From Bacillota bacterium (lineage in GTDB: Bacteria > Bacillota > UBA4882 > UBA10575), in NCBI GenBank assembly GCA_012727535.1, contig JAAYGU010000024.1, positions 1 through 41,105 on the forward strand: 41,105 nucleotides of DNA, read 5' to 3'. Positions 1-41,105 of the stretch are shown in pieces (the stretch's first letter is position 1; the number at the start of each line of letters is the position of its first letter). The position numbers and the translations under genes are program-made. Under the pieces are notes generated by a model. It was not told the DNA's origin, did no database searches, and was given only the letters and a program-made list of their open reading frames with translations.

Positions 1-489
1 GCAGCCACTGAAGCAGTATCCGAAGCGGTGGCCTCTGTGGGGACTGTGATTATGAACTGGGATCTATTCGGTCTTTTCAAAATGATCTTGGTAAGTGGTA
101 AGTCGCTTCTAGAGTCCACCCTGGCCGACTATGCATTTAAGCTGGATGTCCCTGTTTTGAACTGGTTGCTCAATACCTGGATTATGCCTCACGATTGGGT
201 TCAGGTCGCGACGCAGTTCTTCATCGTTGCCGCCGAGATCCTGATTGGGTTAGCGCTCATCGGGGGCCTGTTTACGGGACCAGCCAGTGCGTTATCACTT
301 GTCTTACTGTTTATGTTTGTTACCACCACCGGTCTCTACCTGTCAAGTTGCTGGATGTTTTTTGCGGCCATCGTCATGCTTTGGGGGGCGGGGAGCATCT
401 TTGGTCTTGACTATTACACGACCCCACTCTTAAAAAAGGGCTGGAAACGATTGGGGTGGGTCAGGCGGTTATACCTCTATCATGACTAA
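1..489 (+). CDS. C-terminal part of a DoxX/TQO-type membrane protein, probably the tail of an NADH dehydrogenase-like flavoprotein
   Basis: The reading frame is open from the first base, so the gene begins outside the window. A GTG at 28 is only an internal codon. What remains is about 162 residues with four hydrophobic segments, the last two around the stretch GLALIGGLFT and the stretch LYLSSCWMFFAAIVMLWGAG. It ends in a basic tail (KKGWKRLGWVRR). This pattern matches the DoxX/TQO small-subunit domain that several Bacillota carry fused behind a type II NADH dehydrogenase-like FAD domain. The next two genes make a prenylated quinone, which fits a quinone-reducing membrane enzyme. The FAD portion is not visible, so the fusion is inferred. 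Confidence 0.5.
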   Translation, partial: AATEAVSEAVASVGTVIMNWDLFGLFKMILVSGKSLLESTLADYAFKLDVPVLNWLLNTWIMPHDWVQVATQFFIVAAEILIGLALIGGLFTGPASALSLVLLFMFVTTTGLYLSSCWMFFAAIVMLWGAGSIFGLDYYTTPLLKKGWKRLGWVRRLYLYHD

Positions 490-634
490 GCCGAGCCGTT
501 GTTACTTGAATTTAAGGTTTCGTCAGAATAGTGTGGGTCAACGGCCTAACGGCGTTTAATATAATGTGATCGTAGGATCGATGAACTGGGAAATACGAAA
601 GAGTTTAACGAATAAAGGCGGTTATTGAACGCTC

Positions 635-1630
635 ATGATGAACAAAGCGAATTTGGCATCGCTCAGCGAACCCTGTCTTTCCAGGGAGCGACTGGCCTAC
701 GAGGAAGCCCAGCACCTGACGGAGCTGGAGATCAAAAAACTCCTGAAGACAGCGCCGCCGGTGCTCCGACGCCCGACTTCGCATCTGGCCCGGGCAATGG
801 GGAAAGGTTTACGTGCACAGGCTTTGCTGGCTTGCGCCATGGGGGAAGACGGCCTGGTCAGCTCTGGTGCGGTCAAGGCCGCTGCTGCGATTGAGCTGTT
901 GCATCTGGCGACGCTTATTCATGATGACATCATTGATGAGGCTGCTCTGCGCCGGGGTATTGATACCTTACATGTGAAATTTGGCCAAAAGATCGCTGTC
1001 CTCTGTGGTGATTATCTGTTCTGCCTTGCTTTTGACTTGGCGGCCTCGATCCGGCCTGAGGAGGTACAGCAGGATAGAATACACGTTGTCCTGCCCTCAT
1101 ACTTTACCCAGATCTGCCTCGGCGAGATCCGGGAATTCAGTAATACCGGGAATCTAGATCTTACTGAGTGTGAGTATTTCCGGATCATATCCGGGAAAAC
1201 AGCAGCCTTGTTTCAGGCCTCCTTCCACGTTGGCTTTCTGCTTTCGGATCAGCCCCCGGAAATGGAGGAACTTTATCTTCAGGTCGGCCAAGAATTAGGG
1301 ATCATCTTTCAATTGGCCGATGACTGCCTGGATTTTATATCTTCAGTTAAAAAGGCAAAAAAGCCGGTGCTTATGGATGGCCACCGCGGGGTAGTGACGC
1401 TCCCTCTGATTTACGCGCTTCGTGTCGATAAAACGTTACGCGGTCGACTTAAAAAGGGCCTGTCTGCGCAGGAACTGAAAGCGGCCGTGCTTGCCGCGGG
1501 TGGGATTGAATATACACAGTCTAAAATGAAGGAACGTCAGTTGAAGGCGAAAAAACTCCTCGCCGTGCTAGGCCCCGAAAACAAAAAAATCCTGCTGGAG
1601 CAGTTGCTGGACAGGGTGGCCGCTCTGTAG
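635..1630 (+). CDS. Polyprenyl diphosphate synthase (trans-isoprenyl diphosphate synthase family)
   Basis: This enzyme condenses isopentenyl diphosphate onto an allylic diphosphate to build the side chain of a quinone, most likely menaquinone. The first Asp-rich motif is DDIID (residues 97-101) and the second is DDCLD (229-233). Both bind Mg-diphosphate. The usual GGKxxRP substrate loop is degenerate (GKGLR, 56-60). The length of 331 residues is normal for a homodimeric or catalytic subunit. Two ATG codons lie side by side at 635 and 638, and an AAAGGCGG element sits 13 bases upstream. The UbiA-type prenyltransferase gene begins 26 bases after this stop, consistent with one operon. The chain length of the product cannot be read from sequence. 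Confidence 0.88.
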   Translation: MMNKANLASLSEPCLSRERLAYEEAQHLTELEIKKLLKTAPPVLRRPTSHLARAMGKGLRAQALLACAMGEDGLVSSGAVKAAAAIELLHLATLIHDDIIDEAALRRGIDTLHVKFGQKIAVLCGDYLFCLAFDLAASIRPEEVQQDRIHVVLPSYFTQICLGEIREFSNTGNLDLTECEYFRIISGKTAALFQASFHVGFLLSDQPPEMEELYLQVGQELGIIFQLADDCLDFISSVKKAKKPVLMDGHRGVVTLPLIYALRVDKTLRGRLKKGLSAQELKAAVLAAGGIEYTQSKMKERQLKAKKLLAVLGPENKKILLEQLLDRVAAL

Positions 1631-1656
1631 CTGAGTTGACGGAAGGAAAGAACGCG

Positions 1657-2622
1657 ATGGCTATGAGCACGAGGACTGGGCGCGCACCAATAATGGCGTT
1701 GGCTCTACTCCAGAGGATGCTAAGTTATGTCGAGATTAAGACCAAAATAACAAGTGTTTTCCCGTTTCTTATGGGACTGGCTTATCTCCGTCTATCCGGC
1801 TATGGGATCGATCCACTGAAGACAGTGGGGTTTTTTGGCGGCATGCTCTGTTTCGATCTGACAGCAACGGCGCTCAATAATTATTGTGATACGAAAAAAA
1901 ACCAGCAGAATCTCCCGTTTGCCCGGCGCACTGCCAGGAGGATTCTGCTCTTTCTTTTGGCTGTGAGTGTCATCTTCGGACTCTTCCTCGTTTACCTGTC
2001 AGATCCAGTGGTTTTGCTCCTGGGCGTCCTCTGCTTCATTTTCGGGATTATCTATTCCTTTGGGCCTGTTCCGCTCTCCCACGGGCCGTACGGTGAGCTT
2101 TTCGCCGGCTTCTTTTATGGACTGGTAATTCCGGTCCTTCTGATCTACCTAAATGTTCCTACTGGCGGACTCTTTTCGTATCTTCTTGACAGTGGGAAGT
2201 TGTCCATTATTTTAGAGCTCCGTCCCGTGATCGGCCTGCTTTTACTCTCCGTTGTTCCCTTTTGTTTGACAGCCAATATTATGCTGGCTAATAATATATG
2301 CGATGTGCAGCGGGATCTGGCGGTTAACCGGTATACGCTTGCTTATTATCTGGGTCCAAAAGCCCTGTGGCTTTTTGCGGGGCTGTATTATGCGGCTTAT
2401 CTGTCAGTACTCCTGATGGTAGCGGCGGGTTTCCTCCCGCCTCTCAGCCTGCTGCTGTTGCTTTCACTGTTTCCAGTCCAGAAAAATATAAATAAATTCT
2501 TTAATAAACAGTGTAAGGAAGAGACCTTCAGCGTTTCGATTAAAAACTTTCTGATCGTGATGAGCCTCCACATCCTCCTGATGTTTCTGGGAAGTTTTCT
2601 GCCAGGGTGGGGGCCCCTCTGA
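1657..2622 (+). CDS. UbiA-family prenyltransferase, MenA-like
   Basis: This integral membrane enzyme probably transfers the polyprenyl chain made by its neighbour onto a quinone ring precursor such as 1,4-dihydroxy-2-naphthoate. The ATG at 1657 is chosen because GGAAGG lies ten bases upstream; an in-frame TTG at 1636 has no ribosome site. The protein has 321 residues and about eight or nine hydrophobic helices. The second Asp-rich motif is present (NNICDVQRD, Asp216 and Asp220). The first motif is unusual: NNYCDTKKN at 74-82, where most family members have N-D/Q-x-x-D-x-x-x-D, so two acidic positions are Asn. Activity on the standard substrate is therefore less certain than membership of the family. 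Confidence 0.75.
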   Translation: MAMSTRTGRAPIMALALLQRMLSYVEIKTKITSVFPFLMGLAYLRLSGYGIDPLKTVGFFGGMLCFDLTATALNNYCDTKKNQQNLPFARRTARRILLFLLAVSVIFGLFLVYLSDPVVLLLGVLCFIFGIIYSFGPVPLSHGPYGELFAGFFYGLVIPVLLIYLNVPTGGLFSYLLDSGKLSIILELRPVIGLLLLSVVPFCLTANIMLANNICDVQRDLAVNRYTLAYYLGPKALWLFAGLYYAAYLSVLLMVAAGFLPPLSLLLLLSLFPVQKNINKFFNKQCKEETFSVSIKNFLIVMSLHILLMFLGSFLPGWGPL

Positions 2623-2641
2623 GGGACGGATTAAGGCTATT

Positions 2642-2694
2642 AAAGACAAAATCTGCCGAACGGCAGATTTTGTCTTTAGGCGCAGCTTCTTTTT
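2642..2694 (+). terminator. Strong intrinsic terminator after the quinone operon
   Basis: AAAGACAAAATCTGCCG (2642-2658) is followed after two bases by its exact reverse complement (2661-2677), a nearly gap-free 15-17 bp stem. A pyrimidine-rich stretch with seven T residues (2688-2694) follows. An A-rich left flank means it may also act on the other strand. Confidence 0.8.
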
Positions 2695-2872
2695 TTACTT
2701 CTTTGGATAATGGAAAATTCTTATTCAATTGGGTAAGAGGCTTCAAACAAACCTTCTCTTTTACCAATTAATGTTATAAAATATAGTATAGTAAAAATTT
2801 AATTATTTCAGAAAGGCGGTTATTCAGTAGAAATAACTTTAAGCACTGAAAAGGAATAAAAACGATGAAAGG

Positions 2873-3064
2873 ATGGGCATAAAATTGAAAAGGTTACCTC
2901 TGGTTTTATTATTCTGTTGTTTGGTGCTTTGCTTGCTCCTAGCTGGATGTAAGAATAATGGTAGCAGTAGTGGAACCACTATCCGCGGTCAGATCGTGAT
3001 CAATGGTGAACCGGCCCGTCCGGACCAAGCGATATTAGGTAAAGGGATCATTAATAATAAATAA
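2873..3064 (+). CDS. Small lipoprotein of unknown function
   Basis: This 63-residue product has a basic start, a strongly hydrophobic segment and a clear lipobox (LLLAGC), so it should be lipid-anchored outside the membrane. After a Ser/Gly-rich linker the mature part is only about 37 residues. It includes TTIRGQIVINGEPARP, which resembles the first strand of a carboxypeptidase-regulatory-like or transthyretin-like beta fold. It may be a truncated form of a longer lipoprotein. The start could instead be the TTG at 2885, which has AAAGGA eleven bases upstream and gives a typical MKRL signal peptide. An A/T-rich promoter-like stretch lies at about 2771-2795. Function not recognised. Confidence 0.5.
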   Translation: MGIKLKRLPLVLLFCCLVLCLLLAGCKNNGSSSGTTIRGQIVINGEPARPDQAILGKGIINNK

Positions 3065-3203
3065 TACTAAACCAGTTGATTAATTAAATTTCGCTAAAGA
3101 AGGGCAAAGCTTAGTTTATAGCGATTATCGGTCAAATAATTGTTATAATTTATAGTGCTGGTACATAAAATTTTCTGCAATCGTTATCAGATTCCCGTTA
3201 TGC

Positions 3204-3233
3204 TTGACCCGTAAGGCTTAATTTAATTAAAAT
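3204..3233 (+). promoter_or_regulatory. Probable promoter of the ABC importer operon
   Basis: TTGACC (3204-3209) and TAAAAT (3228-3233) are separated by 18 bases. The predicted start of transcription near 3240 lies just upstream of the 16-bp operator at 3250, an arrangement suited to repression. The rest of the 340-base gap (3065-3404) is A/T rich and shows no gene. Confidence 0.5.
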
Positions 3234-3249
3234 TATTTTTTTACAAGCT

Positions 3250-3265
3250 TTGCAATCGATTGCAA
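3250..3265. promoter_or_regulatory. LacI-family operator, site 1
   Basis: TTGCAATCGATTGCAA is a perfect 16-bp palindrome with the central CG and flanking A/T typical of LacI/CcpA-family operators (TGnAAnCGnTTnCA). It recurs at 9930-9945 with a single change, and in both places AAGGC overlaps or follows the right arm. The LacI-type gene at 8054 lies between the two copies and is the natural candidate to bind them. Confidence 0.75.
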
Positions 3266-3341
3266 GGCTGTCAAGAAAGATGAACGCAAAATATTGGAGA
3301 TAAAAGAAGAAAGGAGCACGGTACAGGCCATTTAAAGGTTG

Positions 3342-3370
3342 TTAATCATCCGTTTTTGGCGGGTGATTAA
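3342..3370 (+). other. Stem-loop in the 5' leader of the binding-protein gene
   Basis: TTAATCATCCG (3342-3352) pairs with CGGGTGATTAA (3360-3370), eleven pairs with one G-U, closing a seven-base loop. No T tract follows, so it is not a terminator. It ends 20 bases before the ribosome site and may stabilise the mRNA or affect initiation. Confidence 0.5.
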
Positions 3371-3404
3371 TAATACAAAAATAAATGATTAAGGAGGAGT
3401 AAGA

Positions 3405-4544
3405 GTGAGAAAGGTATTCTTCATGCTTTTGGTGGTTTTACTAACCCTAAGCATGGCGGCTTCTGGGGCCCCTAAGGGGGACATCGTCATTGGCTGTCTG
3501 CAAGATATTACAGGAGTAACATCAACCTTGGGCAAGATGGTGCAGGAGGGAGCAAACTGGGCGCTCAATGAAATTAATGCCGCCGGTGGTGTAAACGGTC
3601 GCAAGATTAGAATGATTACATACGATACCAAAGCAGACGTCCAGGAAGCTATTAACGCGTTTACACGGATGTGCACGCGGGATCGGGTCTCGGCCATTAT
3701 TGGCCCGCCGGTAGCCAACATTGGCATTGCCATTGCCCCAATCTCTGAAAACTATGATGTACCGGTGCTTGGTTTTGCCATCGATGATCGGGTGACGATG
3801 AAAGATGATGGTACGCCCTATAAGAACATGTTTTTGTTCCAACCTTCGGCCAGACAACAAGGTGCGATTATGGCCAACTTTGCCGTCAAAGAGAAAGGCT
3901 TAAAGAAGTTTGGGATTATTTATAACCAAGCAAATGCCTACTCTGTATCCTTACTAGAACCATTTAAGGATGCCGCCCGCCAGGCCGGTGCGCAAATCCT
4001 AGTTGAGGTTCCGTATCAGCCAACCGATCGAGATTTCAAAACGATGCTCAATAAAATCGTCTCGGCGGGAGTCGATGCCATCTACGCTCCTAACTATACG
4101 CAAGAACTGATCTTAATTACGCAGCAAGCGCGGGCCATTGGCTTTGAAGGGCAACTGATTTGTGGATTGGATGCTTGTCCTCCGTTCCCGGCGCTCTGCG
4201 GGCCTGAATCAAATGGCATTATTTACATTAACAACATCACAGAAACCGAACCACAAATCCAGGGGATTATCGCGGAATACAAACAAAAGACAGGTAATGA
4301 TGCGACCAACAAATTCTTCCTCGGCTACGACGTGATGAAGATTCTCGCCAAGGTGATCGGTGAAGTTGGAGATAACCCAGTAGCAGTCAGAGCAGCAGTC
4401 GAGAATTTAAAAGGTTACCAAGGTTTAACCGGAAACATTACCATTGATCCGAAAACCCATCAAACAAAGGGTCTGGAAATGGTGATGCATGAAATTGAAA
4501 ATCAATTACCCAAGATGCTGAAACGTTACGCTGTTCCAGAATAA
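3405..4544 (+). CDS. ABC transporter substrate-binding protein, branched-chain amino acid type (LivJ/LivK, Peripla_BP_6)
   Basis: This is the extracytoplasmic receptor of an importer of the hydrophobic-amino-acid (HAAT) class, whose members also carry aromatic acids, amides and other small organic ligands. The GTG start at 3405 has a perfect AAGGAGGAG six bases upstream. A signal peptide (MRKVFFMLLVVLLTLSMAASGA) lacks a lipobox cysteine, which is slightly unusual for a Gram-positive binding protein. The mature protein begins KGDIVIGCLQDITG and contains EGANWALNEINAAGGVNGRKI and IIGPPVANIGIAIAPI, both typical of this fold. The length of 379 is normal. The gene follows operator site 1. The permease and ATPase genes behind it are partly damaged, so a working transporter from this locus is doubtful. 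Confidence 0.88.
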   Translation: MRKVFFMLLVVLLTLSMAASGAPKGDIVIGCLQDITGVTSTLGKMVQEGANWALNEINAAGGVNGRKIRMITYDTKADVQEAINAFTRMCTRDRVSAIIGPPVANIGIAIAPISENYDVPVLGFAIDDRVTMKDDGTPYKNMFLFQPSARQQGAIMANFAVKEKGLKKFGIIYNQANAYSVSLLEPFKDAARQAGAQILVEVPYQPTDRDFKTMLNKIVSAGVDAIYAPNYTQELILITQQARAIGFEGQLICGLDACPPFPALCGPESNGIIYINNITETEPQIQGIIAEYKQKTGNDATNKFFLGYDVMKILAKVIGEVGDNPVAVRAAVENLKGYQGLTGNITIDPKTHQTKGLEMVMHEIENQLPKMLKRYAVPE

Positions 4545-4570
4545 TAAATGATTCAAACCTTTGACTAAGG

Positions 4571-4604
4571 ATCAATCCCCCCTGTAAAAGCAGGGGGGAT
4601 TGAT
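4571..4604 (+). other. Intra-operon stem-loop between binding protein and permease
   Basis: ATCAATCCCCCCTG (4571-4584) and its exact complement (4591-4604) form a 14-bp G/C-rich stem around a six-base loop. There is no T tract and the ribosome site of the permease follows at once. Such hairpins commonly protect the upstream mRNA so that the binding protein is made in excess over the membrane subunits. Confidence 0.65.
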
Positions 4605-4621
4605 AACAAAGGAGGAAAACG

Positions 4622-5494
4622 ATGTCACTCCAGATTATCATCAATGGATTTGCTTTAGGTTCTGTCTATGCACTCATAGCGACCGGTTTTTCGCTGATCT
4701 TTAATATCCTTAAGTTTTCAAACTTTTCGCATGGGGCCCTCATGACCCTGAGCGCCTTTATCGGCTACTTTGTCTCTGTCCGTACTGGCTGGTCGCTAGT
4801 TCCGATTGTCCTGATCTCAATGTTGGCCGGAGGAGTAATTGCCTATATTGGTGAGTTTGTAGCCTTTAGAAAAATTACGCTCCGCCAGACGTCGCCGGTA
4901 TATTTTTTTGTATCATCGATTACGCTGGCTACTTTATATGAAGGGATTGTCACGATTTGGGTAGGCCCAAATTTCTACAATTATCCGCGCTTCTTTAAAA
5001 GTTTGGTGATTAGATTTGGTGATTTTGTCATATCCACCTCGGATCTGATTATGTTTATTTCGTCAGCTGTAGCCCTTATTCTCCTCATGCTCTTTATTCA
5101 AAAAACCAGATTGGGCCGGGCGCTCCGCTCTGTCTCCTTTGATCGGGATACAGCTGGGCTGATGGGTATAAATGTGTCCGGAACCATTCAGCTTGCCTTC
5201 TTCATCTCTGGCGCTTTGGCCGGACTCTCCGGTGTTTTTTTAGGGATCAACTATACACTCTATCCCCAACTGGGAAACCTGGTTGTCAAAGGATTTATCG
5301 CCTCGGTCATTGGGGGTTTAGGCAGCATTTTAGGGGCTGTGATCGGGGCGGTGTTGCTTGGCTTGATGGAGACCTTATTAATTAATTATGTCGGTTCGGG
5401 TTATGCGCCGGTCTTTACTTTCCTAATTATGCTGGTATTTTTACTTGTAAGACCCCGCGGTATTGCCGGTATCAACATTCAGGAAAAAGCCTAA
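4622..5494 (+). CDS. ABC transporter permease, LivH type
   Basis: This is one of the two membrane subunits of the HAAT importer. The protein has 290 residues and about eight hydrophobic segments. It has the family hallmarks LIATGFSLIFNILKFSNFSHGA near the N terminus and IASVIGGLGSILGAVIGAVLLGL near the C terminus. The ATG at 4622 follows AAAGGAGG by six bases. It appears intact and full length, in contrast to the next three reading frames. Confidence 0.9.
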   Translation: MSLQIIINGFALGSVYALIATGFSLIFNILKFSNFSHGALMTLSAFIGYFVSVRTGWSLVPIVLISMLAGGVIAYIGEFVAFRKITLRQTSPVYFFVSSITLATLYEGIVTIWVGPNFYNYPRFFKSLVIRFGDFVISTSDLIMFISSAVALILLMLFIQKTRLGRALRSVSFDRDTAGLMGINVSGTIQLAFFISGALAGLSGVFLGINYTLYPQLGNLVVKGFIASVIGGLGSILGAVIGAVLLGLMETLLINYVGSGYAPVFTFLIMLVFLLVRPRGIAGINIQEKA

Positions 5495-5506
5495 GGGGGA
5501 AAGGAT

Positions 5507-6409
5507 ATGCAATTTTACGCTTCGCTCATCACATTTACGCTAATCTCTGTTATTGCTGTAACGGGTATCTATATTCTGACCGGACTGACCGGAATGTTCT
5601 CTCTTGGTCAGGCCTCTTTTATGGCCATTGGTGCCTATGTTTCCGGAGTCCTAGTGGTTAAAGTGGGCTTGCCCTTCTGGCTTTCAGTTTTAATCGCCGT
5701 AGTAATCAGTGTGGCCGTTGGTTATGTGGTTGGTTTGCCAACAGTTCGCCTGCGCCGTGACTATATATCCCTGGTGACGCTTGGCTTTGGCGAGGCGATT
5801 ATCGCTCTCCTTAACCAAACACAGTCCATCACCGGTGGGGCGCTTGGTTTTTCTGGCATTCCCAAAAAGACAACGCTAACTTTAGCATTGGTTTCCGCGG
5901 TTTTTTGTATTTTTTTAGTCAGCTGTTTTAAAAGATCAAAATATGGTCGGCAGTGTATTGCCGCCAAAAGTGGGGGGCTTCTTCCGACTGCCAAGCGCAT
6001 GAAGGAAGAAAAAAGGGGTAGAGAGATTTGTGAGCATTATATCAATGTGGTTGGCCTGACCCCCTATAAAAATGAACGGCCGGAAAATCTACCTTATGGT
6101 CTCCAGCGCCGGCTGGAAATTGCCAGAGCGCTGACCTGTCAGCCGAAAGTCCTCCTCCTTGATGAACCGGCGGCCGGTCTTAATCCGACCGAGGTGAAAG
6201 AGCTAACGGAACTGATTGGCCGGTTATCTGATGAAATTGGGTTTGCAATTTTGTTGATTGAACATCGTCTGGAACTCGTAATGGGTATTTCCCATCGTAT
6301 TCATGTGTTGAATTTTGGGGAGACCATTGCGGTCGGTACGCCCGAGGAGATTAAGGAGAATCCGGAAGTGATCAAAGCCTACCTGGGAGAGGAGGAACGC
6401 AAATGCTAA
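5507..6409 (+). pseudogene. In-frame chimera: LivM permease front half joined to LivG ATPase back half
   Basis: Residues 1 to about 152 are the N-terminal half of a LivM permease (GIYILTGLTGMFSLGQASFMAIGAY, LRRDYISLVTLGFGEAI, SKYGRQCIAA). From about residue 156 the protein is the second half of a LivG ATPase: an ABC signature region (LPYGLQRRLEIARAL, 195-209), Walker B (KVLLLDEPAAGLNPTE, 214-229), a switch region (LLIEHRLELVM) and the usual C terminus. The remainder of LivM (roughly 140 residues) and the first ~110 residues of LivG, with Walker A, are missing. The join falls near 5960-5975. Such a protein cannot bind ATP normally or complete the permease. Either a deletion of about 0.8 kb or an assembly join explains it. 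The start has AAGGGGGAAAGG upstream. Confidence 0.8.
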
Positions 6410-6666
6410 AGATTAATAACTTATCCGCCAGTTACGGCCATATAGAAGCCTTAAGAGATGTTTCGATTGAGGCTGAAAAAGGCCAGATTGTAAGTATTAT
6501 TGGCTCCAATGGTGCCGGCAAAACAACCCTCCTGCGCTGTATTTCTGGTCAGGTAAAACCTACGGCCGGAACAATCGAATTTCTAGGGCGGCCGCTTCCC
6601 TCAAAAGTCCATAAAGTTGTGGAAAAGGGTGTGGTCCATGTTCCCGAGGGTAGGCGTACTTTTTGA
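6403..6666 (+). pseudogene. Truncated LivF ATPase (N-terminal third only)
   Basis: The first 87 residues are a normal LivF start: INNLSASYGHIEALRDVSIEAEKGQIVSIIGSNGAGKTT with an intact Walker A (GSNGAGKT), then VVHVPEGRRTF, where the family continues with P-x-M-T-V-x-E-N. Here a TGA follows at once. The ABC signature, Walker B and the C terminus, about 150 residues, are absent. The ATG at 6403 overlaps the end of the upstream frame by seven bases and has GAGAGGAGG upstream, so translation should begin normally. The break is at the same place where a front-truncated UroD-family frame starts. Confidence 0.8.
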
Positions 6667-7541
6667 AGTGTTATGAAACTTATCGGCATGATCTGATCGC
6701 GGTCGGTGTGGACATTTATAATGTTGAATACGAGGCAATGGGGGCCGAGTTTGAGTATTTTGAGGATCAACGGTTGCCGGAAACCCGAGATCTACTGGTT
6801 ACTTGTGCCGAGGACTTAAAAGCCCTGAAAATCCCAGACCCCGCTCGGGACGGGAGGATGCCGTTGTTCCTCGAGGCCGCGGAGCGTATTAATAAAGAAG
6901 TGGGTGATGAGGTAGGCGTGAGCGGAACGATCATCGGCCCTTTTACCCTGGCTGCGATCGCGCGAGGTTATGAATATTTTATCTTCGATCTGATTGAAGA
7001 TCCGGATTTTGCGCATCAGCAACTGAAGTTTGCTCTACAGGTAGGGCTCACCTATGGCCAAGCCTTTGTTGACAGGGGATTAAGTGTCGCCATCAATGAA
7101 TCCTGGATTGCGCCACCGCTTCTCTCCCCCTTTTTTTACAGGGATTTTGCCGCCAAGTATGAGAGGGAATTGATTTCAGGTTTAAAAGAGTATGGGGCTT
7201 CCTCTGTTGCCCTGATTAGCGGCGGTGATACGTCGCCCATTGTTGCGGAGATGGTTAAAACGGGTACTTCCCTTTTAATGTGCGACTACAACAATGACCG
7301 CAAACTATTTGCGCAAGTCTGCCGGGAGCACGACGTATTCCTGCGGGCCAGTGTTCAATCGCGGACGGTGGCCGCCGGAACTGATGAAGAAATCTACAGG
7401 GAAGCGAAGGTGGTCCTGGATGACTGCGCCGACTACCACAAGTTTATTATGGGCTGCGGGGTAGTGGGTTATGATACGGAGCCGGAAAGGGTTATTAAAC
7501 TCCGGGAAATGATTGAAGAATTAAATCCGAGAAAACCGTAA
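6663..7541 (+). pseudogene. UroD-family (MtaA/CmuA-like) protein lacking its N terminus
   Basis: The 292-residue frame resembles uroporphyrinogen decarboxylase-family proteins, which include corrinoid methyltransferases as well as haem enzymes. Examples are HDLIAVGVDIYNVEYEAMGAE, SGTIIGPFTLAAIARGYEYF, the C-terminal HKFIMGCGVVGYDTEPE and ESWIAPPLLSPFFYRDF. Relatives usually have 330-360 residues, so about 50-60 N-terminal residues are missing. There is no credible start: a stop codon lies at 6651, the only early start codon is a TTG at 6663 with no spaced ribosome site, and the first ATG in frame is at 6738. The frame begins exactly where LivF breaks off. No corrinoid protein gene is nearby, so a methyltransferase role is not supported. 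Confidence 0.65.
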
Positions 7542-7556
7542 GAGAGAGGGACAAGG

Positions 7557-7922
7557 ATGGACAAGATGAGCACGGAATTGGGTTTTAAGGTATTACACTT
7601 TGGGGTTAATTGTGATGATGAACAAAGCGCCAAAAAAGTAGCTGTAATTTTTGGCAGCGTATTTGGTTTACCGCTTAAAGAAGGGAAGAGTTCAATCTTT
7701 GCCGGTCCCCTGATCGAGTTGATGAAAGGTTCAGGTCGAGGCAGATGTGGCCATATTGCGATTGGCACCAATGATCTGGACAAAGCCAGAAAATATCTTG
7801 AAGATTTGGGCATGGAATTTGATGATCACTCTGTGAAGTATGACAGCGAAGGCAAGCCAATTCTGATCTACTTAAAAGAGGAAATCGCGGGGTTTGCTGT
7901 TCATCTTCTTCTGGAAGAGTGA
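7557..7922 (+). CDS. Stand-alone VOC (glyoxalase-fold) protein related to the C-terminal domain of clostridial KDPG/KHG aldolases
   Basis: The 121-residue protein contains VLHFGVNCDDEQSAKKVAVIFGSVFGLPLKEGKSSIFAG, ELMKG, GHIAIGTNDLDKARKYLEDLGMEFD and IYLKEEIAGFAVHLL. This is the layout of the vicinal-oxygen-chelate domain that many Clostridia carry fused behind 2-keto-3-deoxy-6-phosphogluconate / 4-hydroxy-2-oxoglutarate aldolase. Here the aldolase domain is absent: the preceding frame is UroD-like and a clean start exists (GAGAGG before ATG 7557, with a second ATG at 7566). It may be a metal-dependent isomerase or lyase subunit acting on a sugar-acid intermediate. Catalytic residues cannot be assigned with confidence. 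Confidence 0.7.
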   Translation: MDKMSTELGFKVLHFGVNCDDEQSAKKVAVIFGSVFGLPLKEGKSSIFAGPLIELMKGSGRGRCGHIAIGTNDLDKARKYLEDLGMEFDDHSVKYDSEGKPILIYLKEEIAGFAVHLLLEE

Positions 7923-7927
7923 TTTAC

Positions 7928-7950
7928 TAAACTACTTTATCTGTAGTTTA
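7928..7950. other. Short inverted repeat between the VOC gene and lacI-type gene
   Basis: TAAACTAC (7928-7935) and GTAGTTTA (7943-7950) are exact complements around seven bases. It could be a weak terminator without a T tract, or an operator for the regulator gene downstream. Confidence 0.35.
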
Positions 7951-7994
7951 ACCGATGGAGTACAAACGGACGCCACAATCTATATTGGTTTGGG

Positions 7995-8027
7995 GATATG
8001 TGCTATTTTGGAGATATGTGCTATGAT
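7995..8027 (+). promoter_or_regulatory. Promoter region of the LacI-type gene with a tandem 12-bp repeat
   Basis: GATATGTGCTAT occurs twice, at 7995-8006 and 8013-8024, 18 bases apart. The second copy forms an extended -10 element, TGCTATGAT (8019-8027), 26 bases before the ATG at 8054. No convincing -35 element is seen, as is usual for extended -10 promoters. Confidence 0.4.
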
Positions 8028-8053
8028 TGATGGGAGGATAATGAGGTGGTGTA

Positions 8054-9067
8054 ATGACAACTCTGAAAAAGGTTGCCGAATACGCCGGAGTTTCTACTAG
8101 TACAGTATCCCGGGTCATTGCCGGCAAACCCTATGTCAAGGAAGAGACGAGACAGCGGGTATTAAAAGCAGTGCAGGAACTATCCTATAGCCCTAACATC
8201 CTGGCGAAAAGCTTGAAAGTGGGACGTACCAATACCATCGCCTTAATGGTACCCAGTATTCAGAACCAAATGTTCCCGATTGTGACCAGGGGTGTTGAGG
8301 ATACCGCCCGCAAGCACGGTTATACAGTAATCCTCTGTAACACCGATGAGAACATAGAGGTTGAAAAGGAATACATAAGGAAACTCCAGAATCGATGGAT
8401 TGACGGCTTTATTGTCTGTTCAATGCTGCCCGACAGCGACCATATTAGAAAATTGAAAGCCGACGGTTTCCCAGTAGTTTTAACCTCGCGTTACTATGGC
8501 GATTCAATTGATGCAGTGATCATTGACAACTATCGTGCAGCCTATGAGGCGGTCTCTTATCTCATTATAACCGGTCATAAGAAGATCGCAATTGCCTTGG
8601 GGAGAAGGCAACTTTCACTCTATCAACAAAGACTGGAGGGTTATCTTGATGCCCTCAAAGATCATGGTCTCCCAATCGATGAACGACTGATTATGAACGA
8701 AACGAATGGAACCAATAGCTTCTATGAGCTTACCCAAAAACTACTCGACGGTCCTGTTATCCCCGACGCGATCTTTGCGACTAGTGATCCCAAAGCGATT
8801 GTGGTAGTCAGAGCAATTAAAGACCGGGGATTCCGCATACCGGAGGATATTTCCGTATTGGGAATCGACAATATTGAAATGAGTGCTTTTATGGAACCAC
8901 CACTTACCACAGTATCCCAGCCCTTATATGAGATGGGCGCTCTAGCCGCCAAAAAACTGATTGATTTAATCGACCATAAAAATAAGAGTGAGGAACCTCC
9001 TGCTCCTGTGGTGGATGTTTTAGAGACTGAATTGATCATTAGGAAATCTACCGCCAGGAGGAAGTAA
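8054..9067 (+). CDS. LacI/GalR-family transcriptional regulator
   Basis: This is a 337-residue regulator with the classical LacI helix-turn-helix at residues 1-26 (TLKKVAEYAGVSTSTVSRVIAGK), a hinge helix (SPNILAKSLKVGRT) and a periplasmic-binding-protein-like effector domain (TIALMVPSIQNQMFPIVTRGVE, ISVLGIDNIEMSAFMEPPLTTV). The ligand should be a sugar or sugar-like metabolite. The ATG at 8054 has GAGGTGG upstream. Two matching LacI-type palindromes lie at 3250 and 9930, in front of the importer operon and of the oxidoreductase operon, so this protein probably represses both until its inducer appears. It ends five bases before the epimerase-like gene and is likely co-transcribed with it. Confidence 0.92.
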   Translation: MTTLKKVAEYAGVSTSTVSRVIAGKPYVKEETRQRVLKAVQELSYSPNILAKSLKVGRTNTIALMVPSIQNQMFPIVTRGVEDTARKHGYTVILCNTDENIEVEKEYIRKLQNRWIDGFIVCSMLPDSDHIRKLKADGFPVVLTSRYYGDSIDAVIIDNYRAAYEAVSYLIITGHKKIAIALGRRQLSLYQQRLEGYLDALKDHGLPIDERLIMNETNGTNSFYELTQKLLDGPVIPDAIFATSDPKAIVVVRAIKDRGFRIPEDISVLGIDNIEMSAFMEPPLTTVSQPLYEMGALAAKKLIDLIDHKNKSEEPPAPVVDVLETELIIRKSTARRK

Positions 9068-9072
9068 CTTTT

Positions 9073-9909
9073 ATGAATCGTTTTGGGATTAATCTCTGGA
9101 ACTGGGTACCGGTCTTTGCCGATGAACATTTAAATCTAATTGATCGTGCGGCGGAGATTGGGTTTGGTGCCGTTGAAATTGGGATGAACCAAATCAATTT
9201 CAATTATGCCGCCGTGCGCGAAAGAATTGAGGCGAACAACCTGGAGCTGACATTATGTGCGGCGCTTACTAAAGGCAGGGACATCTCAAACTTTGATGAA
9301 AGGATTAGAAATAATACAAAAAAGTATTTGCGCGAATGCCTGTACGCCGCGGAGCAGATGAAAGCCCGGTTGTTGGTTGGTCCCCTGTTTGCCGGAGGCG
9401 GGAAAGCACATCATTTAAGCGCGGACGATCGCCAAAGAGAGTGGGAGCTTGCAGTCTGTGGGTTAAGGGAAATAGCGGACGTTGCCGCAGACTGCGGGGT
9501 TGTGCTCGGTTTAGAACCCATTAATCGCTACCGTACTAGTGTCGTCAACACTGTTGAGCAGGCCCAACAGATGCTTTATGATATAGGTAAGCCCAATATT
9601 AAAATTCTCTTCGATATGTACCAGGCTAATATTGAAGAAGCGGACCTCTGTGTTGCCCTGGAGACAATATTAAAAGCTAATCAACTGGTTCATTTCCACG
9701 CTTGCGAAAACCATAGAGGGGCGCCGGGGATGGGGCACATACCATGGCATAAGCTAATCCCTCTGCTTAAAAAGTATAAGTACGAGGGGCATGTGACCAT
9801 GGAGACTTTTGTTGAAGGCGCATTGGACGGAGCATGGTATAATTTTGGGGTTACCCAGGATGAGTTGGCGGAGATTGGACTGAGGAACCTCAGAAAACTT
9901 TTTAATTAA
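9073..9909 (+). CDS. TIM-barrel sugar isomerase/epimerase (D-tagatose 3-epimerase / hydroxypyruvate isomerase-like)
   Basis: The 278-residue protein belongs to the xylose-isomerase-like TIM barrels. The metal-binding tetrad of ketose 3-epimerases can be placed: Glu148 in LGLEPINRYRT, Asp181 in ILFDMYQANIEE, His209 in VHFHACENHRG and Glu244 in VTMETFVEG. The EPINR motif and the HACENHRG-APGMGHIPW stretch are those of the D-tagatose/D-psicose 3-epimerase branch. It probably interconverts ketoses or isomerises a keto-sugar intermediate. AGGAGG inside the end of the regulator gene serves as ribosome site. The alternatives, 2-keto-inositol dehydratase or C-glycoside-cleaving relatives of the same fold, cannot be excluded, but the small partner subunit of the latter is absent here. 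Confidence 0.82.
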   Translation: MNRFGINLWNWVPVFADEHLNLIDRAAEIGFGAVEIGMNQINFNYAAVRERIEANNLELTLCAALTKGRDISNFDERIRNNTKKYLRECLYAAEQMKARLLVGPLFAGGGKAHHLSADDRQREWELAVCGLREIADVAADCGVVLGLEPINRYRTSVVNTVEQAQQMLYDIGKPNIKILFDMYQANIEEADLCVALETILKANQLVHFHACENHRGAPGMGHIPWHKLIPLLKKYKYEGHVTMETFVEGALDGAWYNFGVTQDELAEIGLRNLRKLFN

Positions 9910-9929
9910 AGGATTGATCTATCTATTTT

Positions 9930-9945
9930 TTGCAATCGATTACAA
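9930..9945. promoter_or_regulatory. LacI-family operator, site 2
   Basis: TTGCAATCGATTACAA differs at one base from the perfect palindrome at 3250-3265 and shares the following GGC. It lies 44 bases before the flavoenzyme gene at 9989, implying that the oxidoreductase genes form a second transcription unit under the same regulator. A clear -35/-10 pair was not identified beside it; TATTTT at 9924-9929 is the best -10 candidate. Confidence 0.7.
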
Positions 9946-9988
9946 GGCAGTGTTTTGATCTTAAACATAAAAAAGGAGTGGATCTGTA

Positions 9989-11353
9989 ATGGCAGCTTTT
10001 GAGAAATTCAACTTTAAAACTCTGGATGAGATTAGAGGCAAGGTTGAAGCACTGGGCGTGAAAGTTAATTTTTCTACCGATCTGTCACCTTTAGCAAAAC
10101 CGGTAAAGATTGGTACAAGAACCGCGCCCAATGCCCTCGCCATTTTGCCGATGGAAGGTTGTGACAGCGAACAAGACGGTAGTCCGTCTGAACTGGTGAA
10201 AAGAAGATACCAGCGCTTTGCTGCCGGGGGAGCCGGGCTACTCTGGTTTGAAGCCTGTGCTGTCGTTCCCGAAGGGAAAGCAAACCCTCTCCAGATGTCT
10301 CTAACCAAAGGGAACGCCGGGGCATTTGCCGAACTGGTTAAAAATACAGATTTATGGGCAGAGGAGGCCAACGGTCGTGGCCATAAGCCGGTGAAGGTAC
10401 TCCAGTTAACCCACTCTGGCCGGTATTCGCGTCCGGTGGATGTCGCGGCACCAATGGTGGCCCAGCACGACCCCCTGCTCGATCCCAGAGTTGGACTGGC
10501 TCCGGACGCACCGGTCGTTACCGATGAGTACCTGGATGAGTTGATCGAAAAATATGTAGAGGCCGCCTTACTGGCCAGGGAAGTTGGGTTTGACGGTGTT
10601 GACATTAAAGCCTGTCATCGCTATTTAATCTCCGAGCTTTTAGCCAGTCATACCCGAGAGGGTAAATATGGAGGCAGTTTTGAAAACCGCACCCGTTTTT
10701 TACTTGATACCATAAAAGCCGTTCGTCAAGCAGTGGGCGATGATTTTATTATTGCCTGCCGTTTTAATGTCTTTGATGCGCATCCCTATCCCTATGGCTT
10801 TGGTGTGAGTAAAGATGATTGCTGGGTGCCGGATTTAACAGAGCCGCTGGCCCTTGTGCAATTACTAGTCGACAACGGTGTAGATCTTCTTAGTAATTCG
10901 GCCGGAAACCCTTATTATCGATTCCCCCAGGTGACCAGACCATTCGACCAACCTACGATTGGGGGAGAAACCCCTAATGAGCACCCCTTAGAGAGTGTGG
11001 CTAGGCTCTTTGAGTTTACGCGCCAGATTCAAAAGGCGGCGGGCAGTGTCCCGGTGGTCGGCAATGGTTATAGCTGGCTACGGCAATTCCTGCCCTATAT
11101 CGGAGCGGCTAATTTGGCGGATGGTTCCTGCTCGATTGTCGGTCTTGGACGACAAGGATTTGCTTACCCAGATGCACCAAAGGATATTTTGACCAAAGGG
11201 GAGATGGATCCGAAAAAATCCTGCATCGCTTGTAGCAAATGTACACAGATCATGCGTGACCACGGCCGGACAGGTTGTGTGATTAGAGATCGTGAAGTTT
11301 ATGTCCCATTGTACAATGAAGCAAGAAACAATGCCCAAAAAAGTGGAAAATAA
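9989..11353 (+). CDS. Old Yellow Enzyme-type NADH:flavin oxidoreductase with a C-terminal 4Fe-4S motif
   Basis: This is a 454-residue FMN TIM-barrel protein: LPMEGCDSEQDGSPSELVKRRYQRFAAGGAGLLWFEACAVVPEG, QLTHSGRYSRP and ELLASHTREGKYGGSFENRTRF are typical of the family. Four cysteines near the end (Cys412, 415, 418 and 430, CIACSKC-x11-C) match the 4Fe-4S site of 2,4-dienoyl-CoA reductase-like members. The FAD/NAD domain those enzymes carry behind it is missing. The usual active-site pair H-x-x-H/N appears as K-x-x-H in DIKACHRYL. It probably reduces, or in reverse forms, an activated double bond in a pathway intermediate, taking electrons from a partner protein. AAGGAG precedes ATG 9989. Operator site 2 lies upstream. 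Confidence 0.85.
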   Translation: MAAFEKFNFKTLDEIRGKVEALGVKVNFSTDLSPLAKPVKIGTRTAPNALAILPMEGCDSEQDGSPSELVKRRYQRFAAGGAGLLWFEACAVVPEGKANPLQMSLTKGNAGAFAELVKNTDLWAEEANGRGHKPVKVLQLTHSGRYSRPVDVAAPMVAQHDPLLDPRVGLAPDAPVVTDEYLDELIEKYVEAALLAREVGFDGVDIKACHRYLISELLASHTREGKYGGSFENRTRFLLDTIKAVRQAVGDDFIIACRFNVFDAHPYPYGFGVSKDDCWVPDLTEPLALVQLLVDNGVDLLSNSAGNPYYRFPQVTRPFDQPTIGGETPNEHPLESVARLFEFTRQIQKAAGSVPVVGNGYSWLRQFLPYIGAANLADGSCSIVGLGRQGFAYPDAPKDILTKGEMDPKKSCIACSKCTQIMRDHGRTGCVIRDREVYVPLYNEARNNAQKSGK

Positions 11354-11364
11354 AGGTGGTAACG

Positions 11365-12393
11365 ATGAGTAAATTAATCAATAGAGTCGGCAGAGTGGTT
11401 GCGCCTGGGGTTGTTGAATTTTTAAAACGCCAGGTTGAAGAAGCAGGCCCCCACCAGGTAGTAGTGAAAATTGTTTCCAGTGCCATCTGTGGCAGTGACT
11501 TACATATTTTCAAGGGCAAACATCCGTCAGCCCCCTTACCGGTTACCATCGGCCATGAGTTTTCGGGTGAGGTTGTGGCAACAGGCAGTGAAGTTACAAA
11601 AGTTAAAATTGGCGATCGAGTAACGGTCGAGCCGGTGGTCACCTGTGGAAAATGTATGCCCTGCCGGACTGGCAATTACGGGTATTGTGAGCAGATCAGT
11701 TTTACTTATCGCACCGGAAACGGGGCAATGGCTGACTATATAACAGTGGAAGAGGCTTATCTGTATAAACTGCCCGAGCACTTATCATACGATGCCGGGG
11801 CGCTCCTTGAACCCCTCTCCGTGGCGACTCATGCCGTGCGTCGCGCAGAGATCGAAATGGGAGAAAAGGTTCTGGTCATTGGCGCCGGTGCCATTGGCCT
11901 ACTCATTGCTGCTCTCTGCAGGCTCAGGGGGGCAACCGAGGTAGCGATCGTTGATTTTTTACCTAAACGCCTGGAAATGGCTATGGAGCTTGGGGCGACA
12001 ACCGTAATTAACCCGTCGGAACAAAGTGTTGAAGAGGCGGTTAAGGAATTAACCGGAGGGAGCGGGGTTGATAAATCCTTCGAGTGTGTAGGAATGGAGG
12101 TAACCTTTAACCAGGCCATGATGGCACTGAGAAAGAATGGGTTGGCAACGATCGTGGGTATTTTTGAGCAGCCCCAGATCACCATCCCCGCCACCCGTTT
12201 TATTACCCATGAGATCAGAGTACAGGGTTCTCAGGGTTATTGTTGGGATTTCCCTGTTGCGCTTGAGATGTCAAAATACATAGATCTTGAAAAGTTGATT
12301 ACCCACCAATTCCCGCTAGAGGATCTGCAACAAGCTCTGGAAACAAGCATCGATCCAAATTCAGGTTCGATCAAAATAGTTTTGCACCCATAA
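11365..12393 (+). CDS. Zinc-dependent medium-chain alcohol/polyol dehydrogenase
   Basis: This is a 342-residue MDR protein. Catalytic-zinc ligands are Cys42 (ICGSDLH) and His64-Glu65 (GHEFSGEV). The structural-zinc cysteines are Cys94, 97, 100 and 108 (CGKCMPCRTGNYGYC). The NAD-binding site is VLVIGAGAIGLLIAAL. It resembles sorbitol, threonine and galactitol dehydrogenases and should oxidise a secondary alcohol of a polyol or sugar derivative with NAD. The ATG at 11365 is preferred over the GTG at 11356 because AAAGGTGG ends five bases before it. It follows the flavoenzyme by 11 bases and precedes the SDR by 23, so these three are one operon. Confidence 0.9.
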   Translation: MSKLINRVGRVVAPGVVEFLKRQVEEAGPHQVVVKIVSSAICGSDLHIFKGKHPSAPLPVTIGHEFSGEVVATGSEVTKVKIGDRVTVEPVVTCGKCMPCRTGNYGYCEQISFTYRTGNGAMADYITVEEAYLYKLPEHLSYDAGALLEPLSVATHAVRRAEIEMGEKVLVIGAGAIGLLIAALCRLRGATEVAIVDFLPKRLEMAMELGATTVINPSEQSVEEAVKELTGGSGVDKSFECVGMEVTFNQAMMALRKNGLATIVGIFEQPQITIPATRFITHEIRVQGSQGYCWDFPVALEMSKYIDLEKLITHQFPLEDLQQALETSIDPNSGSIKIVLHP

Positions 12394-12416
12394 ATTACTG
12401 GAAAGGGAGTGTAGCT

Positions 12417-13184
12417 ATGAAGAAAACAGCGATTGTTACTGGCGGGAGCCGGGGAATTGGCTTTGCTATCGCCCGTCAGTTAGGGGAAGACGGATACAAC
12501 ATTGTCATTCTGGCCAGGAACCCAGAGGAGAGTTATAAAGAAAACTTAGAAGAGTTGACCAAAAGAGGGATTGAGTACCTTTATGTCCAGGGGACGATTG
12601 CCGAGGCGGAGGATAGGAAGAAATGTGTTGAGGAAGCGGTTCAGCAGTTTGGCCGCATTGATGTCCTGGTCAATAACGCCGGGGTAGCCCCCACGGTCCG
12701 TGCCGATCTGCTCGAGATGACTGAGGAAAGTTTTGACCGGGTGATTGGGATCAATACCAAGGGAACGATGTTCATGACTCAGATTGTAGCCAAGCAGATG
12801 CTGAAGCAAGAACCGCTCGGACCGAAGAGAGGAACGATTATCAACATTTCCTCATGTTCAGCCGTGGTCTCTTCGACAAATCGGGGTGAATACTGCGTAT
12901 CAAAAGCCGGTATTTCCATGCTCACTACCTTATACGCCGATCGCCTGGCCGGTGAGGGTATCCTGGTCCATGAGGTCCGGCCCGGTGTGATTGCGACGGA
13001 CATGACTTCCAAAGTAAAGGAGAAATACGATAAACTTATTGCGGATGGCATGTTTCCAATTAAGCGGTGGGGCCAGCCGGAAGATGTTGCCGACGTCGTT
13101 TCGGCGCTCTGTTCTGATAAGTTCCTGTATACCACGGGTAACTACATTGATGTTGATGGTGGGTTCCATATCAAAAGATTGTAA
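12417..13184 (+). CDS. Short-chain dehydrogenase/reductase (3-ketoacyl-ACP reductase-like)
   Basis: This is a 255-residue classical SDR with TGGSRGIG (8-15) for NAD(P), NNAG (86-89), and a catalytic Ser around 146, Tyr159 and Lys163 in SCSAVVSSTNRGEYCVSKAG. The C terminus ends with the usual GNYIDVDGGFHI. Naming by similarity would give FabG, but the position between a polyol dehydrogenase and a flavoprotein makes a keto-sugar or cyclic-ketone reductase more likely. AAAGGGAG precedes the ATG. Substrate unknown. Confidence 0.88.
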   Translation: MKKTAIVTGGSRGIGFAIARQLGEDGYNIVILARNPEESYKENLEELTKRGIEYLYVQGTIAEAEDRKKCVEEAVQQFGRIDVLVNNAGVAPTVRADLLEMTEESFDRVIGINTKGTMFMTQIVAKQMLKQEPLGPKRGTIINISSCSAVVSSTNRGEYCVSKAGISMLTTLYADRLAGEGILVHEVRPGVIATDMTSKVKEKYDKLIADGMFPIKRWGQPEDVADVVSALCSDKFLYTTGNYIDVDGGFHIKRL

Positions 13185-13274
13185 TAAGGAAAACAGCTTA
13201 TATATCCCTCCCCTTTAACATGCCTAAGCTTGTTGGAGTAGGGACTAATTAGAAATATTTAAAGCTTTACCTGG

Positions 13275-13340
13275 CCGGGACAGAATCGAAGAATACTATG
13301 CCCAGAAATTCAAGTCAGGGAGAACACCATTCTGTCCCGG
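13275..13340. repeat. 12-bp inverted repeat with long loop in the gap before the flavoprotein gene
   Basis: CCGGGACAGAAT (13275-13286) and its exact complement (13329-13340) are 42 bases apart. No T tract follows. The region 13246-13352 also reads without stop in one plus-strand frame (ending RTPFCPGGDYN) but has no start or ribosome site, so a gene relic is possible. Confidence 0.4.
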
Positions 13341-13409
13341 CGGAGATTATAACTAAACTGGATTTTATACCGGGGAAAAAGATAATTACCTTCGGAGAAG
13401 GAGGGCAAG

Positions 13410-15371
13410 ATGAGGGAGACTGTAATAGAAATCAAAGGTTATCCCATTAAAGTTTACTCCTTTAATACTGTCGTGGTCGGGACGGGGGCCGCAGGCTTAA
13501 ATGCGGCGGATCGGCTGGCGGGTTATGGGCAAAAGGATATTGCCATTGTGACCGAGTATGTTAACGCCGGGACCTCCAGAAATACCGGCTCCGACAAACA
13601 GACTTACTATAAGTTAACCTTGTCAGGTGGAGAGCCAGACTCCGTAGAGGAGCTGGCCCAAACTCTCTTTGACGGGCAGTGTGTCGATGGCGATCATGCG
13701 CTGTGCGAGGCGGCGCTGTCGGCACAGTGTTTTCTAAGACTGGTGGAGCTTGGCGTTCCCTTCCCGCGTAATCGGTTTGGTGAATACATCGGCTACAAAA
13801 CCGACCATGATCCGAGAAGGCGTGCCACCTCAGCCGGTCCTTACACCTCAAAGTTTATGACGGAATGCCTGGAGCGCTCCGTCCGGGAGAAGAAGATTCC
13901 AATCTTCGATCGATTACAGGTCATTAAGATTCTTACCAACGGTAACCGGCTCCGGGGAATTCTCTGCCTTAATCTTAAAGATACCCGGGAGCCAGAAGAA
14001 AGATATATTGCCTTTAACTGTAGAAACCTAATATATGCTACCGGTGGTCCGGCCGGGATGTACGCCGATTCGGTCTACCCCTTTGGCCATTATGGCGCGA
14101 CGGGGATTGCTTTTGAAGCCGGGGTCAGGGGGAAGAATCTGACCGAGTGGCAATATGGTTTGGCCTCACTCAAGCCCCGCTGGAATGTATCCGGCACTTA
14201 TATGCAGGCCCTGCCTAAGTTTATCTCCACGGACCAAGATGGTAATGATCCAAGAGAGTTTCTCTTTGATTTCTTCCCGGATAAAGGCGTGATGCTCACC
14301 AATGTGTTTTTAAAAGGCTACCAGTGGCCCTTTGATGTCCGCAAAGTCCGGGATGGTGCTTCGATTATTGATCTCCTGGTTTACATTGAGACTTGCTTGA
14401 AGGGACGCCGGGTTTTCCTTGATTACCGTGAAAACCCCGGAAATGAGGCGATCGACTACTCCGCTCTTTCCAGCGAAGCCCGGGAGTATCTGGAGCGGGC
14501 CGGGGCAACCTTTGGTACACCGATCGAAAGGCTTGCTCATATGAACGCTCCGGCAGTAAGCTTTTATAAGGATAAAGGGGTGGACCTTTACCAGGAACCG
14601 TTGGAGATTGCCCTCTGTGCCCAACATAATAATGGCGGGTTAACCATTGATCAGTGGTGGCAAACCAATGTGGAAGGTCTTTTTGCCGTCGGGGAAGTCA
14701 GCGCCAGCCACGGTGTTTATCGTCCTGGTGGCTCTGCGCTCAACGCCGGCCAAGTGGGCTCGACCAGAGCAGCCCAGTATATTGCTGCTCACGGTATAGG
14801 CGAGCCGTTAGCGGTAGAAACATTCCATGCCGAGGTGGCCTCTTCTGTCAGTGATGCCCTGGCGCTGGGCGAGGCGGTCCTGGACGAAACTGATAATGTC
14901 GAACAGATCTGGATCGAGGCCGCTAAACGGATGAGCCGCTTTGGGGCGGCGATTCGCAGTCTTGATGGCCTATTACAGGCTATTGCCGCGACGAAAAAAG
15001 AACTCTTGGACTTTAATCGGAAGGTTAAAATCTCCTCTCCGCAGAAGCTGCCCAAGGTTTATCGCCTATACGATGTTCTTCTCTGCCAGTATGTTTATCT
15101 AAATGCGATGGTCGATTACATCCAAAAGGGGGGAAAGAGCCGGGGCTCTGCCCTTTATACCGATCCGAATGGCCAACTTCCCTATGAAAATCTGCCGGAT
15201 ATTTTCCGCTTTGCCCTTGATGACGGTACGAGAGGCGACCAAGTACAGGAAGTATCCTATGTCAATGGTCTTGCTGAGTTCAATTGGCGAAAGGTGCGGG
15301 AAATTCCAAAAGAGGACGACTTCTTTGAGAATGTGTGGAGAAGTTTTCGGGAAAACGGCAATGTATATTAA
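13410..15371 (+). CDS. FAD-dependent fumarate reductase / succinate dehydrogenase-type flavoprotein
   Basis: This is a 653-residue protein with an N-terminal dinucleotide-binding motif (VVVGTGAAGLNAADRL, residues 21-36), a Thr/Ser-Arg-Asn segment (GTSRNTGSDKQ) and the hallmark FAD/active-site region HNNGGLTIDQWWQTNVEGLFAVGEVSASHGVYRPGGSALNAGQ. A C-terminal helical domain resembles that of flavoprotein subunits. It should carry out a two-electron dehydrogenation or reduction next to a carbonyl or carboxyl group. No Fe-S or membrane-anchor subunit gene accompanies it, so it is soluble, and the Fe-S flavoenzyme at 9989 is a plausible electron partner. GAAGGAGGG precedes the ATG. The natural substrate is not recognisable. 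Confidence 0.8.
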   Translation: MRETVIEIKGYPIKVYSFNTVVVGTGAAGLNAADRLAGYGQKDIAIVTEYVNAGTSRNTGSDKQTYYKLTLSGGEPDSVEELAQTLFDGQCVDGDHALCEAALSAQCFLRLVELGVPFPRNRFGEYIGYKTDHDPRRRATSAGPYTSKFMTECLERSVREKKIPIFDRLQVIKILTNGNRLRGILCLNLKDTREPEERYIAFNCRNLIYATGGPAGMYADSVYPFGHYGATGIAFEAGVRGKNLTEWQYGLASLKPRWNVSGTYMQALPKFISTDQDGNDPREFLFDFFPDKGVMLTNVFLKGYQWPFDVRKVRDGASIIDLLVYIETCLKGRRVFLDYRENPGNEAIDYSALSSEAREYLERAGATFGTPIERLAHMNAPAVSFYKDKGVDLYQEPLEIALCAQHNNGGLTIDQWWQTNVEGLFAVGEVSASHGVYRPGGSALNAGQVGSTRAAQYIAAHGIGEPLAVETFHAEVASSVSDALALGEAVLDETDNVEQIWIEAAKRMSRFGAAIRSLDGLLQAIAATKKELLDFNRKVKISSPQKLPKVYRLYDVLLCQYVYLNAMVDYIQKGGKSRGSALYTDPNGQLPYENLPDIFRFALDDGTRGDQVQEVSYVNGLAEFNWRKVREIPKEDDFFENVWRSFRENGNVY

Positions 15372-15391
15372 AGTTAAGGAGATGGAGATTG

Positions 15392-16591
15392 ATGGCTTCT
15401 CATGCTTTGCGGCCAAGAGGCAATATTAAATTGAAGTTATTAACTGTTTGTCTACATCTGTTAATGCTCTTTTATGCTTTCTCGGTAACGATGATCGCCC
15501 CGATGCTGCCGGTCCTGATCGAACAGTATAACTTAAGTTTAGGCCAAGGCGGGCTCTTCATGACTTTTCTGAGCATCGGGGGGATTTTAGCAATCCTCGC
15601 TGGTGGGATGGTCATCGATCGGCTCAAAAAATCATTAGTGGTGGGCGCTTCCTTTCTGGTGTATAGCTGCTGTCTGCTTTTGATGGATTTGGTCCCTTCC
15701 TTTAAAGTTCTTTTAGGCATGTTTTTTATCTTAGGGGCTAGTACAAAACTGCTCGATACAACAATCAATGCGTTTGTTTCCGATCTTCATGGGGATAACC
15801 GGAGTTTTCAGATTAACCTGTTGCATACCTTTTTTGGGATTGGGGCTCTTTTAGGGCCCCTCTACTCAAGAGTCCTACTTACGCACGGAGTTTTCTGGGG
15901 GAACACTTTCCGCCTCCTTGGTGCGATCTGTCTGTTCATCATGTTGTTATACACCGTCTCTTTAAAGGTGTATCCAGAGAGTGGGCAGAGGATGAAAACC
16001 TCAGGCGCAAAAAGTCGCTTCGGATTTGTTTTTAGCCGAGAAATAATTTTACTCTGTATCATTATGATTTTGTACAAAGGGCATCAGTCTGGTGTTAACA
16101 ACTGGCTTCCCATGTACTTACAGGATACCCTTAAATTTGATCCTTTCTTCTCCAGTTTGGCCTTGTCTGTTTTCTGGGTGGGTTTGATTTTGGCCAGGCT
16201 CACCTGTCCCAGGTTGTTGCGTTGGATTGACTCTCGGCAACTGCTTCTCTGGGGTAACTTCCTGGGGGGAATCATCTTATTAGGTGGTCTCATCATTAAT
16301 ATTCCGCTTGTTCTAATGCTCTCTGTCGGTATTACGGGTTTCTTAACGGGAGCAACCATGCCACTTTTAATCGTATTAGGCTGCGACTGGTATCCAGAGA
16401 ACTCTGGCGCAGTGTCATCGATGATTTACTTAAGCAGTACCTTTTCCAACATGCTCTTTCCTTGGGCGATCGGAGTGGTCGGTGAGGCCACTAGCTTTAA
16501 AGGGGGGATGTTGCTTACCGGCCTTCCCCTGCTCATGATCTTAATTTTTATCCTGCCACTGCTCAAAAGGGATTCTTTTAAAGAGCGTTAA
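15392..16591 (+). CDS. Major facilitator superfamily transporter
   Basis: This is a 399-residue protein with about twelve hydrophobic helices, MFS-type loops (GGMVIDRLKKSLVVGASFLVYS after helix 2) and a second half beginning near VFSREIILLCIIMILYKGHQSG. It resembles sugar-type MFS permeases such as the fucose/glucose group. ATG 15392 is chosen because AAGGAG lies ten bases before it. A longer frame from 15335 would overlap the flavoprotein gene. As the ABC importer upstream is damaged, this may be the working uptake route for the pathway. Confidence 0.82.
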   Translation: MASHALRPRGNIKLKLLTVCLHLLMLFYAFSVTMIAPMLPVLIEQYNLSLGQGGLFMTFLSIGGILAILAGGMVIDRLKKSLVVGASFLVYSCCLLLMDLVPSFKVLLGMFFILGASTKLLDTTINAFVSDLHGDNRSFQINLLHTFFGIGALLGPLYSRVLLTHGVFWGNTFRLLGAICLFIMLLYTVSLKVYPESGQRMKTSGAKSRFGFVFSREIILLCIIMILYKGHQSGVNNWLPMYLQDTLKFDPFFSSLALSVFWVGLILARLTCPRLLRWIDSRQLLLWGNFLGGIILLGGLIINIPLVLMLSVGITGFLTGATMPLLIVLGCDWYPENSGAVSSMIYLSSTFSNMLFPWAIGVVGEATSFKGGMLLTGLPLLMILIFILPLLKRDSFKER

Positions 16592-16673
16592 CTTTGCGAT
16601 GAAATTAAAGGAGATATGTGGGGTTGAGTGGAATAGCGTGAGCATTAACGGGAAAACCAAAAGGAGGAGTTTG

Positions 16674-17747
16674 ATGCAAAAAGCTGATGGCATGAATTAT
16701 GCCCCAACAGGAAAACCGAAACCAGTATGTCAGCCCGGAGATTTTGTCTTTGCCGCGGTTGCCTTAGATCATGGGCACATTTACGGAATGTGCAACGGTC
16801 TGAGAGAAGCTGGGGGAACGCTGAAATATGTTTATGATCCGGATCCACAGAAAGTCGAGGCTTTTTGCCGAACCTACCCGGGAGTGCAGGCTGCCCGTTG
16901 TGAGGCAGAAATACTGGAGGATCCGGCAGTTCATTTGGTGGCCGGTGCCGCCGTTCCCTCTGAACGCTGCGCTTTAGGACTGCGGGTCATGAATCATGGT
17001 AAAGACTATTTTACCGACAAAGCTCCCTTTACCACCTTGGAACAGTTGGAAAGCGCTAGGGCAGCCGTACAGAAAACCGGTATGAAGTACATGGTTTATT
17101 ATAGTGAACGGTTACACGTGGAGAGTGCCGTATTTGCCGGCCAGCTCATTAAGGAGGGAGCGATCGGGCGGGTGATTCAGGTGATTGGCTTAGGACCGCA
17201 CCGGTTGAGAGCTTCGTCCCGGCCGCCATGGTTCTTTGAGAAAGCAAAGTACGGCGGGATTTTATGCGACATCGGCAGTCATCAGGTCGAACAGTATCTC
17301 TATTTTGCCGGTGTTAAAGACGCACAGGTCGTCCGGAGCCAGGTGGCCAATTTCAACCACCCGGAATATCCGGAGTTGGAGGATTTCGGCGAAGTCATGT
17401 TGGTCGGTGATAACGGCGCCACCAACTATTTCCGGGTCGACTGGTTTACGCGAGACGCATTAAGCGACTGGGGTGACACGAGGACGATTATTCTGGTGAC
17501 AAAGGGCTATATTGAACTAAGGAAACATATTGATCTATTGCGCGATCAGACGGCCGACCATGTTTATCTGGTCAATGATGAAGTGGCAAAGCATTTTGCA
17601 GTCAACGGAGAAGGCGGGTTTCCCTTCTTTGGCGAGTTGATCCTTGATTGCCTGAACCGGACTGAGAAGGCTATGACCCAGGAACACGCCTTTAAAGCGG
17701 CAGAATTATGTTTGAAAGCCCAAGCACAAGCAGTAGTTATTGAATAG
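16674..17747 (+). CDS. Gfo/Idh/MocA-family oxidoreductase (LDHGHIYGM subgroup)
   Basis: This is a 357-residue NAD(P)-dependent dehydrogenase of the glucose-fructose oxidoreductase family. The Rossmann glycine motif is replaced by VALDHGHIYGMC (29-40). The EKP motif appears as DKAP (115-118, Lys116 retained), and the second catalytic region is LCDIGSHQVEQ (Asp199, His203). These features mark a known divergent subgroup. It likely oxidises a ring hydroxyl of a sugar, glycoside or cyclitol. ATG 16674 follows AAGGAGGAG by four bases. An in-frame ATG at 16599 lacks a ribosome site. It is separated by 12 bases from a second family member. Confidence 0.88.
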   Translation: MQKADGMNYAPTGKPKPVCQPGDFVFAAVALDHGHIYGMCNGLREAGGTLKYVYDPDPQKVEAFCRTYPGVQAARCEAEILEDPAVHLVAGAAVPSERCALGLRVMNHGKDYFTDKAPFTTLEQLESARAAVQKTGMKYMVYYSERLHVESAVFAGQLIKEGAIGRVIQVIGLGPHRLRASSRPPWFFEKAKYGGILCDIGSHQVEQYLYFAGVKDAQVVRSQVANFNHPEYPELEDFGEVMLVGDNGATNYFRVDWFTRDALSDWGDTRTIILVTKGYIELRKHIDLLRDQTADHVYLVNDEVAKHFAVNGEGGFPFFGELILDCLNRTEKAMTQEHAFKAAELCLKAQAQAVVIE

Positions 17748-17759
17748 AGGAGGATATTA

Positions 17760-18896
17760 ATGGATAAAGTGCGGATTGGCCTGATTGGACTGGGCGCGAT
17801 CGGGATAAAGCATGCCAACAGTCTAATTGGAAATAAAGTTCCCGGCGGAAAGCTTACGGCAGTATGTGATAGCGGGCCGAACCGCCGTCAATGGGCGAAA
17901 GAGAATTTAGGTGAGGAGATCAAAGTTTTCGATCAGGTTGAGGCTTTGCTGGATTCCGGTCTGGTCGACGGGGTGCTGGTTGCTACGCCGCACTATACAC
18001 ACCCGGAGCTGGCGATTCAAGCACTGGAAAAAGGGTTACACGTCCTGATTGAAAAACCGGCTGGGGTCTATACCAAGGAAGTGCTGCGCATGAATGAAGT
18101 AGCGGCCAAAAACAGCGACTTGGTTTTCGGGATTATGTATAATAGACGGACCAGTCCGGTCTACCGCAAACTACGGGATTTGGTTAAAGACGGGGAATTG
18201 GGTGCGATTAAACGGACGAACTGGATCATGACCACTTGGTACCGTCCGCAAAGTTATTACGATTCGGGAGAGTGGCGTGCGACCTGGGCCGGAGAAGGCG
18301 GCGGCGTCTTGTTGAACCAGGCTCCGCACCAGCTTGATCTGTGGCAGTGGATTTGTGGTATGCCCAAACGGGTCCGGGCTTTTTGTGCTTTTGGTAAATA
18401 TCATCAGATTGAAGTGGAAGATGATGTGACCGCCTATGTCGAATATGAAAACGGCGCGACCGGAGTCTTCATCACTTCTACCGGGGAGACACCCGGAACC
18501 GATCGCTTGGAGATCATTGGCGATCGGGGGAAAGCAGTCGTTGAAAATGGAGAATTACAGTTCTGGCGTCTCCGGGTATCGGAACGGCAGTTTAATCAGG
18601 AGTATAATGGTCGTATTGGCGAACCGGAATGTTGGAAGTGTACAGTGCCAATTGTTGGGGAAGAAACCGCCCACGCCGGAATTATGAGTAATTGGGTGGA
18701 GGCGATTCTGAAAGGCACGCCGGTGGTGGCTCCGGGCAGTGAGGGGATTAACGGTTTGGAACTTTCCAACGCCATGTACCTTTCAACCTGGACCGACCGT
18801 TGGGTGGAACTTCCGATCGATCACGACCTGTTCTACGAAGAGTTACAGAAAAAAATTAAGAATTCCACTTTTAAAAAAGCCGGAAGTGGAGAGTAA
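17760..18896 (+). CDS. Gfo/Idh/MocA-family oxidoreductase
   Basis: This is a 378-residue protein with a standard NAD-binding site (RIGLIGLGAIGIKHA), EKPAG as catalytic motif, and GGGVLLNQAPHQLDLWQWICG in the second domain, where the His and nearby residues complete the active site. It is closest in layout to UDP-sugar or glycoside 3-dehydrogenases and inositol dehydrogenases. GAGGAGGAT precedes ATG 17760. Paired with the previous dehydrogenase, it suggests two successive, or one reversible, keto-sugar steps. It is the last gene before a terminator. Confidence 0.9.
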   Translation: MDKVRIGLIGLGAIGIKHANSLIGNKVPGGKLTAVCDSGPNRRQWAKENLGEEIKVFDQVEALLDSGLVDGVLVATPHYTHPELAIQALEKGLHVLIEKPAGVYTKEVLRMNEVAAKNSDLVFGIMYNRRTSPVYRKLRDLVKDGELGAIKRTNWIMTTWYRPQSYYDSGEWRATWAGEGGGVLLNQAPHQLDLWQWICGMPKRVRAFCAFGKYHQIEVEDDVTAYVEYENGATGVFITSTGETPGTDRLEIIGDRGKAVVENGELQFWRLRVSERQFNQEYNGRIGEPECWKCTVPIVGEETAHAGIMSNWVEAILKGTPVVAPGSEGINGLELSNAMYLSTWTDRWVELPIDHDLFYEELQKKIKNSTFKKAGSGE

Positions 18897-18916
18897 AACG
18901 ATGGATGAGTAAGAAG

Positions 18917-18947
18917 AACAAACCCGGACAACCAGTCCGGGTTTGTT
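18917..18947. terminator. Bidirectional terminator between the catabolic locus and the pectate lyase gene
   Basis: AACAAACCCGGAC (18917-18929) and its exact complement (18935-18947) form a 13-bp stem with a five-base loop between two convergent genes. T-rich flanks exist on both strands. Confidence 0.8.
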
Positions 18948-18958
18948 TAATGTTAGGT

Positions 18959-20668
18959 TTAGCGACTCCAAATTACCCTTGTATCATAGGTGCGACCGAC
19001 GCCATTAAATTGTCCGTGGATATATCCTTCTCCGCCATTGTAGGGCGGAACTAGTTCAGGGGTATTCCGGTAAGCGGCCTCTAAAGCGAGTAAGGCCAAA
19101 GGTTCGAGCGCGGAGAAGCGGGCGTTGACCCGGGAAGGGCTTTCCAGGAAAAACTTATTCCGGTATTTTGTCTTGATAATATTCTGCCCGATTACGGTGG
19201 CCAGTTCCAGATAAGCCGGCTCTTTGTAAGCTTGGTAAAGGTTTAGGATGCCCAGGAGAGCGATTGGATCCGAATTTTTGGTATACAGGTTGACCTTTAC
19301 AGCCTGACCGGGAAGGGTCCCTAAATCCCCCAAGTCGTGTCCAAGCGCAATGTGGCGGGCGACCTTCCAGAGCTCCAGATCGTCGATTAAACGGAAAGCG
19401 TAAGCGTAGGTGTAGAAAAAGAGGGAGTTGGCTTTTTTGGCGGTGAAGACTGTCCCGGCCTCGCCGTAATAACCATTTCTGGGGAGAACAAATCCGGTCA
19501 GATCAGTTCCATCTGCCCAGAGGGGACGGAGTCGATTGCTTTCAGGAATATATGCATGTTTCGCATAAGCTACCAACCCCTCATGCGTCCAGTCCAGGAA
19601 CTCCCGGCCTTCTTCTCCCAGCAGTTCAGCGAGTTGAAGCTGGATCAGGCCATTATGGGCATAAATATTCTCTGCTTTATCGGGTAAGATGAGGTAACCT
19701 TCTTTGGCAATAGAGCCGAACTCAGGGCTTAATTGATTTTCGGCCCGGTCGCCATATTTCGAATTGGTATATTTAAAATCCGTAAAGTTGGGGGGCGGAA
19801 TCTCTTTGCGGGTGGGTTTACTGTATTGGTAGACACCAAGCTTGGTTTCCGGGTGACGCGCTTTGACATACTGATAAGCCAGGCGTTTGCTCCAGGTCAA
19901 AGCGTCGGGATCACCGGTATAATGATAGAGCATAGCCGCGGCATAGATTAAATCTGTCCCGGCGTTGATAAAGGTTAAGCCATCACCTTCAAAGAATGGT
20001 TCGGGATCAGTAAAGTTATGCTTCCATAAGCGGCCCATCGACTTTGACCAGCTTCCGTGCCTATTCATATCCAGGGTGCTCCAGTCGATGACATGGGCAT
20101 TCCAGACGGCTTGTAGATATAATTCCGTGGCCTCCGGGTCAACCTCCCACATCAAATCGTAAAACGGAAAATGGTTCTTCAGTTCGTGGCTGTTGGCATC
20201 AAAGCCATAAGCGCGGGTATCGGACTCCAGATCAATAAAGGTATGTCCTCCCCAGTATAAAAGTCCGTTCGCACTCCGGTAGTTTTTGAACATGTAGTCG
20301 ATTGCTTCTTTGGCGGCGTTCTTATATTTGGGGTCGCCGGTTAGATTACTAAGGGCGGTTAGGGTCCGGAAGAGGTTTTGTTGGCTTGCTTGATTGGAGA
20401 TAATCCACTGATTATTCCTATACAGCCAGCGCACGGGCTCCAGCGTGTTGATGTTTAAGCCATCAATAAACAAGGGGGTATGCTCTTTCCCGTAGACATC
20501 GCGTCCTTTCGCCAGAATTTGATCGCCAAACTCCCGGACGGCCTTAAGCCAGGGGCTCTCCGGCTCCGCAGGGGTGGCGGAGAAGAGAGGTTGAGCTTCG
20601 ACAATGATCAAGCAGAGCATAAGTATGAATAAGCAGCGAAAAGAAGTTTTTCTCAGATCAAACTTCAT
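18959..20668 (-). CDS. Secreted pectate lyase, polysaccharide lyase family 2
   Basis: This is a 569-residue protein with a signal peptide (MKFDLRKTSFRCLFILMLCLIIVEAQPLFSA). The body has the conserved blocks of Pectate_lyase_2: HTPLFIDGLNINTLEPVRW, ASQQNLFRTLTALSNLTGDPKYKNAA, GLLYWGGHTFIDL, HELKNHFPFYDLMWEVDPEAT, WNAHVIDWSTLDMNRHG and LRPLWADGTDLTGFVLPRNGYYG. These enzymes cleave polygalacturonate by beta-elimination, often releasing dimers. Family members are frequently intracellular, so the export signal is notable. The start at 20668 is preferred because AAGGAGGAT lies eight bases before it; a longer frame to 20704 lacks this. It is divergent from the GH95 gene. Confidence 0.8.
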   Translation of the reverse strand: MKFDLRKTSFRCLFILMLCLIIVEAQPLFSATPAEPESPWLKAVREFGDQILAKGRDVYGKEHTPLFIDGLNINTLEPVRWLYRNNQWIISNQASQQNLFRTLTALSNLTGDPKYKNAAKEAIDYMFKNYRSANGLLYWGGHTFIDLESDTRAYGFDANSHELKNHFPFYDLMWEVDPEATELYLQAVWNAHVIDWSTLDMNRHGSWSKSMGRLWKHNFTDPEPFFEGDGLTFINAGTDLIYAAAMLYHYTGDPDALTWSKRLAYQYVKARHPETKLGVYQYSKPTRKEIPPPNFTDFKYTNSKYGDRAENQLSPEFGSIAKEGYLILPDKAENIYAHNGLIQLQLAELLGEEGREFLDWTHEGLVAYAKHAYIPESNRLRPLWADGTDLTGFVLPRNGYYGEAGTVFTAKKANSLFFYTYAYAFRLIDDLELWKVARHIALGHDLGDLGTLPGQAVKVNLYTKNSDPIALLGILNLYQAYKEPAYLELATVIGQNIIKTKYRNKFFLESPSRVNARFSALEPLALLALEAAYRNTPELVPPYNGGEGYIHGQFNGVGRTYDTRVIWSR

Positions 20669-20863
20669 AAAGATTATCCTCCTTAAAAATTTGGAATGAT
20701 ACATTTTAATTCCACTTCAGGAGAGAATCCCCTGCTAAATATTTCCTGGCCTCCCAAGGTCTGTTTAGGGTGTTGGAAGGTTCTTTTTTGTAGCAAATAT
20801 AAAGTTATTATTCCGACGGTGGTTTATTTTTGGCCTAGAGGGGGCTTGTGATCATCAATATTA

Positions 20864-20872
20864 TGGTATAAT
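20864..20872 (+). promoter_or_regulatory. Extended -10 promoter of the GH95 gene
   Basis: TGGTATAAT is a perfect extended -10 element 47 bases before the ATG at 20919. TTGTGA at 20846-20851 is a possible -35 with a short 15-base spacer. The rest of the 250-base divergent gap shows no gene. Confidence 0.5.
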
Positions 20873-20918
20873 AAAATATTCATATATTTGGTAAAAATCA
20901 GCGAAAGGCGGAGTTGGA

Positions 20919-23306
20919 ATGAGAAAGACTTCACCCTCTGAAAAAACCCTGTGTTTGTGGTATAAAAACCCGGCCGCCGAATGGAATGAAGCTTTACCGA
21001 TCGGGAACGGCCGGTTGGGAGCGATGATCTACGGACAGGTCGAGGAGGAAAACCTGGCCTTGAATGAGGACAGTCTCTGGTACGGCGGGCCACGGGACCG
21101 CAACAATCCTGATGCGCGTAAATATCTGCCGGAAATCCGCCGCTTGATCTTTGCCGGTGAGATTAAAAAGGCCGAACGCTTGGCCACTTTGACCCTTGGC
21201 GGGACACCGGAAAGCCAAAGACATTACCTGCCCCTGGGCAACCTGTATTTAAGTTTTCTGACGGAGGGGTTGTTCTGCGGCCAGCTGGAAGCGGCGGAGA
21301 ATTACTGCCGGGTTTTGGATTTAAACCAAGGACTGGTGCAAGTTACTTTCCAAGCGGGAGAGACCGCATTCGTCCGCGAGTACTTTGCGAGCGCCGTCCA
21401 TCAGGCCTTGATTCTCCGGCTCACGGCCAGTAAGCCTGGGCAGATTTCTTTTCTTGCCCGTTTCCGGCGGGGACGTTACTTGGAGAAAACGATAGCGGCC
21501 GCCGATACTCTACGCATGCTCGGCCATAGCGGTGGTCAAGACGGGGTGGAGTTTTGTGTTGCCGTGCGGGCGGTGGCTGATGGCGGGACCATCACTCCCC
21601 TGGGAGAGAACTTATTGGTGGAGCAGGCGGATGCCGTCACGTTAATCATCACCGCAGCCACTACTTTCCGCTTTCCGGACGCGGAGGCCGCCTGCCTGGC
21701 GCAACTGGAGGGAGCGGCCCGCTTTCCCTATCAAACCTTGAAAGCGGAGCATATCAAGGACTACCAGGCGCTGTTTCACCGCGTGAGTCTGAGCATCGCT
21801 GGCAGGCCGGAGCCGGAGGAAGCGTCCGGCGCCGGGGATCTGTCCAAACTGCCCACCGATGAACGGCTGAAGCGTTTACAAGCGGGATACGATGATCCCG
21901 GCTTGATGGCGCTTTATTTCCAGTTTGGCCGGTATCTTTTAATCAGCAGTAGCCGGCCGGGGGCTTTACCCGCCAATCTACAAGGCATTTGGAATGATCA
22001 GATGCTTCCACGCTGGGACAGCAAATATACGATTAATATCAATACCGAGATGAATTACTGGCCGGCGGAAGTCTGTAATTTGGCCGAGTGCCACCTGCCC
22101 CTCTTTGATCTGATTGAAAGGATGCGGGAGCCCGGGCGGCGTACGGCACAAGTAATGTACGGCTGCCGCGGTTTTGTCGCCCACCATAATACGGACATCT
22201 GGGCGGATACCGCACCGCAGGATCTTAACCCTCGCGCTACTTATTGGCCGCTGGGAGCGGCTTGGTTGTGCTTACACCTCTGGGAACACTATGCTTTCTC
22301 GGCGGACCTGGAATTTCTGGAGAAAGCATATCCTACGATGAAGGAAGCGGCCGAGTTTTTCCTGGATTTTCTGATCGAGGATGACCAGGGACGTTTGGTC
22401 ACTTGTCCGTCGGTCTCGCCGGAGAATAAATATCTCTTGCCAAACGGGGAACAGGGCTCATTATGCGCCGGTCCGGCAATGGACAACCAGATCCTGATTA
22501 CTCTGTTTACCTGTTGCATCAAAGCCGCGGATCTCTTAGGACGGGACCGGGAGTTTGTGCAGAGCCTCAAGGAGGTCTTGGCGAAGATTCCCCGGCCGCA
22601 AATCGGGCGTTACGGCCAATTGCAGGAATGGTTGGAAGACTATGCGGAAGCCGATCCCGGGCACCGTCATCTCTCACACCTATTTGCCCTTTATCCGGGG
22701 AATTTAATTACCCCGCGGGAGACACCGGAACTGGCCAAGGCGGCCCGGGTAACCCTGGAGCGGAGGTTGGCGCACGGCGGGGGACATACCGGTTGGAGCA
22801 GAGCCTGGATCATAAATCTCTGGGCACGGTTGGAAGAGGGAGAAAAAGCCGGGGAAAATCTCAGGGAATTATTATGCCGGTCGACCTTACCCAATCTCCT
22901 TGATACCCATCCACCATTCCAGATTGACGGTAATTTTGGTGGAACTGCGGGGATTGCCGAAATGCTGCTGCAGCGCCACGCCGGTGAGCTTTATCTTTTA
23001 CCGGCAGTGCCGAAAAATTGGGTGAGTGGCCGGATTACGGGGCTCAGGGCGCGGGGCGGTTTTACGCTCGACATTGAATGGGAGAAGCAGGCTTTCAAGT
23101 CGGCTTGCCTACGTTCAGCTGGCGGCGGGTGGTGCCGGGTCAGGATCAAGCAGCTTGCTCCGGAGGCACGCTCCATTGTCGTTTTCAACCAGGGCCGCCC
23201 GGTAACGCAAGTCTCGGCTACCGATTCCGTGGTTGAATTTATGGCCGCGGCACAGGCGGAGTATTGGATAGAAACGAGAAGTAAATTCGTTAAAAAATGG
23301 TTTTAA
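20919..23306 (+). CDS. Glycoside hydrolase family 95 (alpha-L-fucosidase / alpha-L-galactosidase type)
   Basis: This is a 795-residue enzyme with the GH95 N-terminal domain ([45 protein letters not shown]) and an (alpha/alpha)6 catalytic domain. By comparison with the bifidobacterial 1,2-alpha-L-fucosidase, the likely catalytic residues are Asn373 and Asn375 ([11 protein letters not shown]), Glu502 (SPENKY) and Asp670 (FQIDGNFGG). The family removes terminal alpha-L-fucose or alpha-L-galactose from plant or host glycans. No signal peptide is present, so it acts on imported oligosaccharides in the cytoplasm. AAAGGCGG precedes the ATG. The divergent pectate lyase suggests a pectin or xyloglucan source. 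Confidence 0.9.
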
Positions 23307-23376
23307 AAAAGAGGAATTTATGAATCGGAATCTAATATACTGAATCACCATTCAAATTAAAGAAAGAAGGGTTGTT

Positions 23377-23538
23377 ATGAAAAAATACATCTGCACGGCT
23401 TGTGATTTTATTTACGATGAGGCGGAAGGCTATCCGGAAGACGGGATTGCTCCGGGAACCAAGTGGGAGGATGTGCCGGAGGATTGGTTATGTCCTTTAT
23501 GCGGGGTTGGAAAGGAATTTTTTGAGCCTGTAGAATGA
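23377..23538 (+). CDS. Rubredoxin
   Basis: This is a 53-residue protein with the two rubredoxin knuckles, [11 protein letters not shown] (C-x2-C) and [14 protein letters not shown] (C-x2-C), which hold a single iron. The conserved core [25 protein letters not shown] matches the family closely. It is a small soluble electron carrier, common in strict anaerobes for peroxide or superoxide reductases. AGAAGG lies six bases before ATG 23377. It stands alone and is followed directly by a terminator. Confidence 0.95.
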
Positions 23539-23559
23539 AGTTTTTCGGTGGGTGAAGTT

Positions 23560-23588
23560 GAAGGAGGAATTTTCCTCCTTCTTTTTTT
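23560..23588 (+). terminator. Intrinsic terminator after rubredoxin
   Basis: GAAGGAGG and CCTCCTTC form a stem closed by an AATTTT loop (23560-23581) and are followed by seven T residues (23582-23588). Confidence 0.85.
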
Positions 23589-23601
23589 GGCTAATGGTCT
23601 C

Positions 23602-23629
23602 TTGACAACCGGGGAGCAGGCGCTATAAT
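23602..23629 (+). promoter_or_regulatory. Consensus promoter of the umuDC operon
   Basis: TTGACA (23602-23607) and TATAAT (23624-23629) are both perfect sigma-A hexamers with a 16-base spacer. Such strength suits a promoter held off by LexA. Confidence 0.9.
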
Positions 23630-23641
23630 AGAAGTATAGAC

Positions 23642-23655
23642 CGAACATACGTTCG
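23642..23655. promoter_or_regulatory. LexA/DinR SOS box
   Basis: CGAACATACGTTCG is an exact match to the Gram-positive SOS box CGAAC-N4-GTTCG. It lies 12 bases after the -10 element, so bound LexA would block early transcription of umuD-umuC-SRAP. Confidence 0.92.
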
Positions 23656-23676
23656 TAAAGGAAGGGTTAAGACAGC

Positions 23677-24099
23677 ATGAAGATTAAGCTTTTTCATCCC
23701 AACCAAAATTCAAAACTTGCCTTACCGGCTGTTAGTCAAATCTCAGCCGGTTTTCCTTCCCCGGCTGAGGATTATCTCGAAGCCGTCCTCGATTTAAACC
23801 AGGCGCTTGTTAAAAATCCCAGTTCAACCTTTTATGGGACGGTCAGAGGGTGCTCGATGACGGAGGCGGGCGTGGACAACGGGGATCTGTTAGTGATCGA
23901 CAAATCGCTGCCTTACCGCCATCAGGCGTTGGCCGTTTGCTATCTGGATGGTGAATTTACTTTGAAGCGGATTAAAGTTGAAGGTCAGAATTTATATCTG
24001 ATGCCAGCCAATCCTAGGTATGAACCGATCATGGTCCATGCCGAGCAGGATTTTTACGTCTGGGGCATCGTCACCTATGTGATCAAGAAGGTCTACTAA
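23677..24099 (+). CDS. umuD: UmuD-like S24 peptidase, DNA polymerase V accessory subunit
   Basis: This is a 140-residue LexA-fold protein that cleaves itself on RecA filaments to activate UmuC. The Ser-Lys dyad is Ser60 (VRGCSM) and Lys97 (FTLKRIKV), and the cleavage site is Ala24-Gly25 (SAGFPSPAEDY). These numbers match those of E. coli UmuD. There is no DNA-binding domain, which separates it from LexA. AAGGAAGGG precedes the ATG. It abuts umuC with no gap. Confidence 0.93.
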   Translation: MKIKLFHPNQNSKLALPAVSQISAGFPSPAEDYLEAVLDLNQALVKNPSSTFYGTVRGCSMTEAGVDNGDLLVIDKSLPYRHQALAVCYLDGEFTLKRIKVEGQNLYLMPANPRYEPIMVHAEQDFYVWGIVTYVIKKVY

Positions 24100-25359
24100 A
24101 TGTTTGCGTTAGTGGATTGCAATAATTTTTACGTCTCTTGCGAACGGGTCTTCCGTCCGGATCTGAACGGCCGGCCGGTGGTGGTCCTCAGTAATAACGA
24201 TGGTTGTATTATTTCCCGCTCCAATGAAGCCAAGGAGTTAGGGATTAGGATGGGCGAACCGGCTTTTAAAATTGCGGAATTTCTCCAAAAAAATAAAGTG
24301 GAGGTTTTTTCCTCGAATTATGCTTTATACGGGGATTTGTCCCACCGGGTGATGAGTACTTTAAGCCAGTTCACTCCCGAACTGGAGATTTACTCGATTG
24401 ATGAGGCTTTTTTAAGTTTGGCCGGTTTAAGCGTTAATTGGGAAGAATATGGGCAAAAAATCCGGGCGACGATCCTGCGTAATCTGGGGATTCCCGTCAG
24501 TGTGGGGATTGCGCCGACCAAGGTTCTAGCGAAGGTCGCTAATCATTATGCGAAGAAAGCCCGGGAAAAACAGGGAGTTTGGGTGTTGGACTCGCCGGAA
24601 AGAATCGAGAAGGCGTTGAGAAAACTAGCGGTTGATGAGGTCTGGGGGATCGGACGGCAGTACAGCAAGTTATTGAAAGCCCAGAAGGTGCAGACCGCCT
24701 GGGAGTTTCTACAATTGGACGATGACTGGGTCCGGCGGCGGATGACAGTGGTCGGGCTGCGGGTGAAAAAAGAGTTGGAAGGGATTGCGTGCTTGACAAT
24801 GGAATTAATACCACCGGCCAAGAAAGTAATCTGTACCTCCCGCTCGTTTGGGACCGACCAAACCGACCTGGAACCGCTGGAAGAGGCAGTAGCTACTTAT
24901 GCGGCCCGGTGCGCGGAGAAACTGCGCCGGCAGCACTCCTGCGCCGGGATGATGATGGTTTTCCTCCATACCAACGGCTTTAAGGAGGATGAACCCCAAT
25001 ACGCCAAAAACTTGGTCTTCAAATTGCCGGCCGCGACGAACAGCACGATCGAGCTGATCCGTCATGCCCGGGCCGCGCTGCGGGCTATTTATAAAAAGGG
25101 TTACCGGTACAAGAAAGCCGGGGTGATCGTGATGGAGATTGTCTCAGAAGAGCGGGTGCAGGGTTCTTTATTTGCCTGTGTGGATCTGGTTAAACATGCC
25201 GCGATCATGAAACAGATCGACCGGATCAATGCGAAATACGGACGGGACACTATTAAAATTGCCACGCAGGGGTCGGGTGAAAAATGGAAACTCCGTCGTC
25301 GGAAGCTTTCCCCGTGCTATACGACCCGGTGGGAGGATATTATAAAGGTAAGGGTGTAG
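24100..25359 (+). CDS. umuC: UmuC-like Y-family translesion DNA polymerase
   Basis: This is a 419-residue catalytic subunit of a DNA polymerase V-type enzyme. The palm acidic residues are Asp6 (FALVDCNNFYVSCE) and Asp101-Glu102 (YSIDEAFLSL). The helix-hairpin-helix region EVWGIGRQYSKLLKAQKV and the C-terminal little finger follow, with the UmuC-specific tail (DTIKIATQGSGEKWKLRR). The ATG at 24100 directly follows the umuD stop codon, indicating translational coupling. It permits error-prone bypass of lesions under SOS control. Confidence 0.95.
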   Translation: MFALVDCNNFYVSCERVFRPDLNGRPVVVLSNNDGCIISRSNEAKELGIRMGEPAFKIAEFLQKNKVEVFSSNYALYGDLSHRVMSTLSQFTPELEIYSIDEAFLSLAGLSVNWEEYGQKIRATILRNLGIPVSVGIAPTKVLAKVANHYAKKAREKQGVWVLDSPERIEKALRKLAVDEVWGIGRQYSKLLKAQKVQTAWEFLQLDDDWVRRRMTVVGLRVKKELEGIACLTMELIPPAKKVICTSRSFGTDQTDLEPLEEAVATYAARCAEKLRRQHSCAGMMMVFLHTNGFKEDEPQYAKNLVFKLPAATNSTIELIRHARAALRAIYKKGYRYKKAGVIVMEIVSEERVQGSLFACVDLVKHAAIMKQIDRINAKYGRDTIKIATQGSGEKWKLRRRKLSPCYTTRWEDIIKVRV

Positions 25360-25362
25360 CTG

Positions 25363-26109
25363 ATGTGTTTCTTTTATGCTTTAAGCCAAACGGCTCAGAG
25401 TTTGAAAAACCGGTATCAATTGGCGGATGATTTTGCTTTTGAGTGGGAGCGAGAGATGATGGAACCGCGCTATTATGTTGCGGGTTTTGACTTCCCGAAG
25501 ATGCCGGTATTGACCAATGAGCAGCCGACCCGGCTGCAGCTTTTCCGGTGGGGATTGATTCCCTTTTGGGTAAAGACGGCGGCCCAGGCGGCGGAGATCC
25601 GGGTGAAGACATTGAATGCCCGAGCGGAAACCGTTTTGGAGAAACCATCGTTCCGCCAGGCAGCCCGCCAGCGTCGCTGTTTGGTCCCGGCGGATGGTTT
25701 TTACGAATGGCGGACCTTTAACGGCAAAAAGTATCCATATTATATCTATCTCCGGGATAAAACGGTCTTTTCCTTTGCGGGGCTCTGGGAAGAATGGGTG
25801 GACCCGGCGACCGGAGAGATTGTAAAGACCTATACGATTCTAACTACCGCGGCGAATCCGTTAATGGCCAAGATTCATAATACTAAAAAAAGAATGCCGG
25901 TGATTCTGCCCCGCCAGCAGGAGCAGGACTGGCTCCGGGGTGACCTGAGTGCGGCGGAGTTGCGGGCGTTAACGAAACCCCTACCGGCCGAGTGGATGGC
26001 GGCGCATCCGATCAGCCGGTTGATCACCGCGCGGGTTCCCAACCGCAATTTGCCGCAGATCCAGGAGGTTTATGCTTATCCGGAGTTAGATGAGTTAGAT
26101 GAGGTATGA
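25363..26109 (+). CDS. SOS response-associated peptidase (SRAP, YedK/HMCES family)
   Basis: This is a 248-residue protein starting Met-Cys, so the invariant catalytic Cys2 is present. Other hallmarks are LNARAET, CLVPADGFYEW and IHNTKKRMPVILP (catalytic His). SRAP proteins form thiazolidine crosslinks with abasic sites in single-stranded DNA, shielding them from cleavage. The ATG at 25363 is three bases after the umuC stop, with AAAGGTAAGG as ribosome site. Its presence as third gene of a LexA-controlled umuDC operon fits abasic-site protection during translesion synthesis. Confidence 0.93.
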   Translation: MCFFYALSQTAQSLKNRYQLADDFAFEWEREMMEPRYYVAGFDFPKMPVLTNEQPTRLQLFRWGLIPFWVKTAAQAAEIRVKTLNARAETVLEKPSFRQAARQRRCLVPADGFYEWRTFNGKKYPYYIYLRDKTVFSFAGLWEEWVDPATGEIVKTYTILTTAANPLMAKIHNTKKRMPVILPRQQEQDWLRGDLSAAELRALTKPLPAEWMAAHPISRLITARVPNRNLPQIQEVYAYPELDELDEV

Positions 26110-26123
26110 TAATGAAAAAAGAG

Positions 26124-26149
26124 CGGGTCTGGTTTTAAAGCCAGACCCG
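26124..26149. terminator. Bidirectional terminator after the SOS operon
   Basis: CGGGTCTGG (26124-26132) and CCAGACCCG (26141-26149) form a nine-pair stem with an eight-base loop. TGTTTTG follows on the plus strand, and six A residues (26115-26120) on the other side give a T tract for the minus strand. This is expected if a minus-strand gene ends here as well. Confidence 0.75.
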
Positions 26150-26156
26150 TGTTTTG

Positions 26157-26294
26157 TTAATTGCCTACTTCTACGATGTCTCCGACTTGAATCGGGAGAT
26201 TGTCCACCGTGGTTAAAAAAACTTTCTTTGCCTTTACTCTCCTCCTGACCAGATAATTGAATATAGTATATTGAACAAAATTAGCCCAAATCAT
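26157..26294 (-). CDS. Possible 45-residue protein, unrecognised
   Basis: A minus-strand frame runs from an ATG at 26294 to a TAA at 26157. It encodes a product with a basic patch (YLVRRRVKAKKVFLTT) and an orderly end (VDNLPIQVGDIVEVGN) that looks coding in composition. No convincing ribosome site is seen upstream. The terminator at 26124 has a T tract for this strand, which is the main outside support. It could be the surviving C terminus of a larger gene. Confidence 0.25.
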   Translation of the reverse strand: MIWANFVQYTIFNYLVRRRVKAKKVFLTTVDNLPIQVGDIVEVGN

Positions 26295-26499
26295 TTCAAA
26301 TATACAATGAATTATTGATATATAAAAAATATTTTTGCAATATTTCCTTATTCTTCTTATCTTTTATCAAAAGATATTAACATAAAATGGAAGGTGTGAT
26401 AAATTAATTTAAGGGGTGCAACCTATTTTATCGAGCTAATAGTTTACAAATATACAGTATTTTGGGAATAAGCCATGGGGCGTTTGGGTAAATGAAAAT

Positions 26500-26538
26500 C
26501 AAAAGCCATAAACTGCTTAAACAGGCTTATGGCTTTTG
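26500..26538. repeat. 12-bp inverted repeat upstream of the T-box promoter
   Basis: CAAAAGCCATAA (26500-26511) and its exact complement (26527-26538) surround 15 bases that contain a further CTG/CAG pair. It may be a terminator isolating the T-box unit. Apart from this hairpin, the A/T-rich stretch 26295-26600 shows no gene. Confidence 0.45.
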
Positions 26539-26604
26539 GTTATTAAGGACGGTATATTATGCCGCGGACGAAAAGAAGATTCTTGGAAACGTTGTTAATA
26601 CAGC

Positions 26605-26631
26605 TTGACAAGGAGCTAAAGATTTGATAAT
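26605..26631 (+). promoter_or_regulatory. Promoter of the T-box transcription unit
   Basis: TTGACA (26605-26610) is followed after 15 bases by GATAAT (26626-26631). TAATTT at 26628-26633 is an alternative -10 with a 17-base spacer. Transcription would start near 26640, just ahead of stem I of the T-box. Confidence 0.5.
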
Positions 26632-26640
26632 TTATAGGAC

Positions 26641-26964
26641 AAATATCAAAATCTAAATGCGTGGAACGGGACAACACCCTTCGTAAGGTGCTGCAGAGAG
26701 CTGTTGGTTGGTGGGAAACAGTGCACTAAGGATGGGGAACTCGCCCGGGAGTAGTCACCTGAAAGCTGCAGTTTTTGTTGGCAATTGCAGTCAGTAAGCG
26801 TGAACGGGTTTCTCGCCGTTATCAAGAGAGGGCATTCATCTTTGAAGTGTTTGTCTTTAAAGATCGATGCTACTGAGGTGGGTATTTGGATACCAAGAAG
26901 AGTGGTACCGCGGAAGGAACGCTTTCGTCTCTTTGCAGTAAGGCAAAGGACGAAAGCTTTTTTT
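26641..26964 (+). ncRNA. T-box riboswitch, probable leucine specifier (CUC; GUC/valine is the alternative)
   Basis: All main parts of a tRNA-sensing T-box leader are present. The distal part of stem I (AGAGAG at 26695-26700, then CTGTT/AACAG with GGTTGGTGGG in the loop) matches the family. An internal loop between CGGG (26667)/CCCG (26744) and CACCCTT (26675)/AAGGATG (26728) holds GAA-CTC-G on its 3' side, giving specifier CUC at 26740-26742. A second reading, GTC at 26754-26756 before ACC, would mean valine. Stem III is GGTAT/ATACC (26881-26894). The T-box bulge AGAGTGGTACCGCG has TGGT at 26903-26906, which fits an A73 discriminator. The terminator stem (26921-26957) is interrupted by one base and followed by seven T. 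Uncharged tRNA should favour antitermination and expression of the gene at 27042. Confidence 0.92.
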
Positions 26965-27041
26965 ATTAAAAAATCCGGCCATGCTCCTAGAGGGAATTAC
27001 GGGTAAACTAAACAACGTCTGTGCTGACAGGAGGAGATCAA

Positions 27042-29564
27042 ATGAAAATTGCTTTTTCCACACTAGGTTGTCCCGATTTTAGTTGGGCTGATATCTATTC
27101 GATGGCCAAGGACCTAGGCTTTGATGGGATCGAAATCCGGGGATTGGGGGAGGAGATCTTTGCCGTCAAGGCGCCGCCATTTACCGACGACCAGTTGCCG
27201 GAGACGCGGCAAAAGCTGTCTCAACTGCGTCTGGAGATTCCCTGCCTTTCTTCCGGTTGTTGTTTGAAATTTGCGGAGAAAGCAGAGGATAATCACCGGG
27301 AGATTATGGAGTATATCACTTTGGCCGCCAAGCTAGGGACGGCTTATGTCCGGGTGTTGGCTGACCAGAGGCCTCATCCGGTCGATGAGGTGGATGACGA
27401 AGTGGTCCTGGCGGCTTTGCGCCGTTTAATTCCGGAGGCGGAAGCCAAGGGTGTGACCCTGCTGGTCGAGACGAACGGGGTTTATGCCGACACCAACCGT
27501 CTGCGTAAGCTGCTTGATGAAGTGGGCAGTGATGCGGTGGCCGCCCTGTGGGATCTGCACCATCCTTACCGGTTTGCCGATGAAAAACCAGAGACGACCG
27601 TTCAGAATCTGGGCGCTTATATTAAATACGTTCACATTAAGGATTCTGTGGTGGAAAATGGGGTGGTTAAGTATAAAATGATGGGCGAAGGCGATCTCCC
27701 ACTCGACGATATGATGTTGGCCTTGCGCTCAATTAATTATGAAGGATATATATCGCTGGAGTGGGTGAAACGCTGGGCCAGCGAGCTAAGTGATGCGGGT
27801 GTGGTCTTCCCCCATTATCTAAATTATATGGAACGTTACTTGGAGAAGCATATCACCCGGGGCCGCCTTTTTGACAATAATGCTAAAACCGGAAAGTATG
27901 TCTGGGAGAAGGATATTCTGATTGATCTGACCTTCCCGCAAGTGCTCGACCGGATGGTAGAGGAGTTCCCCAACCAGTATGCTTTTCGTTATACTACGTT
28001 GGATTATACCCGTACCTATGCTGAGTTCCGGGAGGATGTCGATACTTTTGCCCGTTCGTTAATTGCCTTGGGGGTGAAACCCGGAGACCATGTGGCGATC
28101 TGGGCGACGAATCTTCCCCAGTGGTTCATCACTTTCTGGGCGACCACGAAGATTGGCGCGGTGCTGGTTACAGTGAATACCGCCTACAAAATTCACGAAG
28201 TTGAATATCTGCTCCGTCAGTCGGACACCCACACCCTGGTCATGTGCGACGGGTATAAGGACTCCAACTATGTGGCGATCATGAAGGAACTCTGTCCGGA
28301 ACTGGAAACCACGGAGGCCGGTCGGCCGTTGCGTGCGAAGCGTCTTCCTTTTTTGCGCAATATCATTACCATCGAGTCTAAGCAGAAGGGTTGTCTAACC
28401 TGGGATGAAGCTTGGGCTTTGGCGGACCGGGTTCCTGTAGAGGAGGTTTACCGGCGGGCGGCGGCCATTAGTAAACATGATGTCTGTAATATGCAGTACA
28501 CCTCGGGGACGACTGGTTTTCCCAAGGGAGTGATGCTTACCCATTACAATGTGGTCAATAATGGAAAATGCATCGGCGACTGTATGGATCTGTCCACTGC
28601 TGATCGGATGTTGATCCAGGTGCCCATGTTTCATTGTTTCGGGATGGTATTGGCAATGACCGCGGCGATGACACACGGTGCCACAATGACTCCGATCCCA
28701 TATTTTTCTCCCAAGACGGCGTTGGCCGCCATCGACCAGGAGAAGATCACCTGTTGTCACGGAGTGCCCACCATGTTTATTGCCCTGTTGGGGCATGAGG
28801 ATTTCCCCAAGACTGACTTTTCGCAGATGCGCACTGGCATCATGGCGGGGAGGCCCTGTCCGGTTAAGGTGATGCAGGATGTGGGGGAGAAGATGAACAT
28901 GAAGGAGATTACCATCGTCTATGGACAGACCGAGGCTTCACCGGGCTGTACCCAGAGCCGGGTGGATGATCCACTCGAATTGCGGGTGAAGACGGTGGGG
29001 CGTGCCCTGCCCGGAGTGGAATGTAAGATTGTCGACCCGCGGACCGGTGAAGAACTTCCCGACGGGGTTGATGGGGAGCTGGTCGTGCGTGGATACAACG
29101 TGATGAAAGGTTACTATAAAATGCCGGAGGCTACCAAAGCCGTGATTGATGAGAACGGCTGGCTGCATACGGGGGACTTGGCGCGGCGGGACGCCAACGG
29201 ATATTACCAGATTACCGGGCGCATCAAAGATATGATTATCCGCGGCGGGGAGAATATTTACCCCAAAGAGATCGAGGACTTTATCTATACTCATCCCAAG
29301 GTTAGGGATGTACAAGTGATTGGTGTGCCTGACGAGCAGTACGGCGAGGAGATTATGGCTTGTGTGATTTTAAAAGAGGGCGAGACGATGAGTGAAGAGG
29401 AATTGAAGGAGTATGTGCGTACGCATATGGCGAAGCATAAAACCCCGCGTTATGTTGAATTTGTTAAAGAATTTCCGATGAATGCCGCCGGGAAGATTCT
29501 TAAGTACAAGATGCGTGAGCAGGCGGCGGAAAAGCTTGGCCTGCAAAAGGAGAATCCGGCCTAA
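27042..29564 (+). CDS. Fusion of a xylose-isomerase-like TIM barrel and an AMP-forming acyl-CoA ligase
   Basis: This is an 840-residue bifunctional protein. Residues 1 to about 275 are a sugar-isomerase-type TIM barrel whose metal ligands can be placed at Glu143 (LVETNG), Asp171 (WDLHH), His198 (VHIKD) and Glu240 (SLEW). From about 285 on it is an acyl-adenylate/CoA ligase: P-loop YTSGTTGFPKGVML (486-499), YGQTEASP, GWLHTGDLARRDANGYYQITGRIKDMIIRGGENIYPKEIE and the C-terminal catalytic lysine region MNAAGKILKYKM. The ligase half resembles medium- or short-chain fatty acyl-CoA synthetases. ATG 27042 follows AGGAGGAG by five bases. It lies behind a T-box leader, so expression should respond to an amino acid, which is odd for this enzyme class. 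A role in activating branched-chain acids is an inference. Confidence 0.88.
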   Translation: MKIAFSTLGCPDFSWADIYSMAKDLGFDGIEIRGLGEEIFAVKAPPFTDDQLPETRQKLSQLRLEIPCLSSGCCLKFAEKAEDNHREIMEYITLAAKLGTAYVRVLADQRPHPVDEVDDEVVLAALRRLIPEAEAKGVTLLVETNGVYADTNRLRKLLDEVGSDAVAALWDLHHPYRFADEKPETTVQNLGAYIKYVHIKDSVVENGVVKYKMMGEGDLPLDDMMLALRSINYEGYISLEWVKRWASELSDAGVVFPHYLNYMERYLEKHITRGRLFDNNAKTGKYVWEKDILIDLTFPQVLDRMVEEFPNQYAFRYTTLDYTRTYAEFREDVDTFARSLIALGVKPGDHVAIWATNLPQWFITFWATTKIGAVLVTVNTAYKIHEVEYLLRQSDTHTLVMCDGYKDSNYVAIMKELCPELETTEAGRPLRAKRLPFLRNIITIESKQKGCLTWDEAWALADRVPVEEVYRRAAAISKHDVCNMQYTSGTTGFPKGVMLTHYNVVNNGKCIGDCMDLSTADRMLIQVPMFHCFGMVLAMTAAMTHGATMTPIPYFSPKTALAAIDQEKITCCHGVPTMFIALLGHEDFPKTDFSQMRTGIMAGRPCPVKVMQDVGEKMNMKEITIVYGQTEASPGCTQSRVDDPLELRVKTVGRALPGVECKIVDPRTGEELPDGVDGELVVRGYNVMKGYYKMPEATKAVIDENGWLHTGDLARRDANGYYQITGRIKDMIIRGGENIYPKEIEDFIYTHPKVRDVQVIGVPDEQYGEEIMACVILKEGETMSEEELKEYVRTHMAKHKTPRYVEFVKEFPMNAAGKILKYKMREQAAEKLGLQKENPA

Positions 29565-29584
29565 GTGTTCGGACTGGAGGAAAG

Positions 29585-29614
29585 AACCCCACAGTTTCTG
29601 TGGGGTTTTCTTTT
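29585..29614 (+). terminator. Intrinsic terminator after the fusion gene
   Basis: AACCCCACAG (29585-29594) and CTGTGGGGTT (29598-29607) make a ten-pair stem with a TTT loop, followed by TTCTTTT. Confidence 0.88.
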
Positions 29615-29650
29615 AGGGGTAGACCGGCTATCCGTGTACTCTCCGTCCAT

Positions 29651-30146
29651 TCACTTTAGGTCCGGGGTGTCTTGGTCAGAGGTGCTAACCTCCAGATACT
29701 GGTAATGCTTTAGGGCACCATAGAACCAAAAGAATTGGATGAGAAAACGGTAGAGTTCGTTCCAGTGGATTTCTATGATCAAGCCTGCCTGGGCGAAGAA
29801 AAGCCCGATTCCGACCCCTGCTCCGGCAAAAAACGCTATATAGAAGAGATTATAGTACCATTCCTTACGGTTGGGGTAGAAATAGAGGAATAAGATGATC
29901 GCCGGCGACCAGGCCAGGGGAATCCAGAGCGGCACTCCAAAGAAACTATAAGGCGCAAGTTTAGTGTAGTGAAAAAAGTTTAACCGCTGAAACAGGAAGA
30001 TAAAAGAGGCGTCAACCGTAGAGCCCCATAGGAGACTGAACCAAAACAGTTTTTTTAATTTCCGGCCTGGGGACAAAGACGAGTACCAAGAGTAACATGA
30101 GAAAGGCAAAGAGCGGATAGTAGATTTGGCTGTCGAGTCCGAACAT
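29651..30146 (-). pseudogene. Small integral membrane protein gene (possibly CBO0543-like) with an apparent frameshift
   Basis: A start ATG at 30146, with GGGGAG upstream, opens a frame MFGLDSQIYYPLFAFLMLLLVLVFVPRPEIKK that is clearly a first membrane helix. At a run of seven A residues (minus strand; T at 30050-30056) the natural continuation LFWFSLLWGSTVDASFIF lies in another frame, which stays open to 29651. With six A residues the two halves would give one protein of about 165 residues with four or five helices (FFGVPLWIPLAWSPAIILFLYFYPNRKEWYYNL). That looks like the CBO0543 family of Bacillota. A real mutation, transcriptional slippage or a base-calling error are all possible. It follows fapR by about 97 bases. 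Confidence 0.55.
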
Positions 30147-30243
30147 CAGTCTGTCTCCCCGCTTGCATATTAAACCGTTTTGACCGCCCTTAGCTTATGC
30201 CGGAGCAAGAAGTTTATTCAGAGGGGTCAAAGAGAGGTTGTCT

Positions 30244-30840
30244 CTACTGTTCTAGCTTGTGCAAGGATTTATTGAAAGATTCCGGATCTTCTAGTCCAAT
30301 CACTAAAAAGCGCCCACGAAAGACCTCTCTTTGCTCAACTTTGGTGCGGACGTTAACCCAACTTTTTTTACCGTCTTTCCGTTCAACCAGCGCTCGGGCG
30401 ATTAACGTCTCGCCGGGAAGCACCGGGGAAACAAAATCCACCTTGGCAGAGGCTGTGATTGCGTCGGCGGCTTCGGCCGTGGCGACAGCCAGGGAATTAG
30501 CCTGCGCAAAGATGAAGTGTCCCCGCACCATGTTATAGCGGGATAGTTTCATACTTTCATCCGTAACTAACCGGGACAGGGCTTCGCTTCCGGGTTCGGA
30601 GAAGAGTAATTCGCCGACTACTTCCTGGGATGCCGGGTTCAGGCCGTTGAGCGCCTGGGAAGCCAGACGCATCGCCCTTTCTTTCAATTCAGGTAAGCCC
30701 AAAGCCAACCGGTCAAGACGGATCGTTTGGACACTAACCTGTAATTTGCTCGCTAATTCTTCGTCAGTGAGCAGCGGATTTTCATCCAGCAGGTTCAAGA
30801 GAAGTTCATGCCGGTTTTTCTTTAAGGTACGTTTTTTCAT
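30244..30840 (-). CDS. fapR: FapR, malonyl-CoA-responsive repressor of fatty acid and phospholipid synthesis
   Basis: This is a 198-residue protein with an N-terminal DeoR-like helix-turn-helix (LLDENPLLTDEELASKLQVSVQTIRLDRLALGLPELKERAM) and a C-terminal hot-dog domain (GHFIFAQANSLAVATAEAADAITASAKVDFVSPVLPGETLIARA, VNVRTKVEQREVFRGRFLV). This is the arrangement of FapR, which binds malonyl-CoA. In Bacillus it sits with plsX and fab genes. Here those genes are not next to it, and only the small membrane-protein gene follows. A FapR-like box overlaps its leader, suggesting autoregulation. Confidence 0.93.
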   Translation of the reverse strand: MKKRTLKKNRHELLLNLLDENPLLTDEELASKLQVSVQTIRLDRLALGLPELKERAMRLASQALNGLNPASQEVVGELLFSEPGSEALSRLVTDESMKLSRYNMVRGHFIFAQANSLAVATAEAADAITASAKVDFVSPVLPGETLIARALVERKDGKKSWVNVRTKVEQREVFRGRFLVIGLEDPESFNKSLHKLEQ

Positions 30841-30842
30841 TA

Positions 30843-30859
30843 TTAATACCTCGTTATAA
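30843..30859. promoter_or_regulatory. Putative FapR operator in the fapR leader
   Basis: TTAATACCTCGTTATAA has one good FapR half-site (TTARTACCT) and a weaker right half. A second imperfect element, TTATAACCTTATACTAA (30854-30870), overlaps it. A lone half-site TTAGTACCTGG lies at 30947-30957. A TATAAT-like -10 for fapR is at about 30885 on the minus strand. Confidence 0.4.
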
Positions 30860-30983
30860 CCTTATACTAATAGTCGTTTTCAATTATAATATAAAAAGAT
30901 TATTCTGGCTAGGGAAAACCAGTCAAAGCCTGACCCATAGTACAATTTAGTACCTGGCCAATGTTAGAGTGTAAAAAGCGATC

Positions 30984-31006
30984 AGTATTTGCATTATGTA
31001 AATACT
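30984..31006. promoter_or_regulatory. Near-perfect 23-bp palindrome of unknown regulator
   Basis: AGTATTT and AAATACT form the ends, and the interior (GCATTATGT) is symmetric apart from one G/A position pair. It is framed by GAGTG (30967) and CACTC (31005), which extend the dyad. It lies in the 528-base gap between fapR and the symporter gene and may be an operator for either. Confidence 0.4.
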
Positions 31007-31368
31007 CACTCAGCGGCCGAGGCGGGTTTTTTGTTGGTGCGACTGCTCTTAAGCCTTTATGGGAGAATTTTCGGGGTGGAATGTTGTTTTTAATTAAAAT
31101 GAAGGAATGAGTCGAAAAGAGGCGAATAATTATAACTTGTGTTATTATGGTTCCGGGCTTGAGTCTCGCTGCTAAGCAGATGGCAAAGGCCAAGCTAAAC
31201 TTTGGTGAGCATTAAAACGGTGTGCAATAAATCTCCAGCTTCAGGCTGTATAGACGGAATATTTCTGAACCGCTCTGAAGATTAAATATGTAACATCGTT
31301 TTAAAAATATGCAATGCAGATTCAACCAGAAGACGCAAAGATTAGTGAATTAATAAGGAGGAAGGCGA
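31007..31368 (+). other. Long leader of the symporter gene, no gene seen
   Basis: About 360 bases hold short local hairpins (for example CCAA/TTGG around 31190-31205) but no recognisable riboswitch, tRNA or credible reading frame with a ribosome site. AAGGAGGAAGG at the end belongs to the gene at 31369. Confidence 0.4.
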
Positions 31369-32928
31369 ATGAGTGGAGAGAGGATTCAGTTTATAGTCGC
31401 CATGACCCTATACATGTCGGTGGTGATTGGGATTGGTCTATATTATGCGAAACGGGCTAGTGCGACGAGTGACAACTTTCTCATTGGCGGACGGGCAATC
31501 GGTCCCTGGGTCACGGCGATGGCGGCGGAAGCCTCCGATATGAGTGGCTGGCTGCTAATGGGACTGCCGGGGGTGGCTTATTGGTTCGGATTGAGTGATG
31601 CGATCTGGACGGCGATTGGCCTGTTAATCGGTACTTATCTTAATTGGTTGTTTGTGGCGAAAAGACTGCGCGGGTATTCAGTAGTGGCTGGGGATGCGAT
31701 TACGATTCCCGATTTTTTCAGCAACCGGTTTCATGAGAAAAACAAGGTAATTATGATAATTGCTTCACTTTTCATCTTGGTCTTCTTTACGGTTTATGCC
31801 TCCAGCTGCTTTGTGGCGGTTGGAAAGCTCTTTGCCACCTTGTTTGGGGCTAATTATCAGTTAATGATGATTATTGGGGCTTTATTTGTGGTTTCTTATA
31901 CTTTTGTCGGCGGGTTTTTGGCCGAAAGCGCTTCCGATTTTATGCAGGGCATAGTGATGTTTTTCTCCTTGGTCGCGGTCATGGTGGCCGGTATTTCCTA
32001 TGCCGGTGGCATTTCCGCGGTGTTTAGTAATCTCAGGGCGTTCCCCGGTTTCTTGGAGTTCTTTGGTATTGCCCAGCCGGTAACGGTGAATGGGGAGCAA
32101 GTCGTGCAAGCGGGCAGGCCTCTGTTTGGTCCAGCTGGCAAGTACGGTTTATTGACTGTCATCTCTACGCTCTCCTGGGGGCTGGGTTATTTTGGGATGC
32201 CACAGGTATTACTGAAATTCATGGCGATCCGCAAAACAAGCGAGCTTAGTTTCTCCCGTAGAATCGCGACCACATGGTGCGCCATCTCTCTGGCGGCCGC
32301 TGTGCTGATTGGGATGATCGGACGGGCGATTAATCCGACCGCCCTTTTGACCCAAAGCGCGTCAGAGAAAGTGTTTATCCTGCTTTCAACCAATTTCTTC
32401 CCTCCGTTACTGGCCGGTGTTGTCATGGCGGGAATCCTGGCGGCGACGATTAGTTCCTCCGATTCCTATCTATTGATTGCCGCTTCAGCGTTTTCTAAGA
32501 GTATCTACCAGGGGATTATGAGAAAAGAGGCTTCAGATCGAGCGGTTTTATATGCGACTCGGATTACCTTACTGGTCATCGCAGTGCTGGGGATGTTTAT
32601 TGCTTTAGACGAAAACAGTGTGATCTTCACAGTGGTCTCTTTTGCTTGGGCCGGTTTTGGCGCTACCTTTGGTCCGATTATGCTGTTCTCGTTGTTCTGG
32701 AAACGGGTGACTAGATCCGGGGCGATTGCCGGGATGCTGGTTGGTGGGGGAATGGTCTTCTTTTGGAAGCTGGTCCTGAAGCCACTCGGCGGCGTGTTTG
32801 GGATTTATGAATTGCTTCCGGCCTTTCTCCTCTCTTGTCTGGCGATTGTGCTCGTTTCGCTTCTGTCACCGGAACCGTCAGCGATGATTCAGGAAGAGTT
32901 TGAACAGGCTAAGGTGTTCGAGTGTTAG
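31369..32928 (+). CDS. putP: Sodium:solute symporter, PutP (sodium/proline) type
   Basis: This is a 519-residue SSS-family transporter with about thirteen hydrophobic helices. Motifs typical of PutP are YYAKRASATSDNFLIGGRAIGPWVTAMAAEASDMSGWLLMGLPG, VVSYTFVGGFLAESASDFMQGIVM, GYFGMPQVLLKFMAIR and MAGILAATISSSDSYLL (sodium-site serines). It should import proline or a related compound with Na+. AAGGAGGAAGG lies eight bases before the ATG. It is transcribed alone from a long leader and closed by a terminator. Confidence 0.85.
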   Translation: MSGERIQFIVAMTLYMSVVIGIGLYYAKRASATSDNFLIGGRAIGPWVTAMAAEASDMSGWLLMGLPGVAYWFGLSDAIWTAIGLLIGTYLNWLFVAKRLRGYSVVAGDAITIPDFFSNRFHEKNKVIMIIASLFILVFFTVYASSCFVAVGKLFATLFGANYQLMMIIGALFVVSYTFVGGFLAESASDFMQGIVMFFSLVAVMVAGISYAGGISAVFSNLRAFPGFLEFFGIAQPVTVNGEQVVQAGRPLFGPAGKYGLLTVISTLSWGLGYFGMPQVLLKFMAIRKTSELSFSRRIATTWCAISLAAAVLIGMIGRAINPTALLTQSASEKVFILLSTNFFPPLLAGVVMAGILAATISSSDSYLLIAASAFSKSIYQGIMRKEASDRAVLYATRITLLVIAVLGMFIALDENSVIFTVVSFAWAGFGATFGPIMLFSLFWKRVTRSGAIAGMLVGGGMVFFWKLVLKPLGGVFGIYELLPAFLLSCLAIVLVSLLSPEPSAMIQEEFEQAKVFEC

Positions 32929-32953
32929 CCATATGAAAAAGATTGAAAACAGT

Positions 32954-32989
32954 AAACAACCCTGCCGTGGTTTCATGGCAGGGTTGTTT
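32954..32989. terminator. Bidirectional terminator between symporter and histidine kinase genes
   Basis: A 16-pair stem with one G-T pair (AAACAACCCTGCCGTG at 32954-32969, right arm 32974-32989) closes a GTTT loop. It serves the convergent genes on both sides. Confidence 0.82.
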
Positions 32990-33030
32990 GTGTACCGGGG
33001 CAAGCTAGGTTTTGTTTAAAAGGGGAGGAG

Positions 33031-34812
33031 TTAACCTTGCGAGGCGGGACAGGGGATGCGGATATAAATGACCGTTCCCAGGTTTCTTTTACTTCTGATT
33101 TTTAAACCATATTCCGGACCGTAAGATAAAACCAAACGTTTATTCGTATTATACAGACCGATATGGTTGGTCTTTTCACGGTCCGTTTTCAATTCCTCCC
33201 GAAGTAGTCTGAGTTTTTCTTGAGTCATTCCGAGGCCATTATCGATGACCGTAATACAAAGATGGTCTTCATTTTGGGAGAACTTTAGTTTCATCCGACT
33301 TTTACCGCCTTTTTCCTTAAAACCATGGTAGATAGAGTTTTCAATTAGGGGTTGGAGGATTAGCCGAATGGTCTGGCAATCCAAAATGTCTTCGTCGTAC
33401 TCCCATACCACATCAAACATATCTTTGTACCGTATCTTTTGAATATCAACATAGGAACGGGTATTAGCGATTTCTTCCCGCAAGGTTACTTTTTTTCCGG
33501 GGGATTCCAATGAATATTGAAGAATATCGGAGAGTTTCTCGATCATTCTGCTGGCGCCATTCGGCTGCTGGGAAAGTTCGATACATTTCCATTTGATGGT
33601 CTCTAAAGTATTGAAAAGAAAATGGGGGTTAATCTGCGATTGCAAGGCCAAAATCTCCATATAGCGCAGTCTGTATTTACGCTCAGAGAGCTGGATCTTT
33701 AAAAAACTCTGTTCGATAAAGGCTTTTAAGAGGTTATAAGATATATAGGCATATTCATCACTAATATTTGAAGGGGGAGCGGGTAGAGGGCGACCGCTTT
33801 CCGCCGAGTTAATGATGGAAATGATGTTTTTTACTTGATTATAATTCCTCCTCGTTAACCAGTAGGTAAGGGCTAAGCCCAGGAAGAATGAGACGAAAAG
33901 TAAAAAGAGAGTAATCTTTCTTAACCTGATGGGTACGGTATAAAAAACATCCTTGGGTGTGATAAAAAAGTACCGTAAATGATATTTTTCCGCTGGTAAT
34001 TGCATCGCAACATACATTTTGTCGGCCAAAGGAAACTCAAAGAGTTGTGCCTGATTATTGAGAAAGGGGAGGAATGAAGCTTCTTGAATATGGCTGCCTT
34101 TAAAATGTCTAAATATGACCTTATTGTTCTCATCGACAATCAGGATTTCCTGTCCAGGAGCGATCTCCAGGTTGTTAAATAAGTTTTCCAGGTAATCGAG
34201 GTAGATATTTAAGACAATTACCCCCATTTTACCGGTAAAACCTGGACTGTAAAGGTTTCGATAAATAGAGAGGATTTTAGTAGGTTCTTCTTTAAAACTA
34301 TATGGGTATATATCACGAGGTTCGGTCCAGAATACTTGGTGGGAATTTTTTTGGTAACTGTTATACCAGTCAGTATCATAAAAATTGCCAAATTCTTTGA
34401 GGCCGACACCGGAGGCGACAAATCGATTTTGAGTATTATTGTAGTAGACATAGATTGATTGGATATAGGGTTGAGCGTTGGTTGGTGCGTTGATAAAGCT
34501 GATGACTGTATTTAATAGCCTGTAATCTTCCAGGCTTAATCTGTGCTCCGGGTTGTTAAGGATCTTTTTTAAGCCGACGATGATCTCAGGGTCAATTCCC
34601 AATTTTAGATTTAAGGAGTCAAGTTCATTTAAGATTAGTTCAAGGTTGTTTTTGGTTTGATGGAGTATGTTAAAGTTGTTATTCTTGATTTCATGCTCCA
34701 CATAATTTTTAGTGATAGTATTAGAAAACAATCCTAAGGTAAGAAGGGGTATTAGCAAAGGGAAAAGGAATAGGATGAGATTTTTCCAAAAGAACCCATA
34801 TTTTTTTTGCAT
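33031..34812 (-). CDS. Sensor histidine kinase of the YesM/LytS (His_kinase) class
   Basis: This is a 593-residue membrane kinase. TM1 lies at about 11-31, an extracellular Cache-like sensor domain at about 32-298 (IQSIYVYYNNTQNRFVASGVG, WYNSYQKNSHQVFWTEPRDIYPY) and TM2 at about 299-319. A HAMP-like linker follows, then the phosphoacceptor His397 in LALQSQINPHFLFNTLETIKW and the ATPase domain (LILQPLIENSIYHGF, DNGLGM, GLYNTNKRL). GAAGGAG precedes the ATG. It is encoded just after its response regulator. Such kinases usually sense extracellular oligosaccharides, often through the neighbouring binding protein. Confidence 0.93.
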   Translation of the reverse strand: MQKKYGFFWKNLILFLFPLLIPLLTLGLFSNTITKNYVEHEIKNNNFNILHQTKNNLELILNELDSLNLKLGIDPEIIVGLKKILNNPEHRLSLEDYRLLNTVISFINAPTNAQPYIQSIYVYYNNTQNRFVASGVGLKEFGNFYDTDWYNSYQKNSHQVFWTEPRDIYPYSFKEEPTKILSIYRNLYSPGFTGKMGVIVLNIYLDYLENLFNNLEIAPGQEILIVDENNKVIFRHFKGSHIQEASFLPFLNNQAQLFEFPLADKMYVAMQLPAEKYHLRYFFITPKDVFYTVPIRLRKITLFLLFVSFFLGLALTYWLTRRNYNQVKNIISIINSAESGRPLPAPPSNISDEYAYISYNLLKAFIEQSFLKIQLSERKYRLRYMEILALQSQINPHFLFNTLETIKWKCIELSQQPNGASRMIEKLSDILQYSLESPGKKVTLREEIANTRSYVDIQKIRYKDMFDVVWEYDEDILDCQTIRLILQPLIENSIYHGFKEKGGKSRMKLKFSQNEDHLCITVIDNGLGMTQEKLRLLREELKTDREKTNHIGLYNTNKRLVLSYGPEYGLKIRSKRNLGTVIYIRIPCPASQG

Positions 34813-34850
34813 ATCTCTGCTCCTTCAAAAACTAAAACTCACTAAACTGC

Positions 34851-35585
34851 TCAAGCATTACGGAATTCCTTTGGCGTCTTTCCATAATATTTTTTAAAAG
34901 TCCGGGTAAAATTTTTAGGATTACTGTAACCAACTAAGTCGCTGACTTGATAGGTTTTGAGGGAGATATCTCCCAAAAGTTCAGCTGCTTTGGTCATCCG
35001 GATCTTTATTAAAAAGTCGGAGAAGTTCTCTCCTGTTTGTTCCTTGAAGAGTTTGCTTAGATAATTGGGGCTTAAATGGACCAGCTTGGCTGCCTCTTCT
35101 AAGGTGGCGTTTCGATATTCATTAACCAGGTATTTTTTTACCCGTGAAATTACCTGCTCATAGTAGTTATGGCCTTCTGTTTTATCGTCGGCCAAGTCAA
35201 GGTGATCTTTATTATCCAATTCTTCTTTAATCTTGGAAAAGACCGTATATAGTTCTTCGTATTTTGTCGGTTTGAGAATATAGTCCCTAACCCCATAATT
35301 AAGGGCTTTCCGGGCGTAATCAAAATCACGGAAACCGCTGATGAAAACCATTTTTATCTGGGGTTTTTCTTCATACATGTGTTTTGCCAAAGAGATACCA
35401 TCTATGCCAGGCATTTTAATATCGCTTAGAATTACATCGACATGATGTTCCTGGCAGAACTCCAGTACCTGGTGGCCATCGGCGAACTGACCAACAACCT
35501 CGAAGCCTAACTCCCGCCAAGGGAAATAGCGACAAAGTCCCATTCGGATTTCATATTCGTCGTCGACAATTACTAATTTGTACAC
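34851..35585 (-). CDS. YesN-type response regulator with AraC-family DNA-binding domain
   Basis: This is a 244-residue protein with a receiver domain (acidic pocket IVDDE, phospho-acceptor Asp55 in ILSDIKMPG, conserved Lys105 in ILKPTK). A C-terminal AraC double helix-turn-helix follows (ATLEEAAKLVHLSPNYLSKLFKEQTGENFSDFLIKIRMTKAAELL, VSDLVGYSNPKNFTRTFKKYYGKTPKEFR). The start is a GTG at 35585 with GGGGAA seven bases before it. It probably activates the divergent ABC sugar importer genes beginning at 35830. Confidence 0.94.
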   Translation of the reverse strand: MYKLVIVDDEYEIRMGLCRYFPWRELGFEVVGQFADGHQVLEFCQEHHVDVILSDIKMPGIDGISLAKHMYEEKPQIKMVFISGFRDFDYARKALNYGVRDYILKPTKYEELYTVFSKIKEELDNKDHLDLADDKTEGHNYYEQVISRVKKYLVNEYRNATLEEAAKLVHLSPNYLSKLFKEQTGENFSDFLIKIRMTKAAELLGDISLKTYQVSDLVGYSNPKNFTRTFKKYYGKTPKEFRNA

Positions 35586-35829
35586 AAACTGATTCCCCTT
35601 TTAAATTATTTAAGCTTCAAACGTTATTTATAATAGATATTTAACATTTTAACACATACTCCTTTTGTTAAGTGACACCTAAAATAACAAAAGAGGGGAT
35701 TTCTGAATTTTAGATACTATGAATATGGAATAGAAGGTTAAATAATACCCTTTATTAATTATAATACCTTTAAAGATTTATAAAAGATGTGCTATATTAT
35801 AAACACAACGTTTAAAGGAGGTAAACAAA
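35586..35829. promoter_or_regulatory. Divergent control region between the two-component system and the sugar importer
   Basis: This 244-base, very A/T-rich stretch has a candidate extended -10, TGCTATATT, at about 35791-35799 for the importer and a TATTATAAAT-type -10 for the regulator on the other strand near 35630. CAAACGTT at 35617 and ACAACGTTT at 35806 repeat near the two ends. CTTTTGTTA (35662-35670) and TAACAAAAG (35685-35693) form an inverted repeat. These are candidate YesN-type binding sites. Confidence 0.4.
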
Positions 35830-37122
35830 ATGAAAAAAGCGGGAAAGCTACTTGGTGTAATCTTAGTCTTCGTTTTACTTGTTTCATTGGCCATAAACGT
35901 TTCTGCAGCCAGAAAAGTGCAGCTAAGGTTCTCTTGGTGGGGAGGGGATACTAGACACCAGGCGACTCTAGAGGCGATCTAGCTCTACGAGAAGAAAAAT
36001 CCCAATGTTAAGATTGAAGCGGAGTATGGTGGATTCGATGCTTACTACCAGAAACTGGTGACCCAGTTGGCCGGTGGTACAGCAGCCGATATTATTCAGA
36101 TCGACTATAAATGGGTTAGCGATCTTGCCGCGCAGGGAGAACTCTTCGTTAATATGAATGATTTAAAAGACAGAATTGACATGAGCGGTTTTGATCTGAA
36201 CTTTGCTCATAGTTACGGCGCGGTCGGAAATTATCTATTAGGGCTGCCTACCGGTTTGAATGCCTTGACACTAGCGGCAAACATGGATTTCTTAAAAGAA
36301 ATGGGCATTAAACTGGACAATGACTGGGATTGGGATAAAATCCTCGAAGCAGGTGTCAAGGTTCAGCAAAAAGATAAGAACAAACACCTACTCTATTTAA
36401 CAACGAATCACTTCAACTACTTACTCAAAACCTACATGAAGCAAAAGACCGGTAACAACTTCATTAAAGATGATTTTACTTTCGGCTTCAAAAAAGAAGA
36501 ACTTGTTGATGCCTTTGCCTATATCCGGAAAATGGTCGATTTAGGTGTTGTTTCTCCCTTTGAAGAAAGTGTCCTCTTCGACCATGTCGGAAGCGAACAG
36601 AATAATAACTGGCTTGCCGGTAAATACGGCTTCCTAACCCAATGGGCGTCTGCAGTTCCTCCGGTAATGGCTTACAGCAGCTTCCCCATGGATGTAACCC
36701 GCTACCCGGTGCCGAAAGATGCAGTTGACCCTGGTATTCTTACCACTCCGTCTCAGTTCCTCTCCATCAACAAAAGGTCTAAAAACATTGATGAAGCCAT
36801 TAAATTTGTCGACTGGTTCTTCAATGACGAGGAAGCAATCTTAATCTTGAAAGATTGCCGTGGGGTTCCGCCGACGGTTAAAGCTCGGGAACTGTTAGCT
36901 GAGAAACAGCTGATTAACCCGGTTGTAGCCAAAGGCGTGGATGTATCCCTACCGTTCAGTGGCGGACCCGAGAATGCTCTAAGTCTGAATAAAGAAGTTG
37001 AAACTATAATGCATGATTATATTCAGCAAGTTGGTTTCAGACGGATGTCTCCTGAACAGGCAGCCGATAACTTAATGCGCGACTTACAGCAAAAATTAGA
37101 CGAACTGAAAGCATGGAGATAA
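35830..37122 (+). pseudogene. Sugar ABC transporter substrate-binding protein interrupted by an in-frame TAG
   Basis: A normal start (AAAGGAGG, ATG 35830) and signal peptide (MKKAGKLLGVILVFVLLVSLAINVSA) lead into a family-1 sugar-binding protein, KVQLRFSWWGGDTRHQATLEAI. Codon 51 is TAG (35980-35982). The frame then continues with LYEKKNPNVKIEAEYGGFDAYYQKLVTQLAGGTAADIIQID and stays intact for 379 further codons to 37122. Relatives have Lys, Glu or Asn there, so a single substitution such as AAG to TAG would explain it. The rest is so well kept that the change is either recent, a base-calling error, or read through. The receptor would otherwise be missing from this importer. The internal GTG at 36058 has no ribosome site. 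Confidence 0.8.
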
Positions 37123-37166
37123 ACGGTCTAACAAATCTCCAACGGTTCTAGTATAACCTTAGTTAT

Positions 37167-37212
37167 GAAGGCACTTCCCTGGCACTAGGCCTTCGAAGTG
37201 CCTTCCTTTTCA
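37167..37212 (+). terminator. Terminator or attenuator after the binding-protein gene
   Basis: GAAGGCACTTC (37167-37177) and GAAGTGCCTTC (37195-37205) are exact complements around 17 bases, followed by CTTTTC. It may reduce read-through into the permease genes. A smaller hairpin (GGAGAT/ATCTCC, 37115-37140) spans the stop codon. Confidence 0.6.
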
Positions 37213-37391
37213 AACAGTGGGTAGATTTGATAATGGTCGTTCCAGAAGATGCACTTTACAACAAGAAGTACACACCAAGAAGCAACCGTTCAAAGATCCG
37301 TCCTTCTCAATGCCCACTGTTTGTTTTATTACTAAATACTTTCTCGAGAGGTTCTCGAGGGGTATTTAGTTATGAAGGACTCCTTTGAACG
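37211..37391 (+). other. Densely structured non-coding region between binding-protein and permease genes
   Basis: Three sets of complements overlap. CAAACAGTGGG (37211-37221) pairs with 37313-37323 and is followed by TTTTATT. CGTTCAAAG and GTCCTTC (37287-37306) pair with GAAGGAC and CTTTGAACG (37374-37391). A compact hairpin at 37331-37370 has outer arms ACTAAATAC/GTATTTAGT and an inner self-complementary CTCGAG pair. The first two helices cross, so they are mutually exclusive or form a pseudoknot. The stretch 37123-37488 contains no gene. Confidence 0.55.
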
Positions 37392-37488
37392 TTTGCCCAA
37401 AGATAACAGACGACTCACAAAAGAGTTTTCTCTAAATAAAAGTTAGCAGTGATTTAAAAAAGATTCCACTCAGAAAAGGATGAGTAAC

Positions 37489-38412
37489 ATGAAGGTTACG
37501 AAAATAATGAAGAATCCGAATTTCAGATCTAAATTTAAAAGTGATTATGTAGGGTTGCTATATATTGCTCCCTGGATCATTGGGTTCTTGGTATTCCAGT
37601 TATATCCGTTTATAACATCTTTCATCTATTCATTTACTGATCTGTCTTTACTAAAGACACCGAATTTCGTTGGACTGAGCAACTATAAAAATCTATTGAC
37701 CAACGATAAACTATTTTATCAATCACTAAAAATTACCTTGATCTATGTATTGGTCGCGGTTCCGGGTAAACTCCTCTTTGCCCTGTTTATAGCCATGATT
37801 CTGAATATGAAACTAAAACTAATCAATTTTTACCGAACCATCTATTATATGCCCTCAATTCTTGGTGGAAGTGTAGCATTGGCTGTACTCTGGAGATTCT
37901 TATTCGCCCGTAACGGGCTGGTTAATATCGTTTTATCTAAATTGTCTATACCGGCCATTGATTGGCTCGGGAACCCCGATATTGCCCTTTATACAATAAG
38001 CTTCCTTACGATTTGGCAGTTTGGCTCATCGATGGTCCTTTTCTTGGCCGGCTTAAAACAAATACCAGCCGAGCTTTATGAGGCGGCCAAAGTAGACGGA
38101 GCGGGTAGAATAAGGTCATTCTTTAACATCACTTTACCAATGCTGACCCCGATTATCTTTTTCAATCTGATTATGCAGACGATTAACGCGTTCCAACAAT
38201 TCACTTCAGCATTTGTTATTACAAAGGGCGGGCCTTTGAAATCAACCTACCTGTATGGACTCATGCTGTACGATTACGGTTTCAAATACTTTAGAATGGG
38301 GTATGCTTCTGCTCAATCCTGGATCTTATTCGCGATTATTATGTGCTTAACACTCTTAGTATTTAAGTCATCACCTTACTGGACTTACTACGAAGATGGC
38401 GGTGATTTCTGA
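37489..38412 (+). CDS. Sugar ABC transporter permease, CUT1 family (MalF/UgpA type)
   Basis: This 307-residue membrane subunit has six hydrophobic helices and a canonical EAA loop (PAELYEAAKVDGAGRIRSFFNITLPMLTPI). The N-terminal GLLYIAPWIIGFLVFQLYPFITSFIYSFTD is typical. ATG 37489 is preferred because AAAAGGA ends nine bases before it; the earlier ATG at 37480 overlaps that ribosome site. It is separated from the binding-protein gene by a 366-base structured gap and overlaps the next permease gene by one base. No ATPase gene is present, so the transporter probably borrows a shared MsmK-type ATPase. Confidence 0.92.
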   Translation: MKVTKIMKNPNFRSKFKSDYVGLLYIAPWIIGFLVFQLYPFITSFIYSFTDLSLLKTPNFVGLSNYKNLLTNDKLFYQSLKITLIYVLVAVPGKLLFALFIAMILNMKLKLINFYRTIYYMPSILGGSVALAVLWRFLFARNGLVNIVLSKLSIPAIDWLGNPDIALYTISFLTIWQFGSSMVLFLAGLKQIPAELYEAAKVDGAGRIRSFFNITLPMLTPIIFFNLIMQTINAFQQFTSAFVITKGGPLKSTYLYGLMLYDYGFKYFRMGYASAQSWILFAIIMCLTLLVFKSSPYWTYYEDGGDF

Positions 38413-39248
38413 TGAAGAAAGTCTTAAATAAAATTGTTGTCTATATGTTCTTGACCATCCTGGGAATAGTAATGATTTATCCTTTACTATGGCTGATTTC
38501 CTCTTCATTCCGGACCAATCAGGAGATCTTTACCTCCATGGGTCTAATTCCCAAACAAATCATTACTGATTCCTACGTCAAAGGATGGCGGGGAAGTGGA
38601 CAGTATTCGTACGGAGTGTTTTTCCTGAACACCTTTAAACTTGTTATCCCGACTGTCTTGTTCACACTTATCTCAAGCGTTTTAGTGGCTTATGGGTTTG
38701 CCAGATTTAAGTTCCCTCTAAAAAAATTCTTATTTGCCATGATGATTTCGACTTTAATGCTGCCCAATGCGGTCATTATCATCCCCAGATATATCCTTTA
38801 TAGGAATCTGGGCTGGCTGGACAGTTATCTACCTTTTACTATTCCTGCTCTTTTTGCGACCTACTCCTTCTTTATCTTCATGTTGGTCCAGTTTATCAGA
38901 GGAATACCAAGAGAATTAGATGAATCGGCCAGGATTGACGGTTGCAACTCATTTGATATTTTGGTTCGTATAATCATTCCGCTTAGTAAACCGGCGCTCT
39001 TTTCGGCAGGAATATTCCAATTCATTTGGCGCTGGAATGATTTCCTTAATGTGTTGATCTACATTACTAGTGTAAGGAAATACACATTGTCGTTGGCTTT
39101 GAGAATGTCGATGGATATAACCGATTCAGTAGCCTGGAATCAACTGATGGCAATGTCCGTTCTGACCATGGTTCCGCCGATTTTGATCTTCTTCTTTGCC
39201 CAGAAGTATTTTGTCGAAGGAATTGCAACGACGGGACTGAAAGGATAA
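38412..39248 (+). CDS. Sugar ABC transporter permease, CUT1 family (MalG/UgpE type)
   Basis: This 278-residue partner permease has six helices and an EAA loop (PRELDESARIDGCNSFDILVRIIIPLSKPA). It ends with the usual FFAQKYFVEGIATTGLKG. The ATG at 38412 overlaps the TGA of the first permease, so the two are translationally coupled. Both permeases are intact. Confidence 0.93.
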   Translation: MKKVLNKIVVYMFLTILGIVMIYPLLWLISSSFRTNQEIFTSMGLIPKQIITDSYVKGWRGSGQYSYGVFFLNTFKLVIPTVLFTLISSVLVAYGFARFKFPLKKFLFAMMISTLMLPNAVIIIPRYILYRNLGWLDSYLPFTIPALFATYSFFIFMLVQFIRGIPRELDESARIDGCNSFDILVRIIIPLSKPALFSAGIFQFIWRWNDFLNVLIYITSVRKYTLSLALRMSMDITDSVAWNQLMAMSVLTMVPPILIFFFAQKYFVEGIATTGLKG

Positions 39249-39310
39249 ACTTGTTATGGTCGTTTCGACATAGTTCAAAGTAAAGTTCAAAGTAACAAGG
39301 AGGATAAGAG

Positions 39311-40600
39311 ATGGCACAGCGGAAAAAATATGTACAAGTTGGAGTTGGTGGTAGGGCTCGCTTCTTCTATGAAGCAATTGTCGGAGATTTCCAAGAAACA
39401 GCCCAATTGGTTGCCTTCTGTGACATTAACCAAACACGGATGGATTATGCCAATAAAATAATTCAGGAAAAGTACAATCATCCACCAGTCTCTACCTACA
39501 AGCATACAGAGTTTGAAGAGATGATTAAGAAAGAAAAACCAGACATCGTACTTGTCACTTCAGTAGACCGGACTCACCATAGTTATATTATCAGAGCGAT
39601 GGAACTGGGTTGCGATGTGATTACTGAAAAACCGATGACCACCGACGAAGTCAAAGCTCAGGCGATTCTAGATGCAGTTAAGCGGACCGGACGGAAGCTA
39701 CGGGTTACTTTTAACTATCGTTATGCTCCCCATAATACGAAGATCCGGGAATTGATCGCCGATGGAGCAATTGGCGAGGTCTTTTCGGTTCATTTTGAAT
39801 GGTTACTCAATACCCAACACGGGGCTGATTACTTCCGCCGTTGGCACCGGGACAAACGCAACAGTGGCGGGCTTCTGGTTCACAAGTCAACACATCATTT
39901 CGATCTAGTAAACTTTTGGCTCAACACCCAACCGGAAACGGTCTTTGCGTTTGGCGATCTACGCTTCTACGGGCGGGAAAACGCGGAAAACCGCGGCGTG
40001 ACCAAATTCTATTCCCGGGCGTACGGTAGTGAAAATGCGAAAGATGATTATTTCGCTTTACATTTGGAAGAGAATGAACAATTAAAAGCCATGTACCTTG
40101 ATGCAGAGCATGAAGATGGTTATTTCCGCGATCAAAGTGTTTTCGGTGACGGGATCAGTATAGAAGATACGATGGGGGTTTTGGTCAGGTATAAGAATAA
40201 AGCGATTTTGACTTACTCGCTCAATGCCTATCTCCCCTGGGAGGGCTTTCGGGTTGCCTTTAATGGTAGTAAAGGGCGGATCCAGGTCTCCGTGGTCGAG
40301 CGGTCCTATGTGAATGCCGGTGGCCGTTCCGACCTGGAAGGAGCAGTGCAGAAGAAGCAGATCGAAGTCTTCCCGATGTTTGGTGAGGCGTATGAAGTAC
40401 CGGTGATTGAGACTGAGGGTGGACACGGCGGTGCCGATCCAATTCTCCTCAATGATCTGTTTGGAATCCCGGAACCAGATCCGTTTAACCGGGCGGCTTC
40501 CCATATTGACGGCGCCCTCTCAATTCTCACCGGGATTGCCGCAAATAAAGCAATCGCTACCGGCTTGCCAGTGAAGGTTGATTCATTGATAAAATTCTAA
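39311..40600 (+). CDS. Gfo/Idh/MocA-family oxidoreductase
   Basis: This is a 429-residue NAD(P)-dependent sugar dehydrogenase with the nucleotide-binding site VQVGVGGRARF (9-19), ITEKPMTTDE as catalytic EKP motif, and SGGLLVHKSTHHFDLVNFWL in the second domain. It is longer than the two at 16674 and 17760, with an insertion around YSRAYGSENAKDDYFAL. The subgroup with the HKSTHHFDL motif is common beside CUT1 importers. AAGGAGGATAAGAG precedes the ATG, 62 bases after the permease stop, so it probably shares their operon and acts on the imported sugar. Confidence 0.9.
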   Translation: MAQRKKYVQVGVGGRARFFYEAIVGDFQETAQLVAFCDINQTRMDYANKIIQEKYNHPPVSTYKHTEFEEMIKKEKPDIVLVTSVDRTHHSYIIRAMELGCDVITEKPMTTDEVKAQAILDAVKRTGRKLRVTFNYRYAPHNTKIRELIADGAIGEVFSVHFEWLLNTQHGADYFRRWHRDKRNSGGLLVHKSTHHFDLVNFWLNTQPETVFAFGDLRFYGRENAENRGVTKFYSRAYGSENAKDDYFALHLEENEQLKAMYLDAEHEDGYFRDQSVFGDGISIEDTMGVLVRYKNKAILTYSLNAYLPWEGFRVAFNGSKGRIQVSVVERSYVNAGGRSDLEGAVQKKQIEVFPMFGEAYEVPVIETEGGHGGADPILLNDLFGIPEPDPFNRAASHIDGALSILTGIAANKAIATGLPVKVDSLIKF

Positions 40601-40633
40601 GCCGTCAGTAAGTAAGGATCTGTTATCTTAATC

Positions 40634-40663
40634 TGGCGACAATCGTTTGAGCGCCATCTTTTT
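40634..40663 (+). terminator. Weak terminator after the dehydrogenase gene
   Basis: TGGCG (40634-40638) and CGCCA (40652-40656) are followed by TCTTTTT. A further stem TTTCACCA/TGGTGAAA (40674-40704) lies downstream. Confidence 0.4.
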
Positions 40664-40715
40664 AAAATAGTTATTTCACCACTGATATCGTAGTTTTGGT
40701 GAAAACGACTCATCG

Positions 40716-40765
40716 CAAGAGATCACTTTTGGCATTATTGACAAAAGATGATCTCTTGTTTTTTT
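40716..40765 (+). terminator. Strong intrinsic terminator
   Basis: CAAGAGATCACTTTTG (40716-40731) pairs with 40742-40758 with small bulges, around a ten-base loop, and seven T residues follow (40759-40765). This closes the importer operon. Confidence 0.85.
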
Positions 40766-40784
40766 ACCATATAGGCTTGAAGTT

Positions 40785-40834
40785 ATTGACATATGCCCAA
40801 AACTATTATAGAATCAATATGGGCAAATGCCAAT
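40785..40834 (+). promoter_or_regulatory. Promoter with a 15-bp dyad operator for the DUF5320 gene
   Basis: TTGACA (40786-40791) and TAGAAT (40809-40814) are 17 bases apart. ATTGACATATGCCCA (40785-40799) and TGGGCAAATGCCAAT (40820-40834) are inverted copies matching at 13 of 15 positions, so the operator covers the -35 element and the start site. Confidence 0.65.
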
Positions 40835-40876
40835 AAAGCCGAGGCAAAAATATCTGCGCAGAAGGAGGTGTTGATC

Positions 40877-41105
40877 TTGCCGAGAGGTGATCGAACCGGA
40901 CCGCTGGGAATGGGGCCGCTGACCGGCCGCGGACTGGGTTTTTGTGCCGGTTTTGGTATGCCGGGATATGCCAACCCGGGATATGGGGCTGGTTTCGGCC
41001 GGGGGTTCGGGCGAGGCCGGGGTTTCCGAAAATTGTTTTCCACAGAAAAAGACTACCTCACCAAACAGGCAGAAGTCCTAGAAGACCAATTGCAGCAGGT
41101 TAAAC
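40877..41105 (+). CDS. DUF5320-family protein, cut by the window end
   Basis: A TTG start at 40877 has a perfect GAAGGAGGTG seven bases before it. The product begins MPRGDRTGPLGMGPLTGRGLGFCAGFGMPGY, then a Gly/Arg/Phe-rich stretch (GAGFGRGFGRGRGFRKLF). The start of a coiled coil follows (EKDYLTKQAEVLEDQLQQVK). This is the standard plan of DUF5320, a small protein found next to NifX/NafY-like dinitrogenase iron-molybdenum cofactor proteins and Mrp/NBP35-type ATPases in anaerobes. Its function is unknown. The end of the gene lies outside the window. Confidence 0.85.
   Translation, partial: MPRGDRTGPLGMGPLTGRGLGFCAGFGMPGYANPGYGAGFGRGFGRGRGFRKLFSTEKDYLTKQAEVLEDQLQQVK

Follow-up and report, generated by a model that had tools for sequence, protein, structure and literature searches.

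Probable ratio-setting hairpins, with an unusual crossing helix, between the receptor and permease genes of a Bacillota ABC importer operon

Does the long gap between the receptor and first permease genes of an ABC importer operon encode a switching RNA, or is it a gap of a known kind? The window analysed was a 41,105-nt stretch of DNA from a Bacillota bacterium of the UBA10575 lineage (assembly GCA_012727535.1, contig JAAYGU010000024.1, forward strand). A sequence-only reading had drawn long inverted repeats at 37211-37391 and proposed that they form mutually exclusive helices, one of them terminator-like, which might attenuate transcription, sense a ligand or set the receptor-to-permease ratio. 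Pfam assigned SBP_bac_1, two BPD_transp_1 permeases and a GFO_IDH_MocA oxidoreductase to the operon, and a divergent response regulator and histidine kinase were found upstream of it. The solute-binding protein (SBP) gene comes first and is on the same strand as the permease genes. The gap hairpins sit in the 357 nt between the last base of the SBP gene (37122) and the permease frame, open from 37480. The features of the region are as follows.

36058 to 37122, + strand: open 3' part of the SBP gene (SBP_bac_1; open reading frame, Pfam PF01547, E 6.7e-18)
37159 to 37171, + strand: copy 1 of the 13-nt direct repeat TTAGTTATGAAGG
37167 to 37205, + strand: H1, a compact hairpin (inverted repeat, 11/11 outer pairs) followed by CTTTTC
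37211 to 37221, + strand: 5' arm of helix A (inverted repeat), similar to the 5' arm of the UBA5486 hairpin
37282 to 37306, + strand: 5' arm of helix B (inverted repeat), within the loop of A
37313 to 37331, + strand: 3' arm of helix A (37313-37323, inverted repeat) with the U-rich tract TTTTATTA
37325 to 37376, + strand: helix C, a hairpin with a double CTCGAG core (inverted repeat, fold)
37366 to 37378, + strand: copy 2 of the direct repeat TTAGTTATGAAGG
37374 to 37396, + strand: 3' arm of helix B (inverted repeat), its first 3 bases overlapping the outer end of C
37480 to 38412, + strand: first permease gene (BPD_transp_1; open reading frame, Pfam PF00528)

The likely true start of the SBP gene is ATG 35830, well placed behind AAGGAGG. 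An in-frame TAG (35980-35982) separates this start from the long open stretch that runs from 36058, and reflects either disruption of the gene or an error in the assembly. The permease may truly start at ATG 37489, which is better spaced behind AAGGA.

Helix A was recovered exactly as drawn before (37211-37221/37313-37323, 11/11 pairs), with 91 nt separating its arms and the U-rich tract (37320-37331) adjoining. The crossing helix B, placed earlier at 37287-37306/37374-37391, proved to be real and longer, comprising 37282-37295/37383-37396 (13/14 pairs) and 37300-37306/37374-37380 (7/7 pairs), and was the top-scoring helix of the gap. Likewise, the compact hairpin with the CTCGAG core, given as 37331-37370, extends to 37325-37376. 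H1 lies just upstream, outside the span of the sequence-only reading. The stretch 37160-37213 (H1), the stretch around helix A and the stretch 37325-37378 (C) fold at -23.6, -31.3 and -23.1 kcal/mol, respectively. The two copies of TTAGTTATGAAGG are exact and both run into a helix arm beginning GAAGG; an exact repeat of 13 nt was found in 0/500 shuffles of the gap.

To gauge chance, the 357-nt gap was dinucleotide-shuffled 400 times and the helix scores were compared. The top score was 39 (at least 34 in 23/400 shuffles, shuffle maximum 47), the second 38 (at least 34 in 1/400, shuffle maximum 37), the third 30 (reached in 1/400) and the fourth 28 (shuffles never above 26). Helix B alone is within the shuffle range, and the four helices as a set are beyond chance. 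Folding of 37205-37400 gave -55.1 kcal/mol (z -3.49, 0/200 shuffles equally stable), and this minimum-energy fold includes A and C but omits B. Enforcing B in the pseudoknot-free model gave -51.7 kcal/mol, a cost of 3.4.

Homologous gaps were collected by an SBP search of 101 genomes, which gave matches in 27. Thirty SBP loci were fetched (L011-L040), of which six had no permease found downstream and one had a 23-nt gap. The remaining 23 gaps were measured; they include the window and two gaps of identical sequence (L027 and L028), many belong to distant family members, and their permease starts were estimated. With gaps and shuffles scanned equally (60 shuffles per gap), z was about -2 or lower in 20/23, the exceptions being L013, L032 and L038, and no shuffle was as stable as the gap in 17/23. 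A single hairpin with z <= -2 was present in 18/23 gaps, against 1/23 and 0/23 equal-length coding controls taken upstream and downstream, in a comparison with 25 shuffles, for which the scan was coarser than for the real sequences; this lowers z for the coding controls as well as for the gaps. The sole coding control at this level was the window's own SBP gene. Energy alone is weak evidence, since hairpins of -15 kcal/mol or better occurred in 10/23 and 11/23 coding controls as well as in 21/23 gaps. A phylum-wide search of 398 genomes, of which 8 matched at 1e-50, added six further loci; judged by eye without shuffles, the gap of each folds into a long hairpin. In homologous gaps, a hairpin following the SBP gene is the norm.

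Related gaps can also be compared in pairs. The importer operon on contig C106 of the same genome and one in a genome of the same genus share an identical 10-bp gap hairpin with differing flanks (L039 and L015, the latter from G001). Two congeners of another genus have 30 nt (L062) and 82 nt (L065) between the arms of seemingly the same outer stem. In L065 (reverse complement), in the gap after the SBP stop at 2562, the A- and U-rich flanks of the hairpin pair further.

The closest homologous operon was that of UBA5486 (L012 and L041; SBP 60% and permease 77% identical), and in a class search of 29 genomes an SBP above 41% identity was found solely there. The UBA5486 gap is 157 nt long and has one strong 15-bp hairpin, whose outer-stem arms are 30 nt apart against 91 in A. 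Its stem, AAACAGCGGG/CCCGCTGTTT, was compared with that of A, AAACAGTGGG/CCCACTGTTT; the outer ten pairs differ by one two-sided C-G to T-A change. Further along, both gaps contain TGTTTTATTA, AAGATAA and AAAGAGTT(T/A)TC, in that order. MAFFT alignment of the two gaps was uninformative due to the length difference. A chain score with free gaps was 27.0, a value reached in 2/120 shuffles. A and the UBA5486 hairpin likely share an origin, judged from this one relative at about p = 0.02. Sequence that the UBA5486 gap lacks lies before A, in the loop of A and after its U-rich tract; one arm of B falls in the extra stretch of the loop and the other in the extra stretch after the tract. The difference in length may reflect growth of the window gap.

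Terminators were searched for by a pattern scan with a limit of 8 nt between perfect arms, which H1 and A both exceed. The scan called neither hairpin, and the tails, CTTTTC after H1 (just four consecutive U) and TTTTATTA after A, are short. The hairpin of the UBA5486 gap was not called by the scan either. On the + strand it matched once, inside C (its inner part, 37340-37362, with the tail TATTTAGTTA); the 2 matches obtained against 1.8 expected from shuffles are no excess. Because the scan calls neither H1 nor A, we infer termination in the window from the homologues and the literature.

Three known systems bear on this point. The malE-malF intergenic REP hairpins of E. coli protect the upstream message, and lie, as the window hairpins do, between receptor and permease genes. 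Unlike the window gap, which has no second copy in its own genome at E <= 0.001 (just short weak matches at E <= 10), REP elements belong to a repeated family. For a Clostridium, PMC9045158 describes stem-loops after SBP genes that were found by experiment to be partial internal terminators setting SBP excess. According to the same text, SBP-gene stem-loops of R. cellulolyticum terminate 20.7-96.1% of transcripts, 87.3% of long gaps after 5' SBP genes have a stem-loop, and folding energy is linked to the stability of the SBP message. The stem-loop threshold given there is -10 kcal/mol, which H1, A and C all surpass, and its Type II, with fewer than 5 U, allows for the shortness of the H1 tail. 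The window gap is alike in having the SBP gene before the permeases, a long hairpin, a few-U tail and frequent hairpins in homologous gaps. It differs in having two tandem terminator-like stems, one with 91 nt between its arms, in its extra hairpin and crossing helix, and in that termination here is a prediction. Stabilizing intergenic stem-loops are described in PMC8219983 and PMC4423207. Those of PMC4423207 are alike in being intergenic and at the 3' end of a gene whose product is to be in excess. A literature search joining attenuator or pseudoknot with SBP terms gave no paper whose available text contained 'solute-binding protein'.

Most probably, the gap sets the SBP-to-permease ratio of an ABC importer operon whose SBP gene comes first, and does so without ligand input. 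H1 is likely the main partial terminator or 3'-end-protecting hairpin. H1, and probably also A with its U-rich tract, would act as inefficient intrinsic terminators, and H1, probably with A, would cap and protect the 3' end of the SBP message. Partial termination and protection together would yield SBP in excess of permease. A would be the counterpart of the single strong UBA5486 hairpin, with its arms further apart. B and C, located in or formed by sequence absent from UBA5486, would be products of local rearrangement; they may add stability, would not switch, and are presumably dispensable. On this explanation, the gap is an ordinary ratio-setting gap of an already known kind, with unusual overgrowth. 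The earlier proposal thus keeps its terminator-type hairpin between receptor and permease genes, common in homologous gaps and seen by experiment to act so in PMC9045158, and with it a possible role in setting the ratio; its switch part finds no support. The ratio-setting explanation suggests that an SBP-gene hairpin sets importer stoichiometry in this Firmicutes lineage too. Between the window and UBA5486, and between L065 and L062, the distance between arms has seemingly changed about threefold with the outer stem kept. Should A, with its arms 91 nt apart, still function as a terminator, it would put the loop tolerance of intrinsic terminators to the test.

Quite possible, though short of an even chance, is that much of the gap is rearrangement debris, perhaps of a decaying operon, in which inverted and direct duplications swelled the gap and 37223-37400 outside the 3' arm of A is irrelevant. 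The exact 13-nt repeat points to this, as do the arms of B lying one each in the two stretches that are extra relative to UBA5486, and a gap that is the longest of the 23 measured. The in-frame TAG in the SBP gene is a further sign that the operon may be decaying, but it may be an assembly error, the permease and oxidoreductase frames are open, and H1 and A still look intact. The debris reading is compatible with the ratio-setting explanation, which keeps H1 and A, and the likelihoods of the two overlap.

A functional pseudoknotted RNA is unlikely. Here A and B would form together, with C in the connecting loop, and act post-transcriptionally, for example as an exonuclease roadblock or a protein-binding site. 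The arms run 5'A-5'B-3'A-3'B, share no bases and are joined by connectors of 60, 6 and 50 nt (H-type), and B scores highest of the helices. However, C overlaps the 3' arm of B by 3 bases, and no homologue was found: the gap DNA had no match in 100 other genomes at E <= 0.001 or in phage and plasmid collections at 1e-5. Crossing is also not unheard of, as two others of the 23 gaps, L035 and L040, have weaker crossing helices. We consider it rather improbable that, once transcribed, the 11-bp A crossed by the 20-pair B, with C in the loop, forms a cap or gate on the SBP message; if true, such an element setting the SBP-permease ratio would go beyond a plain internal terminator in complexity.

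In a terminator-antiterminator pair the two helices compete for bases, and the antiterminator forms first. The pair A/B is arranged otherwise. A and B have no base in common, so they need not exclude each other and can coexist as a pseudoknot; the 3' arm of B (37374-37396) starts 43 bases past the end of the U-rich tract of A, and B cannot pre-empt A because that arm is made after polymerase has passed the tract. As for a ligand, the gap contained neither a known RNA family nor a conserved aptamer: an Rfam search gave no family at threshold (E up to 5 gave just a microRNA family, E = 4), and a single-sequence covariance model of B + C, run on 61 genomes under strict filters, matched the window alone, with no relative in the 60 others. 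The same model run on 21 sources again found the window alone, a second, minus-strand match being the palindrome itself. A transcription attenuator or riboswitch, in which A is the terminator and B an alternative helix preventing A on ligand, is therefore very unlikely, even with a U-rich tract directly after A and a crossing pair (both scores at least 30) as strong as this in just 3/600 shuffles, given also that the B-enforced fold is the less stable one and that the UBA5486 gap is without crossing helices.

Several other candidates were examined and rejected. A mobile element or repeat family was discarded on the absence of copies in the own genome, the 100 other genomes and the phage and plasmid collections; an 18-nt exact pattern from the A region was absent from viral contigs. 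TTAGTTATGAAGG with three fixed bases, searched genome-wide as a motif (<=3 mismatches), gave 28 matches against 26 for the reversed control. The small frame at 37233-37388 (51 aa) had no Pfam match at E <= 0.001. The segment 37284-37303 had recurring short matches in other genomes. At two of the loci inspected (L044 and L045) the flanks read histidine-kinase-like, with RIFERF, which we take to be a histidine-kinase-like motif, and at two others (L046 and L047) the matches resemble the reverse complement; on account of the histidine-kinase-like flanks the segment was taken as a chance word.

Two observations were made elsewhere in the window. By eye, ORF 5507-6409 joins an N-terminal LivM-type permease part to a C-terminal LivG-type ATPase part, and is either a deletion fusion or a misassembly. 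T-boxes usually precede amino-acid-related genes; a T-box leader (RF00230, 111 bits) is located at 26653-26935, upstream of ORF 27021-29564, which by eye joins a sugar-isomerase-like part to an AMP-ligase-like part.
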